The notes beneath the pieces are model-generated. The model made no database searches. It was not told where the DNA came from and saw only the letters and a list, made by a program, of their open reading frames with translations. Shown piece after piece: positions 1-64,000 of a stretch of DNA of 64,000 nucleotides. The stretch lies in NCBI RefSeq assembly GCF_000337815.1, contig NZ_AOLN01000006.1, positions 186,001-250,000 of the forward strand. The letters are read 5' to 3'. The DNA comes from Haloferax mucosum ATCC BAA-1512. Its GTDB lineage: Archaea; Halobacteriota; Halobacteria; Halobacteriales; Haloferacaceae. Both the position numbers and the translations under genes were made by a program. Every line of letters starts with the position of its first letter. Position 1 is the stretch's first letter.

Positions 1-2
1 TC

Positions 3-713
3 GCCAATCAGGACGTTGACGGTATCCTCGACACGCTCATCGAGATGGGGACGCTCAGCCCCAACGTTGACCGACAGGTGATGGGCGACGTGATGGAACT
101 CGCCATCGCCGACGCCCGTGGCGACGATATCGAGCAGTACCGCGTCAACCAAATCCTCGAACAGGTCGAATCGACCATCTACGAGTTCCCGCTTCGACTC
201 CCACGGAACCTCGCACTCGTCCTTCGCGTCGCGGGCGTGGTCGAGGGTGTCTGTGTCACGCTCGACCCGGATTTCGACTTCATCTCGGTGGCGACCGACT
301 ATCTGACCGAGGAAGGCTACCGCGAAGAGAGCATCCAGAAGATTATCGAAAGCTTCGGCCAGCAGGGTCAACAGACCGCCCAATCGCTGGTTCGCGTGCC
401 GCCGAAACTGGAGCGCGTCCTCGACCGGGCCGACCGCGACAACCTGACCGTCAACGTCCGCCTCGAAGACAACAAAGGCGTCCTCGACCGACTGGCAAAA
501 CGGCTCATATACGGCATCTTCCTGTCGTTCGGGTTCGTTTCGACGGTCATCATCTACGCGCTGAACCCGGAGAACCTCGTCGCAGTCGGTGTCGCAGGCG
601 TGCCGACGGCGCTCGTCACCGTCCTCCTGTGGTGGTCGTTCCGAAGGCAAAAAGGCATCCGCGCAACACCTCAATTCACCAGACAGAACCTCCGACAACA
701 GCGCGAAGAGTAA
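3..713 (+). CDS. ABC1/UbiB-family kinase-like protein, C-terminal part (5' end outside window)
   Basis: The reading frame is open from the first bases, so the true start lies upstream; an ATG at 45 is internal. The visible 236 residues match the C-terminal part of ABC1/AarF/UbiB atypical kinases: a helical region, then two hydrophobic segments near the end (about residues 170-215 of the visible part), then a short basic tail. The family acts at membranes in isoprenoid quinone or lipid metabolism; haloarchaea use menaquinone. The kinase motifs would lie upstream and cannot be checked. Family assignment is from the C-terminal pattern only. Confidence 0.75.
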   Translation, partial: ANQDVDGILDTLIEMGTLSPNVDRQVMGDVMELAIADARGDDIEQYRVNQILEQVESTIYEFPLRLPRNLALVLRVAGVVEGVCVTLDPDFDFISVATDYLTEEGYREESIQKIIESFGQQGQQTAQSLVRVPPKLERVLDRADRDNLTVNVRLEDNKGVLDRLAKRLIYGIFLSFGFVSTVIIYALNPENLVAVGVAGVPTALVTVLLWWSFRRQKGIRATPQFTRQNLRQQREE

Positions 714-769
714 TCAAACGTGAGAATCAGGCACATAAGTTTATTCTCGTTCGTGAAGTAACCCGGGGT

Positions 770-1198
770 ATGACGGAGTGGCGGCCGGTGACCGTTGGGG
801 TGTGCCTTGCCGCGTGTACCGAAGCGCTCGTCTACGGAATGACCGGACAGTTCACGCTCGTCGGTGGCGTCACGGGGAGCGCGCTCACCGGCTACGTCGT
901 CGGGACCGACCCTGCCGACGGTGGCTGGCACGGACTGATGGCTGGCGTCGTCTGGGGCTGTTTGCTCATGCCTATCTCGATTCTCCTGACGTTCCTCAAT
1001 CAAACGCCGATTCTCTTTCCGTTCCAGTACCTCATTCCGATGTTCGAGACGCCGGGAGAACTCACGACGGCCATCATGTTGGCGCTTGCACTGCCTAACG
1101 TCGCATCCGGCATGGTTGGGAGTCTCGCTCGCCGCGACGCCACCGGCACGTGGTTCGACCCGTCGATGGCGGAAGTCGAAGCAGTCGAAGACGCGTAA
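770..1198 (+). CDS. DUF5518-type small membrane protein
   Basis: 142 residues, almost entirely hydrophobic, with about four membrane segments and glycine-rich turns (GGVTGSALTGYVVGTD). The G-x-LxGYxxGTD pattern recurs in the protein at 48154-48570, and both resemble the haloarchaeal DUF5518 family, whose function is unknown. I chose the ATG at 770 because the coding frame upstream of it overlaps the preceding gene and has no similar composition. It is followed by the aIF5A promoter. Confidence 0.75.
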   Translation: MTEWRPVTVGVCLAACTEALVYGMTGQFTLVGGVTGSALTGYVVGTDPADGGWHGLMAGVVWGCLLMPISILLTFLNQTPILFPFQYLIPMFETPGELTTAIMLALALPNVASGMVGSLARRDATGTWFDPSMAEVEAVEDA

Positions 1199-1261
1199 GC
1201 GTCGCGTTCGCGGGTCTACGACGCCCACGAGAAGGCTTCGCGTGCGAAGACGGTTCCAAAC

Positions 1262-1269
1262 CGTTTATA
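1262..1269 (+). promoter_or_regulatory. TATA-like box for aIF5A gene
   Basis: A TTTATA-type box is centred about 27-28 bases before the ATG at 1294, which is the spacing expected for a leaderless haloarchaeal transcript starting at or next to the start codon. It supports the ATG at 1294 over the GTG at 1288. Confidence 0.6.
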
Positions 1270-1293
1270 CCCTCCATCCGATAACGAGTGGAC

Positions 1294-1668
1294 ATGGCGA
1301 AAGAGCAGAAGCAGGTGCGAGAGCTCCAAGAAGGAAGCTACGTCATGATGGAAGAAAAGCCGTGCAAAATCTACGGGTACAGTACCGCAAAGCCCGGCAA
1401 GCACGGTAGCGCGAAGGCACGCGTCGAAGCCCGCGGCGTCTTCGACAGCAAGAAGCGCTCGCTCTCCCAGCCTGTTGACGCGAAGGTGTGGGTTCCGATT
1501 ATCGAGCGAAAGCAGGGGCAGGTCGTCTCCGTCACCGGTGAGGACGCCCAGATCATGGACCTCGAAACCTACCAGACGTTCACGATGCGTATCCCTGAGG
1601 AAGAAGACCTCAACCCCGAAGACGAGATCGAGTACCTCGAATACGAAGGCCAGCGAAAGATCGTCTAA
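1294..1668 (+). CDS. eif5a: Translation factor aIF5A (deoxyhypusine/hypusine-containing protein)
   Basis: 124 residues, normal length for archaeal IF5A: an N-terminal SH3-like domain with the modification loop and a C-terminal OB fold. The loop reads [12 protein letters not shown], and Lys36 in GKHG is the residue converted to deoxyhypusine or hypusine. aIF5A helps ribosomes through polyproline and other stalling sequences. The gene is 15 bases upstream of speB and about 1.9 kb from dys, so the substrate, an enzyme of the polyamine supply and the modifying enzyme are clustered. A TATA box about 27 bases upstream suggests a leaderless mRNA. Confidence 0.97.
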
Positions 1669-1683
1669 ACGGGGGCCACAGAG

Positions 1684-2496
1684 ATGTTTCCCGGAGCCAC
1701 AGCGGACCGCGAGGTCGCTGACTACGTTATCGTTGGCGCTCCGCTCGACATCTCGACGTCATTCCAACCCGGAACCCGTTTCGGACCGAATCGCATCCGT
1801 CGGTTCGCCGAGTCGTTCGACGATTACGACCGGCGCACCGACCAGTTTTTCACCGAGTTGTGCGTCCACGACGCGGGTGACATCCGCGCGTGGGACGACG
1901 CACCTGACTACATCGACTGGCTCTCCGGGAGCGTCCGCGATGCCGTGTGGGACGACGCGGTCCCGCTCGTCATCGGCGGCGAACACACCGTCACCGCCGC
2001 TGGCGTCACCGGCGTCGAACCGGACGTGTTCGTCTGTCTCGACGCCCACCTCGACCTCCGGCGCGAGTACGACGGCAACGAGTGGAGTCACGCAACCATC
2101 ACGCGTCGCGTCCTCGACGAACTCGACGTTGACGAAGCGGTCATCCTCGGCGCTCGAACCGGGTCGCCAGACGAATGGGAACGCGCCGACGCGGCCGACG
2201 TGACGCTCGTCGAACCCGAGGCAGTCGCCGACTGGGAACCGGAGTTCGACGACGAGTCGGTCTATCTGAGCGTCGATATCGACGCCGCGGACCCGGCGTT
2301 CGCACCCGGAACCGGGACCAAAGAGCCGTTCGGTCTCACCTCGCGTGAGATGCGCGACGTGGTTCGGGCGGTCGCCTCTCACGCAGACGGGTTCGATGTC
2401 GTCGAAGTCAACGACCGCGACGACGGGCAATCGGCGTCGTTGGCGGCGAAACTACTCAGAGAGTTCGTCTTTTCGCACGCCGACGCGGCCGACTGA
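1684..2496 (+). CDS. speB: Agmatinase (ureohydrolase family)
   Basis: 270 residues. Carries the ureohydrolase metal-site motifs in order: GGEH near residue 99, DAHLDLR near 120, and SVDIDAADPAFAPGTG near 197, which bind the binuclear Mn(II) centre. It hydrolyses agmatine to putrescine and urea. It follows aIF5A by 15 bases and is probably co-transcribed with it. In H. volcanii the agmatinase beside aIF5A was, as I recall, shown to be needed for deoxyhypusine formation, and the context here fits an agmatine-based route in which the aminobutyl group precursor is processed after transfer. Whether this enzyme acts on free agmatine or on protein-bound modified lysine is inference. Confidence 0.93.
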   Translation: MFPGATADREVADYVIVGAPLDISTSFQPGTRFGPNRIRRFAESFDDYDRRTDQFFTELCVHDAGDIRAWDDAPDYIDWLSGSVRDAVWDDAVPLVIGGEHTVTAAGVTGVEPDVFVCLDAHLDLRREYDGNEWSHATITRRVLDELDVDEAVILGARTGSPDEWERADAADVTLVEPEAVADWEPEFDDESVYLSVDIDAADPAFAPGTGTKEPFGLTSREMRDVVRAVASHADGFDVVEVNDRDDGQSASLAAKLLREFVFSHADAAD

Positions 2497-2574
2497 GTCC
2501 GCACCTGCACTCGGTCGGTCGTCGGGTCGGCCGCGTCCCGTTTCTTACAAGTTGCCGAATCACGACTGGCCAGT

Positions 2575-3336
2575 ATGCACCTCTCCGATATCGTCTCCGA
2601 GTTCGACGAGACGCTCGCAACCGCCGACTTCGCCGACGTGGACGCCAGCGCGAACGGGTTGCAGGTCGGTCCCGACGATAAATCCGTCGAGACGGTCGCG
2701 TTCGCCGTCGATGCCGCGGACGCGACTATCGACGCCGCCATCGACGCCGATGCCGATCTACTCGTCACGCATCACGGACTCGTCTGGGGCGGTCTCGACC
2801 GCCTGACCGGGCGGAACTTCTCCCGCGTCGAACCGCTGATTCGCAACGACCTCTCGCTCTACGTCTCGCACCTCCCGCTCGACGGGCACCAAACGGTCGG
2901 CAACGCGGCGGGTGTCGCCGACCGCCTCGGTCTCGTGGACCGCGCGCCGTTCGGGGAAATCGGTCCGATTCACATCGGGCAGGCCGGGACCTTCGAGTCG
3001 CCGAAGACGACCGACGAAGTGCGAGCCACGCTCGATTCCTTCGACGGCAACGAGGGGACGAACGTACTGGACTTCGGTCCCGACGAACTCTCGGAGGTCG
3101 CCATCGTCACCGGTTCGGGTGTAGATTGGCTCGACGAAGCCATCGACCGCGGCGTCGATGCGCTCGTCACCGGTGAAGGAAAACAAAAGGTGTACCACGA
3201 AGCGCGTGAAGCCGGCATTTCGGTCTTCCTCGCCGGACACTACGCGACCGAGACGTTCGGCGTTCGGAGCCTCCAAGAACTCGCAGACGAGATGGGACTG
3301 GACACCGAGTACATCAGCCACCCGACCGGGCTATAG
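2575..3336 (+). CDS. NIF3/DUF34-family dinuclear-metal protein
   Basis: 253 residues with the typical NIF3 features: NGLQVG near the N-terminus, the metal-ligand motif THHGLVWGG around residue 64, and the C-terminal GHYATETFGV motif near residue 222. The family forms hexameric rings with a dinuclear metal site; the biochemical role is unsettled (GTP cyclohydrolase-like folds and metal handling have been proposed). It lies between speB and dys on the same strand, in the aIF5A cluster, but nothing in the sequence ties it to that pathway. Confidence 0.9.
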   Translation: MHLSDIVSEFDETLATADFADVDASANGLQVGPDDKSVETVAFAVDAADATIDAAIDADADLLVTHHGLVWGGLDRLTGRNFSRVEPLIRNDLSLYVSHLPLDGHQTVGNAAGVADRLGLVDRAPFGEIGPIHIGQAGTFESPKTTDEVRATLDSFDGNEGTNVLDFGPDELSEVAIVTGSGVDWLDEAIDRGVDALVTGEGKQKVYHEAREAGISVFLAGHYATETFGVRSLQELADEMGLDTEYISHPTGL

Positions 3337-3557
3337 CGCACCGCCAACGACGAACCTCGCAGTGAAACCGGACTCCGGCTCACGATTGGCGCGTTTGCAA
3401 GCCGCAACGAATGCAAACAAGCGCCGGGCGCACTGCGAGCGGCGGAACGGCGAAAGAGACCCCGGAAATACAGCCACACACCGCCGAACGACAGAGCACC
3501 AGCGTACACCCTCACCAGACCGGGGCGTTCAAACACTCGGCCGTCGCACACCATCCC

Positions 3558-4706
3558 ATGAGCGACCACGAGGAGACCGCGGGTGGCCACAAGGAGACTG
3601 CGGACGACCACGAGGTGGCAGAAAGCGACCACGAAGCAGACGAGGGCGGCTACGAGATGCCGCACCGAGAGGAGTTTCAACACGACCCGTTGGGCCACGC
3701 CGAGGTGCACGGCGGCATGACCGTCGGCGAACTCGTCGAACAGTACGGCCACGCGGGAATCGGCGCGGCCGACGTTCACGAAGCGGCCGACATCTACGCC
3801 GAGATGCTGGCCGACGAGGACTGCACTGTCTTCATGTCGCTCGCCGGTGCGATGGTCCCGGCCGGAATGCGCAAAGTCGTCTCCGACCTCATCCGCGACG
3901 GCTACGTTGACGCGCTCGTGACGACGGGTGCGAACCTGACCCACGATGCTATCGAGGCAATCGGCGGCAAGCACCACCACGGTCAGGCACATCCGGACCC
4001 GTCCAGCTCTCACTCGAACGGCTCGCGGGAACACGCCGCCGGGCACCACGACGAAAAGACGAACCGAGAGCACGACGAGACCCTTCGGGACGAAGAGGTC
4101 GACCGCATCTACAACGTCTACCTCCCACAGGAGTACTTCGCGCTGTTCGAGTCACACCTTCGAGACGAGGTCTTCCCGCCACTCGAAGAAGAGGGACTCG
4201 TCAGCATCGAACGACTCTGCCGCGAACTCGGCCGCGCCAACAGCGAGGTCAACGAGCGTGAGGGAATCGAAGAGGACGCCGGCGTCGCCGCCGCGGCCTA
4301 CGAATCCGACGTACCCATCTACTGCCCGGCAGTACAAGACTCCGTGCTCGGCCTGCAGGCGTGGATGTACTCCCAGACCTCGTCGTTCTCGCTTGACGCC
4401 CTCTCGGACATGACGCCGCTTACGGACCTCGCGTACGACGCCGACAAAGCCGGCTGTCTCCTCGTCGGCGGTGGCGTCCCGAAGAACTTCACGCTCCAGA
4501 CGATGCTCGTCACGCCCGGCGCGTACGACTACGGCGTACAGATTACGATGGACCCCGCGGCGACCGGCGGGCTCTCCGGTGCGACCCTCGACGAGGCTCG
4601 TTCGTGGGGGAAACTGGAGAAAGACGCCCGAAACACGACGGTCCTCGGCGATGCGACGATTATGCTCCCGCTTTTGGTCGCCGCCGCACGCGAGCGACTC
4701 GACTGA
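3558..4706 (+). CDS. dys: Deoxyhypusine synthase with histidine-rich tail and insert
   Basis: 382 residues from the ATG at 3558. It transfers an aminobutyl (or, in haloarchaea, possibly agmatine-derived) group to the aIF5A lysine, using NAD. Family marks are SLAGAMVPAGM and TTGANL in the N-terminal half, GGGVPKNF, and the catalytic-lysine motif SWGKLEKDA near the C-terminus. Unusual features are a His/Glu-rich N-terminus of about 45 residues and a His-rich insert beginning GGKHHHGQAH in the middle. An upstream ATG at 3411 is in frame, but the extra stretch is basic and Thr/Ser rich, unlike haloarchaeal coding sequence, so I rejected it. Confidence 0.93.
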   Translation: MSDHEETAGGHKETADDHEVAESDHEADEGGYEMPHREEFQHDPLGHAEVHGGMTVGELVEQYGHAGIGAADVHEAADIYAEMLADEDCTVFMSLAGAMVPAGMRKVVSDLIRDGYVDALVTTGANLTHDAIEAIGGKHHHGQAHPDPSSSHSNGSREHAAGHHDEKTNREHDETLRDEEVDRIYNVYLPQEYFALFESHLRDEVFPPLEEEGLVSIERLCRELGRANSEVNEREGIEEDAGVAAAAYESDVPIYCPAVQDSVLGLQAWMYSQTSSFSLDALSDMTPLTDLAYDADKAGCLLVGGGVPKNFTLQTMLVTPGAYDYGVQITMDPAATGGLSGATLDEARSWGKLEKDARNTTVLGDATIMLPLLVAAARERLD

Positions 4707-4832
4707 GCCGTTTTCGAAGTCGATACCGATAGATTCAGAATGTTACCTGTTTCGGCCCAAAAGAAGCACGCTTTCTCAGTGGCGAGAACCGAACGCCAAC
4801 AGCTAACAGTTTCGACCCCCATCGTCGGGTGC

Positions 4833-5855
4833 ATGAGTGAACCGCCGCTCGGGTCGGTTATCGGCGACTGCTCCGATGTCGAACTCGCGGCCATCTTGGA
4901 GCGAATCTGGACGGCGCGAGGCTACGAGACGCGAGTCAGGCTTCACGGCCCGGACGTCGAGGTCGAAGCCAAAGGCGAGACGCCAGGCGGCGCGTATCGG
5001 ACGGTCCGCATCTGGATTACGTCAACCAGAACTATCACCGCAGACATGACGAGCGCGTTCGTCAGGCACTGCACGCGCGCCGGTACCGAGCCGTACGTAG
5101 CCACGGTCGGCCGTGGCCGACTCGGAGACGACGCACACCAACCGAAGCTGGTCGCACTCACCGCCTCGGCCGTCGCCGTCGAAGTCCGCGAAACCGGCGT
5201 CGAATCCTTCGTTCGAGAGCTTGCGAACGAAGACGACGAGCAGGTCGTGATGAACAGGCTCGTCGAGCGCGTCACCGACGAAGACGACAGAACCCTTCTC
5301 GGGAAGCGCAACGAGAATGGCCGAGCCGACGACGGTGGTATCTCTCGCCGCGCGGCGCTCGCAGGCATCGGCACGCTCGCTACTGGCGGGGCAGTGGCGT
5401 ACGTCGCTATCGACCGGGGGCTGGTCTCCCTGCCGACGGTCGAGTGGTCGATGCCGACGCCGCAACCGCTCTCCGACGACACAGCGTTGCCAAACAAGAC
5501 GACGACACCGAGGACACCCGCAAACGCGACGACGATTCCCTACGACGACCTCAAGGCAGAACCCACAACGTACACCGGAACAGCCGTCACGTACACCGGC
5601 CGCGTCGAACAGACGATAGAACGGGCTGAGACGCGGTTTGCGACTATCGCCGTCGAAGATTCGACGGGTCGGCTTCGCGGCGACGTCGTCGCCCGCTGGC
5701 CCGCGGGGACGTTCTTCGACAGCGAGACCGGCTTTCGACTGCTCGACACCGAGCGCGTCAGAATTTGGGGTGTCGTCTCGGGCGAAGGGTCGCTCGCCAA
5801 CTCTGACGCGCGACAGTACCCGCAAATCGATGTCTCGGTGTTGGAAACGGCGTGA
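4833..5855 (+). CDS. Restriction-endonuclease-like N-domain, membrane segment and OB-like C-domain, unknown function
   Basis: 340 residues. Residues about 1-115 resemble the PD-(D/E)xK fold seen in haloarchaeal Mrr-like regulatory proteins (a variable-charge helix, then DVEVEAKGE). After a linker, SRRAALAGIGTLATGG looks like a twin-arginine-style or anchoring hydrophobic segment near residue 170. A Thr/Pro-rich linker leads to a C-terminal domain with PTTYTGTAVTYTGRVEQ, typical of small OB-like folds on the outer face of the membrane. The ATG at 4833 is preferred because the frame upstream is not haloarchaeal in composition. Function unknown. Confidence 0.8.
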   Translation: MSEPPLGSVIGDCSDVELAAILERIWTARGYETRVRLHGPDVEVEAKGETPGGAYRTVRIWITSTRTITADMTSAFVRHCTRAGTEPYVATVGRGRLGDDAHQPKLVALTASAVAVEVRETGVESFVRELANEDDEQVVMNRLVERVTDEDDRTLLGKRNENGRADDGGISRRAALAGIGTLATGGAVAYVAIDRGLVSLPTVEWSMPTPQPLSDDTALPNKTTTPRTPANATTIPYDDLKAEPTTYTGTAVTYTGRVEQTIERAETRFATIAVEDSTGRLRGDVVARWPAGTFFDSETGFRLLDTERVRIWGVVSGEGSLANSDARQYPQIDVSVLETA

Positions 5856-6019
5856 CTAACTCAGTAGAGACCGATGGTGATTACTCGGTTGCGGGCCGAT
5901 ACCGGGATGGCCGATGACGACGGCACCGTTCCGAACCGAACTAGGCACTCGGTGATGCGGAGCCCTATGAGTGCCGAGGCCATTCATACCGACCCCAGAC
6001 GATACTAAAAGCCCGAACT

Positions 6020-6380
6020 GACGTTCTGCTTCGAGCGGTCCGTACGCACCGAGGAGCGTCGAATCCGCCCGGACCGACGCATACACACGTTCGGCCCACT
6101 CGCGGGCGATAGGCGGCCCGGTATCGACAAACACCTCCATCATGCCCGTCGATTCGTCGTAGCCGCCGATTCCAACACGGTCGTCGAAGAGCGCAAGTCC
6201 GTACGGGAGGTCGTCGCGGGTCCGAAGCGTCAGGTGGCCGCTTTCGACCGCTTCAGTTGCTTTCTCCGGATAGGTATCGAACAGCGTCTCGGCGATGTGC
6301 GGCAGGTAGATAATCTCGGTTTCGGTGCCCTCGAAGACGTGCTTCGAGAGTGTTGATGCTTCAAGCGAGGTGATGTGTCG
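6020..6380 (-). pseudogene. Remnant of FilR1-type HTH transcriptional regulator (middle/C-terminal domain only)
   Basis: On the minus strand an open frame encodes a block beginning ITSLEAS and containing LPHIAETLFDTYPEKA, DDLPYGLALFDDRVGIGGYD and WAERVYASVRADS. This is the ligand-type FilR1 middle domain that follows the winged-helix domain in many haloarchaeal regulators. The winged-helix half is absent: upstream in this frame the sequence turns into the antisense of hpt (starting 6513), and there is no plausible start. The open frame also runs past the normal end of the domain into non-homologous residues. I read this as a truncated, decayed regulator. Confidence 0.65.
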
Positions 6381-6512
6381 GAAACGTGACGGCGTGCGTT
6401 GGGTGGGAATCGCGTTCGGTGACGCTGGTGACGAAGCCGACGTGACCGATGCGACCGACGCGCCGCTTTCACAGAGCGAATCACTTTTCCGCCGATTGGT
6501 AAAACGGACGCT

Positions 6513-7058
6513 ATGCAACAGCTCAAACAGTCCCTGCACGACGCGCCCATCATCGACAAAGACGGCTACCACTACCTCGTTCACCCGATTAGCAACGGCG
6601 TGCCGATGCTCGACCCCGAACTGCTTCGAGAGGTTGTCGTCGGCATCGCTCGCGCGGCCGACCTCGACGTGGACAAAATCGTCGCTCCGGAGGCGATGGG
6701 CATCCACATCGCCACGGCGCTCTCCTTACAGACGGATATCCCGCTCGTCGTCATCCGCAAGCGCGAATACGGTCTGGACGGAGAAGTCGCGCTCCATCAA
6801 ACAACCGGCTACTCCGAATCTGAGATGTACATCAACGATATCGAAGCGGGCGACCGCGTGCTCGTCGTCGATGACCTCCTTTCGACCGGCGGCACACTCG
6901 CGGCCATCTGCGACGCACTCGACGACATCGGTGCGGATATCTCCGATATCGTCGTCGCCATCCGAAAGGTCGGCGAGACCGCCCTCGACGACACCGACTA
7001 CGAGGCAACGAGTCTCATCGACATCAGCGTCGAGGACTTCGAAGTGACGATTCACTGA
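6513..7058 (+). CDS. hpt: Hypoxanthine/guanine phosphoribosyltransferase-like protein
   Basis: 181 residues of a type I phosphoribosyltransferase of the archaeal HGPRTase/APRT-like group. The PRPP-binding motif [13 protein letters not shown] lies near residues 114-126, and [10 protein letters not shown] lies in the core. It salvages purine bases to nucleotides using PRPP. It is followed about 340 bases downstream by an NCS2 nucleobase permease, so uptake and salvage sit together. The start at 6513 has a T-rich box about 27 bases upstream, fitting a leaderless transcript. Exact base preference cannot be read from the sequence. Confidence 0.92.
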
Positions 7059-7400
7059 TTGACCTGCGAACACGGTGGTCAGTTCGTCAGCTCAGCAACG
7101 TACTGACTCACCGGCTCAGTAACTCACCGACTCGATATCCGTCAGTCCATCGTTCGTCGTTCGTCGGCCTGCTCGGGTTCGTTCTATTTCACTTGGGTTC
7201 GCTCTGTCTCTGTCCGCACACGCACCCAGTTGTGACAGCTATACTACCGTTATCTGCCGAGCCGGGTCGCACGCCGGGGTTCTGAGGGTGTGGAAGCGAC
7301 AAAATATGCATGAATTTGAATATAGTTACCAGTAAGAACACCAAAAATACGCTCGAACGCGAAACTATTATTTACAACACCCCGCTGGTGGGGAGTATAG
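7059..7400. other. Intergenic region between hpt and the permease, with short degenerate repeats
   Basis: 342 bases without a convincing gene. The first 100 bases contain degenerate repeats of the type ACTCACCGGCTC / ACTCACCGACTC (7106-7133), then TCGTTCGTC units. The last part is AT-rich and carries the promoter of the permease: ATTATTTACA at about 7367-7376, 27 bases before the ATG at 7401. No ribosome binding site is visible, so the permease mRNA is probably leaderless. Confidence 0.6.
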
Positions 7401-8783
7401 ATGTCAGCCGACGAGAGCGGGGAAATCGACCTCGAATACGAACTCGACGACCGGCCGCCGTGGCTGGAGTCGATTCTTTTGGGGATACAGCACGTTTCGG
7501 TGATGATTGTGCCGGCGACCGCGGTCGCGTTCATCGTCGCGGGTGAAGTCGGTCTCGATGCGGCGAACACGGCCTACATCGTCCAGATGGTGCTCCTGTT
7601 TTCGGGGCTGGCGACCGTCGTACAGTCCTACACTGTCGGACCGGTCGGGTCTCGACTCCCCATCGTGATGGGAACGAGTTTCACCTTCGTCGGCGCGGCG
7701 GCGACGATTGGCGACACCTACGGTTTGAGCGCGGTTTTCGGCGCGGTGCTCGTCACCGGATTCGTCGTCGAGGGACTCATCGGCTGGCAGTTCAAACGCA
7801 TCAAATCCTTCTTCCCGCCGCTCGTGACCGGATTAGTCGTCGCCATCATCGGTCTCTATCTCGTCCCCGTCGGGATGGATTACTCGGCTGGCGGAGTCGG
7901 TGCGGCCGACTACGGTGCGGTCTACAACATCGGTCTCGCGGCGCTCGTCCTCGGCGTCGCAATCGCGCTCAACCTCTTTACGACGGGCGTCACGCGCCTC
8001 CTGAGCACGCTCGCCGGCATCGCGGTCGGCTACGTCGCCGCCATCCCGCTCGGCGTCGTCGATTGGGGACCGGTCGCCACCGCCGCGTGGTTCGCAATCC
8101 CACACCCCGGCGCGTTCGGCCTGTCGTTCGAACCGGTTCCTATCGTCACGTTTGCCTTCCTCTTTTTGGTGTCCGCGATGGAGACCGTCGGCGACATGTC
8201 GGGCATCACGGCCGCGGAGGGACGCAACCCGACCGACGAGGAGTTCCGCGGTGGCTTGTTGACGGACGGACTGCTGAGTTCGCTCGCATCGGTCTTCGGT
8301 GCGTTCCCCGTCACGTCGTTCTCGCAGAACGTGGGTATCGTCAACTTCACGGGCGTCATGAGCCGCCACGTGGTCGGCATCGCCGGGGTTATCCTCGCAA
8401 TCTTGGGTCTCAGCCCCAAAGTCGGCGCGGCTGTCACGACGATTCCGAGCGCCGTCTTCGGCGGGGCTGTCGTCCTGATGGCCGGGATGGTCGCCGCGAG
8501 CGGCGTACGCCTCATTTTCGTCCATACGACGCTCGACCGCCGGAACATGGTCGTCGCCGCGGCCTCCCTCGGTCTCGGTCTCGGCGTCGCCACGACACCC
8601 GAAGCGCTGAACGGGCTTCCGACGGCGGCTCAGACGTTCTTCGGCCAGCCGGTCATCATCACTGCACTCACGGCGCTCGTGCTCAACACGTTTGCGCCGG
8701 GCGAACAGAGTCCGCTTTTCGACCCCACCAACGAAGGAACGCTCGCCGACTCGACCGAGCAAGCCGCCGTTTCCGACGACTGA
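7401..8783 (+). CDS. NCS2-family xanthine/uracil permease
   Basis: 460 residues with 12-14 hydrophobic segments. NCS2 marks are the VPATAVAFIV region in the first membrane segment, PIVMGTSFTFVG, the substrate-site stretch SAMETVGDMSGITA in segment 8, and FPVTSFSQNVGIV in segment 10. Proton- or sodium-coupled uptake of xanthine or uracil is typical of the family. Proximity to hpt favours a purine substrate. Both ends are acidic and hydrophilic, as usual for haloarchaeal membrane proteins. Confidence 0.95.
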   Translation: MSADESGEIDLEYELDDRPPWLESILLGIQHVSVMIVPATAVAFIVAGEVGLDAANTAYIVQMVLLFSGLATVVQSYTVGPVGSRLPIVMGTSFTFVGAAATIGDTYGLSAVFGAVLVTGFVVEGLIGWQFKRIKSFFPPLVTGLVVAIIGLYLVPVGMDYSAGGVGAADYGAVYNIGLAALVLGVAIALNLFTTGVTRLLSTLAGIAVGYVAAIPLGVVDWGPVATAAWFAIPHPGAFGLSFEPVPIVTFAFLFLVSAMETVGDMSGITAAEGRNPTDEEFRGGLLTDGLLSSLASVFGAFPVTSFSQNVGIVNFTGVMSRHVVGIAGVILAILGLSPKVGAAVTTIPSAVFGGAVVLMAGMVAASGVRLIFVHTTLDRRNMVVAAASLGLGLGVATTPEALNGLPTAAQTFFGQPVIITALTALVLNTFAPGEQSPLFDPTNEGTLADSTEQAAVSDD

Positions 8784-8988
8784 CGACCGATACCAACACG
8801 GTGAGAACGCCGTCGGGGGCGAATTCTCAGAAGGCGGTGATTCTACCGTCTTATGGAAATCTTCACGATATACCAGACAGTTACTGTTGTATCGTTCACC
8901 CCATTTTAGCGCCACCTGTCAATCCATCGAACGAGAAGCTAGTTGACCAATGAATTAATTTCTATCCGTGACATTGTGTCTACCCTAG

Positions 8989-9804
8989 ATGAGCGAACAG
9001 CGGGTCAAATTCAACGGAGATACGAGGGTCTTGTATCGAAAGGCGGTGCGAACGCCACTGCCGGACGAAGACGCCGAGCGGGTGTTCCACGAGAATATGA
9101 TGAACGTCGCGGACTCCCAAGAGCGGAAAGCGGAGATGCTCGCGGACCCCGATATTCCTCTGCTCGAAGCCTACGAGAAACAACACGAACGCATCGCCGA
9201 GAGCTACAGGCGCCGCTGCCGCCACATCGCGGGTGAAGAGTACGAGCGAATCGCACTGGAGTACAGTCGCGGCGAGCGAAACGACCGACTCGGTGCACTG
9301 ACTGCGTACTATTTCGAGGGACTATGGCGGATGGAACAGCGCATCAGCGTCACCGACATGCTGTTTTTCCCCATCATTCTCCGCTACCCCGATAGCTTCA
9401 CCGTCAACATTCGCTTTACGAGCGGTTTTGCCACGAACGGGTCGGTACTGTACGAATCGCCGGAGCACGCGCCCGAATCCCTCGAAGGCGAGTACGCTGA
9501 CCGGTACTACAATGACAGCCTCTACTCGCAAAAGGAGGCGGCAGAACAGATTAGGGCCACCTCACAGATTATCCGCGAGGAGTTTCTCAGCCCGGACGAG
9601 GCCTCGTTCGAAGAGCGCAAGTACGGTGGCATCGTCACCGGCGGCGGCAAGAAAGGGTCCGTGTTCTCCTCGATGCTCAAGCGCGTCGAACCCGACCCCG
9701 ACCGGTTTTCGGAACCGGCGACCGAACCGATGCTCGTCGAAGAAGGAAACGAAGCAAAGCGCACCGAACACGAACTCCTTCCGGACGACGCAATCGTCCT
9801 GTAG
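8989..9804 (+). CDS. Conserved haloarchaeal protein of unknown function
   Basis: 271 residues, charged and soluble, rich in Glu/Arg helices in the first 110 residues (QERKAEMLADPDIPLLEAYE), then a beta-like region (VNIRFTSGFATNGSVLYES) and a C-terminal disordered tail. No catalytic motif or known domain is recognisable. An AT-rich box (GAATTAATTT, 8952-8961) lies about 27-30 bases before the ATG and supports a leaderless start. It is convergent with the transducer gene that ends at 9857. Confidence 0.85.
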   Translation: MSEQRVKFNGDTRVLYRKAVRTPLPDEDAERVFHENMMNVADSQERKAEMLADPDIPLLEAYEKQHERIAESYRRRCRHIAGEEYERIALEYSRGERNDRLGALTAYYFEGLWRMEQRISVTDMLFFPIILRYPDSFTVNIRFTSGFATNGSVLYESPEHAPESLEGEYADRYYNDSLYSQKEAAEQIRATSQIIREEFLSPDEASFEERKYGGIVTGGGKKGSVFSSMLKRVEPDPDRFSEPATEPMLVEEGNEAKRTEHELLPDDAIVL

Positions 9805-9856
9805 GCACCGACGCCGACGACGCCGAACTGCGAGCGACGTCTAACCGCGCCTGTAT

Positions 9857-12187
9857 CTACGACTTTGTGCCGACCCGTTCTGCGAGCGGCGTGTCTCTCT
9901 TTTCGGTCGCGGCACGTGACTCGCGTTCACTACTACGTGTGCTGTCACCCTCGGCCGCCACGTCGAATCGGTCGAGTGCGACTTGCAAGTCGCTGGCGCG
10001 GTCGGCGAGTCTCTCGACGCGGTCGGACACCTCGGCGAGAGCGTCAGTCTGTGCTTCCGTCGCGGTCACGGCGTCGCGCGCGCCGACGCTGGTTCGGTCG
10101 CTAATCTCCGATACGTCTTCGACCATCGAGACGACTTCGGTCGTGGCTCCGGCTTGCTGTTCTGTAGCCCGGCGAATCTCCTGTATCCCATCGGCGGTGT
10201 CTTCGACGTCGTCAACGATGGTGTCGATGGCGGCCATCGCTTCCTCGATGGTTTCGGAGCCTTCGCCGACCCGTGTCCGCGTCTGTCGGATGTCAGCGGC
10301 GGTCGCTTCGGTCCGGTCTCGGACCCGTTCGATGGACGCGCTGATCTGTCCGGTCGCGTCCTGTGTCTCCTCGGCGAGTTGCTGTACCTCGTCGGCGACG
10401 ACGGCGAAGCCATCGCCGAACTCGCCGGCATGCGCGGCCTCGATGGAGGCGTTGAGCGCGAGGATGTGCGTTTGCGAGGCGATTTCGTCGATGAAGTCCA
10501 CGACGGACTCGATATCGGCGATAGCGGATTCGAGTTCGCGGACCTGCTCGACCGTGTTCTTGGTCGCCACCTCGATGGCTCGAAGCTCCGAAATCGCGTT
10601 TTCGGCCGCATCACGGCCGCGCTCGCCGCGATTCGTGGCCGCCTCCGCGTTGGCCGCGACGTCCGACGCGGAGGCGTTTACCTGCTGAATCGCCGCCGAG
10701 AAGTCGCTCATTCGCTCGGTCACGTCGTCGAGGTGTTCGTCCTGTTCGACGACGTCGTCGAGGATGTCGGTCATCGATTCTGAGACCGCGTGGCTGGCCT
10801 CGTTCGCGTCGCCGACGCTGGCGCTCGTCGCGTCGCTCGATTCGGCCACTGCCTCGCTGAAGGTCTGTGCGTCGGCGATGACCGTCGCAAGTTCGTCCAT
10901 CGTTCGGTTGTACGTGCGGGCGATGTCGGCCATCGCATCACTCTCCGAATCGGGGTTCATCCGGCAGGTGAGGTCGCCGTCGGCACACCGCTCCATGACG
11001 GCTCGGTACTCCTCGGCTTGCGCTTCGAGGTGGTCGTTGAGGGCTTCTGCGGTTTCGAGACTCTCTTTCAGCGATTCGCGCATCTCGTCGAACGAGGCGT
11101 AGAGCGTCCCGAACTCGTCGATTCGGTCGGTTTCGAGGTCAACACCGAGGTCGCCGTCAGCCATCTCGGTCGCGCGGTCGGTCAACTCGCCGAGAGTTCG
11201 AGTCGTTCGGCGACCGAGCACGGCGGCGACGACGCCGAGCGAACCGAGCGCGGCGAGAATCGTCACGAGTAACCCGCCGCCGACACTGTCGCGGACGCTG
11301 TAGGCGGTCGCAGTGGGAACCGCAGTGGAGAGCGTCCAATCGACGCCTTCGACGGGAGTGTACGCGACGACTCGTTCATCCGTCTGGTCGAAAGCGGTTC
11401 CGTTCGTGAGCGCGTTCGTGTCGTGACCGGGGACGCTCTCGTTCGCCGACGTCGAGATGATTGCCGTGCCATCGGTTCCGTAGAGCGTCGTCTGACTGCC
11501 GGCCATCGTCTGTTCCGTCTCGGTGATGCGCGCCGGGAGACTGACGGTCACGAGCACGACCGATTCGGCGTTCTCCGGGGGCTTGCTCGCCAGCACGAAC
11601 GACGGTTCGTCGGTGACCGGTGACTGGAATGTCTCTGAAGAGACGTACACCTGATTCGGTTCGGGGTTGACGTGCTGTTCGATGTCGCTCCACGGGAGAC
11701 CGGCCTCCGCGGCAGTCTCTCCTTCGAGCGAACTCGCGGTGCTTTGGTCGATTTCGCCGGTTGCGAGGCTGACGTAGTGAATCGCCGTCAGGTCTTCCTG
11801 TCCGAGTTCCGCGCTTCGCTGAAAGAGATAACTGCTCGCGGCCTGCGAGTTTCCGAGTTGAAACTGCCACGCCGACGAGGTCGAACGCGTCTCCATGCGC
11901 TTGCTGTCGATCCACGACTCGATACCGTCGGCTTGGAGCGCCGCGGTCGAGGTGAGCTGTTGTTCGACCTGGCTGTCGAGCGACGAGTGGACCGAAGTGT
12001 ACGTGACAGCCCCGATACCGGCCATCAAGAGCATCGCAACGAGCGTCGCGGCGAAGAATTTCCGGGCGTACGTTCGTCGAAGCGACTGCGGGACCGCCGA
12101 ACCCGCGCGCTGTGAGATTCGGTCGGTAAGTCCGCGTAACGACACGTCAAAAATCGAATCTCGAAAGCGCGACCAGCGTTCTCCCAT
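9857..12187 (-). CDS. Methyl-accepting chemotaxis transducer with extracellular Cache-like sensor
   Basis: 776 residues from the ATG at 12187. Order: cytoplasmic N-terminus, membrane segment near residues 35-60, extracellular sensor of about 240 residues (Cache-like; ends [12 protein letters not shown]), second membrane segment near 300, HAMP, then a long coiled coil with the signalling hairpin [20 protein letters not shown]. It passes an extracellular signal to CheA/CheW; no che genes are in the window. A longer frame starts at 12223, but a TATA box at about 12226-12236 and an SD-like GGTGGTG just before 12187 favour the inner start. It is divergent from the K+ channel. Confidence 0.95.
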
Positions 12188-12527
12188 CACCACCGCGTTT
12201 CTTTTCACTTGTGATAAATTCAAATGATATATAGATATTTGAGAAGACTGTTCTCACGGATATTCTATATCGAATCGAAATCGGGGTCGAATTGGTTGAG
12301 AACCGAGATATACACTATTTCGTCCATAGACAGACTGATACGAGAGAATAAAAGACGAGACAGATGGGGAAATCCTGGGTAACGTGTCTACAAAGGTGCG
12401 CTCTCGAAGGGGTATTTTGGACGGGTTCACCGTCTGATAGTACATCCATATATAGTCTCAAGACAGAGAATATCAAAAAAGCGCCCCCGCCGTAACGATA
12501 TAAGTAGTTCACGGGCAAACGCGGCGT
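12188..12527. promoter_or_regulatory. Divergent AT-rich intergenic region with both promoters
   Basis: About 340 bases. On the minus strand a TATA-like CTATATAT (near 12226-12236) serves the transducer. On the plus strand GATATAAGTA (about 12495-12504) sits 27 bases before the channel ATG. The middle is AT-rich and holds several TATAT stretches (near 12450) but no convincing gene. Confidence 0.6.
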
Positions 12528-13370
12528 ATGGGAAGTCACGCGTCCGACCCGCACGGTGGAACCACGCGGGACGTGGTTCGATTCTATCTTCTCGACCACC
12601 AGACGGTCGTCGGAAAGGTGCTCGATATCGCGCTCCTCGTGCTCAATCTCGTGTTCGTGGGCGTGTACGTCGCCGAAACGTATCCTGTTTCTGCGGCACT
12701 CCAGTCGCTTCTCTGGACGGTTGAAGCCAGTGTCTCGGTCGTGTTCCTCGCTGAGTATCTGCTTCGCGTGTACGGAGCGCGGAGCCGCAGAGACGAGATA
12801 CTCGATTTCTACTCGGTCGTGGACGTGCTCGCAATCGTCCCGACACTCGCAGTGTTTGTCTTTCCCGCCTCGGCGACCCTGACAAACATCGGGTTTTTGC
12901 GCGCGATTCGCGTGGTTCGCGTGCTTCGGTTCTACCGGTTTACGCGGGACGAAGAGTTCTTTTTCGGGACCGTCTCGGTCGGGACGCTCCGCGTGATGAA
13001 GTTGTTCTTGACGGTGTTGACCATCTTCTTCGTCACCGCGGGGGTGTTCTACTCGTTCGAACACGACGTGAACTCCGCTATCGACACGTTCGGTGACGCG
13101 TTTTACTTCGTCGTGGTCGCGCTCTCGACGGTCGGTTTCGGCGATATCGTCCCTGTCACACAACCCGGCCGCTGGGTCACAGTCACGGCGATTTTAGCGA
13201 GCATTATCCTCATCCCGTGGCAAGCGAGTAAAATCGTCAAAGAGTGGGGTCACAGAGACAAGGTGAACGTCGTCTGTGAGAACTGCGGATTCGCGTACCA
13301 CGACCGCGACGCGTCCCACTGCAAGTCCTGCGGCCACGTCATCTACCAAGAGTACGATTCCCGTGAGTGA
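12528..13370 (+). CDS. Voltage-gated potassium channel with C-terminal zinc ribbon
   Basis: 280 residues. Six membrane segments: S1-S3, an S4 with regularly spaced arginines (RAIRVVRVLRFYRFTR, near residues 126-141), S5, the pore helix with selectivity filter STVGFGD (near 203-209), and S6. After S6 a short cytoplasmic tail has two CxxC knuckles (CENCG and CKSCG), a zinc ribbon not present in most K+ channels. It probably conducts K+ in response to membrane voltage; high cytoplasmic K+ is central to haloarchaeal osmotic balance. The promoter box lies 27 bases upstream, so the mRNA is likely leaderless. Confidence 0.95.
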   Translation: MGSHASDPHGGTTRDVVRFYLLDHQTVVGKVLDIALLVLNLVFVGVYVAETYPVSAALQSLLWTVEASVSVVFLAEYLLRVYGARSRRDEILDFYSVVDVLAIVPTLAVFVFPASATLTNIGFLRAIRVVRVLRFYRFTRDEEFFFGTVSVGTLRVMKLFLTVLTIFFVTAGVFYSFEHDVNSAIDTFGDAFYFVVVALSTVGFGDIVPVTQPGRWVTVTAILASIILIPWQASKIVKEWGHRDKVNVVCENCGFAYHDRDASHCKSCGHVIYQEYDSRE

Positions 13371-13532
13371 GCGCCGAACGGGCGGGGATTAGACAGCCAA
13401 TCAGTTAGTCATGAACATTTATTATAGATAGAGCTGAACTGCCGAGTACACGTGTCGGTCGCACGCATCCATCGCTGACTACGCCGCAGTAGTCACCCGC
13501 GAAAACAGCCTTCGACCGACCACTATCCACCC
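13371..13532. other. Intergenic region downstream of K+ channel with an isolated TATA-like box
   Basis: An AT-rich ATTTATTATAGATAG stretch at about 13416-13430 looks like a haloarchaeal promoter box. It would start a transcript near 13445, about 85 bases before the next possible start codon. It may drive the small gene at 13533 with a leader, or an unannotated short RNA. No gene is visible here. Confidence 0.35.
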
Positions 13533-13826
13533 GTGAGCACGAATCCACGCCCGACGTACGAACCGCAACGCCGCTCGACACGACAACAGACAGCGCCATC
13601 GAACGAATCCGGAGAAGCAAGCAACGCCACCGCAGTCGCCGAAGTGGTAAAAGCCGCCGAGGCATCGGAGACCATCGGGACCCCAGAGTCTGAGACCACC
13701 GGTTCGTGGGTCGCGCGGTGTCAACGCCAGTTTGACACGTCTGGTACCGAACGGATACATAACCTCGTAGACCGAGAGAATCAGGCAATACCGCAGATGG
13801 AACGGGACGCAACGGGGTCGGACTGA
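13533..13826 (+). CDS. Possible small hydrophilic protein
   Basis: 97 residues from a GTG start, rich in Glu, Ser, Thr and Ala, with a fair third-position GC bias but no recognisable domain. The opposite strand has open frames of worse composition. There is no clear leaderless promoter, although a TATA-like box lies 110 bases upstream. It could be a real lineage-specific protein or a chance frame; confidence is low. Confidence 0.35.
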   Translation: MSTNPRPTYEPQRRSTRQQTAPSNESGEASNATAVAEVVKAAEASETIGTPESETTGSWVARCQRQFDTSGTERIHNLVDRENQAIPQMERDATGSD

Positions 13827-13945
13827 CTCAGAGAGACTGCGTTCCCGAACTCGGCCCGTCCGCTTGGAGCGTACGCTTCCTCCCAGTCGTGTTGTGTCCA
13901 CAGAGACACGTCGCTTGAAGTGGGTGGCAAACCCACACATCGTCG

Positions 13946-14665
13946 ATGAGAGTCGCACGGATTCGAACCGACGACGGAGTAGTATCCGGGTCGTACGACG
14001 ATGGTATCGTCACGGTTGGCATCGAACAGTACGAAGTCGGCGACGACGCCGAGTTGCTCGCGCCCTGCGGGCCGTCCGCGCTCTACTGTGTCGGGCGGAA
14101 CTACGCGGCGACACTCGACCAGATGGACTACGACGTTCCCGACCGGCCGGACTGGTTCATCAAGCCGCCCGTCTCGGTGCTCGACCCCGGCGCGCCGATC
14201 GAATATCCCGACTGGACCGACGAGTTGACCTACGCCGGCGAGTTGGCGGCCGTCATCGACCGCGAATGTTCGGACGTGGCCGAGACCGACGTGCCGGACG
14301 TCGTCCGTGGCTACACGATTTTGAACGACCTCGACGCCCTCGACCAACCGGGTCGAACTGCGCGAAAGGCGTTCGACGGCTCTGGGCCGCTCGGACCGTG
14401 GATAGAAACCGACATCGACCCGACCGACCTCGACATGACGACGCACGTCGGCGGCGAGTTACGACAGGAGGCGAACACCGGACAGATGCTCTTTTCGCCC
14501 GCCGAGGTCGTCTCGTTCCTCTCCGAGCGCTACACCTTCCAGCCCGGCGACGTCGTTTCGTTTGGGAGTCCGGCGAACCCCGGAGTGGTCGAACCGGGCG
14601 ACGAAGTAGCAGTCTGGTACGAAGGTATCGGGACGCTCACGAACCGGGTCGTCTCGGAACGGTAA
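13946..14665 (+). CDS. Fumarylacetoacetate hydrolase-family protein
   Basis: 239 residues of the FAH/2-oxo-hept-3-ene-dioate hydratase superfamily. Landmarks are YCVGRNYAATL near residue 48, FIKPP near 71, a metal-binding Glu in YAGELAAVID near 95, and the C-terminal GDVVSFGSPANPGVV. Members hydrolyse or decarboxylate beta-diketo acids with a divalent metal. The exact substrate cannot be inferred; many archaeal members act as acylpyruvases or oxaloacetate decarboxylases. It stands alone, between a weak small gene and a convergent small membrane protein. Confidence 0.9.
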   Translation: MRVARIRTDDGVVSGSYDDGIVTVGIEQYEVGDDAELLAPCGPSALYCVGRNYAATLDQMDYDVPDRPDWFIKPPVSVLDPGAPIEYPDWTDELTYAGELAAVIDRECSDVAETDVPDVVRGYTILNDLDALDQPGRTARKAFDGSGPLGPWIETDIDPTDLDMTTHVGGELRQEANTGQMLFSPAEVVSFLSERYTFQPGDVVSFGSPANPGVVEPGDEVAVWYEGIGTLTNRVVSER

Positions 14666-14696
14666 GTGCGGGCTAACAAACCACCGGTCAGCCGAC

Positions 14697-14915
14697 TCAG
14701 TTCAGCGTGTCAACTTCGTCCGCGAGGTCACTCGGTTCATCCACCGGCCCGTTGACGAACAGACCGTGGCTCATCACGACGGCCGCGAGGAAGCTGAATC
14801 CGACGACCGACGTCGTCGGGGCTACCGCGGTGAACTGTCCGACGAGGACGCCGGCGACGAGGCTTCCGAAGATACCGACGAGCACGAGATCGTAGTACTG
14901 CCACGTATAGCCCAT
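14697..14915 (-). CDS. Small two-segment membrane protein
   Basis: 72 residues starting MGYTWQYYDLVLVGIF with two hydrophobic helices separated by a short loop, then an acidic tail (VDEPSDLADEVDTLN). The start at 14915 is preferred to the frame's upstream start, whose extra residues are basic and overlap the promoter zone of the next gene. Function unknown. It diverges from the aIF2-beta gene. Confidence 0.75.
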   Translation of the reverse strand: MGYTWQYYDLVLVGIFGSLVAGVLVGQFTAVAPTTSVVGFSFLAAVVMSHGLFVNGPVDEPSDLADEVDTLN

Positions 14916-15053
14916 ACGTGCCGTTACGTGGCCAGCGACGAAGTGCTGGCGTTCCGTTCCGACGACTCGACTCACGAAACAAACGTGTCGAGGTCGCGGG
15001 CGCGGGAAGAACGGTCACGGAACGGCTATACGTCGTCAGACACTCGAACGCCT

Positions 15054-15662
15054 ATGGAGTATCAGACTGCGCTCGACCGAGCGCTCGACGTCCTTCCGGA
15101 ACGAAATGTGGAACAAGAACGCCTGACGATTCCCGACCCCGCGGGCGAGACCGACGGCGCGTTCACGCGCCTCACCAATCTCGGTGAAATCGCGGACGCG
15201 CTCTCGCGGACCCCCACACACCTTCACAGTGCCATCCAGCGGACGCTCGGGACGAGCGGCCAACTGGAAGACGACCGCGCGCGCTACAGCGGGTCGTTTT
15301 CCATCAACGACTTCGAAGAGGCAATCGACGGCTACGTCGAAGAGTACGTCATCTGTTCGGAGTGTGGCCTGCCGGACACGCGTCTCGTGACCGAAGACGG
15401 CGTTGACATGCTTCGCTGTGAGGCCTGTGGTGCCTTCCGCCCGGTCCAAAAGCGCTCCAGCGTGAGCAACAAGCGCCAGCGCGAAGCCGTCGAAGAAGGC
15501 CGCACCTACGAGGTCGAAATCACCGGGACCGGCCGCAAAGGCGACGGCGTCGCACAACGTGGCAAGTACACTATCTTCGTCCCCGGTGCGCAGGAAGGAC
15601 AGACCGTCCGTGTCTACATCAAGAACACGAGCGGCTCGCTCGCGTTCGCACGTCTCGCCTAA
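15054..15662 (+). CDS. eif2b: Translation initiation factor aIF2 beta subunit with C-terminal TRAM domain
   Basis: 202 residues. An N-terminal helical segment and central aIF2-beta core are followed by a zinc ribbon (CSECG...CEACG, near residues 101-124), then a TRAM-like beta-barrel in the last 60 residues (RTYEVEITGTGRKGDGVAQ, FVPGAQEGQTV). Typical archaeal aIF2-beta is about 140 residues; the TRAM extension is common in haloarchaea and likely adds RNA binding. The protein works with alpha and gamma subunits to deliver initiator tRNA. A CTATA box is about 27 bases before the ATG. Confidence 0.95.
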   Translation: MEYQTALDRALDVLPERNVEQERLTIPDPAGETDGAFTRLTNLGEIADALSRTPTHLHSAIQRTLGTSGQLEDDRARYSGSFSINDFEEAIDGYVEEYVICSECGLPDTRLVTEDGVDMLRCEACGAFRPVQKRSSVSNKRQREAVEEGRTYEVEITGTGRKGDGVAQRGKYTIFVPGAQEGQTVRVYIKNTSGSLAFARLA

Positions 15663-15794
15663 GACGGACGTCTCTCAATCTACTTTCGTGGCTGTCGTGA
15701 CCGGCTACGCGGCTTCGACGTGGCCGAGAACCGAAGCACAGTCTCATATTCTCACTCTCGTCGTCGCCCGAGTGACGACCAGACACCAGCGGTC

Positions 15795-16025
15795 CTACTC
15801 GTCGCTCTCGCCGGCGTCGCCACTGTCGCCGCGGCACAGTCCGCGGAGACCGACGAGCGCGAGACCGAGGAATACGGCACCCTCGACTCGCGCCGCGGTC
15901 GTGACCCACGGCTTTACCGTCATCTCCTCGCCGTCTTCGTAGGCGAGGCGCGTCAGCACGGCGATAAGCCGCTCGGGAAACAGCAGTTCGACGAGACCGA
16001 ACAGAGCGAACAGTGCTCGAATCAT
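15795..16025 (-). CDS. Small membrane protein
   Basis: 76 residues: a hydrophobic helix at the N-terminus (MIRALFALFGLVELLFPERL), a short cytoplasmic loop with a conserved-looking DGEEMTVKPWV, a second helix (VFLGLALVGL) and an acidic tail. The start at 16025 is preferred; the longer frame upstream is basic and not coding-like. This pattern of two helices around a PER...TRLAYE motif is common in haloarchaea and has no assigned function. Confidence 0.75.
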   Translation of the reverse strand: MIRALFALFGLVELLFPERLIAVLTRLAYEDGEEMTVKPWVTTAARVEGAVFLGLALVGLRGLCRGDSGDAGESDE

Positions 16026-16214
16026 ACGCGTCGATAGGGCCGCACGGGGTGAAAATCTGCTGTCGGTTCCTACCGAACGGGACTCGGATTCTCCCGCGGA
16101 ACACGGCGCTCCAACGACTTCAGAACCACGACAGCAGACACGATAGCCACCGTGTCGCCGGAAGCGACACAGACGTCGAACTCCCCGCAGAGCGACAACA
16201 CTCATTCTGTCTGA

Positions 16215-16231
16215 TGGTCTACTATAGACCA
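16215..16231. promoter_or_regulatory. Perfect palindrome overlapping the start codon, candidate operator or RNA hairpin
   Basis: TGGTCTA-CTA-TAGACCA is a perfect 7-base inverted repeat with a 3-base spacer. Its last base is the A of the ATG at 16231. It could be a repressor-binding site covering the transcription start of a leaderless gene, or a 5' hairpin. A chance palindrome is not excluded. Confidence 0.4.
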
Positions 16232-17127
16232 TGAAAGTCCATCTCGAAGATGGGACGCGATTCGACTGTGGTGGGTACAAGGCGCTCGACTCGGGCGGTG
16301 TCGTCCTCACTGCCGACGCGAAACGAAAGCAGGTCATCGGCTACGTACCAGCAGACCAATTGGTCTACATTCTCCCCGAAGACGTCGCGGCCGAACGCGA
16401 CGACGAGACACCGGCGAACGACGAGGTCCGAACCGACGGCGAGTCAGAGTCTGACGCAGATGCCGACAACACGGAGGCGGGCGAAACCGAAGTCGGCTCG
16501 GACGCTGACGAACCTGACTCTGGCGCTGACGAATCCGACTCTAACGCTGACGCATCCGACTTCGACAATAATGAACCCGACTCCGACGACACCACCGTGG
16601 ACGAGACGACGGTCGCCGCCGGCATCGAACCCGAACCGAACGGCGTGACGGCCGTCGCCGAATCGACCGACGACGACCACGCGGCGGACACAGACCGCGC
16701 ACACGACGCCGGCCACACCCACGAGGACGTGGTGCAACGAATCGAGACGCTCGAAGGCCGAGTCGATGGACTCGACGGCCGGGTGGATGCGATGACGGAG
16801 CAACTCGCGGACATCGCCTCGGGAGTCGAGGCCGCGTCTTCGGAGACCGAAGAGACACTCGACCCGGAGGACGTGCGAAACATCCGGGGTATCGGCGAGG
16901 CGTATGCCACACGGCTCAGAGCGGCGGGACTCGACACGGTGTCCGCGCTTCGTGCGGCGACCGCAGACGAAATCGCGGCGGCGGTGGCGGTCTCCGAGCG
17001 ACGCGTCTCAGACTGGAAACGCCGTGCCGACTCGCACGTCGAACAGGCCGCGTCGAGCGAGACGACCGACGCCGACGCCGACACTGACGCCAACGCAGAC
17101 ACCGACCCGCAGGAAGATACCGAGTAG
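16231..17127 (+). CDS. Helix-hairpin-helix domain protein with long acidic low-complexity linker
   Basis: 298 residues. A small N-terminal beta domain (MKVHLEDGTRFDCGGYKALD, ending VYILPEDVA) is followed by about 100 residues of Asp/Glu/Ser/Ala-rich repeats (SDADEPDSGADESDSNADAS), a short coiled coil (IETLEGRVDGLDGRVDAM), and a helix-hairpin-helix pair (DVRNIRGIGEAYATRLRAAG, then TADEIAAAVAVS). The tail is another Asp/Ala repeat. The HhH pair resembles DUF4332-type DNA- or protein-binding modules. Function unknown; the long acidic linker is extreme even for haloarchaea. Confidence 0.85.
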   Translation: MKVHLEDGTRFDCGGYKALDSGGVVLTADAKRKQVIGYVPADQLVYILPEDVAAERDDETPANDEVRTDGESESDADADNTEAGETEVGSDADEPDSGADESDSNADASDFDNNEPDSDDTTVDETTVAAGIEPEPNGVTAVAESTDDDHAADTDRAHDAGHTHEDVVQRIETLEGRVDGLDGRVDAMTEQLADIASGVEAASSETEETLDPEDVRNIRGIGEAYATRLRAAGLDTVSALRAATADEIAAAVAVSERRVSDWKRRADSHVEQAASSETTDADADTDANADTDPQEDTE

Positions 17128-17187
17128 TTCCCATCGGTCGGGAACTGGCAAAGAGAGTGATAGGCCCTCGGGTCTAATACCAACCTG

Positions 17188-17616
17188 ATGTACGATACCA
17201 TCCTCGTGCCAATCGACGGAAGCGACTCGATGATGCCTGTCGTCGAAGACGCCGCTACGCTCGCGGCCGAGCGTGACGCATCCGTCCACCTCCTCTACGT
17301 ACTCGACAAACGAGCCTTCCTGACGCTTGCTGACGACCGACTCGACGAAGTGTACGAGGAACTCGAAACACAGGGAACGGCCGCGCTCGAATCGGCCGCA
17401 GAGACCATGGCTGACCACGGTGTCACGGCAGAAACCGCGCTCCGCCGTGGCGACCCGGCAACCGAGATTCTCGCGTTCGCCAGCGATATCGACGCCGACC
17501 TCATCTCGATGGGAACCCACGCCCGATTCGAGGACAACATCCTCGGCAGTGTCTCGCGGTCCGTCGTCGTCGAATCGGACATCCCGGTGCTGACGACGCC
17601 GATACAGACGCGCTAA
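17188..17616 (+). CDS. Universal stress protein, UspA family
   Basis: 142 residues of the Rossmann-like Usp fold, starting YDTILVPIDGSD. The usual ATP-binding motif G-x2-G-x9-G-S/T is altered here: the corresponding stretch is MGTHARFEDNILGSVS, where the second glycine is replaced. It may therefore bind nucleotide weakly or differently. It lies 60 bases after the HhH gene on the same strand; co-transcription is possible. Confidence 0.93.
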   Translation: MYDTILVPIDGSDSMMPVVEDAATLAAERDASVHLLYVLDKRAFLTLADDRLDEVYEELETQGTAALESAAETMADHGVTAETALRRGDPATEILAFASDIDADLISMGTHARFEDNILGSVSRSVVVESDIPVLTTPIQTR

Positions 17617-17769
17617 ACGCGACCGGTCACGAACCGCACGCAGTCATTTTCTGAAGCGGTCTACAGAACCCCGCACGCGGACCACACTATCCCGAACACG
17701 TACAGCTCCGCACGCGCTCCACACGTTCCTTCGAACAGTCCAGCGACGAAATCCGAGGTGAGCGCGTCG

Positions 17770-18045
17770 CTACAGTCGAAGCAGTAACAAGACGAATCCG
17801 AACAGCGTCGATGCGACGCTGATGAGCAGGAGTCCGCCGCTCATCACGAGCGTGTTCCCCCCGACCGTCGGGGACGTTCCGGTCGCGGCGACGTTCATCA
17901 CCGACAATCCAGACAGGAAGTCTGACGCGGGCGCGAGGACCGCGAGACAAAAGACGGTGAGTCCGACGAACACGAGCAGATACGGCGTGAACGACGGGGT
18001 TCGTCTATAGGGAGTGTGGTTGCGAGTGGGGTAACCGCGGGACAT
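17770..18045 (-). CDS. Small membrane protein
   Basis: 91 residues: a basic N-terminus with many Arg/Tyr/Pro residues (MSRGYPTRNHTPYRRTPSF), then two long hydrophobic helices (PYLLVFVGLTVFCLAVLAP and the C-terminal GGLLLISVASTLFGFVLLLL). The start at 18045 is supported by an AT-containing box (AAACTATG) about 25 bases upstream on the minus strand. Function unknown. Confidence 0.7.
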   Translation of the reverse strand: MSRGYPTRNHTPYRRTPSFTPYLLVFVGLTVFCLAVLAPASDFLSGLSVMNVAATGTSPTVGGNTLVMSGGLLLISVASTLFGFVLLLLRL

Positions 18046-18326
18046 ACACCGGTGTACGCCACCAGCATAGTTTGGTACATGTTGACTACTCTCCAACAAG
18101 TGTCGTTACAGTGCTCCTACCGGCTGAAAACCGTCGTTGTCGGCGACTCGACTCGGACAGCCGACCTCGGCGTCTGTGGCCGCCGTTCGTGCCAGTTACG
18201 AGCTACCTATCCACCGCTGTGTGCCTGTTTAGCCGCAGTATATCGCTGTCTGGCCCCGTCGTCGCGGGGTGGTCTCGGGTTCGGTTCGGCTTTGGGTTCG
18301 GCTTTGGGTTCGGCTTCGCGTTCGCG
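18046..18326. other. Intergenic region with 12-base tandem repeat next to msrB stop
   Basis: 280 bases with no convincing gene. The end nearest msrB (18283-18325) holds a tandem repeat of the 12-mer GGGTTCGGCTTT in about three imperfect copies, followed by CGCGTTCGCG. It lies directly downstream of the msrB stop codon on the minus strand and would be in its 3' UTR. Confidence 0.6.
18283..18325. repeat. Short tandem repeat, unit GGGTTCGGCTTT
   Basis: Roughly three copies of a 12-base unit with partial copies at both ends, immediately 3' of msrB. Such repeats vary in copy number by slippage. Confidence 0.7.
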
Positions 18327-18752
18327 TTACTGCGCGTCGCCGTCCGTCTCCTCGTCTTCGTCCGGTTCGAAGTCGAGGGCGACGGAGTTGATACAGAAGC
18401 GCTTGCCTGTCGGTTCCGGGCCGTCGTCGAAGACGTGTCCGAGGTGGCCGTCACAGGTCGAACAGACGACCTCGGTACGGTCCATGCCGTGGCTCAGGTC
18501 GCGGCGGAGTTCGATGTTCGAGTCCTCAGCGGCGTAGAAACTCGGCCACCCACAGTGAGAGCCGTACTTCGTCTCAGAGGTGAACAGCTCGGTTTCACAC
18601 CCGGCACACCGATAGACGCCGTCGTCGCTTCGGTCAACGTGTTCGCCGGAGAACCGTGGTTCGGTCCCCTGCTCGCGGAGGACGCGGTACGCCTCGTCGG
18701 AGAGTCGTTCTCGCCACTCGGACTCCGAGAGACTGAAACTACTGTCGCTCAT
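18327..18752 (-). CDS. msrB: Peptide-methionine (R)-S-oxide reductase
   Basis: 141 residues from ATG 18752. Classic MsrB: two zinc-binding CxxC pairs (YRCAGCETEL and VCSTCDGHLGH), the WPSF segment, and the catalytic cysteine in RFCINSVALDF near the C-terminus. It reduces methionine-R-sulfoxide in proteins using thioredoxin-type donors. The start at MSDSSFSL is preferred; the longer frame from 18821 adds a non-conserved stretch. It is the last gene of a minus-strand run with an unknown gene and a KaiC-like ATPase, spaced 142 bases from the former. Confidence 0.95.
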   Translation of the reverse strand: MSDSSFSLSESEWRERLSDEAYRVLREQGTEPRFSGEHVDRSDDGVYRCAGCETELFTSETKYGSHCGWPSFYAAEDSNIELRRDLSHGMDRTEVVCSTCDGHLGHVFDDGPEPTGKRFCINSVALDFEPDEDEETDGDAQ

Positions 18753-18894
18753 GCGCGAGTACAAGTGCTCCGCGCAGAAAGGCACGTCGGCTACAGCGGC
18801 GTTTGTCGGTATATCGGCCATAGTGCCGCAGATGTATCAGCCACAGCGGTGTTTGTCGGTCTCCGCCCGCGCCCGTCGTCGAGGCGGGACGAAC

Positions 18895-19311
18895 CTACCC
18901 GCGGCGGAGGAATTCGGGCAATCTAATCCGAGAGAAATCGTCGGACCGGCCGTCGAGTACTTCGACCCGGCCGATGGCCTTCGGGACGCCCTGTCTGTCC
19001 GTGGGTTTCTGCATCCCGACGTCGGCGCGTCCGGTCGTCGCCGGAGTCGTCTGCTCGTCAACGAGCGCTTCCCACACGTCCTGTTTCGAGTCGTACTCGG
19101 CCCTGTTGCGCGCGACCCGCTGTTTTCCTTCCTCGAACGCGAGTTGGAGGACGCTTCGGCCGTACGCGGTCGCCGCCTGTCGGCGAATGCGCTCAAACTC
19201 TCCTCGGTTCGGATGGCCGAGCGCGCTGGAGACGCCGAGTGCGTACATCCGGCGGATGGCCTCTTCGTCCGAAATCGTCCGCCAATCCGTTCCAAAGACG
19301 CGTTCGTACAT
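18895..19311 (-). CDS. Conserved haloarchaeal protein, operon partner of KaiC-like ATPase
   Basis: 138 residues, helical and charged. The N-terminal half reads VFGTDWRTISDEEAIRRMYA and a central RRQAATAYGRSVLQLAFEEG suggests an Arg-rich helix; the tail is less structured. No domain recognised. Its start is 6 bases after the stop of the KaiC-like gene, so the two are probably translated from one mRNA, and the protein may act with the ATPase. Confidence 0.8.
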   Translation of the reverse strand: MYERVFGTDWRTISDEEAIRRMYALGVSSALGHPNRGEFERIRRQAATAYGRSVLQLAFEEGKQRVARNRAEYDSKQDVWEALVDEQTTPATTGRADVGMQKPTDRQGVPKAIGRVEVLDGRSDDFSRIRLPEFLRRG

Positions 19312-19317
19312 GGTTCG

Positions 19318-20022
19318 TTATAGATCGACCTTCGAGCGTGGGTCAACGACTAATCCGTTGTCGGTGAAGTTGAGCGACCGTATATCACAGTCGATGTTCG
19401 TTCCACGCATCTTGATGACCTGAATACCGCGGGTCATTCCGGTCGCTTCGAGGTAGTTGTGGAAGAACACGACGCCGTGGGCGAGGAAATGCTCGTCGGA
19501 GTACGACGATGGGTCCGTCATCTCGGAGATGAGAAGTGTCGTCGCATCGCCCTGTTTGAGCGCCGTGAGGAACCGTGTCATCTCTTCAGAGCCGTTGGCG
19601 AAGAACAATCGGAGAAGCATCGTCGAGTCGATGACGAGGCGGTCTACCTGCCGGGAGTTGACGAAGGCGACGATTTTGTCCGTGAGGCTCTGGACGCTCG
19701 ACGCGTTACCACCCTGTGAGAACTGATTGAGGATGTGTTTCCCCTTCGGACTCACGAGGTTGATGAAGCGAAAGCCCTCCGAACTCGCAAGCGCTTCGAA
19801 CCCGAAGTCAAAACTCGACATATCGTTGATGAGTTCTTCTTCGGTTTCGTGCATGGTGATGTACATGCACTGCTCGCCGTTTCGAAGTCCCTCGGCGATA
19901 TACTGTGCCGTGAACGTCGTCTTTCCACTCCCCGGCGGTCCGCTCAACACGTACAGGCGTCGTGGAAGGAAGCCACCCTGGATGAGTTCGTCGAACCCGC
20001 TTACCCCACTCGGAATCCGCAT
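19318..20022 (-). CDS. KaiC-like RecA-superfamily ATPase, single domain
   Basis: 234 residues. Walker A is GPPGSGKTT near residues 28-36; Walker B lies in DRLVIDSTMLL near 140; YITMHETEEEL follows the family's Glu-Glu pattern. It has one RecA-type domain of the archaeal KaiC-like group that regulates signalling or DNA-related processes, here without a second domain. The start codon ATG at 20022 gives MRIPSGVSGFDELI, the usual family N-terminus. It is the first gene of a likely operon with the 138-residue protein. Confidence 0.92.
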   Translation of the reverse strand: MRIPSGVSGFDELIQGGFLPRRLYVLSGPPGSGKTTFTAQYIAEGLRNGEQCMYITMHETEEELINDMSSFDFGFEALASSEGFRFINLVSPKGKHILNQFSQGGNASSVQSLTDKIVAFVNSRQVDRLVIDSTMLLRLFFANGSEEMTRFLTALKQGDATTLLISEMTDPSSYSDEHFLAHGVVFFHNYLEATGMTRGIQVIKMRGTNIDCDIRSLNFTDNGLVVDPRSKVDL

Positions 20023-20111
20023 GTTCGGACACTCCGTGCGTCCTATTATAATCGTTCCGGGACCAGTCCCGAAATTGAGACTTTTATTGGGTCAGTTTCG
20101 GCGGCGACGGT

Positions 20112-20891
20112 TCATTCAGGAAACAGTTCGACTTCGGACTCGATACCATCGATGGCGTCCATATCGCTCTCGTCGAGTTCGAGTTCGACCGCCTCGGCGT
20201 TCGCCCGTAAATGGCTCTCGGTTGATGCTTTTGGGATAGGACACAGCCCTTTCGCGGCCACCCACGCGAGACTCACCGCTTCGGGCGTCGTGTCGTGTTT
20301 CTCCGCGACTGCAACGACCTCGGAAACATCGCGGACGCGTCCGCCGGCGAGCGGCGAGTACGCGACGACATCGTAACCGTATTGCTCGGCGTGGTCGAGC
20401 AGTTCGGGGCGCTGGAACAACGGGTGGTACTCCGTCTGGTGGGCGACGAGCGGCGCGTCGAGAGCGTCGAGCGCGTCGAGCGCGTCGTCCAATTCGGCGA
20501 CGGTGAAGTTGCTCACGCCGACGGCGCGGGTGAGACCCTCGTCTACGAGTTCGTCGAACGCCGCGAGCGTCGATTCTGGGTCGTACGTCTCGATGGGCCG
20601 GTGGACGTACAGCAGGTCCACGTACGTCGTTCCCAATCGGTCGAGGCTCTCGCGGGTCGTCCGGAGTACGTCGTCCGGCGCGAGGCTGTCAGCCCACACT
20701 TTGGTTGCGAGAAACACGTCTTCTCGCGGGACGTCAGCGGCCGCGACGGCGTCGCCGACGACGCACTCGTTGTCGTAAATTTGGGCCGTATCGATGTGGC
20801 GATATCCCAACTCCAGCGCGGTCGTGACAGCGGTCGCTTCCTCGGGCGTATCGAGACCCATCGTCCCGAGACCGATTCGTGGAACGCTCAT
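20112..20891 (-). CDS. Aldo/keto reductase
   Basis: 259 residues, TIM-barrel NADPH-dependent reductase of the 2,5-diketo-gluconate reductase group. Catalytic tetrad positions: Asp in HIDTAQIYDNE, Tyr in the same motif, Lys in FLATKVWAD, and His in YVHRPI. The C-terminal CPIPKASTESHL matches the NADP-phosphate-binding segment. Substrate not predictable. Its ATG overlaps the stop of the HAD gene upstream (20888), so the two are translationally coupled. Confidence 0.94.
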   Translation of the reverse strand: MSVPRIGLGTMGLDTPEEATAVTTALELGYRHIDTAQIYDNECVVGDAVAAADVPREDVFLATKVWADSLAPDDVLRTTRESLDRLGTTYVDLLYVHRPIETYDPESTLAAFDELVDEGLTRAVGVSNFTVAELDDALDALDALDAPLVAHQTEYHPLFQRPELLDHAEQYGYDVVAYSPLAGGRVRDVSEVVAVAEKHDTTPEAVSLAWVAAKGLCPIPKASTESHLRANAEAVELELDESDMDAIDGIESEVELFPE

Positions 20892-21589
20892 CGCGTCGAG
20901 TCGCCGCCTTCGAAATCGAGGTCGCCCGCGACCGGAACGCGGTCGATGTCGAGCAGGTCGTGAAGTCCGGCGATTTCGTGAGTCGGGTCGGCCGACAGCG
21001 TGTGGTCGGCGCGGTGACCGCGACGGATGAACGCCGAGTCGATGCCGGCCGCGTCCGCGGCGACGATGTCGCTGTCACTGTCGCCGACGAAAAGCGGCGT
21101 TTCGACGCCGAGGTCGGACATCGCGCGTTCGATGTAGTATGGCTCGGGCTTCTTTCTGTGGAGACTCGTCATCGATGGTTCGCGGCCGTAGGCCGTCCCG
21201 AACAGGTCGGTCGCGTCGAGGTGGTCGAGCACGTAGTCGATAGTCGCCTGCTGGTTGCTGGAGACGATACCCATCGGCGCGTCGATGTTGCGAATCGCGT
21301 CGAAGTCGTCGTACGGGACCTTCCGCCCGTCGCTGATGGCTTCCTGTTGGGCCGCGGCCGCGACCTCGTCGCGGACGCGGAACAGCGTTTCGGGGTCGAG
21401 GTCGTACGCGCCGGCGACCGCGTGAACGTCGTCGGGCGCGACGTGGATGACCATCTGCTCGACGTGGTCGGGGTCGGGGTCCGAGACGCCGAGTTCGTCG
21501 AAGGCGTCCCACGTCGCGTCGTGGAGCAAAGAGAGATCGACGAGCGTGGTCAACACGCCGTCGTGGTCGAAGATGACCGAATCGTACAT
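20888..21589 (-). CDS. HAD-superfamily hydrolase (phosphatase type)
   Basis: 233 residues. HAD motifs are clear: I, FDHDGVL at residues 7-13; II, SSN near 116; III, the Lys in KKPEPYY near 148; IV, GDSDSD near 170. The cap domain between I and II is alpha-helical, as in phosphoglycolate-type phosphatases. The ATG at 21589 places motif I near the N-terminus, as is normal; longer frames add non-homologous residues. Last bases overlap the aldo/keto reductase start (ATGA), indicating coupling. Confidence 0.93.
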   Translation of the reverse strand: MYDSVIFDHDGVLTTLVDLSLLHDATWDAFDELGVSDPDPDHVEQMVIHVAPDDVHAVAGAYDLDPETLFRVRDEVAAAAQQEAISDGRKVPYDDFDAIRNIDAPMGIVSSNQQATIDYVLDHLDATDLFGTAYGREPSMTSLHRKKPEPYYIERAMSDLGVETPLFVGDSDSDIVAADAAGIDSAFIRRGHRADHTLSADPTHEIAGLHDLLDIDRVPVAGDLDFEGGDSTR

Positions 21590-21746
21590 ACGCGGTGTCG
21601 GTCGTCGGGACGTGAATTGCTTTCGGCTCCGGCGATTCGTTTTCCGGCGGTCGGTGGTGTCTATCCCGCCGCGGTACGAGTCTTTTAGCGCCTCGAAGTC
21701 CACACGTTCAGACGATGCTGGCAGGACTCATTCGCAGGGTGGCGAG

Positions 21747-22781
21747 ATGACACGCGACGTGTGCATCGTCGGGGCCGGTGCCGCGGGGGCTGGCGCGGCG
21801 TACGCGCTCCGCGAGACGAACTCGAACGTGACGATTCTCGAAAAGAGTCGCGGGGTGTGCGGACGCGCCGCGACGCGCCGAAAAAACGGCTGTCGGTACG
21901 ACCACGGGGCGAACTACGTGAAAGATTACGACCGGCGGACCGAGCGTCTCGTCCGCGAACTGGGCGAAGACGGACTGGTCGATATCGAAGAACCCGTCTG
22001 GACGTTCGACGTCGACGGCGTCATCACCGAAGGCGACTCGCGCGACCAACACAAGTGGTCGTGGCGCGCAGGAATCACGCAACTGGCAAAACGACTGCTC
22101 GCGCGGACCAACGCGACCGTCCAACGCGAGACACGCGTCGCCGCCATCGACCACAACCCGGACACCGAATACTGGTCCGTCGTTGACGATTCCGGGACGC
22201 GACACGGCCCGTACGACGTCGTGTTGTTGACGCCGCCGGCTCCTCAGACGGCCGGTATCCTCACCGAGATGGGCTGGGGCGACCAGTGTATGGTCGCGCT
22301 CCGCGAGGCCATCGGAAGCGTCGAATACCGGTCGATTCGGACGGTCGTCCTCCACTACCCGTTCGAGCGCGACGACCCGTGGTACGCGCTCGTCAACACC
22401 GACAAAGAACACGATATCGGCTGGGTCGCACGCGAGGAGTGCAAAGACGGACACGTCCCCGACGGCGAGAGTCTGCTCGTCGTTCAACCGAGTCCCGAGT
22501 GGTCGGCCGCACACTACGACGACCCGCTCGCCTCGGCGGCCGACGAGGTCGGAGACATGGTCGCGGCCCTCCTCGACGATGACCGCCTCCGCGACCCCGA
22601 CTGGGTGGACGACCAAGGCTGGCGGTACGCACTCCCAGAGGGCGTCGCAAATGGCGAAATCATCCGACGCGGGGAATCGCACGGACTCTACTTCGCTGGC
22701 GACTGGACGGTCGGCGAAGGGCGAGTTCACGCCGCCCTCTGGAGCGGTATCGAGACCGGAGAACGCATCGCATCGAACTGA
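21747..22781 (+). CDS. FAD-dependent oxidoreductase (renalase/amine-oxidase-like)
   Basis: 344 residues. The Rossmann dinucleotide motif VGAGAAGAGAA is at the N-terminus, followed by LEKSRGVCGRAATRR, the FAD-binding pattern of amine-oxidase-like proteins, and DHGANY. Near the C-terminus YFAGDWTVGEGRVHAALWSG is the second FAD motif. The organisation matches renalase-like NAD(P)/FAD proteins. A GGGTGGCG sequence just before the ATG could serve as an SD. No neighbour suggests the substrate. Confidence 0.92.
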   Translation: MTRDVCIVGAGAAGAGAAYALRETNSNVTILEKSRGVCGRAATRRKNGCRYDHGANYVKDYDRRTERLVRELGEDGLVDIEEPVWTFDVDGVITEGDSRDQHKWSWRAGITQLAKRLLARTNATVQRETRVAAIDHNPDTEYWSVVDDSGTRHGPYDVVLLTPPAPQTAGILTEMGWGDQCMVALREAIGSVEYRSIRTVVLHYPFERDDPWYALVNTDKEHDIGWVAREECKDGHVPDGESLLVVQPSPEWSAAHYDDPLASAADEVGDMVAALLDDDRLRDPDWVDDQGWRYALPEGVANGEIIRRGESHGLYFAGDWTVGEGRVHAALWSGIETGERIASN

Positions 22782-22874
22782 GCCGGTGAGTCGAACGTCG
22801 ACTCGAATCGGCACTGTTATTAGCTAGCACGAAACGGGCGTGTCTTTTTCGTCACCGGATACCAACAAGAGTGT

Positions 22875-23744
22875 GTGTCCACGCTGACTGTCCGTATCGA
22901 CCCTCACGTCCACTCCGAAGGCTCGTACGACGCCCACGACCCGGTCGAGCTCATCTTGGAGCAGGCGGCCGAAATCGGGTTGGACGCCGTCGTCGTCACC
23001 GACCACGACGTGATAGACGAGTCCATCCGAGCGGCGCAACTTGCACCGATGTACGGTCTCGTCGGGATTCCAGGTGTCGAGATTTCGACCGCCGACGGCC
23101 ACCTCCTCGCCCTCGGCGTCGATGAACTCCCTCCGCTCCGTCGCCCGCTCGACGAGACTGCTCGGTGGGTCCGCGAACGAGGCGGCGTCGCCATCGTCCC
23201 GCATCCGTTCCAACGGAGTCGTCACGGCGTCCGTCGGCGGCGACTCGGCCGGTACGACGACGCCGCCGGTGGTGACGCCTTCGACGCTATCGAGACGTAT
23301 AACTCGTGGCTGTTCACCGGCTACAAGAACCGTCGTGCGCGCCGGTTCGCCGCGAAACGCCAGTACCCCGGCGTCGCCGGAAGCGATGCGCACAACGTCG
23401 GATACGTCGGCCGCGCCTACACCGAAATGGAGATTCCAGACGTGTCGCGGGCCGCGCTCTCGGCCGAGCACATCCTCGACGCCATCCGCGATGGCTCGAC
23501 GCAGGTGCAGGGTCGGCGGACCCCGATTCCGACGAGCACGAAACATTACGCGGGTGCGGCGGGTCGCAAGTCCGCGTACTACGCCAAACAGGGCGCGCTG
23601 GGCAGTGCGATTCTCGCCAAGAAAGGCGCGTTCAAATCCGGGTACTACGCCAAAATTGGCGCGCTCAAAAGCGGGTCGCTCGCAAAGACCGGTGCCGTAC
23701 AGGCCGCACGATTGCTTTACCGCGTCTCGCCGTTCTCACAGTAA
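22875..23744 (+). CDS. PHP-domain metal-dependent phosphoesterase with C-terminal 11-residue repeats
   Basis: 289 residues from a GTG start. The PHP domain fills residues 1-215: HVHSEGSYD near 10, TDHDVIDES near 42, PGVEIS near 66, VPHPFQR near 110, and SDAHN near 170. PHP proteins are trinuclear-metal phosphatases or nucleases. The tail (231-274) is four tandem 11-residue units of consensus xKSxxxAKxGA (RKSAYYAKQGA, LGSAILAKKGA, FKSGYYAKIGA, LKSGSLAKTGA), basic and Ala/Gly rich. The tail is unusual for a haloarchaeal protein and may bind nucleic acid or membrane. Confidence 0.93.
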   Translation: MSTLTVRIDPHVHSEGSYDAHDPVELILEQAAEIGLDAVVVTDHDVIDESIRAAQLAPMYGLVGIPGVEISTADGHLLALGVDELPPLRRPLDETARWVRERGGVAIVPHPFQRSRHGVRRRRLGRYDDAAGGDAFDAIETYNSWLFTGYKNRRARRFAAKRQYPGVAGSDAHNVGYVGRAYTEMEIPDVSRAALSAEHILDAIRDGSTQVQGRRTPIPTSTKHYAGAAGRKSAYYAKQGALGSAILAKKGAFKSGYYAKIGALKSGSLAKTGAVQAARLLYRVSPFSQ

Positions 23745-23887
23745 TTCCGCTCTGCCGCGCCCATGCTACGAAGTCGTTCCGAGCGATAGCGACGGCGTCA
23801 GCGACGACAGCAACAACAAAGCGACAGCGAGGTCGATGACGACAGCGTCAGCGACGACGGGCAGAAACCCGTCGCGGCCGCCGGGTC
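23745..23887. other. Short intergenic stretch with GACGACAGCGTCAGCGACGAC-type repeats
   Basis: 143 bases between convergent genes, containing degenerate repeats of GACGACAGCGTCAGCG. No gene. Repeats may reflect slippage; no terminator is obvious. Confidence 0.5.
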
Positions 23888-24931
23888 TCAGTTTCCGGAG
23901 CCGACCAGTTCCTCGTACTGCGCGCCGGTTTGTTTCAGTTTGTCAGTCGAGTAGAGACGTTCGTGCTCGAACGGGAGGTAGTCGCCGGCGAGTTCGTCGA
24001 TTTTCTCGTCTACGGCGTCGGCGTCGCGGCCGTGAATCATGGTGAACAGGTTGTACGGCCAGTCTTGGTCGGGGCGGCGCGGACGGTGATAACAGAGCGT
24101 CACGTACGGCAGGCTTCCGACCTCTTCGCCGCGGTCGTCGAGTTCGTCGTCCGGCACGTTCCAGACGACCATGCAGTTGTTTCGAAAGCCGGTGACGATG
24201 TGGTTGACGACACAGCCGATGCGTTTGATACAGCCGTCGGCGAGGAGTCGCTCGATGGCCGAAACGACCGCGTCGATGTCGGCGTCGATGGCCTCGGCGA
24301 CGTCGCGGTAGGGCGTCTTCGAGAGCGGGAAGCCGCCTTGAATCTCCACGAGCAGGCGGGCGTCGAGGTCCGTGAGGTCGCCCGTGGCGTTTTCGGAGAT
24401 ACGAGTCGCGCTCACCGCGGTCTCGTCGAGGCTTTCGCGGGCAAAGCGGTCGTCGTTCATGATGGGGAATTCGAGATCGATGTAGTAGTCGGTGAGCATC
24501 GGGAGGTTCAGCACCTCACACCCCGTTTTCTCCTCGATTTCCGAGAGGATGCGGTCGCGGGTCTCGCGGGACCCCGCGGTGACGACGAACCACATGTTCC
24601 ACTCGTGGTCGCGGCGGTAGTTGTGGTTCACCTGCTGGTAGCCGTTGATTATCTCGGCGATGTCGTCGAATCGGTCGTCGGGTGCCGAGACGGCCGCAAG
24701 CGTCGAACTGCCGATAACCGGCGGGTTGAGAACGGGACCGAAACGGCGGAAGATGCCCGCATCGCGGAGTCGCCGCACGCGGGCGAGGGCGTCGTCCTCG
24801 TCGATACCTAACTCGCTGGCGACGACGCGGAACGGGCGTTCTTCGACCGGGAACCCGCTTTGATACCCGTCGATGAGTGCCGCGTCAACCTCGTCGAGAC
24901 CGTCCCGCCAATCGTCCGACAACGCGCTCAT
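23888..24931 (-). CDS. Siroheme decarboxylase, fused AhbA-AhbB type
   Basis: 347 residues made of two tandem Lrp/AsnC-like halves, each with a winged-helix part (first half near 1-60, second from LDARLLVEIQGGFPLSKTPY) and a ferredoxin-like part (NHNYRRDHEWNMWFV and VTLCYHRPRRPDQDWPYNLF). This is the AhbA/AhbB organisation, fused in one chain. The enzyme removes two carboxylates from siroheme to give 12,18-didecarboxysiroheme in the alternative (siroheme-dependent) haem route used by archaea. It is divergent from the TrpD2-like gene. Confidence 0.88.
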   Translation of the reverse strand: MSALSDDWRDGLDEVDAALIDGYQSGFPVEERPFRVVASELGIDEDDALARVRRLRDAGIFRRFGPVLNPPVIGSSTLAAVSAPDDRFDDIAEIINGYQQVNHNYRRDHEWNMWFVVTAGSRETRDRILSEIEEKTGCEVLNLPMLTDYYIDLEFPIMNDDRFARESLDETAVSATRISENATGDLTDLDARLLVEIQGGFPLSKTPYRDVAEAIDADIDAVVSAIERLLADGCIKRIGCVVNHIVTGFRNNCMVVWNVPDDELDDRGEEVGSLPYVTLCYHRPRRPDQDWPYNLFTMIHGRDADAVDEKIDELAGDYLPFEHERLYSTDKLKQTGAQYEELVGSGN

Positions 24932-25039
24932 TAGCCGGGGTTAGGAGTCAAGATGCCTATCGCTTTCGGACGGCGAGACGACTCCCGAATGCTGGGGTCG
25001 AACAGGACGTTTTTTGCACGCTCGGCCGAAGATACGGGC

Positions 25040-26107
25040 ATGGCAGTAGTCGATAGCGAGTTCGGTGAGTGGCCGCTGAAGCGTCTGATGACCGAAGTCG
25101 TGGGAACGGGCACGAAATCGGCCGAGGATATGTCCCGCGAACAGGCGATGGAGGCGATGCGCCGCATCCTCGCCGGCGAACCCGACCACACGACGCTCGG
25201 CGCGTTCTGGCTCGCCAACCGCTGGAAACACAACAACGCCGAGGAACTCGCCGCCTTCACCGACGTGATGGCCGAGCACGTCGAATACGCCGAACCCGAG
25301 GTTGACCCCGTAGACTGCGGTGCGAACTACGACGGCAAGGGCAAGACCGCGGTTCTCGGCGTCGGTGCAGGCGTCGTCGCCGCGGCCGCCGGGACGCCGG
25401 TCGTCGTCCACTCGGGCGACCGCGTGCCGACGCAGAAACAAGACGCCTACAAACACGTTCTCGACGAACTCGGCGTCCGCACGGAACTCGAACCCGACGA
25501 GTCCGCCGACATGGTTGACGACACCGGGTTCGGCTTCTACTACCAGCCGAACTTCAACCCCACCATCCACGCGCTCTGGGAGCGCCGCGACAACATGGGC
25601 GTCCGAACGTTCGTCAACACTATCGAAACCATCGCCAACCCCGCGAAGGCCTCGACGCACCTCGGGTCGTTCTACCACCTCGCGTTCGCCAAGAAGATGG
25701 TAAACACCTTCGAGGCGAGCGAGCACCACGACCTCCACCGCGTCGTCATGTTCCAAGGAATGGAGGGCTACGACGACATCCGCCCGGGCTACACGAAGGT
25801 CGCCGAGTGGACCGACGGCGAGTTCGACGACTTCGAAATCGAGACCGCCGAGTACGGCATGGACTTCGAGTACGACGACCTCGGCGTAGACGAAGCCGAC
25901 GTGGCCGGCGACTCCGCCCGAATCACCGAAGCCGTGCTCACCGGCGAGCGCGAGGACCGCTTCGCCGACGCCGTCGCCGTCAACGCCGCACTCCGCATCT
26001 ACGCCCGCGAGGACGCCGACTCCATCCAAGAGGGTCTCGAAATGGCCCGCGACGCGATCGACTCCGGCGCGGCCGCAGACGTGCTCGAAGACCTGCGCGC
26101 GTTCTAA
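25040..26107 (+). CDS. Anthranilate phosphoribosyltransferase-like protein (TrpD2 group)
   Basis: 355 residues of the nucleoside phosphorylase/TrpD family: helical N-domain (EDMSREQAMEAMRRILAGE), then a PRPP-type alpha/beta domain. The glycine-rich loop reads DGKGKTAVLGVGAG rather than TrpD's GTGGDGxxT, and the KHGNRAVSS loop is replaced by VHSGDRVPTQKQ. It is therefore a TrpD paralogue with an altered substrate site, not the tryptophan-pathway enzyme, and no trp genes are nearby. A T-rich box about 27 bases upstream supports the ATG at 25040. Confidence 0.88.
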   Translation: MAVVDSEFGEWPLKRLMTEVVGTGTKSAEDMSREQAMEAMRRILAGEPDHTTLGAFWLANRWKHNNAEELAAFTDVMAEHVEYAEPEVDPVDCGANYDGKGKTAVLGVGAGVVAAAAGTPVVVHSGDRVPTQKQDAYKHVLDELGVRTELEPDESADMVDDTGFGFYYQPNFNPTIHALWERRDNMGVRTFVNTIETIANPAKASTHLGSFYHLAFAKKMVNTFEASEHHDLHRVVMFQGMEGYDDIRPGYTKVAEWTDGEFDDFEIETAEYGMDFEYDDLGVDEADVAGDSARITEAVLTGEREDRFADAVAVNAALRIYAREDADSIQEGLEMARDAIDSGAAADVLEDLRAF

Positions 26108-26217
26108 GGTTCGGTTACGTCGAACAGCGCGCCGAGCGATTTTTCAGTGACGTGTTCGCCCTCGACGTGCGGGACTTCGAAGCAGTAGCGACCGGGTTCG
26201 AAGGCGACCGCGGTCAC
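26104..26217 (-). CDS. Possible short protein (37 residues) with an in-frame TGA just upstream
   Basis: From a GTG at 26217 the frame reads TAVAFEPGRYCFEVPHVEGE and ends at TAG 26104, overlapping the stop of the TrpD2-like gene. Codon third positions are mostly G/C. The same frame continues upstream in coding-like style (AVSTHETASE) across a TGA at about 26229-26231. A TATA-like CATAAAT is near 26265. It may be a tiny gene, or a decayed gene with a premature stop. Confidence 0.35.
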   Translation of the reverse strand: MTAVAFEPGRYCFEVPHVEGEHVTEKSLGALFDVTEP

Positions 26218-26274
26218 TTCGTCGGGGTCTCACTCCGAAGCCGTCTCGTGCGTGCTGACGGCCAGATTTATGAC

Positions 26275-27303
26275 CTATATGTCGAGTTCGTCGTCGCCGT
26301 CGGCGAAAGGGCCTGCTTCGTCAATCTCGGCGGCTAACCCGTCGTCTACGGGCAGTGCGATGCCGACGAGCGTCGTTCCGGCCGTGACGGTCGCCTCGCG
26401 GGTGATTGAGTAGACGAGACCCGCGCGCTCGGCTTCGACCTCTTGGAGAACGTCGTACGTCGTCGGGTCGTACACCCATCCGAGGTGGTCGTTGGGGCTG
26501 ACCTCGCGGCCGAGTTCGAGGTCTTCGCGGGCGACGAAGAGACCGGAAGTGTCGGCGGTGACGCGCCCGAGGTGATTTCGGTAGGTGCGACCGTCCCACG
26601 GTTCGGGCGCGCCCGAGAGGATTCCCAGACTGCGACAGACGTCGAGGACGCCATCGACGCCGGCGACGATAGCCGATTCGACGAGTTGCTTGTTGTGTGC
26701 GAGTTCCGGCGTGATGGAGGGAATTTCCGCGTTCGTCGCCGCGACGCGGAGTTTGCCGTCGAAGTTCCGTTCTGACCATTCGGTCTCTGCGTCCTCGCCT
26801 GCGGCTTCTGCGAGCAGGAGGTCAACACCGAAAGCCTCAGCGAGACGCCGGGAGGCGTCGTCGTCGCGGCGGTAGACCGTGTGTGTGAGCATGTCGGGAC
26901 TGCCGGTGTGGAGGTCAACGATAGCGTCGGCGTCGCCCGCGAACTCCCAGAGCGCGGCCGCCATGCGCTCGTGGAGCGTGCCGTCGGCGTCGCCGGGCCA
27001 GACGCGATTCATGTTGGAGTGAACCGAGTCGAGCGACTCGGGCGTGGTGTAGGAGACGCGGTCGAAGGTGAGCGGGTCGGCGACCGGGACGGCGACGACG
27101 CGGCCCGCGAGGTCGGCGCGTTCGAGTCGGCCGTGGAGTCGTCTGAGGACTTCTGTACCGTTGATTTCGCGGCCGTGTTGTGCGGCTTGCACGTACAGCG
27201 TCGGCCCGTCGGTGCCGTCGGCTGGTTCGTAGATGTGAACCGTCGTCTGTACCGGGACGCCGGAGGGAAGACGGGCGAGCGTCACGGTTTCCGCGGTGTG
27301 CAT
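26275..27303 (-). CDS. AstE/AspA-family zinc deacylase
   Basis: 342 residues of the succinylglutamate desuccinylase/aspartoacylase (M14-like) family. Zinc-ligand motifs: AAQHGREINGTE near residues 37-48 (His and Glu) and VDLHTGSPDM near 133. SVHSNMNRVWPG matches the substrate-binding Asn-Arg. Members remove N-acyl groups from amino acids. The start at 27303 is preferred, as upstream sequence in the frame is strongly basic. Substrate unknown. Confidence 0.92.
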   Translation of the reverse strand: MHTAETVTLARLPSGVPVQTTVHIYEPADGTDGPTLYVQAAQHGREINGTEVLRRLHGRLERADLAGRVVAVPVADPLTFDRVSYTTPESLDSVHSNMNRVWPGDADGTLHERMAAALWEFAGDADAIVDLHTGSPDMLTHTVYRRDDDASRRLAEAFGVDLLLAEAAGEDAETEWSERNFDGKLRVAATNAEIPSITPELAHNKQLVESAIVAGVDGVLDVCRSLGILSGAPEPWDGRTYRNHLGRVTADTSGLFVAREDLELGREVSPNDHLGWVYDPTTYDVLQEVEAERAGLVYSITREATVTAGTTLVGIALPVDDGLAAEIDEAGPFADGDDELDI

Positions 27304-27400
27304 ATTCGACGCATCGCGGTGGGATGTCTTGTAAGTACGGGGCGGTGCGGCCGCGAAACGGCCGCGCGTGGCGGGATGGCGCGACGACGCGGTGCGGCAG

Positions 27401-28405
27401 TCAATCGTCAGCGGGCGACGGGTGGGTGGCGCGCTCCTCACCGCGCGAGAAGTAACTCGCCAAGAGCGGGCCGGTGATGTTGTGCCAGACGCTGAAGAGC
27501 GCCGGCGGAAGGGCCGCCGCCGGGGAGAAAAACGAGAGGGCGAGCGCGGCGGCGAGGCCGCTGTTCTGGAGACCGACCTCGAACGTCGTCGTCCGAACGC
27601 GGTCGTCCGACATGCCGGTGAGTCGCCCAGTACCGTACCCGGTACCGAGACCGATAGCGTTGTGCAGAACGACGGCGGCGACGGCCGCCGCGCCTGCGCC
27701 GAGAATCGTGTCCACGTTGAGACCGACCACGGCCGCGACGATAGCGACGATAGTGACGACCGAGACGAGCGGGAACGCGTCGAGTCCGAGGTCGGCCGCT
27801 TCGGGCGCGTACGCGTCGAGCGCGAGCCGGAGACCGAACCCGAACACGACGGGGATAAAGACGATTTGGACGATATTCACGAAGAGGTCCACGAACCCGA
27901 CCTGTAGCTGTTCGCCTGCGAGGAGGACCACCCACGCGGGCATGACGAGCGGCGCGGCCAGCGTGGTGACGGTCGTAATCGCCACCGAGAGAGCCACGTC
28001 GCCCTTGCCGAGATACGCCATGACGTTCGACGCGGTGCCGCCGGGTGCCGCGCCGACGAGCACGACACCGACGGCGACTGCCGGCGGCAACGACAGCGCG
28101 ACGGTGAGCGCGTAGGCGGCCACGGGCATGACGACCCACTGCGCGAGCGCGCCGATTTCGACGTCGCGGGGGTGCTCGGCGAGTCGTCGGAAATCGTCGG
28201 GTTGGAGCGTCAAACCCATGCCGAGCATGATGACGCCGAGAAGTGGCGAGATGTACGGCGCGATCCACGTGAACAAACTGGGCCGCACTACGGCAACGCC
28301 CGACGCGAGAAGCACGAGACCGACGAAGTACGTGTTTGCGAGGTCCGAAAGCCGTCGGAGCGCGGAGCGAGCGGTCACGGCCGTGACCCTCCGGTGGACT
28401 GACAC
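27401..28405 (-). CDS. Bile acid:sodium symporter (BASS) family transporter
   Basis: 334 residues with about 10 membrane segments. BASS signatures: GVIMLGMGLTLQPDDF near residue 57, GGTASNVMAYLGKGDVALS near 123 (crossover segment), and FEVGLQNSGLAAAL near 280. The family transports organic acids such as bile acids, pyruvate or pantothenate with Na+. Substrate not predictable. It is divergent from the cyclophilin gene. Confidence 0.94.
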   Translation of the reverse strand: MSVHRRVTAVTARSALRRLSDLANTYFVGLVLLASGVAVVRPSLFTWIAPYISPLLGVIMLGMGLTLQPDDFRRLAEHPRDVEIGALAQWVVMPVAAYALTVALSLPPAVAVGVVLVGAAPGGTASNVMAYLGKGDVALSVAITTVTTLAAPLVMPAWVVLLAGEQLQVGFVDLFVNIVQIVFIPVVFGFGLRLALDAYAPEAADLGLDAFPLVSVVTIVAIVAAVVGLNVDTILGAGAAAVAAVVLHNAIGLGTGYGTGRLTGMSDDRVRTTTFEVGLQNSGLAAALALSFFSPAAALPPALFSVWHNITGPLLASYFSRGEERATHPSPADD

Positions 28406-28507
28406 ATCGTTTCACGAGAATCGGTATCGAACGACAAATAGGTGTGTCGATATGACCGCACGCTTCGAGGCGGCACGGTTTTCACCCGCCCGCCCGACGA
28501 TGGAACC

Positions 28508-29026
28508 ATGAGCGACAACCCAACCGCCACGCTCCACACGAACAAAGGCGACATCACGGTCGAACTCTTCGAAGACAAGGTTCCGAACACCGTCGAGAAC
28601 TTCATCGGTCTCGCAACGGGTGAAAAGACGTGGGTTCACCCGGAGACCGACGAGACGATGGAAGGCGAACCCCTCTACGAGGATATCCTCTTCCACCGCA
28701 TTATCGGCGACTTCATGATTCAGGGTGGTGACCCGACCGGAACCGGCCGCGGCGGCCCGGGCTACACATTCGACGACGAGTTCGATTCGGACCTCAGCCA
28801 CGACGGTCCCGGCGTCCTCTCGATGGCGAACCGCGGTCCCAACACGAACGGGTCGCAGTTCTTCATCACACTCGACGCACAGCCGCATCTCGACGGCAAA
28901 CACGCCGTCTTCGGCGAAGTCATCGACGGCATGGACGTCGTCGAAGACATCGGCTCTGTCCCGACCGACCGCAACGACAAGCCGGTGTCCGACATCGTCC
29001 TCGAATCCGTAGACGTCGAACAGTAA
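28508..29026 (+). CDS. Cyclophilin-type peptidyl-prolyl isomerase
   Basis: 172 residues. Cyclophilin marks: [20 protein letters not shown] (with the catalytic Arg in FHRI), and NGSQFFITL. An insert after [12 protein letters not shown], containing HPETDE, extends a loop compared with bacterial cyclophilins, as in other haloarchaea. There is no signal peptide, so it is cytoplasmic. The ATG at 28508 is preferred to a GTG-type upstream start. Confidence 0.95.
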
Positions 29027-29131
29027 GCCGAGATTTCGACACCGATTTTTCCCCGCTGGAGTCGTGTCAGCCGAGTCGCATCGTGAGCGGCGACCGACAG
29101 CGCAAAGTCTACCGGGTCGCAAGCATCATCA

Positions 29132-29476
29132 ATGAGCGAGGAGACCGACCGACCGAAGCCGAGTGACTTCGGTACCGACGAAAACGCCCCACCGGTCGAA
29201 GAAAAGCCCTACAAGATAATCTTCGAGGCCAACAAGTGCTTCGGAGCAGGTCGGTGTGCCGAAGTGGCCGACAACTGGGTGATGGACCTCGAAACCAGCC
29301 TCGCCCGTGCGAAGTCGTACTTCATCGGCGAGGACGAACTCGACGAGAACGTGCGCGCCGCGGAGGTCTGTCCCGCGAAGAAGGGTCGCGGCGTCATCCA
29401 CATCATCGACCGCCGAACCGACGAGGAAATCTCGCCCGACCCACACGGCGACGGAACACTCTCCGTCGATTGGTAA
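29132..29476 (+). CDS. Single-cluster ferredoxin
   Basis: 114 residues. Cysteines in NKCFGAGRCAEVA and EVCPAKKG give C-x5-C-x~33-CP, with the middle cysteine of a CxxCxxC set absent. This fits a 3Fe-4S-type (or three-cysteine-liganded 4Fe-4S) ferredoxin related to the P450/actinobacterial type. The N-terminus is a 25-residue acidic extension. It likely carries electrons; partner unknown. It lies 41 bases before the tRNA-Leu gene. Confidence 0.85.
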   Translation: MSEETDRPKPSDFGTDENAPPVEEKPYKIIFEANKCFGAGRCAEVADNWVMDLETSLARAKSYFIGEDELDENVRAAEVCPAKKGRGVIHIIDRRTDEEISPDPHGDGTLSVDW

Positions 29477-29517
29477 AGCGAAAGCACTTTTCACCCCCTC
29501 GGTGAACGATAGACTGC

Positions 29518-29602
29518 GCGGGGGTGGCTGAGCTAGGCCAAAAGCGGCGGACTTAAGATCCGCTCCCGTAGGGGTTCGCGCGTTCAAATCGCGTCCCCCG
29601 CA
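29518..29602 (+). tRNA. tRNA-Leu (anticodon TAA)
   Basis: The acceptor stem GCGGGGG (29518-29524) pairs with CCCCCGC (29595-29601), with discriminator A at 29602. The anticodon stem is GCGGA/TCCGC around loop CTTAAGA, giving anticodon TAA at 29554-29556, which reads leucine UUA/UUG codons. There is a long variable arm, as in class II tRNAs, and the T loop is TTCAAAT. No CCA is encoded and there is no intron. Confidence 0.97.
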
Positions 29603-29838
29603 TCAGTTTTTCCACGCCGATGCACGCAGAGCGGTTCGCTCGTCGAGTCCGGCGTATGGGGTCGCCGAATCGAAGCGACCGCGTCGCATCGCGTATCACG
29701 CATCGTTCGTCACGTATCGTGTCTCGGCCGCCAGCGACCGACGACCTACTTTCCGTTTCGTGTGCGCGCGACGACGAGGCGAGAAGTCCCGCGTCCACAA
29801 ACGTTTTGACACTGTCTCTAATTACATCTAATTAGAGC

Positions 29839-30015
29839 GTGTTCCCCGAGTCCCTCCCGAGCCGATTCGACGCCGCCCTCGCCGGCATGGCGTTCTGTCT
29901 CGCCCTCGGTGTCGTCGTCGGTGTCACCTCAGCGTTGCCGACGCACGTCGCCACCGGCGGTGGAGCCACCGGTGCCGCGGTTGTCGCACTCGGTGTAACT
30001 GCCAGCGAGTTGTAA
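29839..30015 (+). CDS. Small hydrophobic protein, 58 residues
   Basis: From a GTG at 29839 the frame encodes an N-terminal amphipathic stretch ([15 protein letters not shown]), a hydrophobic helix ([18 protein letters not shown]), a glycine-rich turn (TGGGATGAA) and a second helix ([11 protein letters not shown]). Third codon positions are nearly all G or C, in contrast to the AT-rich flank before it, and it has haloarchaeal membrane-protein character. An AT-rich ATTACATCTAATTA lies about 20 bases upstream. Too short for most gene callers. Confidence 0.6.
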
Positions 30016-30128
30016 CCGCATTTTTCGTCCGGTATCGACCCGTTTCACCGGGTTGTATGTTCATCGTTATCATGGGTGATATTCGGCGGGTCAACGCTTT
30101 ACGTCGCATAATCATGCTATTCGGTGTC

Positions 30129-32639
30129 ATGAGACTCGCCACGCTGGTTCCGACGGTGCTCAGGCGGAGTTACCTTCGGAAGTTTCTGCTCGTTCTCTTG
30201 GTCGTGGCCGGGGTGATGGGAGGACTCGGACTCTACGTCTCCGACATGGTCGGCCAAGAGGTCAGGGCGGATGCACACACCGAACTCGAAATGGTCGCCA
30301 CGCTCGAAGCGGAGGAGTTGTCGAGTTGGATGGACGGCTACACCCGGACCGCACGGATGCTCTCGGAGTACGAGGACATCCGGACTGGCGACCCCGAAGC
30401 GATAGACGACGCGCTCGAATCGGAAAAAGACAACCTTCCGTCCGAGGTGCTCGCCATCCATTACGTCAAGCCGTCGAATCAGGACATCGTTCGGAGCACC
30501 GACGGGTCGGTAGAGACGAAGCGCGTCTCCGACCTCGACGTGTCGTGGACGACCGGGGCGCTGACGATGAACGACCCCGACAGCGTCGCCATCTCGGAGG
30601 TCTACCGCTACGGCGGCGGCGAGCGACTGGCGTTTCTCAGCCCCGTCGAAGGACGCGACGGAGCCGTGATGGTCGTCGTGGACGCCACGAGACACGCCGA
30701 GATGCTGCGCGAACCAGTCGAAGGCTCTCGAACGCGAGTCGTCACCGCCGACCAAACCGTTGCCTTCGACAAGTACGGAAAGAACGTGCTCACGACGTTC
30801 CGAGAGGGGGAAGAAACGCCCGCTCTCGACGACGCGCTCGCCGGGAATGCCGGCGTTCTCGAACGGACGGGAACCGGGATTCTACGGGACCAAGAGGCCG
30901 TCGTCGCGTACGCGCCCGTCTCGGAGACGAACTGGGCGGTGCTCATCGAATCCCCGCAGAAAAACACCTACGCGGTCGCGCAGGTCGTCGAACGGGACGT
31001 TGCCATCCTCATCGGCGTCGCGCTCGGCGGTCTCGCGCTGGTCGGTCTCACCATCGGTCGCGGGACTGTCGTCTCGCTTCGGCGACTGCGCAAACGCGCT
31101 GACGCGCTCGCCGGCGGCGACCTCGACGTTGACCTCACGACCCGGCGCGTCGATGAGTTCGGCGCACTCACCGAGGCGTTCGCGGAGATGCGCGACGGGT
31201 TGCGCGACCGCATCCAAGCCGCGGAAGCCGCCAGCCGCGACCTCGAAACCGCCGCGGCGGATTACCGAGAGACGATGGACCACGCCGCGACTGGCGACCT
31301 GACCGTCCGTACGGCGGTCGAACCTGACGACGAGGCGATGGCCGCGGTTGGCGAGGGTATCGACGCGATGCTCGCTGACCTCGAAGCGACCATCGGGCAA
31401 GTCGCAACGTTCGCGGCGACGGTTGACGCCGCCGGCGAGCGCGTCACAGCCGGGACCGAAGAAGTGAGTTCGGCGTCCGAGCGCGTCGAACAGGCGACCG
31501 CCGAGATTTCTGAGGGCGCGGCCGAGCAGGCGTCGCTCCTCGACGAAGTCTCCTCAGAGATGCAGGACCTCTCCGCGACGGTCCAGGAAGTCGCCGCCTC
31601 TGCCGACGAACTCGCTCGCCTCGCCAGCGACGCGACCGAACACGGCGAGGCCGGACGAGACGCGAGCGCCGCCGTCCACGAGGAGATGGCAAACATCGAC
31701 GCCAGCGTCGCCGCCGCCGCAGAGGGCGTCGAGACGCTCCGCGAAGAGGTGACAGAGATTGGCGAAGTCGTCACGCTCATCGAGGACATCGCGGACCAGA
31801 CCAACCTGTTGGCGCTCAACGCGTCCATCGAGGCGGCTCGCGCGGGCGAGGCGGGCGAGGGATTCGCCGTCGTCGCAAACAACGTCAAGGAACTCGCCGG
31901 TGAGACCGCCGACGCGACGACCGAAATCGCCGACTCTATCGCGGCGGTCGAGACGGCGGCCGACGAGACAGTCGCGGAGGTCAGAGCCGCCCGCGAGCGG
32001 GTCGCAAACGGAACCGAGACGGTCGCCGAAGGCGTCTCGGCTATCGACGAAGCGGTTGACCGACTCGACGAGGTTGACCACGGCGTCTCCGCCATCGACG
32101 AGGCGACGGCCACGCAGGCGTCGGCGGCGCAGTCGGTCGCACTCCTCGCCGACGAGGCGGCCGAAATCGCCTCCGAGACGCAGACCGAGGCCGCCGACGT
32201 CGCAGACGCGGCACACGACCAAAACGACGCCATGGTCGGCGTCGCCGGACAGATGCAGGAACTCTCTTCGACCACTGACGAACTGCGGTCGCTCGCCGAC
32301 CGGTTCGAGGTGCGCGACGAGGGCGACATCGGCGACGACACCGAGTTGCCAGAAGCGACTGGGTCCCCTGAAACGACTGAGACGCCCGAGTTACCAGAAG
32401 CCGCAGGGGACACCAATTCGACCGGAACTGCCGAGCCTGCCCAGTCTGCTGAGCCTGCCCAGTCTACCGAACCTGCCGAACCTACGGAGGACTCAGTCGG
32501 TGACGTGGAATCAACCAATGAAGAACCAGACGAAGGCCCAACCGACGAAGAACCGACTGACGGGGGAGAGACCGAGCCGAGACAGTCGCCGACGATGACG
32601 GACCTCGCGGCGGACGGCGCGAGCGACAGCGACGACTGA
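30129..32639 (+). CDS. Methyl-accepting chemotaxis transducer, second in window
   Basis: About 836 residues. Membrane segment near 17-40 ([20 protein letters not shown]), an extracellular Cache-like sensor of some 250 residues ending [12 protein letters not shown], second membrane segment near 295, HAMP, and a cytoplasmic coiled coil with the signalling hairpin [20 protein letters not shown] near residue 560. The last 100 residues are a Glu/Pro/Thr/Ser tail with [16 protein letters not shown] repeats. ATGs at 30057, 30114 and 30129 are possible; 30129 has the best fit to a TTTA box at about 30098-30101. Confidence 0.93.
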
Positions 32640-32683
32640 GACCGCCGACGCGCCGCAAACGGTGTAGTGCGCCGGTCACGGTG

Positions 32684-32692
32684 TTTTTACGT
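32684..32692 (+). promoter_or_regulatory. TATA-like box before candidate structured RNA
   Basis: GTTTTTACG after a GC-rich stretch. Standard haloarchaeal spacing would start transcription near 32713, just before a strongly structured segment with no open frame. Confidence 0.4.
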
Positions 32693-32712
32693 ATCACCCG
32701 CGTATCTGAACC

Positions 32713-32915
32713 TGATTGTAACGTGCGCGGAAGCCATAGCCGTCGCTCGCGCGCGGCAGTCGTCTGAATGAAAGCGTCGGGACTCACGGTCGTGAGTTCG
32801 TCAGAAAGGGATAGGCAAGCCGCACGGGAGCGGCCCGCGCGGCAAATGCCACCCTAGATTGGTCCCCGCTGACGCTTCGGCCCTCCAAAGCGAAGCGTCA
32901 CCTGAAAGGAGAGCG
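32713..32915 (+). ncRNA. Candidate structured non-coding RNA, identity unknown
   Basis: About 200 bases without an open reading frame of coding character. Several strong stems lie in a row: a 9-base stem GGACTCACG/CGTGAGTTC near 32780-32799; a nested hairpin from AGGG near 32807 to CCCT near 32855, built of AGGG/CCCT, GGC/GCC, GCCGC/GCGGC and CGGG/CCCG helices with small A-rich internal loops; and a 10-base stem TGACGCTTCG/CGAAGCGTCA near 32870-32900. I do not see the conserved cores of RNase P RNA, SRP RNA or known riboswitches. It could also be the leader of the downstream gene, whose start is about 110 bases further. Confidence 0.45.
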
Positions 32916-33023
32916 GCGAGATACTTAAACGTGCCGCCATCGACTCGAATCGGGCGTTGTCGGTCGATTCAGGGTCGGAGCCGACGCAATGGGCTTTTCT
33001 CTCGTCGGGCCGTTCGTCCGGCC

Positions 33024-33521
33024 ATGAGCGAACACGAGATTCCCGGTCGCGTTCGTCGAGCGTTCGGCGACCACGGGTCGTTCGAGGCGGTCGGCAACGG
33101 GACGTTCGAGTCGGTGACGACCCCGTTCGACGGTAAGGTCAGCGTCTCGGCGGGGGAAAACGGACACGTGGCGTTCGACGTCGAGGTTCGCGTGCCGATG
33201 CTCTCGGCGGTCGCCGACGACGTGGCCGAAGTCGTCGAAGACGGCTGGTACGAGACGTTCGAACTCCGAATCGAGGACGTCGGCGGCGTGGTCGCGGGCG
33301 ACCACGAACTCGACCCGTCCGTCCAGCGCATCGCGGACGAAGCAGTCGTCGAGGCGACCTTCGCCGACAGCAACGAGCGACGCGGTATCGACGACGCCGG
33401 CGCGATTATCGATTACGTCGAAGGCACGTACGTCGAGGGAATCATCCCCGGCTACGACTACGACGAACCGGTGACGGACATCCTGCAAAACGCGCGCGAC
33501 ACCGCCGGGGCCGGGTTCTAA
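33024..33521 (+). CDS. Haloarchaeal DUF5813-like protein
   Basis: 165 residues, acidic: MSEHEIPGRVRRAFGDHGSF, then a mixed alpha/beta domain (VSAGENGHVAFDVEVRVPML) with VEDGWYETFELRIED, and a C-terminal helical segment ending DTAGAGF. It resembles a conserved haloarchaeal family of unknown function (DUF5813, from memory). The ATG at 33024 is preferred since the upstream frame is basic and overlaps the structured intergenic segment. Confidence 0.8.
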   Translation: MSEHEIPGRVRRAFGDHGSFEAVGNGTFESVTTPFDGKVSVSAGENGHVAFDVEVRVPMLSAVADDVAEVVEDGWYETFELRIEDVGGVVAGDHELDPSVQRIADEAVVEATFADSNERRGIDDAGAIIDYVEGTYVEGIIPGYDYDEPVTDILQNARDTAGAGF

Positions 33522-33722
33522 CCGCCGGACGCGGGACACGCCTGCGTCCCAACTCGGAATACGCGAAATACGGCGCTTTCGAGTTCGAGAGTGCACAGCC
33601 ACGTCCACTCACGAAACCCGCAAGCGCGACAAAACGAGACGTGGTTCGAAGCGGGCCGGTCGTAAACGAGGTATTCGACGAGACGGCCAATCGGCCACTC
33701 CAGCCGGTCGCGTCGCGTCCGC

Positions 33723-33959
33723 TTAGTCCATCGCGATGTACGTCTGTGTGTCCTCGATACCGTCGATAGACTGGATGCCGCCGGCGATATCTTTCACGTC
33801 CGTCGGCGAGCCTACGTCAACCTTGACGATGAAATCGACGTCGCCGGCGACGATGTGGACGCTGACGATGCCGTTGTCCACCGCGAGCAGGTCTTCTTTC
33901 AGTTGGTCGATGCCGTCGGTCAGAGCCGCGGCTTTGACCATGATGTAGGCGTGAACCAT
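33723..33959 (-). CDS. Stand-alone RAM (Lrp/AsnC ligand-binding) domain protein
   Basis: 78 residues starting MVHAYIMVK. It consists only of the AsnC/Lrp C-terminal ligand-binding (RAM) fold (DNGIVSVHIVAGDVDFIVKV, IQSIDGIEDTQTYIAM) with no DNA-binding domain. Such proteins bind amino acids or other small effectors and may regulate partners. It starts 2 bases after the TrkA stop, so the pair is likely co-translated. A paralogue lies at 34755. Confidence 0.88.
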   Translation of the reverse strand: MVHAYIMVKAAALTDGIDQLKEDLLAVDNGIVSVHIVAGDVDFIVKVDVGSPTDVKDIAGGIQSIDGIEDTQTYIAMD

Positions 33960-33961
33960 CG

Positions 33962-34645
33962 TCACGCACCCCCCGTCGCGGCGACAACATCATCGCCGAC
34001 GAGCAGTTGTCGAACGTCGTTGAGCACGTCGAAGTCGGCGAGAACGGCGACGCGGTCGCCTGTTTCGAGCGAGTCGTCGGGGAGCGGGATACCCATCGGC
34101 TCGTCTTTCTTGCCGAACGCGAGGAGCCGAGAGTTAGCCGGAAGCGCCACCTCCTCGATGCTGTAGCCGTTCATCGGTGAACTCTTTGAGACCGTCACGA
34201 GAACGACCTGCAAGTGCTGTGCGATGTCGGCGATAGCACGGATCGACCCGCCGAGCAGGGCGTTTTTCGCGCCGATTGCACCGAGGCGCTCGGGGTAGAC
34301 GATTTCATCCACCTCTCGCGCGTATTTCTGGTAGACTTCCTCGCGGTAGTCCTCATCGACGCGGAGTACCGTCCGACAGCCGAAGTGTTTGGCGACCATA
34401 CACGCCGCGAAGTTCACGTTGAGGTCGGCGGTGAGCGCCCCGAGCGCGTCCGCTTCTTCGATGCCCGCTTCGAGGAGCACCTCCTCGCGTGAGCCGTCGC
34501 CTTCGACGACCTCGAACCTCGCTTCTCGGGCCCGCTTGACGCAGTCTCGGTCCAGTTCGACCAAGACGATATCGTGGCCCTCCTCCCGGAGGACACGGGC
34601 AGTGCGCAAACCGACCCGGCCAGAACCAATGATAACGAACCGCAT
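33962..34645 (-). CDS. TrkA-family RCK potassium-uptake regulator
   Basis: 227 residues: RCK N-domain with Rossmann NAD-binding motif VIIGSGRVGLRTARVL and acidic VLVELDRD, followed by a TrkA-C domain (VSKSSPMNGYSIEEVALP, residues 140-220). It senses NAD(H) or nucleotides and gates K+ transport through TrkH- or channel-type partners. No trkH is adjacent; the voltage-gated channel at 12.5 kb is separate. It is sandwiched between two RAM-domain proteins, one downstream in the same operon and one divergent. Confidence 0.93.
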   Translation of the reverse strand: MRFVIIGSGRVGLRTARVLREEGHDIVLVELDRDCVKRAREARFEVVEGDGSREEVLLEAGIEEADALGALTADLNVNFAACMVAKHFGCRTVLRVDEDYREEVYQKYAREVDEIVYPERLGAIGAKNALLGGSIRAIADIAQHLQVVLVTVSKSSPMNGYSIEEVALPANSRLLAFGKKDEPMGIPLPDDSLETGDRVAVLADFDVLNDVRQLLVGDDVVAATGGA

Positions 34646-34754
34646 GGTAATACGGTATGTCGGCGGAGACAAATAACCTTACCCCGGTTTTAGACCAAGT
34701 TGCCGTGTTCGGTCGAAGCAAGGCTTTTGCCATATGTGGTAGAATATATCACGC

Positions 34755-34988
34755 ATGGTTCACGCGTTCATTATGGTGAAGACCGGTGCCGGAGAGTCCG
34801 AGCAGTTACTCGGGCCGATCCGCGAACTCGAGGCAGTGACCGAAGCGCACATTGTCGCCGGTGCGTACGACGTTATCGCCGAGGTCGATACCGACGCGGT
34901 GTACGAGGTCTTGAAGACGGCTTCGACACGGATTCAGGGGCTGGATGGCGTCGCCGACACGAAGACCTACATCTCACTCGACGACTGA
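34755..34988 (+). CDS. Stand-alone RAM (Lrp/AsnC ligand-binding) domain protein, paralogue
   Basis: 77 residues starting MVHAFIMVKTGAGESEQLLG, with AHIVAGAYDVIAEVDTDAVY and IQGLDGVADTKTYISL. It shares the MVHA(Y/F)IMVK start and the IQ-(S/G)-(I/L)-DG-(I/V) block with the protein at 33723. No DNA-binding domain. It is divergent from trkA with an AT-rich shared region of about 110 bases. Confidence 0.9.
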   Translation: MVHAFIMVKTGAGESEQLLGPIRELEAVTEAHIVAGAYDVIAEVDTDAVYEVLKTASTRIQGLDGVADTKTYISLDD

Positions 34989-35036
34989 GGTCGGGACAGG
35001 TATCGTTCCGCGGAAAACGCTTGCCGTAAGCGAGCG

Positions 35037-36083
35037 TCAGCGTTCGAGGTCGAACGGACCGTGTTCAGCGGCGAATTCGACGTGTTCCTCGCGCTGGCGG
35101 GCGAGTTCCGGCGGCAGGTCTTCGTAGATGTAATCGAACAGCTCTTCGGTGCCCGGTTCGGGCGTCTCCTCGGCGCGTTCGACGGCCTCGGCGAGTTCGT
35201 CGTTGGCGTCGTCGTACATCGATTCGATACGGTCGTCGTCGGCGATGTCGTGGTCGCGGCAGAACTCCTCGAATCGCTCGACGGGGTCGCGTGTTCGCCA
35301 CTCGGGGAGGTCCGGGTCGTCGTCGCGGTACCGCGAGGGGTCGTCCGCGGTCGTGTGCGGTCCCTGCCGGTAGGTCAGGCTCTCGATGAGTACCGGTTCG
35401 CCATTTCGTGCCTTCTCCAATCCTTCTTCGACCGCGCCTCTGACGGCGAGGGGGTCGTTTCCATCGACCTGCATCCCTTCGATACCGTAGGCTTCGGCCT
35501 TCGCGGCGATAGACTCGCTCGCTGTCTGTCGGTTTCGGGGGAGCGAAATCGCCCAGCCGTTGTTCTCACAGAAGAAGACGACGGGCGCGTCGAAGACGCC
35601 CGCGAAGTTGAGGCCCTCGTGGAAGTCACCTTCAGAGGTCGCGCCGTCGCCGAAGCAGACTAAGGCGGCGTAGTCGTCGTCGCGGTAGTCCGCGGCCATG
35701 CCGACGCCAGCGGCGTGGGGAATCTGGCTGGCAATCGGGACCGCCTGCGGGAACACCGGAACGTCGTGGTCCGAGTTGTACTCGGCGTATCCACGGCGGA
35801 AAAGAAGTAGATCGCTCGGCGGAACACCGCGAGCGATTTGGAAGGCGTTGGACCGATAGGTCGGCAACAACACGTCGTTTTCGCGCATCGCGTGGGCGGC
35901 CCCGATTTGCGAGGCCTCCTGTCCCCGGAACGGCGGGTAGCCGCTCATCCACCCACGTCGCTGGAGGGCGAGTGCACGCTCGTCGAATCGTCGCGCTCGA
36001 ATCATGTCGCGGAGGGCGGCGCGAGCATCCTCGGCGGTAAAGCCCGTGCCGTCCAACCCGCGCTCTGCGATGAGTCGGTGCAT
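35037..36083 (-). CDS. 2-oxoacid dehydrogenase E1 component, alpha subunit (orphan)
   Basis: 348 residues. The thiamine-diphosphate motif GDGATSEGDFHEGLNFAGVF is followed by FFCENNGWAI. Other E1-alpha landmarks are RRGYAEYNSDHDVPVFPQAV and LIESLTYRQGPHTTADDPSR (the phosphorylation-loop region in mitochondrial homologues). The protein should pair with an E1-beta, E2 and E3 to oxidise pyruvate or branched-chain 2-oxoacids, but none are encoded nearby, so this is an orphan subunit. Substrate uncertain. Confidence 0.92.
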   Translation of the reverse strand: MHRLIAERGLDGTGFTAEDARAALRDMIRARRFDERALALQRRGWMSGYPPFRGQEASQIGAAHAMRENDVLLPTYRSNAFQIARGVPPSDLLLFRRGYAEYNSDHDVPVFPQAVPIASQIPHAAGVGMAADYRDDDYAALVCFGDGATSEGDFHEGLNFAGVFDAPVVFFCENNGWAISLPRNRQTASESIAAKAEAYGIEGMQVDGNDPLAVRGAVEEGLEKARNGEPVLIESLTYRQGPHTTADDPSRYRDDDPDLPEWRTRDPVERFEEFCRDHDIADDDRIESMYDDANDELAEAVERAEETPEPGTEELFDYIYEDLPPELARQREEHVEFAAEHGPFDLER

Positions 36084-36197
36084 AGCGGTCAGTCACGGTC
36101 CTTCGTGATAAACGTCTGCGGTTCGCATACAGGAGTCGTCCCCGAATCGGTCACCGAGAGCGACAGGGCAAAGACCATCGGCACCGTAAGTCGGTGT

Positions 36198-36518
36198 ATG
36201 GTTTCGGTGGTCAACCTCGCGCTGATGGGCGTGGTCATTTTGCTCCACACCCTCCTTGCGGCGGTCATGACGCGCTTCTTCCGCCTCCGACTAAAGACGC
36301 AGTGGGGCTACGTAGTGTACTCGCTGTTTCTTATCCCGCTGGTGTTGTTCGTTTCGACACTAGTGTTTTCCGGCGCCTTCGGTATCGGCGTTGACCTCGG
36401 GAGCACTGCGGCCGCCCTCGGCGTCATGATCGGCATGCCGCTGGCGCTCGGGTTCACCATCGACACGCTGTACGTGCCGCCGCCCGAAGAGTTCGAGAAC
36501 CTGCCTGAGTCACAGTAA
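36198..36518 (+). CDS. Membrane protein of unknown function
   Basis: 106 residues with three hydrophobic segments (LALMGVVILLHTLLAAVM; YSLFLIPLVLFVSTLVFSG; AALGVMIGMPLALGFTI), a positively charged loop RFFRLRLKTQWGY between the first two, and an acidic-polar tail. The start at 36198 is preferred, as the longer upstream frame is not coding-like. No domain recognised. Confidence 0.8.
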   Translation: MVSVVNLALMGVVILLHTLLAAVMTRFFRLRLKTQWGYVVYSLFLIPLVLFVSTLVFSGAFGIGVDLGSTAAALGVMIGMPLALGFTIDTLYVPPPEEFENLPESQ

Positions 36519-36732
36519 CGGGTGCCGGCCACGGACGCCTGTCGCCGAATCGACTGTTATCTCTTTCGGAGCTTTATAACTGAATAATTCGTGTAACGTC
36601 TGAGACTACTGGGGCCACGCAGTCGCCGCGTGTCCGAAACGCCGAAGATTATTTTATTGACAAGTCATGTCGGTGTGAGAAACGCTTACCACGAATATCA
36701 AACAGTAATTTGAAGTACGGGTTGGATGCACG

Positions 36733-36903
36733 ATGCTCATCGGACACAGGTGTACCATCTGCCACAATACCGTCGAGACGAACGCGCGCGTGCACTGTGA
36801 CGTGTGTGGGCGGTCGATTCACAACCAGTGCGCGGAATACGAGCGAACCTTCGAGTGCCCGGAGTGCGCCACCGACTTGGAAGTCGGTATCGTTGAGTTC
36901 TGA
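36733..36903 (+). CDS. 56-residue C4HC3 zinc-binding protein (PHD/RING-like cysteine pattern)
   Basis: Starts MLIGHRCTICHNTVE. Zinc-ligand pattern: C7-x2-C10, C22-x2-C25, x4-H30, x2-C33, x8-C42-x2-C45, that is C4-H-C3. The order is that of PHD or RINGv fingers, though the gap before the last pair is short. Such fingers bind peptides or proteins. An AT box TAATTT at about 36705-36710 sits 27 bases before the ATG, and the bases after the stop give way directly to the TnpB element. Too short for most gene callers. Confidence 0.72.
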   Translation: MLIGHRCTICHNTVETNARVHCDVCGRSIHNQCAEYERTFECPECATDLEVGIVEF

Positions 36904-36966
36904 CGGACAGCCGACGCGTCTACTCCGAGTTCACATTTTTGGTTTTATCAAAGGTCAAGGCGAATA

Positions 36967-36987
36967 CCCCGAGGCTTGACCTCGGGG
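36967..36987. repeat. Left-end hairpin of TnpB element
   Basis: CCCCGAGG-CTTGA-CCTCGGGG, a perfect 8-base stem with a 5-base loop, upstream of tnpB. Confidence 0.85.
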
Positions 36988-37043
36988 ATGAAGCCGTCAA
37001 TTCGTGATACAAGCCATTAAGTGAACACATCGCTAATCAATAG

Positions 37044-38282
37044 ACAGCGATCGAACACAGTCACCGCTACCGTACCTACCCGACAGGAAAGGCAGCGGAA
37101 GGACTGGAACATCAACTCGACGTTCATCGCCAACTCTACAACCACGTCCGCTGGGACTACACGAACAGCCCAGAGGACGACAAACCGAGCGAGTACGACC
37201 AGAACAACAAACTCCCTGAGTGGAAACGAAAATGGCCGTTGTTTGCAGATACGTACTCGAAAGCCGCACAAGCCACCGTTGCTCGCTTCCACCGCAACCT
37301 CTCAAACCTCAAAAAGAAGAAAGAGAAGGGGTACAAAGTCGGTCGGCTCAAACGGCAAGCACCCACCGACTACCGAAGTGTGACGTACAACCAGTCTGGT
37401 TTCGACCTCGATGAAAAGAGGGGCTGTGACAGGTTTGCTTACGTCCGCTTCAGCAAGATTGGTTGGGTGAAAATCCGGTACTCTCGTCCGATTCCTGACC
37501 GCGCCACCATCAAAGAGGCGACGTTCAAGAAAGAGACGACTGGCGAGTGGTTCGTCACGCTCAGTCTCGAAACCGAAGACGCTGACGTGCCTGAGAAACC
37601 CGACGTGGACTCGCTCAACGCGAGCAACAGCGTCGGTATTGACCTCGGTATCCTGAACTACATCCACACATCGGACGGCAAGACTGTGGACTGGCTCAAC
37701 CTCGAAGACGAGTACGAACGACTCCAACGTGAGCAACGCAAGTTGTCTCGGAAAGAGAAAGGGTCGAACAACTACGAGAAACAACGAGTCGAAGTGGCGA
37801 AGGTCAAGCGCAAGATTCGTCGGAAAGTGCTGGACTACCAGCACAAACTCTCAACGTGGCTCGTCAAAGAGTACGACGCTGTGTTCGTGGAAGACTTGAA
37901 CGTCCAGAGTATGCTTCAAGCGGATGGAAACGCCCGGAACAAACAGAATGTTGCGTGGCGACAATTCATCACCTTGCTCGAATACAAAGGCGACCTCTAC
38001 GGCACTCACGTCAAGCAAGTCGAAGCACGAGGAACGACGAAGGAGTGTGCGTCGTGTGGTGTGGAGACAGCGAAACCTATCTGGGTTCGGGAACACTCCT
38101 GTCCAGCGTGTGAGTTTGAGTGTGACCGTGATGCGAACGCTTCGTTGAACGTCTTGAAGAGAGGCTTTTCTGAACTAGGGCTGGGATGGCCCGAAGACAC
38201 GCCCGTGGAGACTGCGCTCCCTACGGATACCCATTCGGTGTCTGCAAAACGCGTCATCGAAGCAGGAAGCCTCGGGGCTTGA
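37044..38282 (+). CDS. tnpB: TnpB RNA-guided endonuclease, start codon not visible
   Basis: 412 residues of homology. The RuvC acidic residues are in GIDLGI, VEDLNVQSM and DRDANASLNV; the zinc ribbon is CASCG / CPACEFECD near the C-terminus. The N-terminal block HRYRTYPTGKAAEGLEHQLD is intact, but the frame is closed by TAG at 37041 and no ATG, GTG or TTG occurs until TTG 37239, which would remove 65 conserved residues. Either the start was lost by mutation or an unusual start is used. The stop TGA lies in the loop of the right-end hairpin. TnpB cuts DNA guided by an RNA from the element's right end. Confidence 0.85.
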   Translation, partial: TAIEHSHRYRTYPTGKAAEGLEHQLDVHRQLYNHVRWDYTNSPEDDKPSEYDQNNKLPEWKRKWPLFADTYSKAAQATVARFHRNLSNLKKKKEKGYKVGRLKRQAPTDYRSVTYNQSGFDLDEKRGCDRFAYVRFSKIGWVKIRYSRPIPDRATIKEATFKKETTGEWFVTLSLETEDADVPEKPDVDSLNASNSVGIDLGILNYIHTSDGKTVDWLNLEDEYERLQREQRKLSRKEKGSNNYEKQRVEVAKVKRKIRRKVLDYQHKLSTWLVKEYDAVFVEDLNVQSMLQADGNARNKQNVAWRQFITLLEYKGDLYGTHVKQVEARGTTKECASCGVETAKPIWVREHSCPACEFECDRDANASLNVLKRGFSELGLGWPEDTPVETALPTDTHSVSAKRVIEAGSLGA

Positions 38283-38291
38283 CCCCGAGGC
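38269..38291. repeat. Right-end hairpin of TnpB element
   Basis: GCCTCGGGG-CTTGA-CCCCGAGGC, a perfect 9-base stem with a 5-base loop that contains the tnpB stop codon TGA at 38280-38282. This is the position of the guide-RNA scaffold end in TnpB elements. Confidence 0.85.
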
Positions 38292-38386
38292 GATTCACCG
38301 GACAACGTCACACGAGAGCGTATTCTCTCGCCCGGGGCCGGCCACGAGTGCGTGGCTATAATTCGGTAGACGAGTGCAGTACAGAC

Positions 38387-38884
38387 ATGCCTTCCAGACG
38401 AACGGTTCTCGGTGCTGTCGGCGTCGGCCTCGCGTCCGGCGTCGCTGGGTGTCTCAGCGGTTCCCAGCGGGTTTCGGGCTACATCCAATATAAATCGATA
38501 GCTGGCGTTATCGAACGTTCCAACCGGCGACGCGAGGAGTCAATCATCTCGGTCGATGCCAGCTACGAACCGAGCGAAAGCCCGCCAGACGTGTCGCTCG
38601 ACGACGAGTGGGCCGATTACTTCCCGGCACCGCGGATGCCGGTCGTCCCCGAGTCGCTCGACGCCGACCTGCGAAACGAGTTCGATAGCGTTCGGTACGT
38701 CGTCGGTGTCACCAGTCCGGAGTGGGCCGACGAAGGTGAATCGGTCGGCAGTTTCAACGTCGCAACGAGCCGCGAGAACTTCAATCGCGTGCAGGTCCAC
38801 ACCGAAGTCACTGCCTCGTCGGACGGAACGTACCTCACTATCCACTCCGTCGATGGTCTGTGGGAGTTCGGTTCGGAAGACTAA
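38387..38884 (+). CDS. Tat-exported lipoprotein of unknown function
   Basis: 165 residues. The N-terminus MPSRRTVLGAVGVGLASGVA is a twin-arginine signal followed by the lipobox AGC, so the protein is exported folded by Tat and anchored by lipid at the cysteine. The mature part has no recognised domain; FNVATSRENFNRVQVHTEV suggests a beta fold. A TATAATT box about 30 bases upstream supports a near-leaderless start at 38387. Confidence 0.85.
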   Translation: MPSRRTVLGAVGVGLASGVAGCLSGSQRVSGYIQYKSIAGVIERSNRRREESIISVDASYEPSESPPDVSLDDEWADYFPAPRMPVVPESLDADLRNEFDSVRYVVGVTSPEWADEGESVGSFNVATSRENFNRVQVHTEVTASSDGTYLTIHSVDGLWEFGSED

Positions 38885-38952
38885 GCGGCGTCTCTATCGA
38901 GTCGAGACGAGACTCGGTTTTATCGCCGGACGCCGGCCGGCGGGCGCGACCT

Positions 38953-39546
38953 TCAGTTCGCGTCGAGAATCTCAGCTAACGCCGTCTCGACGGCGCCGAG
39001 GACGTCCTCGGGCGGCTGTGTCGCGTCGATGCGGACGAACCGCTCCGGCTCGGAGTCGATGAGACGTTCGTAGTTCGCGCGGACGTCCGCGAGGTAGGCG
39101 GCCTGTTCGAACTTGTTGGTCGCCCCGCTTCGTGCGGCCGCCGTCTCGGGGTCAACGTCGAGATAGATGGTCTTGTCCGGCGGGCGGGAGAACGCCGCGT
39201 GGATACCCATGATGTACTCCATCGGGCGCGCGAGGTCGCTATCGCGGAGCGAGGCGGCCTGATACGCGAATCGAGAGTCGGAGTATCGGTCCGAGATGAC
39301 GAGGTTGCCCTCGGCGAGCGCCGGGCGGACGACGCGCGAGAGGTGGTCGGCGTGGTCCGCAGTGAAAAGAAAGAGCGTCGCAAGCGGGTCGGCATCGTCG
39401 TCGCCGATTGCGCGGTTGACCGCCTCTCCATACCACGAATCAGACGTGGGTTCGCGGGTGAAGACTGCATCCGAATAGACGTCCTGGAGCGCCTCCCAGA
39501 CGGTCGTCTTACCGCTTCCGTCGAGACCCTCAAGCGTGACGAGCAT
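38953..39546 (-). CDS. tmk: Thymidylate kinase
   Basis: 197 residues. P-loop GLDGSGKTT at residues 7-15; the DR(Y) motif in [17 protein letters not shown] near 90; the lid region [19 protein letters not shown] contains the Arg typical of the family. It phosphorylates dTMP to dTDP. The start at 39546 gives [10 protein letters not shown], the usual N-terminus; the longer frame adds 20 basic residues. Confidence 0.96.
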
Positions 39547-39625
39547 ACTCCCATAGATTCGGTGCGACGGAAAAAGGGACCCGAACCGCCGCAACGATAA
39601 TGTCAATTCAATACTATTTGAGACC

Positions 39626-39871
39626 GTGCCCCCAGCTTACGAGGAACCAGATACGCTTCGGCCGACAGAGCGGTCATACAGTATCGTTCGGTTCGACGAG
39701 AGCGTCTCGCCGGACCACGAACTGTTCGCAACGAAGTTGGCGGAAACGGACGACCCGGACGAAGCGCCGAGCGAGTGGACGGAGCCGAACGAGGAAGTCG
39801 TCGTCTACGACGACGTGGGTCGTGTCGTCAAACGAACCGACGGTCCCGCCGCACCGTCTATCCTTCTCTGA
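39626..39871 (+). CDS. Small conserved haloarchaeal protein
   Basis: 81 residues from GTG 39626, acidic, without known domain: [20 protein letters not shown] then [17 protein letters not shown]. The steady negative charge and third-position bias are coding-like. An AATACTATTTG box about 15-20 bases upstream supports transcription here. It is divergent from tmk. Confidence 0.72.
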
Positions 39872-40177
39872 AATCGTCGCGTCCGGGCACCGACCGCGTC
39901 TCCGGTGAGTTGTACGTCTCCGTGTTGAGTTCCTGCCGTCTCTCAGTCGATTTCGTCTTCCGTCGGCACAACGGCTTCCGCGCCAACCATCCAAGGGGTG
40001 TCCCGCGAGACATTTGTCGTGTGCGCGCACTCAGTTCGGCGCTCGTGGCTCGTTGTCCCCGCGGGTTCCGTTCCCGAGGGCTAAAAACAGTGACAGTCGT
40101 TGCCACCGAATATTTTTCCGGTGAAATTGACCTTAATGCCCCGTTAGCTTTACCCTGATTCCGCCGAATATTACGCT
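39872..40177. other. Intergenic region before the NDUFA9-like gene
   Basis: 305 bases without a convincing gene. AT-rich segments near 40110-40140 (ATATTTTTCCGG, TTGACCTTAATG) and 40165-40175 (GAATATTACG) are the likely promoter area for the gene at 40178. Confidence 0.5.
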
Positions 40178-41083
40178 ATGAACGTCCTTGTTGTCGGTGG
40201 AAGCGGATTCGTCGGAAGCCACCTCTGCCGCGAACTACACTCCCAGGGGCACGACGTGACCGCGATGTCACGGAATCCGGACGACGCGACCCTTCCGGAT
40301 GGCGTCGAGACGGCAACCGGCGACGTAACGGACTACGATTCGATGGTGGACGAGTTCGAGGGGAAAGACGCCGTCATCAACCTCGTCGCGCTCACGCCGC
40401 TGTACAAACCCGAAGGCGGCTATCGGATGCACGACATCGTCAATTGGCAAGGGACCGAAAACGTCGTGAAAGCCGCCGAAACCCACGACGTGCCGCGATA
40501 CGTGCAGATGAGCGCGCTCGGGGCGGACCCGGACGCCGACACGGCGTACATTCGTTCGAAGGGGAAAGCCGAGAACGCGGTGAAATCGTCGAGCCTCGAC
40601 TGGGTTATCTTCCGTCCGTCGATAATCTTCGGCGACGGCGCGGAGTTTCTCACGTTCACGAAGCGACTCAAGCGCATGTTCGCGCCCGGACTCCCGTTGT
40701 ATCCGCTCCCCGGAAACGGGAAGACGCGGTTCCAACCGATCTGGATAGACGACCTCGCGCCCATGTTCGTCAACGCAATCGAAGACGACGCCCACGTCGG
40801 CGAAACCTACGAAATCGGCGGTCCGGAGGTGCTCACGCTCCGCGAGGTGACCGAGATGGTGTACGATTCAGAGGGAAAATCGATTACCATCGTTCCGCTC
40901 CCGATGGCGCTCGCTCGACTCGGACTCACAACGCTCGGGTTCGTCCCCGGATTCCCGATGGGTGCCGACCAGTATCGGTCGCTCAAAATCGACAACACGG
41001 TTCCGGATAACGACGCGGACGACTTCGATGTCGATCCGTCGTCGATGCGAACACTCGGCGATTATCTCTCCGAACTGAATTAA
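40178..41083 (+). CDS. NAD(P)-binding protein, complex I NDUFA9-subunit family
   Basis: 301 residues of the atypical short-chain dehydrogenase/epimerase fold. Rossmann motif VVGGSGFVGSHLCREL; the catalytic Tyr-x3-Lys in AYIRSKGKAE near residues 123-132; FRPSIIFGDGAEF. Homologues include complex I subunit NDUFA9 and archaeal relatives with no proven role. There is no membrane segment. The protein stands alone upstream of cetZ1. Confidence 0.92.
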   Translation: MNVLVVGGSGFVGSHLCRELHSQGHDVTAMSRNPDDATLPDGVETATGDVTDYDSMVDEFEGKDAVINLVALTPLYKPEGGYRMHDIVNWQGTENVVKAAETHDVPRYVQMSALGADPDADTAYIRSKGKAENAVKSSSLDWVIFRPSIIFGDGAEFLTFTKRLKRMFAPGLPLYPLPGNGKTRFQPIWIDDLAPMFVNAIEDDAHVGETYEIGGPEVLTLREVTEMVYDSEGKSITIVPLPMALARLGLTTLGFVPGFPMGADQYRSLKIDNTVPDNDADDFDVDPSSMRTLGDYLSELN

Positions 41084-41295
41084 CAACGAAACAACCTATT
41101 TCGACGATTAATCAGTTCTAAACGACAACAGATTCGACCGTATCCGTGGCTCTCCCCGTGATAATGAGTGGTTAACGCCTCCATCGAGTCACTCAGTTTT
41201 TCCTGATAATCTGATAGAGCGCATACACTTGCCCATCACAACGCTTATGTCCGCGTTCGTACTGCAATTCACGCAATGGCGAGGGGACCGAACCT

Positions 41296-42486
41296 ATGAA
41301 GCTCGCAATGATCGGATTCGGGCAAGCCGGGGGAAAAGTAGTCGACAAATTTGTCGAGTACGACCGCGAACGCAACGCCGGAATCGTCCGCGCGGCGGTC
41401 GCGGTGAACTCGGCGAAAGCCGACTTGCTCGGATTAAAGAACATCCCGAAGGACCAGCGCGTCCTCATCGGCCAGTCCCGCGTGAAGGGACACGGCGTCG
41501 GTGCGGACAACGAACTCGGTGCCGAAATCGCCGAGGAGGATATCGACGAGGTACAGGGTGCTATCGACAGCATCCCCGTCCACGAAGTGGACGCCTTCCT
41601 CGTCGTCTCCGGTCTCGGTGGCGGTACCGGGTCCGGTGGCGCGCCGGTTCTCGCAAAGCATCTCAAGCGCATCTACACTGAGCCTGTGTACGGTCTCGGC
41701 ATCCTGCCGGGGTCCGACGAGGGTGGTATCTACACGCTCAACGCCGCGCGCTCCTTCCAGACGTTTGTCCGCGAGGTTGACAACCTCCTCGTGTTCGACA
41801 ACGACGCCTGGCGGAAGACCGGCGAGTCGGTACAGGGTGGTTACGATGAGATTAACGAAGAGATTGTCAACCGCTTCGGCGTGCTCTTCGGCGCTGGCGA
41901 AGTCCAAGACGGACAGGAAGTCGCAGAGTCCGTCGTAGACTCGTCGGAAATTATCAACACGCTCGCAGGCGGCGGCGTTTCGACCGTCGGCTACGCGTCC
42001 GAAGACGTCGAGCCACGGAAGAATAAGAAGAGCGGCGGCCTCCTGTCGCGGCTCACCGGGGGCGACGAACCCGACGACAATCTCGACACCGCGCACACGA
42101 CGAACCGAATCACCAGCCTCGTGCGCAAGGCCGCACTCGGTCGTCTCACGCTTCCGTGTGAGATCGAAGGTGCGGAGCGCGCGCTACTCGTGCTTGCTGG
42201 TCCGCCGGAGCATCTGAACCGGAAAGGCATAGAGCGCGGGCGGAAATGGATCGAGGAGCAGACCGGTTCCATGGAAGTTCGCGGCGGCGACTACCCGATT
42301 CCGGGCGCAGGGAAGGTGGCTGGTGTCATCCTTCTTTCGGGCGTGACGAACGTCCCGCGCATCAAAGAGCTACAGCAGGTTGCCATCGAAGCCCAGGACA
42401 ACATCGAAGAGATCAAACAGGAGAGCGATTCCAATCTGGAGAACCTCGTAAACGATGACGAAGACGAACTGGAGTCGCTTTTCTAA
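41296..42486 (+). CDS. cetZ1: Tubulin-superfamily cell-shape GTPase CetZ1
   Basis: 396 residues. N-terminal GTPase fold: the first loop FGQAGGKVVDKF and the tubulin/FtsZ signature SGLGGGTGSGGAP near residues 108-120. The C-terminal domain is of CetZ type and ends with an acidic tail (LVNDDEDELESLF). In H. volcanii CetZ1 is needed for rod development and motility, controlling cell shape rather than division. SD-like GAGGGGA sits about 8-14 bases before the ATG at 41296. The 3' end overlaps the next gene by 32 bases. Confidence 0.96.
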   Translation: MKLAMIGFGQAGGKVVDKFVEYDRERNAGIVRAAVAVNSAKADLLGLKNIPKDQRVLIGQSRVKGHGVGADNELGAEIAEEDIDEVQGAIDSIPVHEVDAFLVVSGLGGGTGSGGAPVLAKHLKRIYTEPVYGLGILPGSDEGGIYTLNAARSFQTFVREVDNLLVFDNDAWRKTGESVQGGYDEINEEIVNRFGVLFGAGEVQDGQEVAESVVDSSEIINTLAGGGVSTVGYASEDVEPRKNKKSGGLLSRLTGGDEPDDNLDTAHTTNRITSLVRKAALGRLTLPCEIEGAERALLVLAGPPEHLNRKGIERGRKWIEEQTGSMEVRGGDYPIPGAGKVAGVILLSGVTNVPRIKELQQVAIEAQDNIEEIKQESDSNLENLVNDDEDELESLF

Positions 42487-43249
42487 GCTGGCGCTCGCGC
42501 TCGTCGTGCTCCTGTCGGTCGTTGCGGTTCCGACAGGTGCCGTGAGCGTTGCGTCTAACGACGTTCCGGACGAGACGGCGGTCGGTGAGAAAGTGACCGC
42601 GTCGGTCACGCTCAACGAACTGTACAAAGACCCGCAACTCGAATCGTGGACGCTCGCAGGGGAGACCGCACTCGAAGACGTGACGTGGACCGTCACGTAC
42701 TACGACCAGACGGGCGCGAAGGTTGACCAGCAGTCCTTCGACGGGCAGAACTTCAGCGGCGCGCAAGTCGCCGCTGGTGACGGGACGAGCGAAGTCGAAG
42801 TCGCGGTGACGGGAACGACGCCCGAGGTCGAGGAGTTCTCCTACGACCCAGAACAGTCGTTCACGGTTATCTCGCTCGACCAGACCCGTGACGGAGGCTC
42901 CAGTAACGACATCGACACGTGGACCGCACACCACTACACGCAGGACAGCGCCGCCGCACGCGACAAACTCGACAGTGCGCAGGCGGCGATTGCCAACGCC
43001 GGTAGTGCGAACACCCAAGACGCACAGAACCAGTTCGACAACGCAGTCGAAGCGTTCGAAGGCGGCGAGTTCGGCCTCGCGTCGAACCTCGCTGAGGACG
43101 CAGAGACGAAAGCGAACAAAGCACAGCAGTCGAGTCAGACGACGCAACTGCTGATGTACGCCGCTGGCGGTCTCGTGGTCGTCGCGCTCATCGCCGGTGG
43201 GTTCCTCTACTGGCGGTCACAGCAGACCACGTACGATAAGCTGGGCTGA
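42455..43249 (+). CDS. Exported, C-terminally anchored protein overlapping cetZ1
   Basis: 264 residues. Signal peptide of Sec type (FSKLALALVVLLSVVAVPTGA), an extracellular beta-rich domain with TWTVTYYDQTGAKVDQQSF, a helical region with Ala/Asn/Gln-rich heptads (KLDSAQAAIANAGSA and EDAETKANKAQQSS), and a C-terminal membrane helix (LLMYAAGGLVVVALIAGGFL). The start lies 32 bases inside cetZ1, so translation is likely coupled. It may link CetZ1-dependent shape to the cell surface, or may simply be a neighbour. It precedes cofC by 6 bases. Confidence 0.9.
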   Translation: MTKTNWSRFSKLALALVVLLSVVAVPTGAVSVASNDVPDETAVGEKVTASVTLNELYKDPQLESWTLAGETALEDVTWTVTYYDQTGAKVDQQSFDGQNFSGAQVAAGDGTSEVEVAVTGTTPEVEEFSYDPEQSFTVISLDQTRDGGSSNDIDTWTAHHYTQDSAAARDKLDSAQAAIANAGSANTQDAQNQFDNAVEAFEGGEFGLASNLAEDAETKANKAQQSSQTTQLLMYAAGGLVVVALIAGGFLYWRSQQTTYDKLG

Positions 43250-43255
43250 TTCTTC

Positions 43256-43870
43256 GTGCGCGTCGTCGTCCCGTTCGGGGGCCGGTCCCCGAAGACGCGA
43301 CTCGCGTCATTTTTCGATGCCGACGAGCGACGAGACTTCGCCATTTCGATGCTCCGAGACGTTCTCGACGCCATCGTTGACGCCGGCGGCGACCCAACCG
43401 TCGTCGCCGACGCGCCCGTCGAAGTCGAGGCTCCCGTCACAGTTGACGACCGACCGCTCTCGGCTGTCGTCGAAGACGAACTCGGAAGCGACGACCCGGT
43501 AGCCGTCGTCATGGCCGACCTCGCGCTCGCAACGCCCGCGGCACTCACCCGACTGTTCGAAACCGACGGCGACGTCGTCGCCGTGCCCGGTCTCGGTGGC
43601 GGGACGAACGCGCTCGTCGTCCGCCAGCCCGAGTTCTCGGTCGATTACCACGGCGCGTCGATTCTCGACCACCGGCGAATCGCCCGCGACGCCGGGCTCT
43701 CGTTCGTCGAACTCGATTCGATGCGACTCGCTATCGACGTGGACGAACCGACAGACATCGTCGAAGTTTTGTTACACGGAGCGGGGCGCTCTCGGGCGTG
43801 GTTATCGGACGCTGGTGTGACACTCGAATGTGGCTCGGGTCGAGTCGAGGCAGTCCGACGCCGCCGATAG
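43256..43870 (+). CDS. cofC: 2-phospho-L-lactate guanylyltransferase
   Basis: 204 residues from a GTG start. NTP-transferase fold with VVVPFGGRSPKTRLASFF at the N-terminus, VVMADLALATPAAL near residue 84, and VAVPGLGGGTNALVV. CofC activates 2-phospholactate with GTP for coenzyme F420 synthesis. The start lies 6 bases after the stop of the exported protein, so cetZ1, this membrane-anchored gene and cofC may form one transcription unit. Confidence 0.92.
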   Translation: MRVVVPFGGRSPKTRLASFFDADERRDFAISMLRDVLDAIVDAGGDPTVVADAPVEVEAPVTVDDRPLSAVVEDELGSDDPVAVVMADLALATPAALTRLFETDGDVVAVPGLGGGTNALVVRQPEFSVDYHGASILDHRRIARDAGLSFVELDSMRLAIDVDEPTDIVEVLLHGAGRSRAWLSDAGVTLECGSGRVEAVRRRR

Positions 43871-43955
43871 GACCATAACGCTCCGAGATAAACATTGACT
43901 GGCGCGGTCGGCCGTCTGCCCGGCGGGAACTGAGGCAACGTTCGCCGCGCGCCCT

Positions 43956-43975
43956 CGCGTCACGAAGATGACGCG
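43956..43975. terminator. Hairpin between cofC and cofG
   Basis: CGCGTCA-CGAAGA-TGACGCG is a perfect 7-base stem with a 6-base loop, 85 bases after cofC. There is no T-run, so it may not terminate by itself; a second stem GCGAG/CTCGC follows near 44015. Confidence 0.35.
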
Positions 43976-44161
43976 GGAACGAAGTGGAGTCCGACCGTCA
44001 CGGCGACGCGAGTGACGCTCGCATGCGGTTACGAGACGTGACGGAGTTTCGGACGGACCGGGAAGTGTCTGGCACCAATGTCCCGGTCCCCTTCTCGACT
44101 TCTGTCTCTCGAACCGTCCGCGAGTGACACGCTTTTAGTGATTCGTCGCACACCGAGAGGT

Positions 44162-45340
44162 ATGTTCCCGGGTGCCGACGCGTACGGAGTCGAGATTCCC
44201 ATCGACGCCGCCGAAGTCGAGCGATTGCTCTCTGTCACCCCGGACGACGTCGAACCTCCCACCTCGCTGTCGTTCTCGCGGAACGTGTTTCTCCCCTTGA
44301 CGACCGCGTGCCGGTACACCTGCACCTACTGCACGTACTACGACGTGCCCGGCGAGGCGACGCTCATGTCCCTCGACGACGTGCGAGAGGTAGTCCGAAT
44401 GGGTGCCGACGCGGGCTGTACGGAGGCGCTGTTTACCTTCGGCGACGAACCCGACGCGCGCTACACGGAGATTCACCGCCAACTCGACGCGTGGGGTTAC
44501 GACGACATCCTCGACTACCTCGCCGCCGCGTGCGAGGTCGCGCTCGACGAAGGGCTCCTCCCGCATTCGAACCCCGGCGACCTGACGCGCGAGGCGTTCA
44601 CCGACCTCGCGCCGCTCAACGCCAGTATGGGCGTGATGCTGGAGACGACCGCCGACGTGACCGCTCACGCAGGTACCCGCCGGAAGACACCGGGACAGCG
44701 ACTCAACACCATTCGCGCCGCCGGCGAAGAAGGCGTGCCGTTCACGACGGGCATCCTCGTCGGTATCGGCGAGTCGTGGCGCGACAGGGCGGAAAGCCTG
44801 CTCGCCATCCGCGCGCTCCACGAACGCTACGGTCACATACAGGAAGTCATCATCCAGAACGTCGTGCCGAACGAGCGGTCGAGCTTCGAGCGCCCGTCGC
44901 TCGAAACGATGCGCCGAGTGGTGTCGATGGCGCGGGTCGCGCTCCCGGAGGCCGTGTCGGTGCAGGTCCCGCCGAACCTCTCTGCGGCCGCCGAGTTGGT
45001 CGATTGCGGCGTAGACGACCTCGGCGGCGTCTCACCGGTCACCGATGATTATGTGAACCCCGATTACGCGTGGCCCGCGTTACAGGAACTCGCCGACATC
45101 GCCGACGAGGCGGGCGTCCCGCTCCGCGAGCGACTGCCGGTGTACGACCGCTTCCTGCCAGCGACCGCTCTGTCGCCGGATGCGACCGCCCGCTCGAACG
45201 ACGAGTATTCTGCGGCCGAAACGGTCGATTCCGACTGGCTCGGAGCGCCAATCGTCGAGCGTCTCAGCGCCGACGACGTACACGCCAAACGGTTCCGAAA
45301 CGTCGTCCGCGGGAACGGGCCGCTTTCGGTTCCGAAGTGA
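44162..45340 (+). CDS. cofG: FO synthase subunit CofG (radical SAM)
   Basis: 392 residues. Radical SAM CxxxCxxC in ACRYTCTYCTYY near residues 50-57, and the SAM-binding region EALFTFGDEPD. CofG and CofH together make 7,8-didemethyl-8-hydroxy-5-deazariboflavin (FO), the chromophore of F420, from tyrosine and a flavin-pathway intermediate. A TTTTAGTG box is 27 bases upstream, so the mRNA is likely leaderless from 44162; the upstream frame is not used. Confidence 0.95.
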   Translation: MFPGADAYGVEIPIDAAEVERLLSVTPDDVEPPTSLSFSRNVFLPLTTACRYTCTYCTYYDVPGEATLMSLDDVREVVRMGADAGCTEALFTFGDEPDARYTEIHRQLDAWGYDDILDYLAAACEVALDEGLLPHSNPGDLTREAFTDLAPLNASMGVMLETTADVTAHAGTRRKTPGQRLNTIRAAGEEGVPFTTGILVGIGESWRDRAESLLAIRALHERYGHIQEVIIQNVVPNERSSFERPSLETMRRVVSMARVALPEAVSVQVPPNLSAAAELVDCGVDDLGGVSPVTDDYVNPDYAWPALQELADIADEAGVPLRERLPVYDRFLPATALSPDATARSNDEYSAAETVDSDWLGAPIVERLSADDVHAKRFRNVVRGNGPLSVPK

Positions 45341-45396
45341 GCGTCGAAGGCTCTCTGACGCGGTCGAGAACGCAGAGGGCAGACGGGAGGGCGTGG

Positions 45397-45999
45397 TCAT
45401 CGGCGGCGGAGAAGCATCGAAAAGAGCGCGACGACCATCGGGTACAGGGCGGGCGTCCGCCCGGAGAGTTGCGGGACGCGTTTTCTGACGGCGGTGTAGC
45501 CGACGCCGACGACGAGGCTGACGAGAAGCACCGCCCGAGCGCCGCTGTCGAGGGTCACGAAGCCCGGAATCGAGAGGGCGGCCGCGAGCGCGAGGTCGCC
45601 CGGCGACCCGTCGTAGGCGGCGAGTCGTCGGGGCGCGACCCACCCACCGGCGGTGCGGACGTAGATGCCGCGGTCGGTGGTTGCTTCCCACGGATTCGGT
45701 TCGCTGCTGCCGCCCGCGTAGTCTGCGGCGCAGTGGAGCGCGGCGGCGGCACTCCCGGTCGCGGCGGCAATCGCGGTCGGGTCACGAGTCGCCACTGCGA
45801 GCGCGCCGAAAAGGAGCGTTCCAGCCGCGAACAACTCGGGTTGATGGAGCGTCTTTCGGTGGACGCCGACGACCATATCGAGGTCCGGAAAGACGCCGCC
45901 GACGAGTGCGGCGACGACGACAAGCGGCGCGGCGGCCGGAGCGACGACCGCGACGGCGGCGGCGAACGCGAGGCTCATGGCCACGTGCGTCGGGGCCAT
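45397..45999 (-). CDS. DUF457-type membrane metal-dependent hydrolase-like protein
   Basis: 200 residues, four to five membrane segments. N-terminus MAPTHVAMSLAFAAAVAVV, then ALVGGVFPDLDMVVGVHRKT with the conserved FPDxD and HRK-x-LH motifs of the YbcI/DUF457 family, and ALHCAADYAGG. Family members are membrane-embedded and proposed metal hydrolases. It is the last of three genes after cofH and a paralogue, and is about 130 bases downstream of the paralogue. Confidence 0.85.
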   Translation of the reverse strand: MAPTHVAMSLAFAAAVAVVAPAAAPLVVVAALVGGVFPDLDMVVGVHRKTLHQPELFAAGTLLFGALAVATRDPTAIAAATGSAAAALHCAADYAGGSSEPNPWEATTDRGIYVRTAGGWVAPRRLAAYDGSPGDLALAAALSIPGFVTLDSGARAVLLVSLVVGVGYTAVRKRVPQLSGRTPALYPMVVALFSMLLRRR

Positions 46000-46130
46000 C
46001 ACGGGAGGGTCACCGCCGGTCGATTCTGTCGGTGCGCCATTACCACACATCCTCGGCGGCCGAGACGTATGAGGTTCGTGGTCTCGGACGGTGGAGTAGA
46101 GGCGAGCGGCGACGACTACTCGCCAGCGTG

Positions 46131-46679
46131 CTAGATGCCGAACCAGTCCGGCATCCGCTTTCTGAAGCCGGTATAAAAGAGCGCGACGGCGACGCCGGCG
46201 GCGACGACCACGCGAAAGACGCCGTCGAAGACGACGAACGGGACCACCGAGAAGACGAGCGTCAGCACGAAGTCTTCGGGTGCGCCGTCGTATCGAACGA
46301 CGTATTTGGGTTCGAGCCACCGCTTTGCCGGGTGGACGTAGACCGCGCGGTCGGACGTGCGGTCCCACGGGCGGAGTTCGTCACCCGCGCCGAACCAGTC
46401 CGAAATCGAGTGGGCCGCGGCCGAGAGGAAGAAAAACGCCGGCGCGACGGTGAGCGCAGTTGGAGCGGCGACGGCGACAAGTCCGGTTCCGGCCGCGGCG
46501 ACGGCGTAGTAGACCGGAAAGTGCAGACTCTTGCGGTGGACGCCGACGAAGAGGTCGGTATCGGGGAAGACGCCACCGACGAGCGCGCCGACCGCGCCAG
46601 CAGTCGCAAGTTCGGGTGCAATCCACGCGAGCGACGCGGCGAGGCTGAGACCCATCGCCGCGTGGGTCGTCGCCATCAT
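46131..46679 (-). CDS. DUF457-type membrane protein, tandem paralogue
   Basis: 182 residues, MMATTHAAMGLSLAASLAW, GALVGGVFPDTDLFVGVHRK, then HSISDWFGAGDELRPWDRTSD. The shared motifs THxAM, LVGGVFPDxDxxVGVHRK and the W-(E/D)-xTxDR-(A/G)-(I/V)YV block show a tandem duplication with the gene at 45397. The start is 1 base after the cofH stop, so it is coupled to cofH. Confidence 0.85.
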   Translation of the reverse strand: MMATTHAAMGLSLAASLAWIAPELATAGAVGALVGGVFPDTDLFVGVHRKSLHFPVYYAVAAAGTGLVAVAAPTALTVAPAFFFLSAAAHSISDWFGAGDELRPWDRTSDRAVYVHPAKRWLEPKYVVRYDGAPEDFVLTLVFSVVPFVVFDGVFRVVVAAGVAVALFYTGFRKRMPDWFGI

Positions 46680-46680
46680 C

Positions 46681-48048
46681 TCAATCGTCCGCCGTCGCGG
46701 GGCCGGTGCGGTCGAGAAGGGGAGTCCCGTCGGCGCGCGGGCCGAGCGTCGGGCCGTGCGGTCCCTCGTCTGGGTCGAGTGGGCGGTGGATTCGGTAGTC
46801 GGTCGAACGCTCGACCGGACGGCGACCGATTGCGGTTATCATGTCCACGTAGTCGTCGAACGAACGGAACTCGCCGAATCCGCCGCCGGCGCGCTTCGTG
46901 ATCTCCTCGGAGAGAATCGTCCCCATCAGGTCGTCAGCCCCGCAGTTGAGGAGTTTGAGCGACTTCGCGTTCCCGAACTTTACCCACGACGACTGGATGT
47001 GGTCGATGTTGTCGAGGTAGAGCCGTGAGACGGCAATCATCAACTCGTCTTCGTCGTCCGATGCGCCCTCGGTGACGAGACCGCGGTCGTACAGCGGCGT
47101 ATTTTGATAGACGAACGACAGCGGGACGAACTCCGTGATGCCGCCGTAGCGGTCCTGTAAGTCGCGGACGACATCGAGGTGCATTACGCGATGCATCTCG
47201 TTTTCGACGTGGCCGTACATGATAGTCGCCGTCACGTCGAGTCCGGCGTCCATCGCGCCAGCCATGCCAGCAACCCACTCGTCGGTTCCGATTTTCCCGG
47301 GACAGATGACGTCTCGGACCTCGGGGACGAGAATCTCGGCCGCGGTTCCGGGCGCGCTGTCGAGACCGGCGTCGGCGAGGCGGTGGTAGACGTCCTCGTA
47401 GGTCCAGTCGGTCCCGCGCTTTGCGTGATACGCCTCTTCGGGCGTCATCGAGTGAACGTGGACGCCATCGACCGACATGGCGGTCAGTTGCTCGGTGTAG
47501 GTTCCGGGGTCGGTGTCGTACGCGGCGGGCGGTTTGTAGTTCACCTCGGCGGGCGAATTGTCGTAGGTCTGGAGGATTTCGCGGTGTTCCTCGTCGAGGA
47601 CGAGCGCCGGGTGGAGTCCGGAGACAGACGTGACCTCGTAGATACCCATCTCGACCGCGTCGGCGACGATATCGCGCGATTCCGCGGGCGTCTTCGTGAA
47701 CCCACCGTGGTCCCCGTCGAAATCGGTTTCGAAGCGGTGAGCGGTGTTCTTGAAATTGCAGAACAGACAGCCGGTCGTACAGGCCGTCGTCACGTTGTTG
47801 TTGAGGTTGGCGACGAAGGTCACGTCGTCGCCGACCATTGCCGCTCGGCGGCGGTCAGCCGCTTCGAGGACGAGTTCCTTTCGGTGTGGGTCGATACCGT
47901 CGCTGTCGGTCCCCGTCGTCATGAGTTCGACGCCATCCGCGACGTCGAGGCGCTCGCCCGCCCGCGCCTTCGCCAAGGCGTTTTCGAACGACTGGTCGGT
48001 CTCCGGAACGTGTTCGAACCCGAAGTCGTCGTGGGCGGTACCGGTCAT
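46681..48048 (-). CDS. cofH: FO synthase subunit CofH (radical SAM)
   Basis: 455 residues. Radical SAM cluster cysteines in TACTTGCLFCNFKN near residues 88-95. TSVSGLHPALVLDEEH, and a C-terminal half with NHx-type motifs (VKFGNAKSLKLLNCGADDLM), are CofH-like. It completes the two-part FO synthase with CofG, encoded on the opposite strand. The start at 48048 (MTGTAHDD) is preferred; the longer frame adds a basic stretch. Confidence 0.94.
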   Translation of the reverse strand: MTGTAHDDFGFEHVPETDQSFENALAKARAGERLDVADGVELMTTGTDSDGIDPHRKELVLEAADRRRAAMVGDDVTFVANLNNNVTTACTTGCLFCNFKNTAHRFETDFDGDHGGFTKTPAESRDIVADAVEMGIYEVTSVSGLHPALVLDEEHREILQTYDNSPAEVNYKPPAAYDTDPGTYTEQLTAMSVDGVHVHSMTPEEAYHAKRGTDWTYEDVYHRLADAGLDSAPGTAAEILVPEVRDVICPGKIGTDEWVAGMAGAMDAGLDVTATIMYGHVENEMHRVMHLDVVRDLQDRYGGITEFVPLSFVYQNTPLYDRGLVTEGASDDEDELMIAVSRLYLDNIDHIQSSWVKFGNAKSLKLLNCGADDLMGTILSEEITKRAGGGFGEFRSFDDYVDMITAIGRRPVERSTDYRIHRPLDPDEGPHGPTLGPRADGTPLLDRTGPATADD

Positions 48049-48153
48049 GGTCAATGAGGACGCGCCACGGTCGTAAAAGCGGGGTGGTACAGGAACTTCG
48101 GGCCGCCGAGAACGGGAGAAAGCATTAGGCCGCCCGGTGGTGTTGTGTCGGAC

Positions 48154-48570
48154 ATGGAGCACTCCCCGTCTTCGACGACTGACGCTTCCTTCGGCGACGA
48201 AGGTGAGAGTCTGCTGTTTTCGGCAGTCATCGGCGGCATCGTTAGTATCGTCCTTGCACCTATCCCGTTCTCACCGGTTCTCGGCGGCGCGCTTGCGGGC
48301 TATCTGACCGGAACGGACCGCACGCGCGGCGCGAAATCCGGTGGTCTCTCCGGCCTCATCGTCGGCATCGTTACTGCCGTGCTAACAATTGTTGGACTCC
48401 TGTTCTTCGGACTATTCGCTCTCGGGACCGCACCGAACGGTTTCGGTCTCGGTATCGTCGGCATCGTCATCGTATTGCTATTCAGCCTCCTTATCGGAGG
48501 TCTCTACACCGTCGGTCTCGGCGCGCTCGGTGGCTATCTCGGCGCGTACCTAAACGAAGAGTTCAACTGA
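48154..48570 (+). CDS. DUF5518-type small membrane protein
   Basis: 138 residues with a polar N-terminus (MEHSPSSTTDASFGDEGESL), and four hydrophobic segments rich in Gly (VIGGIVSIVLAPIPFSPVLGG; GLIVGIVTAVLTIVGLLFFG). The motif PVLGGALAGYLTGTDRTRGA parallels that of the protein at 770-1198. A CATTAG box about 27 bases before the ATG supports a leaderless start. Function unknown. Confidence 0.8.
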   Translation: MEHSPSSTTDASFGDEGESLLFSAVIGGIVSIVLAPIPFSPVLGGALAGYLTGTDRTRGAKSGGLSGLIVGIVTAVLTIVGLLFFGLFALGTAPNGFGLGIVGIVIVLLFSLLIGGLYTVGLGALGGYLGAYLNEEFN

Positions 48571-48639
48571 GAGACTGTGTTTCGAATCGACATCGGTTCC
48601 GCTTCTTCTGAGACAGAGAGTCGAGCACTCAACCGCGAA

Positions 48640-48810
48640 ACTACGACGAGAGCGTCGCGGAAGCCGAGGAATGTCGGAGAGGGTCGGAAGAAGAGACGAG
48701 AAAAATCGGGAAAAGAGAGGAGGGGCAGAGAAAAGCCGGAAGGGCCGGGAAAGAGCTGAAAAGGCCTGAAAAAGAGCCGGAGAAAGTCGAACAGTACCGA
48801 AAGTGCCGAC
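48640..48810. other. Purine-rich tract (polypyrimidine on minus strand), possible termination zone for sir2 gene
   Basis: On the plus strand the stretch is dominated by G and A with runs of AAAA. Read on the minus strand it is a C/T-rich stretch with several TTTT runs, directly downstream of the sirtuin gene that ends at 48859. This fits the U-rich tracts used for archaeal termination. There is no open frame with coding character. Confidence 0.5.
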
Positions 48811-48858
48811 GGAACCGCGTCGAACCGCCACCGCAGACCCGACTGCGAACGAGTCCCG

Positions 48859-49617
48859 TCAAACGAGTGCTTCGACCGCGGGGAGGAACTCCGTGAGGTC
48901 GTCGCGGATGACCCGGTCCGCCTCGCTGTCGTATTGGGTCTCGTCGAAGTTGACGACGACGAGCGAGCCGTCTTCTGCGGCGCGTCCGGCGAGTCCGGCC
49001 GCGGGGTGGACCGTCAGCGACGACCCGAGCGCGAGGAACACGTCAGCTTTGTCCGCCAGTCGATTCGCCTTGCTGTAAGCGACCTGCGGAAGTTGCTCGC
49101 CGAAGAGTACGACGTCGGGTTTGACGACGCCACCGCATTTGTCGCAAGTCGCCGGCACGTCGCCCGCGCGGGCCTGTTCGAGCGCCGCATCGGCCGCGAA
49201 GTGCGACTCGCAGTCCTCGCAGACGACCTGAGAGGCGTTCCCGTGGAGTTCGACGACCTCGTACGACCCGGCTTCGCGGTGGAGACCGTCCGTGTTCTGT
49301 GTGATGACTGTGTGGAGGATGCCCCGCGATTCGAGTTTTGCGAGTGCGTCGTGGCCGGTGTTCGGAGCCACATCGTCGGGGAACATGCGCTCGTGGAGGC
49401 GAACGCGCTCCTGCCAGAACCCCGCCGGGTCGTTGACGAAGCGGTCCCGGTGAAACGACGCGGGGTCGAACTCAGAGTTCCAGATGCCGTCGTCGCCGCG
49501 GAAATCGGGAACTCCCGAAGCGGTGCTCATCCCTGCGCCCGTGAGGGCCACCGCGACGTCCGCCTCGCGGAGTTGTTGGGCGACCCACGCGGCATCGGAT
49601 TCGAGGGCAGTGTCCAT
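48859..49617 (-). CDS. Sir2-family NAD-dependent protein deacetylase
   Basis: 252 residues. Sirtuin motifs: VALTGAGMSTASGVPDFRG near residue 23, TQNTDGLHREAG near 113 with the catalytic His in VVELHGNASQVVC, and two zinc CxxC pairs (CEDC, CDKC). LALGSSLTVHPAAGL near 195 binds NAD. The ATG at 49617 is preferred over a longer basic frame. It may deacetylate Alba-type or other proteins. Confidence 0.95.
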   Translation of the reverse strand: MDTALESDAAWVAQQLREADVAVALTGAGMSTASGVPDFRGDDGIWNSEFDPASFHRDRFVNDPAGFWQERVRLHERMFPDDVAPNTGHDALAKLESRGILHTVITQNTDGLHREAGSYEVVELHGNASQVVCEDCESHFAADAALEQARAGDVPATCDKCGGVVKPDVVLFGEQLPQVAYSKANRLADKADVFLALGSSLTVHPAAGLAGRAAEDGSLVVVNFDETQYDSEADRVIRDDLTEFLPAVEALV

Positions 49618-49754
49618 AGCCGAACGGAAGCGCTCGCGGTGAAAAAGCGGCGCGATTTGTCGATATTCGAGTTTGTGTATACATCTTCCCCGCACAACTC
49701 TGAGATACGCATAGAAGTGGAAGGTTCTTAGTGGGACGAGCGTGAGAGGCGACC

Positions 49755-50774
49755 ATGACCAGTGTGAAGGACTTTCGGGTCGAGGAGGAACCGACGGCGA
49801 CCGAACTCGGCCGGGGCCGGTTCGTTTTTTCCGACCGTTACTCCGTGTTCGATTGGGGCGAGATGCCCGACCACATCCCGAACAAGGGCGCGAGCCTCTG
49901 TCTCATGGGTGCGTACAACTTCGAACTGCTCGACGTGAACCACATCCCGACGCACTATCTCGGGGTGTTCGAAGACGGCGAGTGCAAGGACCTCGACGAG
50001 TGCGAGTCGCCGCCGACCGAGATGGCGATCGAACTCACGCAGGTCCCCGACCTCCCGCACGAAGACGGCGCGTACGACTACGACGCTTACCACGACGCCG
50101 CCGGCGACAACTACCTCATCCCGCTCGAAATCGTCTTCCGCAACACCGTCCCGGTGGGGTCGAGTCTTCGCACACGCGGCGCGCCCGCCGACTACGGTCT
50201 CGACTTCGACGAGTGGCCTGACGAGGCCGTATCGCTCCCCGAACCGGTGGTCGAGTTCTCCACGAAGTACGAAGAACAGGACCGCTACCTCGACCGAGAG
50301 GAGGCCGACGCAGTCGCCGGCGCGGTCGGTCTCGACCGCCTCGAAGAACTCGCGCTCGCAGTGAATCACGTTCTCAACGAGCAGGCCGCGCGCGCGGGCT
50401 TCGACCACGAAGACGGGAAAATAGAGTGTCTGTACCACGACGGCACCGTCAAGATCGCGGACGTGGTCGGCACGTTCGACGAGAACCGCTTTTCGTACGG
50501 CGGCCAGCAGGTCTCCAAAGAGGTCGTCCGCCAGTACTACAAGCGCGTCCAACCCGACTGGGTCGATGCCGTCGCCGACGCGAAGCAGGAAGCCATCGAA
50601 ACCGGTGCTCCCAACTGGCGCGAAGCGTGCGAAATCGACCCCGAGCACCTCCCGAGCGACATCGTAACCGCACTTTCGGACCTCTACTGCGCGGGGACGA
50701 ACGCGTACGTCGGCCACGAGTGGTTCGACGCGCCGGACATCGAAGAGGCCGTCGCGCAGGTCCAAGAGTTATAA
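49755..50774 (+). CDS. purC: Phosphoribosylaminoimidazole-succinocarboxamide synthase
   Basis: 339 residues. SAICAR synthetase pattern: [20 protein letters not shown] (ATP site), [20 protein letters not shown], and [20 protein letters not shown] near residue 227. It converts CAIR plus aspartate to SAICAR in purine synthesis. purU, purS and purQ follow within 3 kb but on mixed strands, so this is a purine neighbourhood rather than one operon. Confidence 0.94.
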
Positions 50775-50793
50775 GACGCCGAAGCCGCGGCGA

Positions 50794-51270
50794 TTACTCG
50801 TACTGCTCGTTTTTCACCGCGCCCTCCGGGTCGAAACAGACGAACTCGACGCGGTTTCCCTCGGGGTCAGCGAAGTACAGCGAGCGCCACTCGACCCACT
50901 CGTGATAGGCGAAATCGAGGTCGAGACCGTGCCCGTGCAGGCGCTCGACTTCTGTGTCGAAGTCCGCGGGGTCGATGCTGAGCGCGAAGTGGTCGATACT
51001 GGTCTTCGTTTGGTCGATCCCGGCGTAGTCGTCGAGTTGGGTGCGGTCAAAAAGCGCCACGATAGCTTCGTGGCCAGCGTGGCTCTCGCCGAGTCCGAAG
51101 AACACCGCGGTCCCGAAGTCGCCGAGCGGTTCACCGAGACCGACTATATCGCGGTAGAACGCGCACATCTCGGGCAGATTCTCGACGCGAAGTGCAAACT
51201 CACCGAGTGCGCGGGCGGCCCCGGGGCTGTCGAGTCGAGTCGCGTCGTCGGATGCGGGTACGTCAGTCAT
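50794..51270 (-). CDS. VOC-superfamily (glyoxalase/dioxygenase-like) protein
   Basis: 158 residues with two VOC half-modules: GEFALRVENLPEMCAFYRDI and IDHFALSIDPADFDTEVERL; metal ligands would be His in DHFALS and Glu in NRVEFVCFDPEG. The family includes glyoxalase I and ring-cleaving dioxygenases; substrate unknown. It is downstream of purU on the same strand. Confidence 0.88.
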   Translation of the reverse strand: MTDVPASDDATRLDSPGAARALGEFALRVENLPEMCAFYRDIVGLGEPLGDFGTAVFFGLGESHAGHEAIVALFDRTQLDDYAGIDQTKTSIDHFALSIDPADFDTEVERLHGHGLDLDFAYHEWVEWRSLYFADPEGNRVEFVCFDPEGAVKNEQYE

Positions 51271-51313
51271 CGCCCCGACTGCGCAGGGTGATGGTAAAAG
51301 CGTTTGTCTCGTC

Positions 51314-52297
51314 TCAGTCTTCGGACTGTTCGAGCGTGAGCGTCTCCTGGTCGCCGAGGGCGTCGATGATACCGTCAACCGGGCGGTCGGGGTTCAACGC
51401 CTGTGCTTCGCGGGAGAGACCGAGTTGGTAGTCTTCGGCGTCGGCACCGGACCGAAGACTGGTGCGCCCGCGGTGGACGGTCACGTCGTCGTTGAGGTGG
51501 AGTTTCACCGCTTCGAGGAGCGCGTCGGCTTCGAGCGGTTGCCCGCGCGATTTTATTTCGTCGATGGTCGCGTCGTCGGGCACGTCGAAGGCCCGCTGGG
51601 CGATAATCGGGCCTTGGTCGAGGTCTGTCGTCACGTAGTGGGCGGTGACGCCCGCAATGCGAACGCCGCCTTCCTTGGCCTGTCGGTAAGCCGCCGCACC
51701 GGGGAACGCGGGGAGCAACGACGGGTGGATATTGATGATACGGTCCTCGTAGCGGAAGACGACGTTCGGGCCGAGGATTCGCATGTAGCGCGCGAGGACG
51801 ATGAGGTCTACGTCGTACTCTTCGAGGAGTTCGAGCAGGTGGTCTTCGTCCGCGGTGCCTTTCTCGTCGCCGATGTCGTGGAAGGGAACGTCGTAGTGGC
51901 TCGCCAGCGGTTCGAGCGTGTCGTGGTTGCCGATGACGACAGAGATCTCCGCGCCGAGGTCGTCGTTCGCCCACGCCTCGAAGAGAGCTTCGAGACAGTG
52001 GGATTCCTTCGTGACAAGCACGGCGATTTCGCGCGTCTTGCGGTCCGACGGGAAGCGGACTTGGACATCGACGCCGAGGTCGTCTCCGAGGTCGGAAAGC
52101 GCCTCTCGGAGTTCATCGCGGGTGCAGGTCATCTCCGAGGTGTCCGCGTGAAGCGTCATCCGGAAGATTCCCTCGCGGACCGCTTGGTCGAGGTCCTCGA
52201 CGTTGATTCCGCGTTCGAACAGCAGGGTGGTTACGTTCGCGATGAGTCCGGTCTTGTCTCCTCCGATGACCGTGATTTCGGTTAGTTCTCGCGTCAT
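51314..52297 (-). CDS. purU: Formyltetrahydrofolate deformylase with N-terminal ACT domain
   Basis: 327 residues. N-terminal ACT domain (ITVIGGDKTGLIANVTTLLF), then the formyltransferase fold with IAVLVTKESHCLEALFEAW and the catalytic IINIHPSLLPAFPGAAAYRQ and DLDQGPIIAQRAFDV motifs (Asn, His, Asp). The enzyme releases formate from 10-formyl-THF, supplying formate for purine synthesis. A C-terminal extension of about 40 residues, ending TLTLEQSED, exceeds the bacterial length. The start has a perfect GGAGGTGA SD, unusual in a window dominated by leaderless genes. Confidence 0.93.
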   Translation of the reverse strand: MTRELTEITVIGGDKTGLIANVTTLLFERGINVEDLDQAVREGIFRMTLHADTSEMTCTRDELREALSDLGDDLGVDVQVRFPSDRKTREIAVLVTKESHCLEALFEAWANDDLGAEISVVIGNHDTLEPLASHYDVPFHDIGDEKGTADEDHLLELLEEYDVDLIVLARYMRILGPNVVFRYEDRIINIHPSLLPAFPGAAAYRQAKEGGVRIAGVTAHYVTTDLDQGPIIAQRAFDVPDDATIDEIKSRGQPLEADALLEAVKLHLNDDVTVHRGRTSLRSGADAEDYQLGLSREAQALNPDRPVDGIIDALGDQETLTLEQSED

Positions 52298-52301
52298 ACC
52301 G

Positions 52302-52309
52302 TCACCTCC
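52302..52309 (-). promoter_or_regulatory. Perfect Shine-Dalgarno sequence for purU
   Basis: GGAGGTGA on the minus strand, 4 bases before the ATG at 52297, fully complementary to the 16S rRNA tail. It fixes the purU start and shows that this mRNA has a leader. A TATATG element lies about 25 bases further upstream. Confidence 0.75.
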
Positions 52310-52543
52310 AGCTGTTCGAGGCTGAACATATACCGTCGTGCGTCGGCAAGCGGTAAACCGCTGTCGTTCTCCGCAACGAATCCTCTCGAACGACCGTGAG
52401 ACACTCCGCGACGCGGTGGTAAGGCTCAGACGCCGACTCGTCGATTTCGGTGACAAAGTGTCGCCACGTAGTTAGTGGGCACATCTGTGCACAACAAACA
52501 CGACCCAAAACCGTTTTTGCACATCACCGCGCATCGTCACCCG

Positions 52544-52795
52544 ATGACCACCTACACCGCGACGGTGACGGTGCGCCTCAAGACCGGCGTGCTCGACCCG
52601 GAGGCGGAGACGACGAAGCGCGCGCTGGAACGACTCGGGTTCGAACTCGACGCGTTGCGCTTTACCGAGCGGTACGAAGTCGATCTCGACGCGTCGGACG
52701 CCGACGAGGCCGCCGACCGCGCCGACGAGATGGCCGAACGCTTGCTGGCGAACCCGACCATCCACGACTACGAGGTCGAGGTCTCCGAGGCCTGA
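52544..52795 (+). CDS. purS: Phosphoribosylformylglycinamidine synthase subunit PurS
   Basis: 83 residues, matching the small PurS family (TVTVRLKTGVLDPEAETTKR, LERLGFELDALRFTERYEVD). With PurL and PurQ it forms the FGAM synthase complex; purL is not in the window. A GTTTTTGCA box is about 27 bases before the ATG at 52544. The stop is followed after one base by the purQ start, so translation is coupled. Confidence 0.94.
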   Translation: MTTYTATVTVRLKTGVLDPEAETTKRALERLGFELDALRFTERYEVDLDASDADEAADRADEMAERLLANPTIHDYEVEVSEA

Positions 52796-52796
52796 G

Positions 52797-53471
52797 ATGA
52801 TCGCAGTTGTGCAGTTCGGCGGGTCGAACTGTGACCGAGACGCCGTGCGCGCGCTCGAAGACCTCGGTTTCGACGCCGAGCGCATCTGGCACGAAGACGA
52901 ACTGCCGGCGGAGACGACGGGTATCATGCTCCCCGGCGGATTTTCGTACGGTGACTACCTCCGCGGCGGCGCGATGGCCGCTCGCTCGCCTATCATGGAG
53001 ACCGTCCGCGATGCCGTCGATGACGGGATTCCAGTTCTCGGCGTCTGCAACGGCGCGCAGGTCGGCTGTGAGGCCGGCCTGACGCCCGGTGCGTTCACGA
53101 CGAACGCGAGCGCTCGCTTCCAGTGCGAGCACGTCTATCTGCGCGTCGAGAATGCGGACACGAAGTGGACCGACGCCTACGACGAAGGCGAAGTCATCGA
53201 ACTGCCCATCGCACACGGCGAAGGGCGCTTCGAAATCGACGACGAGGGCTACGAAGAACTGGAGTCTGAGGACCGCATTCTGTTTCGGTACTGCGACGAA
53301 GACGGCAACGTTACCGACGAGGCGAACCCGAACGGGTCGCGCGGAAACGTCGCTGGTATCCTCGGTGAATCCGAGTCGGTTGCGGTACTGATGCCGCACC
53401 CGGAACGGGCGTCACTGCCGGAACTCGGGAGTACCGACGGTCGCGGTGTGCTTGCGGGCTTCGACAGCTGA
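52797..53471 (+). CDS. purQ: FGAM synthase glutaminase subunit PurQ
   Basis: 224 residues, class I glutamine amidotransferase: nucleophile Cys in LGVCNGAQVGCEAG near residue 84, and His/Glu in MPHPERAS near 200. It supplies ammonia from glutamine to PurL. The start is 1 base after the purS stop. Confidence 0.96.
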   Translation: MIAVVQFGGSNCDRDAVRALEDLGFDAERIWHEDELPAETTGIMLPGGFSYGDYLRGGAMAARSPIMETVRDAVDDGIPVLGVCNGAQVGCEAGLTPGAFTTNASARFQCEHVYLRVENADTKWTDAYDEGEVIELPIAHGEGRFEIDDEGYEELESEDRILFRYCDEDGNVTDEANPNGSRGNVAGILGESESVAVLMPHPERASLPELGSTDGRGVLAGFDS

Positions 53472-53590
53472 GTGTGATAAAAGACCGTCCGTCGCGGTGG
53501 CGGGCGGTACCGGGTCGGGTGGGCGAATGTAGCGGCGTACACGATGAGCGATGGTTGGAGTGATTGGTTTTCCGACCCGCGTACAGCGTG

Positions 53591-53707
53591 TTATGGTGCG
53601 AGAGCGCAAGGAGCGTCCGTGGCAACCCATGCCTCGGTGTTCTCCTCTTCGCGGATCTCGAACCATCCATCCGCATAGTAGACGGTCTTGTACGTGTGTT
53701 TCGTCAT
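53591..53707 (-). CDS. Very small protein (38 residues), DUF7331-like
   Basis: MTKHTYKTVYYADGWFEIRE, then EENTEAWVATDAPCALAP. This is the pattern of short haloarchaeal proteins (a Tyr-rich start, DGW, AWxxxD) that I associate from memory with DUF7331. An AT box CATATTCGG lies roughly 35 bases upstream on the minus strand. Too short for standard gene finding; the longer frame from 53779 is less likely. Confidence 0.65.
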   Translation of the reverse strand: MTKHTYKTVYYADGWFEIREEENTEAWVATDAPCALAP

Positions 53708-53898
53708 GATGGCGGGCAGTCCGGATGGACACGTCCGAACTACCGAATATGACAACGGTTCACACCCTCTTTGATACAACCACCCTAGCGACCCGTTAGG
53801 AGCTGGTTACTACCGTATACGACTCCCTAATACCGTCGAATACCCAAAAATGCGAGTCGAATCCGGCCCCGGAATGGACGAACGTGTAGCCGGGATAT

Positions 53899-54981
53899 TC
53901 AGCGAACGAGCGGCATGTTGTAGCTCGTCTCGTTTTCGAGGACGAACTCCCACGTCGCTTCACACTCACACGAAACCTGTTCGAAGACGCTCGGGTCCTG
54001 TCGCAGGTTGAAGTCCTTGACCGCCTTGAACACGAGTTCGTCGCACTCGCCGCAGTTGTGCGCGCCGCGTTCTTGGCCGCCGCCGACGGGGTCGGAGACG
54101 ACGATTGCGTCCACGTCAACCGTGTCGCGGAGCGCGTCGGCGACCGACCAGAGCCACGGTGGGCGGTACCCGCCGTTGAAGAACAGTTCGTCAACCATCG
54201 TGTACCGCTGGACGTTGGTCGGGTTCATCGAGACAGTGTGGCAGTTGTCCACCGCGGCACAGCGACGGATGGAGGATTTCATGTCTTCGAGCGCCTCGGG
54301 TTCCGAGAGGAACGGCGGCTTCATCAGGAGATACGCCTTGACGCCGCCGCCGGCCGCGGCCGCCTCGTCGCAGGCGGCTTCGAAGTCGGCGAAGTCGAAG
54401 TACTTGTTCACGCAGTCGTGGCGGACACGGTCGGTCGCGGTTTCGAGGCCGATGGCAACGTCCGTCTCGATACCGCGGTCGGTGAAGTCTTCGAGTTTCT
54501 CGCGCGTGACGAAGTCCGGGAGCGATTCGACGACCATGCGGTCGCGGTCGGAAAACGTCTCGGCGATTGCATCGCGCGTCTCGGCGGGTACCTCGCGCTC
54601 GTCGAGGAACGACCCGGAGGTGTAGATTTTGATGAGACCGGCCGTCTCGCCGTCGTCCATGTGTTCGGCTTCGTGGTCGAGACAGACCTGAATCTGGTCC
54701 ATTAGCGCCTCGTGAGAGACGGTTCCGCCTTCGACGGATTCGGCGACGTAGCCGCACATCGTACAGCCACCAGCGCGCGCCCAGCGACAGCCACCGGTGT
54801 TGAGGATAATCGTCAGCGAGTCGTAGACGCCGTCGGGCGTGTTGTCCTCGTCGATCCACACCCGCGTCGGTTCGTGAGGGTCGTAGGTCTTCTGTTTTTG
54901 CGAACGGATGTCGCGCATCACCTTGTTGTGCGCGTCCATCCCGCGTCCCCGCTCGTAGACCTCGGGGGTCGGCTTACTCAT
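53899..54981 (-). CDS. Archaeosine biosynthesis radical SAM enzyme RaSEA
   Basis: 360 residues. Radical SAM cysteines in GGCRWARAGGCTMCGY near residues 64-76. Further marks are KIYTSGSFLDEREVP, AIGLETATDRVRHDCVNKYF and PVGGGQERGAHNCGECDELV with extra cysteines. RaSEA completes archaeosine (G+) formation at tRNA position 15 with ArcS. The start at 54981 (MSKPTPEV) is preferred over upstream frames. Confidence 0.9.
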   Translation of the reverse strand: MSKPTPEVYERGRGMDAHNKVMRDIRSQKQKTYDPHEPTRVWIDEDNTPDGVYDSLTIILNTGGCRWARAGGCTMCGYVAESVEGGTVSHEALMDQIQVCLDHEAEHMDDGETAGLIKIYTSGSFLDEREVPAETRDAIAETFSDRDRMVVESLPDFVTREKLEDFTDRGIETDVAIGLETATDRVRHDCVNKYFDFADFEAACDEAAAAGGGVKAYLLMKPPFLSEPEALEDMKSSIRRCAAVDNCHTVSMNPTNVQRYTMVDELFFNGGYRPPWLWSVADALRDTVDVDAIVVSDPVGGGQERGAHNCGECDELVFKAVKDFNLRQDPSVFEQVSCECEATWEFVLENETSYNMPLVR

Positions 54982-55116
54982 TGGAGACTCATATCGGATG
55001 GGTGCGTAAAGCCGCTTCGTCTGTGGTCGCCGACGCATCGAGAAAACGATATCGCCGCCGAGAGAGACCGTGCCGACGCGATAGAGGTTCATATACGCGC
55101 AGTCCGTAGACGGGCT

Positions 55117-56229
55117 ATGGACCGCCGAACACTGCTCTCGCTCGTCGCGGCCGGCGTCACCGGCGTCGCGGGATGTGGGTCGCCGGCGGTCGATACCTCG
55201 ACGCCGAACCCGACCACAGAATCGAATCGGACGAATCGAACCGAAACGCAACTCGCCGAACCGCGCGTCGAGCGGACGCTCACTCTCTGGAATCCGACGT
55301 CGAAGCCGGTGTTTACGACTGCCGTTGGCATCCGCGACGACCGCGACGTATTCTTCGAGAACCGCGACCTCCTCCCCGGAGAACGGGCCAGGACGACGGT
55401 CGCCGTGCCGCTCGGCGACATCAGCGTGCTCGTCGAAACCGATACCGGCGTTCGAGCGCAGACGACGTGGGTCGTCGAGAGCGACCTCGACGGATTGGAA
55501 GTCGTCATCGGACGCGACGAAACCGAGTTCTGGCGCGCGGCGTCGTGCGACTCGCGCGACGGGTGCCCGCTTGCTCTCGGAGGCGGTGTCGAGACCGAAT
55601 CACCGGTCGAACTCCCGCTCGTCGGCGACGGTCTCTCGCGGTGGTACGCACCCGCCGGCGTCGTCGTCGAAAATCCCGGTCCCGAGACGACCGTGCGGCT
55701 CAGTATCGACCTCCGCAACACGACGCTCGTCGACCGCAAATACCGCCTGCCGGGCGAAACACGGCTCTCAGTGCCGGTGACCTACCGGACCGGGAGATAT
55801 CGCGTCGGCGTCGAGACCGACGAGCGAGTCGTCGAGACGGCGTGGTTCGTCCCCGACGAACCGACGAAGTACGTTGACGTGACGAGCGGCACGACCGGGT
55901 GCGGCCCGGCGAACTCGACGCTGACGGTGGCGAACCGCGACGACGGCGCCCACCGACTCTCGCTTCGGGTCGTTTCCGCGACCGAACAGACGGTCCGCTC
56001 CGACGGCGAGACGGGACCGTTCGAGCGAGTGTTCGACCTCGAACCGGGAGAGTCGCGTGAACTTGTCCCCGTGGGAGAATCCGGGCCGTACCGCGTTTCG
56101 GCCAGCCTCGAAACCGGCGCGAGAGTGTCCGGGACGTGGTGGTCGTGTCCGCCGCGCGGTCCCGCGAGCGTCGTCATCGACGCCACGGGGTCGCCCTCGT
56201 TGACCGCGGCTGGCCCGCAACCGGGATAG
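55117..56229 (+). CDS. Tat-exported lipoprotein, unknown function
   Basis: 370 residues. N-terminus MDRRTLLSLVAAGVTGVAGC has the twin arginines and lipobox Ala-Gly-Cys. The mature part has repeated beta-sandwich-like segments (RVERTLTLWNPTSKPVFTTA; YAPAGVVVENPGPETTVRLS; STLTVANRDDGAHRLSLRVV), consistent with tandem Ig-like extracellular modules. A CATATAC box is 27 bases before the ATG, giving a leaderless transcript. Convergent with a membrane gene at 56372. Confidence 0.88.
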   Translation: MDRRTLLSLVAAGVTGVAGCGSPAVDTSTPNPTTESNRTNRTETQLAEPRVERTLTLWNPTSKPVFTTAVGIRDDRDVFFENRDLLPGERARTTVAVPLGDISVLVETDTGVRAQTTWVVESDLDGLEVVIGRDETEFWRAASCDSRDGCPLALGGGVETESPVELPLVGDGLSRWYAPAGVVVENPGPETTVRLSIDLRNTTLVDRKYRLPGETRLSVPVTYRTGRYRVGVETDERVVETAWFVPDEPTKYVDVTSGTTGCGPANSTLTVANRDDGAHRLSLRVVSATEQTVRSDGETGPFERVFDLEPGESRELVPVGESGPYRVSASLETGARVSGTWWSCPPRGPASVVIDATGSPSLTAAGPQPG

Positions 56230-56371
56230 AGACGGCGTTGCCGACGCGCGGTGACGTGGGGGTCCGACAGGCGACTGAACAGTCATTACCGAGGCGTCCG
56301 AAGTCACGGTCGGGCAGGGTTGAACCACGCGCCGCACCGAACCACCCGTCCCGTTTCGAGCGGCGTCCCAG

Positions 56372-56782
56372 TTAACACAACGAGGAGACGTAGGTGTCGA
56401 TAAACGCGACACCGTAACTGACGACGACGAACGACGCGACCATCGCGGTCAGCGTCGAGTCAGTCGGAATCCCGCCGAAGGCGACGAGGAGTAAACAGAG
56501 GAACATCCCGAGCCAACAGAGGGTAAAAAACGAGGTCAAGGCGAACGTCGTCAACCGGCCCGTAGAGCAGTCGGCGATGCCGAAGGGCACAGAGACGACG
56601 AAAGCGACGCCAACTGCGGCCGTCGTGAGCGTGACGGGGAGACCGTGCCACCCAGTCGGTTCGAATACGGGTGCGAGACCGAACCAACAGAGAACGACCA
56701 ACAGCACGAACGCTTGTAGGTAGTTGCCGACGTCGCCGACGACCGAAACGATGGCTTCGACGACGGTATCCGGCTCGTCCAT
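56372..56782 (-). CDS. Membrane protein of unknown function
   Basis: 136 residues with four membrane helices (YLQAFVLLVVLCWFGLAPVF; LTTAAVGVAFVVSVPFGI; FALTSFFTLCWLGMFLCLLL; TAMVASFVVVSYGVAFID). ATG 56782 is 27 bases after a TTATTATGA element, so it is likely leaderless. No domain recognised. Confidence 0.82.
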   Translation of the reverse strand: MDEPDTVVEAIVSVVGDVGNYLQAFVLLVVLCWFGLAPVFEPTGWHGLPVTLTTAAVGVAFVVSVPFGIADCSTGRLTTFALTSFFTLCWLGMFLCLLLVAFGGIPTDSTLTAMVASFVVVSYGVAFIDTYVSSLC

Positions 56783-56842
56783 CCCGCATTCCAATTTTTT
56801 CTGTCATAATAAGGTTGTATTTCACAGCCGACGATCGACGTG

Positions 56843-57538
56843 TTACGACGACTCCCGAGTGAGCCAGTTCGGGAGTGTCGCGGCGACGAGTCCGCCGAAG
56901 CCGCCGGCTCCGATGCTCAAGAAAATTGCAGTGAACGTCCCCCACAACGGGATGCCAATCGAGTCGTCGTCGAGCTGTTGCGGCGGAATCCCGGTCGCGC
57001 CGATTCGCACGATTCCGTCGTGGTTCGGCGGCACGTCGCCGAGACCGACGCGGACGACGAGTGAGGCGACGAGCATCGCGGCGGCGAAGCCAGCCGCGAC
57101 CGTCGAACCCGCGACGAATCCTTCGAGCGACTGCTGGACGCGACCGACGAAGCGGGCCGCGAGCAGGCCCGCGAGTGCGAGACAGACCGGGGGGAGCGCC
57201 CCGAGCCACCACCACGAGTCGTCCGGGCCGTCGAGAACCGTCACGAGATTTCGAGAGAGGGTCAACGTGCCTCCACCAGTCGTCTCGACGAGTTGGACCG
57301 GAACGCCCACCGCGCCGACGAAGGTCCACACGGGGAGGACGAGCGCTGACGGACGCTTGCCACCCGTGAGTCCGGTTTTGGCGGTGAGTCCCGGAAACGA
57401 CCCGTCGAGCGCGACGGCGAGCCAGAGCGCCACGGCGGCGACACCGACGACAAACGCTCCGACGCCCGCGACGAACCCGGCGAGTAGAAGCGGCCGGAGG
57501 TCGGTCCTGAGCGGCCGTCGCTTTCGTGGACTGGACAT
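56843..57538 (-). CDS. Membrane protein of unknown function
   Basis: 231 residues from ATG 57538 (MSSPRKRRPL). Four to five hydrophobic helices, an extracellular-looking loop with two glycine/threonine stretches (QLVETTGGGTLTLSRN), and a large last segment. An ATATTTTAC box is 27 bases upstream. The next gene upstream on the same strand ends 48 bases before. No domain recognised. Confidence 0.82.
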   Translation of the reverse strand: MSSPRKRRPLRTDLRPLLLAGFVAGVGAFVVGVAAVALWLAVALDGSFPGLTAKTGLTGGKRPSALVLPVWTFVGAVGVPVQLVETTGGGTLTLSRNLVTVLDGPDDSWWWLGALPPVCLALAGLLAARFVGRVQQSLEGFVAGSTVAAGFAAAMLVASLVVRVGLGDVPPNHDGIVRIGATGIPPQQLDDDSIGIPLWGTFTAIFLSIGAGGFGGLVAATLPNWLTRESS

Positions 57539-57586
57539 AGCCGTCAATTCGCCCGAAGTGTAAAATATCTTGATAGTGTGGCGCAG

Positions 57587-57925
57587 TCAGACGACGAACC
57601 GGAGAACCCAGAGCGCGCCCATGCCGACGGCAATCGTGACGAAGACGCGTTCTGTGTACCACGCCGCGAGCGCGGCGAGGACGCCAGCTACGAGTCGGTC
57701 GTTACCGAGCGAGAGCGAGAGGTCGCCCGTGGGTGCGACGAGCGCCGGAAAGACGAGCGCCGCGAACACCGCGGCCGGAACGTATTCGAGTGCCGATTTT
57801 ATCCGGGGTGGAACCGTGTCGATGCGGCCGAAGAGGTAGACGAAAGAGCCTCTGATGGCGAACGTGAGCGCGCCCGCGAGGACGATGACACCCCAGACGG
57901 TGACCGGGTCGTAGCTCGTCGTCAT
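57587..57925 (-). CDS. azlD: AzlD-family branched-chain amino acid exporter subunit
   Basis: 112 residues, four membrane segments: WGVIVLAGALTFAIRGSFVY, RIKSALEYVPAAVFAALVFP and LVAGVLAALAAWYTERVFVT match AzlD. It pairs with the large AzlC subunit. The ATG at 57925 directly follows the azlC stop. Confidence 0.93.
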   Translation of the reverse strand: MTTSYDPVTVWGVIVLAGALTFAIRGSFVYLFGRIDTVPPRIKSALEYVPAAVFAALVFPALVAPTGDLSLSLGNDRLVAGVLAALAAWYTERVFVTIAVGMGALWVLRFVV

Positions 57926-58621
57926 CTACACGTCACCTCCGAACGAGGAGACCGCGAGTCCGGCGACGACGCCGACGACGGCGGCGACGATGATGTCGAG
58001 GTGGAACGGAATTCCGGCGACGACGACCGCGACTGCGACCACGCCCCCGGTGACGCCCGAGGCCGCGGATGCCCGGTCTTTCAGCGCGGGGACGAGAAGC
58101 GCCAGAAACACCAACGGCGCGGCGAATTCGAGACCCCACGCGGGCGGGAGTCCCGTCCCGAGAAGCGCGCCGGCGACGGTTGCGAACTGCCAGACGACCC
58201 ACAACGAGACGGCGACGCCGAAGTAGTACGCGAAGCGGTCGGTGTCGCCGTCGCGGCCGTAGCGGGCGATAGAAAGCGCGTACGCTTGGTCGGTGAGGAG
58301 ATACGACGAGAGCGCTTTCGTGCGCGCGGCGAAGTTCCGGAAATACGGCGCGATAGAGGCCGAGTACATCAACATCCGGAGGTTCACGACGACGGCGGTG
58401 CCGACGACGATAGCGAGCGGCGCGTCGGCACCGAGGAGTTCTATCATCGCCAGTTGCGAGGCACCCGCGAAGACGACACTAGAGAACCCAATCGCGTGGA
58501 ATATCGAAAGCCCCTGTTCGACGGCGGCGACACCTGCGACGAGACCGAAGGGAGCGATGCCGAGGTGGAGCGGCGCGGCATCCCGAACACCATCGAGAAA
58601 ATCCGAAGGGACTGTTGGCAT
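57926..58621 (-). CDS. azlC: AzlC-family branched-chain amino acid exporter subunit
   Basis: 231 residues with about six membrane segments and the AzlC marks APFGLVAGVAAVEQGLSIFH, VVFAGASQLAMIELLG, and NLRMLMYSASIAPYF. With AzlD it exports branched-chain amino acids or analogues. The start at 58621 gives MPTVPSDFLDGVRDAAPLHL. Confidence 0.95.
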   Translation of the reverse strand: MPTVPSDFLDGVRDAAPLHLGIAPFGLVAGVAAVEQGLSIFHAIGFSSVVFAGASQLAMIELLGADAPLAIVVGTAVVVNLRMLMYSASIAPYFRNFAARTKALSSYLLTDQAYALSIARYGRDGDTDRFAYYFGVAVSLWVVWQFATVAGALLGTGLPPAWGLEFAAPLVFLALLVPALKDRASAASGVTGGVVAVAVVVAGIPFHLDIIVAAVVGVVAGLAVSSFGGDV

Positions 58622-58689
58622 CTATCGCATACAGGCGGTCACACCCGAAATAGCCATCTATCTGCGAGTCGGTTGCCGGAACCGGGCGA

Positions 58690-59058
58690 CTAGTCGGTAC
58701 TGACAACGGCGACTTCGCGGATTTCGAGTGCGGTCTCGAACTCCTCGCGGCGGTTCAGTTCCACGCCGACGTGTCGGAGGTGTTCGGCGTGTGCTCGACG
58801 GACGGCATCGACCTCGCGGTGAGACAGGCCGAGCGCGACACCTTTGGTATCCCAGTGGCCGAGCGGAACGAAATACACCGCCGTTCCGGCGTCTCTGTGG
58901 ATGCATTCGAACGCCCGCGCATACTCGTCGGTGCGGGCGTCGAGAAACACCTGTACGCTGCCGAGCAGTATCGGAAGCGTCGAAGCGGAAACCCCCGACT
59001 TCGCGGCCGCAACCATGACGGCGATGTCCGCAACCGCGACGCGCGCCGGAGAGTCCAT
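58690..59058 (-). CDS. Conserved haloarchaeal protein, unknown function
   Basis: 122 residues, MDSPARVAVADIAVMVAAAK, then SVQVFLDARTDEYARAFECI and HWDTKGVALGLSHREVDAVR, mixed alpha/beta. No domain recognised. The ATG at 59058 is preferred; the frame upstream is Arg-rich and not coding-like. It lies on the strand of azlCD, about 70 bases upstream. Confidence 0.75.
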   Translation of the reverse strand: MDSPARVAVADIAVMVAAAKSGVSASTLPILLGSVQVFLDARTDEYARAFECIHRDAGTAVYFVPLGHWDTKGVALGLSHREVDAVRRAHAEHLRHVGVELNRREEFETALEIREVAVVSTD

Positions 59059-59548
59059 AGCCGCGTCGGGTGCGAACCGGTCGCTGAGGCGTTCGTGGTT
59101 ACGGTGCCGGTCGCGGTCGGTCCCCACGGTTACCCACCCGAACGTATCGCGTTTCGGTCGCCTCGTCTGTCGAGACCGCGGCGTAGCGAACCGGTATCGT
59201 CCAGCCAGCGAACCGTCTGCTTCCCCACCTCTCGACACGTCACGAAACAACGCGGTTCGAGAGCCATAGGATACCTCGTCGGCCACGAAACAAAAAGGTA
59301 CGTCGGCGGCGCGGTGAACGCGACTCGATTGTGGCCGAAATGACACACCAGTATTGCAAAATACACACACTCACAAGGTCGAATTGGAGTTATACTACCA
59401 TACTTTTATATTATTTTTATTTGTATATTATATAGATATATTTCAGGACTCGCAACTCGAACTGGCTCAAAGCCAACATAATCGACACGTATCTGTCACC
59501 CTCGACGGGTAGAAATAGCGCCGCGTTTTCGAGCCACGCGGTGTCTCG
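59059..59548. other. Long intergenic region, AT-rich in its second half
   Basis: About 490 bases with no convincing gene. The part 59380-59450 is strongly AT-rich (TTTTATATTATTTTTATTTG then TATTATATAGATATATTTC), far from the average of the window. It may hold promoters or be a scar of a past insertion. The rest resembles non-coding spacer. Confidence 0.5.
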
Positions 59549-59863
59549 TTACCGCGACTGATTTCGAATCTCGATGAGTCCAGCCGAATCGACGGTGACG
59601 ACGAGCGCACCGTACGAAAATTCGAGTGTCGCACCTGACAGCGACGGCGCTCTGGGAGATGAATCCCCGAATAGCGTATTGAGCGCGTCGATATCGGTGT
59701 ACGAGGTCAACGAAGGGAGCGAAGACGGGTCGCAGTTCGCGTGCTCACTCGCCGCCGAAACGATGGCCTCCGAGACAGATTTCGTGGAGTCGCAGTCGTA
59801 CCAAACTCGCGTCCGTTCTCGTTCGTCTTTTTGATGTGCGATAGCAGTGGTGATAGTTGACAC
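59549..59863 (-). CDS. HalOD1 output-domain protein (candidate DdfA)
   Basis: 104 residues from a GTG start. The region DSTKSVSEAIVSAASEHANC, then SYTDIDALNTLF and GATLEFSYGALVVTVDSAG, is the HalOD1 fold, a haloarchaea-specific signalling output domain. The gene lies directly beside the SMC-related and rdfA genes. In H. volcanii the disk-determining factor DdfA is, from memory, encoded beside rdfA; whether this is its orthologue is inference. A TATA-like GTAATATAAC is about 35-45 bases upstream. Confidence 0.82.
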   Translation of the reverse strand: MSTITTAIAHQKDERERTRVWYDCDSTKSVSEAIVSAASEHANCDPSSLPSLTSYTDIDALNTLFGDSSPRAPSLSGATLEFSYGALVVTVDSAGLIEIRNQSR

Positions 59864-60245
59864 CCCCGAGTGTCGTTCAATCGAAATGAATACGCGAAGT
59901 GTTATATTACTTGCGTACTGTCGGTATGTGCCCGTAGTAGTGCATATTTAGGGCAAGGCTATTCGCGGCGAGACGCCGCAACCACGCATCGTGACCGACG
60001 GCAGAGACCAATAAAACCGTGACGGCCGAACCAACCAATTTCGGCGTTCGGTAACGAAGACGGAAGAGTGTTGAAATCGGGTCGGATGCGGACGCGACCG
60101 TAGAAGAAGTCGCTGGAAGGGAGAGCAGAAGAGAGATGGTGAGAAGGCACCGGAAAGCAGTAGTGGAGAAGACGGAGCAGAGACAGATAGAGTGGAGAAC
60201 GGCCAGAATAAAAATACAGACAGGAACGGGAGCGTTACGCGTGAC
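59864..60245. other. Intergenic region with purine-rich tract, 3' of the SMC-related gene
   Basis: About 380 bases. It holds the HalOD1 gene promoter, a hairpin GCGGCG-AGA-CGCCGC (near 59966-59980) and a G/A-rich stretch (60090-60235). Read on the minus strand this is C/T-rich just downstream of the SMC-related gene and likely includes its termination zone. No coding frame is convincing. Confidence 0.5.
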
Positions 60246-62204
60246 CTACGCGGCCGAGGTGACGCCGTCACCCCACGTGACGCGGTCGTAGTCCGAATCG
60301 AGCGCTTGGGCGTCTTCGGGCAGGAGCGCGGCGACGAGGAACGCCGGGTACTGTTCGAAGTGTTCGACTAGCGCGGCGATGCGCTCGGAGTCGATCGCTT
60401 CGAGCGAATCGAGGAGCATGAACGGCACGTCTTCGTACACCTCGTGGACGAGATAGCCCGCGAGGGCGAACACGAGACCGATAACCTCGCGTTCGCTCTC
60501 GCTCAGGTGGTCGATAGAATCTTCATAGACCGCGCCCGAGTCGGACTCTCTGACGATGTGCAGTTCGAACTGCGTCTGAAGCACCTTTCTGCGGCCCTCA
60601 CGGACGCGGCGTTCGACTCGCTCTAACCAAACGCGTTCGATGTTGTCGTAGCCGAGGAGGCCGAGCACCGTCTCCATCTCGTCGTTGAACGCCTCGACGG
60701 CCGACTCGGTGAGCGTCTGAATGCGGGTTCGCGCGTCTTCGAGGTCGGCGGTCAGTCGCTCGTGTTCGTCTTCGAGCGACGACCGCGTATCGAATTTCGA
60801 ATCGAGCGCTTCGAGGTCGTCGTGGACCGCCGCGAGGTCGTCTCGCGCACGGTCGAGCGAGAATTCGACTTCGTTCAGTTCTTTGTGGAGTTCGATGAGG
60901 TCACCGTCTGCCTGCCCGCGAAGGTCGGACGCGTCGGCTTCCAGTTCCTCCACGCGCTCGACGAGTTCTTCGCGCTGTTCGGTCAGCGACGCGATTTGGT
61001 CGGTTCGGCGGTCGAGTTCGTCTTCGAGACGGCCGAGTTTCTGACGCGTCTGTTGGCGCTCGCGCTGTGATTTCTCGGCCGTCCGAAGGTCGCTTTCGAG
61101 GTCGTCGAGTTCGCGGCGGAGCGCCGAGCGCTGTTCGCGCTGGTCGTCCCTGACAGAACGGAGTCGGTCCGTCGTCTGACGAATCTGGTCGCGTTCGACC
61201 TCGGTTCCGCACGTCCAGCAGGTTATCATCTCCGACGAGAGCAGTTGGTCGGTGACCGCTCCGCCGTCGTCGGCGGTGAGCGTGTCCTCGACGAGGTCTG
61301 CCTTGCCGTCGAGCACGTCTTCGGTGTACTGGATGACCGTCTGAAGCTCCGAAACCGTCGTGTTCAACGACTCTATCTGCGTTCGAATCTGGTCGATGCG
61401 GGCCGTCACGTCCTCGTGGTCAATGTCCGCCGCGTCGAACGAGTCGAGTTCGGATTCGAGTTCCGAGCGTTCCTGCCGGAGCGATTCGACGCTGTCGCGC
61501 TCGCTCTGTAAGCGGAATCGAACGGTTTCGAGCTCCGAGCGCGCCGACTGGAGGTCCGAAAGCACCTCGTCCAGCTCGGCTTGGTTCTCGCGTTGTGCCT
61601 CGACAGTCTGGTCTTCTTCCTCGATACGCGTCGCAAGTTGATCGCGCTCGGCTTCGAGGTCCTCGATTTTTGATTCGAGGGATGCTTGCTTCGTTTCGAG
61701 CGACTGCCGCTCGGATTCGAGCGATTCGAGCGACTCCAACTGGCTTTCGACCTGCTTGCGTTCGGTCTGTAACTGCTCGATTTCGGTCTCGATGGCGTCG
61801 GTATCGACCGGTGCCATGATGACATCGTGCAGGTCCCGTTTTGCGATAACTGCTCGGCGAGCCTCGTTCGACCCGAGGAGAAACGCGAACAGGTCTGCGG
61901 TCGTCGTATCCTGCAGATACGGCGTTCCGTTGACACTCACTCGCCCGTGTTCTCGCTTGAGAATCCGCGTGAATGACCGACCGTCGAGTTCGAGTTCGAC
62001 CGAGCCTTCGTCCGCGTCGCCTTTGAGACTTACCGCGTCGCTTCCGCACGCACCCATGAGTGCGCGCAAAAAGGACGTGCGGTTCGTCGCGTTTCGTCCG
62101 GTGAGGACGGTTACCCCCGGTGAGAGAGTGACAGTGCGCTCGTCGATTCCCCCAAGGTTGTTGATTCGAACGGTTGCTTCCTCGTGTGCCTCTGAGTGGT
62201 TCAT
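60246..62204 (-). CDS. Archaea-specific SMC-related protein with zinc-hook motif and degenerate Walker motifs
   Basis: 652 residues: N-terminal ATPase half, two long coiled-coil arms, a CxxC hook in the middle (C329-W-T-C332, as in Rad50), and a C-terminal half with signature LSESEREVIGLVFALAG and FMLLDSLEAID. Walker A is GRNATNRTS at residues 36-44, with Arg in place of the invariant Lys, and the Walker B Asp is followed by Ser rather than Glu. The family is known from haloarchaea and H. volcanii cell-shape genetics (Sph3, from memory). It is encoded 27 bases downstream of rdfA and is probably co-transcribed. Confidence 0.92.
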   Translation of the reverse strand: MNHSEAHEEATVRINNLGGIDERTVTLSPGVTVLTGRNATNRTSFLRALMGACGSDAVSLKGDADEGSVELELDGRSFTRILKREHGRVSVNGTPYLQDTTTADLFAFLLGSNEARRAVIAKRDLHDVIMAPVDTDAIETEIEQLQTERKQVESQLESLESLESERQSLETKQASLESKIEDLEAERDQLATRIEEEDQTVEAQRENQAELDEVLSDLQSARSELETVRFRLQSERDSVESLRQERSELESELDSFDAADIDHEDVTARIDQIRTQIESLNTTVSELQTVIQYTEDVLDGKADLVEDTLTADDGGAVTDQLLSSEMITCWTCGTEVERDQIRQTTDRLRSVRDDQREQRSALRRELDDLESDLRTAEKSQRERQQTRQKLGRLEDELDRRTDQIASLTEQREELVERVEELEADASDLRGQADGDLIELHKELNEVEFSLDRARDDLAAVHDDLEALDSKFDTRSSLEDEHERLTADLEDARTRIQTLTESAVEAFNDEMETVLGLLGYDNIERVWLERVERRVREGRRKVLQTQFELHIVRESDSGAVYEDSIDHLSESEREVIGLVFALAGYLVHEVYEDVPFMLLDSLEAIDSERIAALVEHFEQYPAFLVAALLPEDAQALDSDYDRVTWGDGVTSAA

Positions 62205-62231
62205 GTGAAGAGAGATTGTACCCGACGTGTG

Positions 62232-62873
62232 CTACCCGTCATCCTCGTGTTCGCAGTTGCAGTGCCCGGAAGAGAGGAGCGCCGTCGGTGTCAGTCGTGT
62301 TTCGCAGTCTGTACAGGTGACGCGGATGTCAACATCGACTTCGTACTCACCGATGGCGACCGCTTGCGCCTTGACGAGCCGGTCGATAACGTCGATGGTC
62401 ACCGTCCGGAGCCGCGACCGGAGTTTTCGAATCGTGTTTAGCCCGGATTCGGCCGCGGGTTCGTCGTCGTCAGTGTCACGTTCGACGTTCCGATGTCGCT
62501 TGAGGTAGTTGTACACCGACTGGTAGGAGATGATGTCCGCCTCCAGTTGGTCGATATCAACTCCCTTCTCTCGGAGCGTGTTCCGCGCCTCGGTGCGACT
62601 CCCGGCGGTCACGTCGTCACTCGTTAAGAGCCGATAGAAGTTATCGACTTCACCGTCGAGGACGTGCGCGCCCGCCTCGTCGAGCGCGGCCCGGATGAGT
62701 CGTCTGTTGACGTCTCCTTCGAGTTCGCGGAGGCTCCGCTGTTCTCGACCCTCGCCGAGCCATGCAGCGACGATGTCGTCACCGAGACCGGAGATTCCGT
62801 ACCGGTCTGCGATTCGTTCTATTTTTGGGCCCCGACCGCCGCGGCGGGAAACCTTGGTTCCTGTCTTGCGCAT
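62232..62873 (-). CDS. rdfA: Rod-determining factor RdfA
   Basis: 213 residues. Starts MRKTGTKVSRRGGRGPKIER and continues IADRYGISGLGDDIVAAWLG, the RdfA N-terminal block; a helical centre contains LREKGVDIDQLEADIISYQS; the C-terminus has zinc-like cysteines (TCTDCETRL, CNCEHEDDG). RdfA is required for the rod morphology of H. volcanii. It lies directly upstream of the SMC-related gene, and the HalOD1 gene follows. Promoter AATATTTACAG is about 35-45 bases upstream on the minus strand. Confidence 0.9.
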   Translation of the reverse strand: MRKTGTKVSRRGGRGPKIERIADRYGISGLGDDIVAAWLGEGREQRSLRELEGDVNRRLIRAALDEAGAHVLDGEVDNFYRLLTSDDVTAGSRTEARNTLREKGVDIDQLEADIISYQSVYNYLKRHRNVERDTDDDEPAAESGLNTIRKLRSRLRTVTIDVIDRLVKAQAVAIGEYEVDVDIRVTCTDCETRLTPTALLSSGHCNCEHEDDG

Positions 62874-63194
62874 CCTGGCGTGGTAACGAACGTTTGATTT
62901 GCAGTACTGTAAATATTACTTAACAATTATCAAGACTGATAAAGTTAAAAACACGAACCCATTACACGAATGAAAGCACACATCCGTTCAGTTGTGGTTC
63001 GAGTAATCAGACGGTCGAATCTCGCCGGGTGGCCGGGCTTGCGAACAGTTCAGCCCGAGTACGCGGTGTAAAAAAGATGGTGTAATTCCGGTCCGAAATG
63101 ACCGGATTCGACGCGAACCTGCGACCGACCGAAAAACGACCAGAGTACCGCCCCGGCCGGCCGACGATTTCCCGTCTGTCCGCCCAATCGACCG
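62874..63194. other. Intergenic region with a possible 33-codon frame
   Basis: 320 bases, AT-rich near 62900-62960. On the plus strand an ATG at 62970 begins a 33-residue frame (MKAHIRSVVVRVIRRSNLAG) ending at TAA 63071, with AAAGTTAAAA 27 bases before the ATG, the spacing of a leaderless gene. The frame is basic and may also be chance; it could equally be a short RNA. The rest is unannotated. Confidence 0.4.
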
Positions 63195-64000
63195 CTACTG
63201 CTCTCGAACCGTCAGCCAGAGGTAGACCTCTCGATAGGCGTTTTCGACGCTCGGTGACGTCGGAGGTTGGCCCCTGTAGAGGAGGTACGTCAACCGCAGG
63301 TTCTCACCAGTCATCGTCGGTTGAATCCGGTGGTCTCGGTGCCACGTCTCGTTGTGTTCGAGTCGCGGTGAGAACGTTTCGAGTTGGTCCGATTCGAGAA
63401 CGGTCGTCGAATTGTTCTCGGTTTCGACCCGCTGGAGCAACACGACCACAGTGTAGTTCACCGGCCGATGTTCCTGATTACCGACGCCGACGACGAGCGG
63501 TGCGGACTCGCCTCGGACGAGCGTTTCTGGGTAGTCGTCCGCCACGAGGTCGTCTTCGCCGTCCGCGGTGAGCAGATACAGTTCGCTGAAGGACTCGCCG
63601 TCTTTCGGTCCCGCCACGGCGTAGCCGACGCTCGCAGTTGCGAGGACGAGACTCAACACGAGCACGACGTTCAACACCGCGTCAGTCTTCGAGTCGGGTG
63701 CGAACAGTTCCGCCCGCACCGTCTCGAACCACGCCTCGTACGGGATGGCGAACCGTTCCGGTTCGGGGAGTGCGCGCCGCCGAATCAACGCGACGACAGC
63801 GGTGACGGCGGTGAAACCGCCGATTGCGACGAGAATCGGGACGAGTCGCAGTCCCCACGGGGTGAAGTTGAGCACGAGTCCGAAAAGCGGGACGGTGGCG
63901 ATACTCGTCCCGAACGAGAGCGTCGCCCGCTCGATGCCGTCGATACCGCGTTGGTCGTCCGGCGAATCCGTGGTCGGCCCGCGTTCGGGAAAGAGCGCGG
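63195..64000 (-). CDS. DUF1616 membrane protein (5' end outside window)
   Basis: The frame continues to the window edge without a start, reading ALFPERGPTTDSPDDQRGID, then ERATLSFGTSIATVPLFGLV and LNFTPWGLRLVPILVAIGGF, which is the DUF1616 layout. It has several membrane helices, a cytoplasmic loop (RRRALPEPERFAIPYEAWFE), and a C-terminal extracellular beta domain with RGESAPLVVGVGNQEHRPVN and the repeated RV-x-TEN pattern. Apparent start at 63875 is internal. DUF1616 proteins are common in haloarchaea; role unknown, possibly in cell surface maturation. Confidence 0.85.
   Translation of the reverse strand, partial: ALFPERGPTTDSPDDQRGIDGIERATLSFGTSIATVPLFGLVLNFTPWGLRLVPILVAIGGFTAVTAVVALIRRRALPEPERFAIPYEAWFETVRAELFAPDSKTDAVLNVVLVLSLVLATASVGYAVAGPKDGESFSELYLLTADGEDDLVADDYPETLVRGESAPLVVGVGNQEHRPVNYTVVVLLQRVETENNSTTVLESDQLETFSPRLEHNETWHRDHRIQPTMTGENLRLTYLLYRGQPPTSPSVENAYREVYLWLTVREQ

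Follow-up and report, generated by a model that had tools for sequence, protein, structure and literature searches.

Genes at the locus

Three genes associated with cell shape lie in a row on the minus strand of the window, by which is meant the whole 64,000-nucleotide stretch of Haloferax mucosum DNA that was analysed (source genome 3.37 Mb, 20 contigs), where they occupy positions 62873-59549 and are transcribed in the order rdfA, sph3, ddfA:

62232..62873, minus strand: rdfA, rod-determining factor A, 213 amino acids, ATG start (PF21811)
62205..62231, minus strand: gap of 27 bases between rdfA and sph3, which are likely to share one transcript
60246..62204, minus strand: sph3, archaea-specific SMC-related protein (ASRP), 652 amino acids (NF045487)
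59549..59863, minus strand: ddfA, disk-determining factor A, a single HalOD1 domain, 104 amino acids from GTG (NF053557, PF18545)

Each product is placed in its family by a curated profile. RdfA scores 232 bits against Pfam PF21811 (cut-off 27; profile positions 1-195 covered), Sph3 scores 666 bits against the ASRP family NCBIfam NF045487 (cut-off 300; profile positions 1-593), and DdfA scores 74.3 bits against NCBIfam NF053557 (cut-off 70), with a HalOD1 domain that reaches 54 bits against Pfam PF18545 (cut-off 26.3). The original prediction, which had read from this DNA three minus-strand genes in the above order bearing the signatures of shape factors, the first two of them 27 bases apart, is thus borne out on both counts. 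It had also placed cetZ1 about 20 kb away; a gene of the CetZ/FtsZ superfamily does lie at 41218-42483 on the plus strand, and its assignment holds to the level of the superfamily.

The shape functions named in the original prediction agree with the deletion phenotypes of all three genes in H. volcanii, where the rdfA and sph3 mutants form only disks and are non-motile, and the ddfA mutant forms only rods and is hypermotile (PMC10869688, Schiller et al. 2024). The introduction of a 2026 paper (PMC13286277) states that deletion of Sph3 gives rods, which is the opposite of the disk-only phenotype in the 2024 paper that it cites and in PMC11276520. The H. volcanii genes rdfA (hvo_2174), sph3 (hvo_2175) and ddfA (hvo_2176) are the same genes as those described here, in the same order and with the same family assignments (PMC10869688). 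The trio is therefore the published set of Haloferax rod and disk shape genes in a further species, and as such is already known, as are the synteny of rdfA and sph3 across haloarchaea (an SMC gene adjoins 42 of 54 RdfA proteins) and the rarity with which ddfA clusters with them (PMC10869688). The new points are the loss of catalytic residues from ASRPs throughout the haloarchaea and the lack of an ordinary start codon in ddfA in nearly all Haloferax examined, and no description of either was found in PMC10869688.

Pairing of RdfA with ASRPs

When a family is counted as present if it scores above its curated cut-off, the presence and absence of RdfA and of ASRPs are identical in 116 of 116 haloarchaeal genomes: 97 genomes hold both, and the same 19 genomes, which are spread over at least eight families, hold neither. 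The two genes are also neighbours, with RdfA found within 2 kb of at least 111 of 157 ASRP genes. All four orientations are observed (among the matches listed, 68 linked pairs are in tandem with rdfA first, 17 are in tandem with the ASRP first, 18 are convergent and 8 are divergent), so the two genes stay linked although no single operon arrangement is fixed. The pairwise distances of the two proteins are correlated over 38 pairs with r=0.91, a value that includes shared species history, and no permutation exceeded 0.38. RdfA and the ASRP are, by co-occurrence and adjacency, a real two-gene unit, and the same linkage and co-occurrence give good support to the view that RdfA and Sph3 act together. 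RdfA is here the usual neighbour of ASRPs, whereas an earlier survey found no consensus flanking gene (PMC9389158). Among the matches listed, 24 of 57 ASRPs of the Sph3 class have no RdfA within 2 kb.

The sole clear pair found outside the haloarchaea is on a plasmid of Methanohalobium evestigatum (NC_014254.1; locus L103:3976-7141). Three genes stand in a row there: an ASRP whose Walker motifs are canonical, 45 bases downstream of it a relative of RdfA (35.7 bits; cut-off 27), and a winged-helix gene. Plasmids are a frequent location within the haloarchaea also: RdfA was found in 129 plasmid records, and of the 43 RdfA genes in 20 multi-replicon genomes, 22 are on secondary replicons, where 7.5 would be expected from the share of DNA, calculated with rounded genome sizes. 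A search of phage records and IMG/VR gave no RdfA match, and a candidate in a further non-haloarchaeal genome (G210; E 3e-5, below the cut-off) was rejected because it falls within the frame of a SurA-like lipoprotein.

All 10 loci found to carry close relatives of rdfA are from Haloferax, and the H. mucosum protein has 79-86% identity to its counterparts in 10 other Haloferax. Its recognizable feature is at the C-terminus:

62253..62315, minus strand: zinc-ribbon-like motif of RdfA, C187-x2-C190 ... C205-x-C207

This motif is kept in most RdfA relatives, C187 and C190 being almost invariant. An AlphaFold2 model built from 11 Haloferax sequences is all-helical but of low confidence (pLDDT 65.5). 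No fold of an SMC partner is seen in it, nor the tandem winged helices of KITE-type partners (ScpB, MukE, Nse1), although at this confidence RdfA may still be a partner of the KITE type. Foldseek and VIA-align comparisons of this low-confidence model gave generic helical matches only, with no significant PDB match, and searches by sequence found no PDB relatives of Sph3 or RdfA.

Catalytic motifs of Sph3

Sph3 has the head, coiled-coil and hinge layout of Rad50 and SMC proteins, with a zinc hook as in Rad50, but it is much shorter and its catalytic motifs are degenerate:

62073..62099, minus strand: non-canonical Walker A or P-loop, G36-RNATNRTS-44, with Arg42 in place of Lys
61209..61220, minus strand: Rad50-like zinc hook C329-W-T-C332 at the coiled-coil tip
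60492..60506, minus strand: signature LSESE (canonical LSGGE/Q), residues 567-571
60405..60416, minus strand: Walker B LLD599-S600, with Ser in place of the catalytic Glu

The P-loop GRNATNRTS departs from the GxxGxGK[ST] of SMC and Rad50, and D599-S600 departs from the Asp-Glu of their Walker B, whereas the Rad50 and SMC proteins encoded in the same genome have canonical motifs. The label of coiled-coil ATPase in the original prediction is accordingly doubtful, since both the Walker A Lys and the Walker B Glu are replaced. The substitutions are not peculiar to H. mucosum: 31 aligned relatives carry the P-loop G-x-NATNRTS, the signature LSESE and the Walker B D-S.

A motif census of 83 ASRPs (57 of the Sph3 class, 6 intermediates, 14 short haloarchaeal proteins and 6 non-haloarchaeal proteins) extends this result. 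In the Sph3 class, 57/57 proteins have Arg where Walker A would carry its Lys, and Ser where Walker B would carry its Glu. The six intermediates have the P-loop NASNKTS, in which the Lys is kept and Asn stands for the preceding Gly (L148, L154, L128, L132, L134 and L137, from genomes G114, G059, G063, G032, G004 and G023), and in the 14 short proteins GKS is retained while Gly, Arg or Gln replaces the Walker B Glu, a residue found in 0/77 haloarchaeal ASRPs. Among the proteins from outside the haloarchaea, the Walker A Lys is present in 6/6 and the Walker B Glu in 3/6. The Q-loop Gln and the H-loop His are also absent from nearly all of the 83, and the CxxC zinc hook is present in 82. In a quick tree the haloarchaeal ASRPs form one clade, and a small Lys-bearing group, consisting of four NASNKTS proteins, is nested inside the Arg class, which makes a reversion to Lys possible in these proteins.

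The invariance of the P-loop argues for function, and the Sph3 head is therefore read as changed, not decaying. RecA and Rad51 mutants with Lys replaced by Arg hold nucleotide without turning it over; by analogy, Sph3 is likely to bind nucleotide without turnover, and its odd but conserved motifs can still be compatible with such binding. The Sph and ClsN ASRPs treated in PMC9389158 share with Sph3 an SMC-like head, a coiled coil, a CxxC zinc hook and membership of NF045487, but Walker A and B were counted there as present, whereas in Sph3 the Walker A Lys and the Walker B Glu are replaced. The degenerate motifs are not discussed in that paper, and no description of them was found in the literature searched, which does not in itself establish novelty.

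Linkage and independence of ddfA

DdfA has a single HalOD1 domain, as do other HalOD1 output-domain proteins, but differs from them in being linked to rdfA and sph3 across its genus and in lacking, in most of that genus, an ordinary start codon. The order rdfA, sph3, ddfA is kept in 9/9 loci from other Haloferax that are long enough to span all three genes, including two (L098 and L099) from which the usual flanking genes are absent, and an arrangement that persists in this way is not chance. Outside the genus, a DdfA-like gene lies within 1 kb of an rdfA-ASRP pair only in G047 and G055, both members of a single genus in a different family. With a multi-copy family that reaches up to 47 DdfA-like genes, one further neighbour of this kind is close to the chance expectation. 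In both genomes (L028:2359-2769 and L056:19-381) the DdfA-like HalOD1 gene is divergent from rdfA and adjoins the rdfA-ASRP pair. Of the 97 genomes with RdfA, 84 have a match to the DdfA family, as do 16 of the 19 without it (116 haloarchaeal genomes; Fisher p=0.72), so that DdfA does not share the co-occurrence of the other two. The proposed comparison of gene order across haloarchaea thus finds the rdfA-ASRP pair linked widely, but ddfA linked to it throughout Haloferax and hardly elsewhere.

The transcription of ddfA also appears to be its own:

59900..59917, minus strand: TATA-like core promoter of ddfA, conserved (TACGCAAGTAATATAACA) and separate from rdfA-sph3

The block TACGCAAG(A/T)AATATAACA is near-identical in 10/10 Haloferax, while its surroundings diverge. 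A stretch between sph3 and ddfA (59948-60245) is pyrimidine-rich and non-coding-looking, and the aligned ddfA-proximal part is unconserved in other Haloferax except for the ddfA promoter. A fold search with DdfA gave no significant match; its top rows were roadblock/Ragulator proteins at E 0.4, for which no relationship is claimed. The idea of one three-gene system consequently divides, the RdfA-ASRP pair standing on its occurrence in 116/116 genomes and its linkage, and DdfA falling outside it in view of p=0.72 and a promoter of its own.

Proposed mechanism and alternatives

Sph3 and RdfA are among the few genetic handles on the way in which archaea set their cell shape. In the reading that we consider somewhat favoured, RdfA and Sph3 would act on the nucleoid as an SMC-like clamp, one that does not cycle and is needed for rods, and DdfA would act as the output of a density signal that lowers both. 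RdfA, with its helical core and C-terminal zinc ribbon, would be the dedicated partner of Sph3 in a two-protein unit required for rods; Sph3 would most likely be a static clamp or scaffold on the nucleoid, dimerised by its zinc hook, for which nucleotide binding is possible and a cycle of ATP hydrolysis is not expected. DdfA would be a small signalling output protein expressed from its own promoter that, as population density rises, lowers RdfA and Sph3 and so turns rods into disks. Physical binding of RdfA to Sph3, the location on the nucleoid and the absence of ATP turnover are all three steps that we infer. The link to DNA is counted in favour of a nucleoid clamp on three grounds: the gene-conversion defect of the sph3 mutant, whose survival in the assay falls to ~20% (PMC11276520), the binding of chromosomes by the Sph relative coalescin ClsN (PMC9764264), and the enrichment of RdfA on secondary replicons. 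Survival in the gene-conversion assay is scored after protoplast fusion, and a shape defect could disturb the readout.

The same two proteins could instead be a cytoskeletal scaffold, with the coiled coils of Sph3 shaping the cell directly at the envelope together with CetZ1 and any DNA effects being secondary. In its favour, the phenotype is cleanly disk-only and growth is not impaired (PMC10869688), SMC-like coiled-coil proteins that are cytoskeletal exist in arcadin-4 and in Anabaena (cited in PMC10869688), and a non-hydrolysing head would fit a structural role; nevertheless this alternative seems somewhat unlikely, given that survival in the gene-conversion assay is reduced in all four sph deletions (PMC11276520), that RdfA genes are enriched on plasmids, and that no membrane or filament feature is seen in the sequences. 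It is decidedly improbable that the pair is a canonical ATP-driven, SMC-like machine in which RdfA or some other residues restore catalysis: the Walker A Lys, the Walker B Glu, the signature glycines, the Q-loop Gln and the H-loop His are all missing, even though a P-loop region that is invariant in 57/57 proteins and is not decaying must be under strong selection, and the P-loop Lys returns in a nested clade.

The original prediction had the trio possibly joining a signal to a coiled-coil ATPase and RdfA, which leads to a single signalling complex in which DdfA binds RdfA and Sph3 directly; such a complex was considered possible by Schiller et al. (PMC10869688). The linkage of the trio throughout the genus, also where the flanks change, and the DdfA-like gene beside the pair in one other genus speak for it; we regard it as unlikely, because the 116 genomes show no tendency for DdfA to occur together with RdfA, the DdfA-like neighbour outside Haloferax is near chance for a multi-copy family, and ddfA has its own promoter. 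Published work bears on the same question: DdfA is required for the density-dependent change from rods to disks, RdfA and Sph3 drop strongly in conditioned medium, and in the ddfA mutant the change in RdfA is lost and that in Sph3 is smaller (PMC12240190). This response makes it more likely that DdfA is an upstream regulator of RdfA and Sph3.

A broader evolutionary reading, which we offer tentatively and judge to fall short of probable, is that the haloarchaeal Sph3 class has retired from catalysis within the SMC superfamily, its fixed NATNRTS/D-S head clamping without an ATP cycle and RdfA always being kept alongside. The ancestor of the pair would then be a module of ASRP and RdfA that used ATP and was carried on a plasmid, as in Methanohalobium, and that was recruited for shape. 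If Sph3 is indeed no ATPase, models of SMC loop extrusion and of Rad50 would not be applicable to it, and it would provide a natural test case for extrusion versus static capture, a choice that is open for its relative ClsN (PMC9764264). The strict pairing of RdfA with ASRPs, for its part, names a partner to seek.

The start of ddfA

The start codon of ddfA in H. volcanii is unsettled, GGG being one possibility (PMC10869688), and the present comparison extends this puzzle to the genus Haloferax:

59861..59866, minus strand: start region of ddfA, a GGG codon followed by GTG

In nine other Haloferax there is no in-frame ATG, GTG or TTG from the upstream stop to the conserved VWYDC core; their first ordinary start codon is no earlier than codon +33, and the open reading frame of H. 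elongans (L098) has none at all. Two codons, the GGG and an ATC that follows it by four codons, are in frame in 10/10 Haloferax (59852-59866, minus strand, in H. mucosum; loci L093-L102), which suggests that translation may start between them. The lack of an ordinary start codon across nearly all of the genus makes ddfA a tractable case of unusual translation initiation in archaea. A GTG one codon after the GGG is found in H. mucosum alone among the 10, and it is here that H. mucosum differs from H. volcanii. An extension of 126 nt as in H. volcanii was considered for the H. mucosum gene and rejected, as the frame is closed by a stop 84 nt upstream of the GTG; such an extension is also unneeded, since the GTG already occupies the equivalent position.
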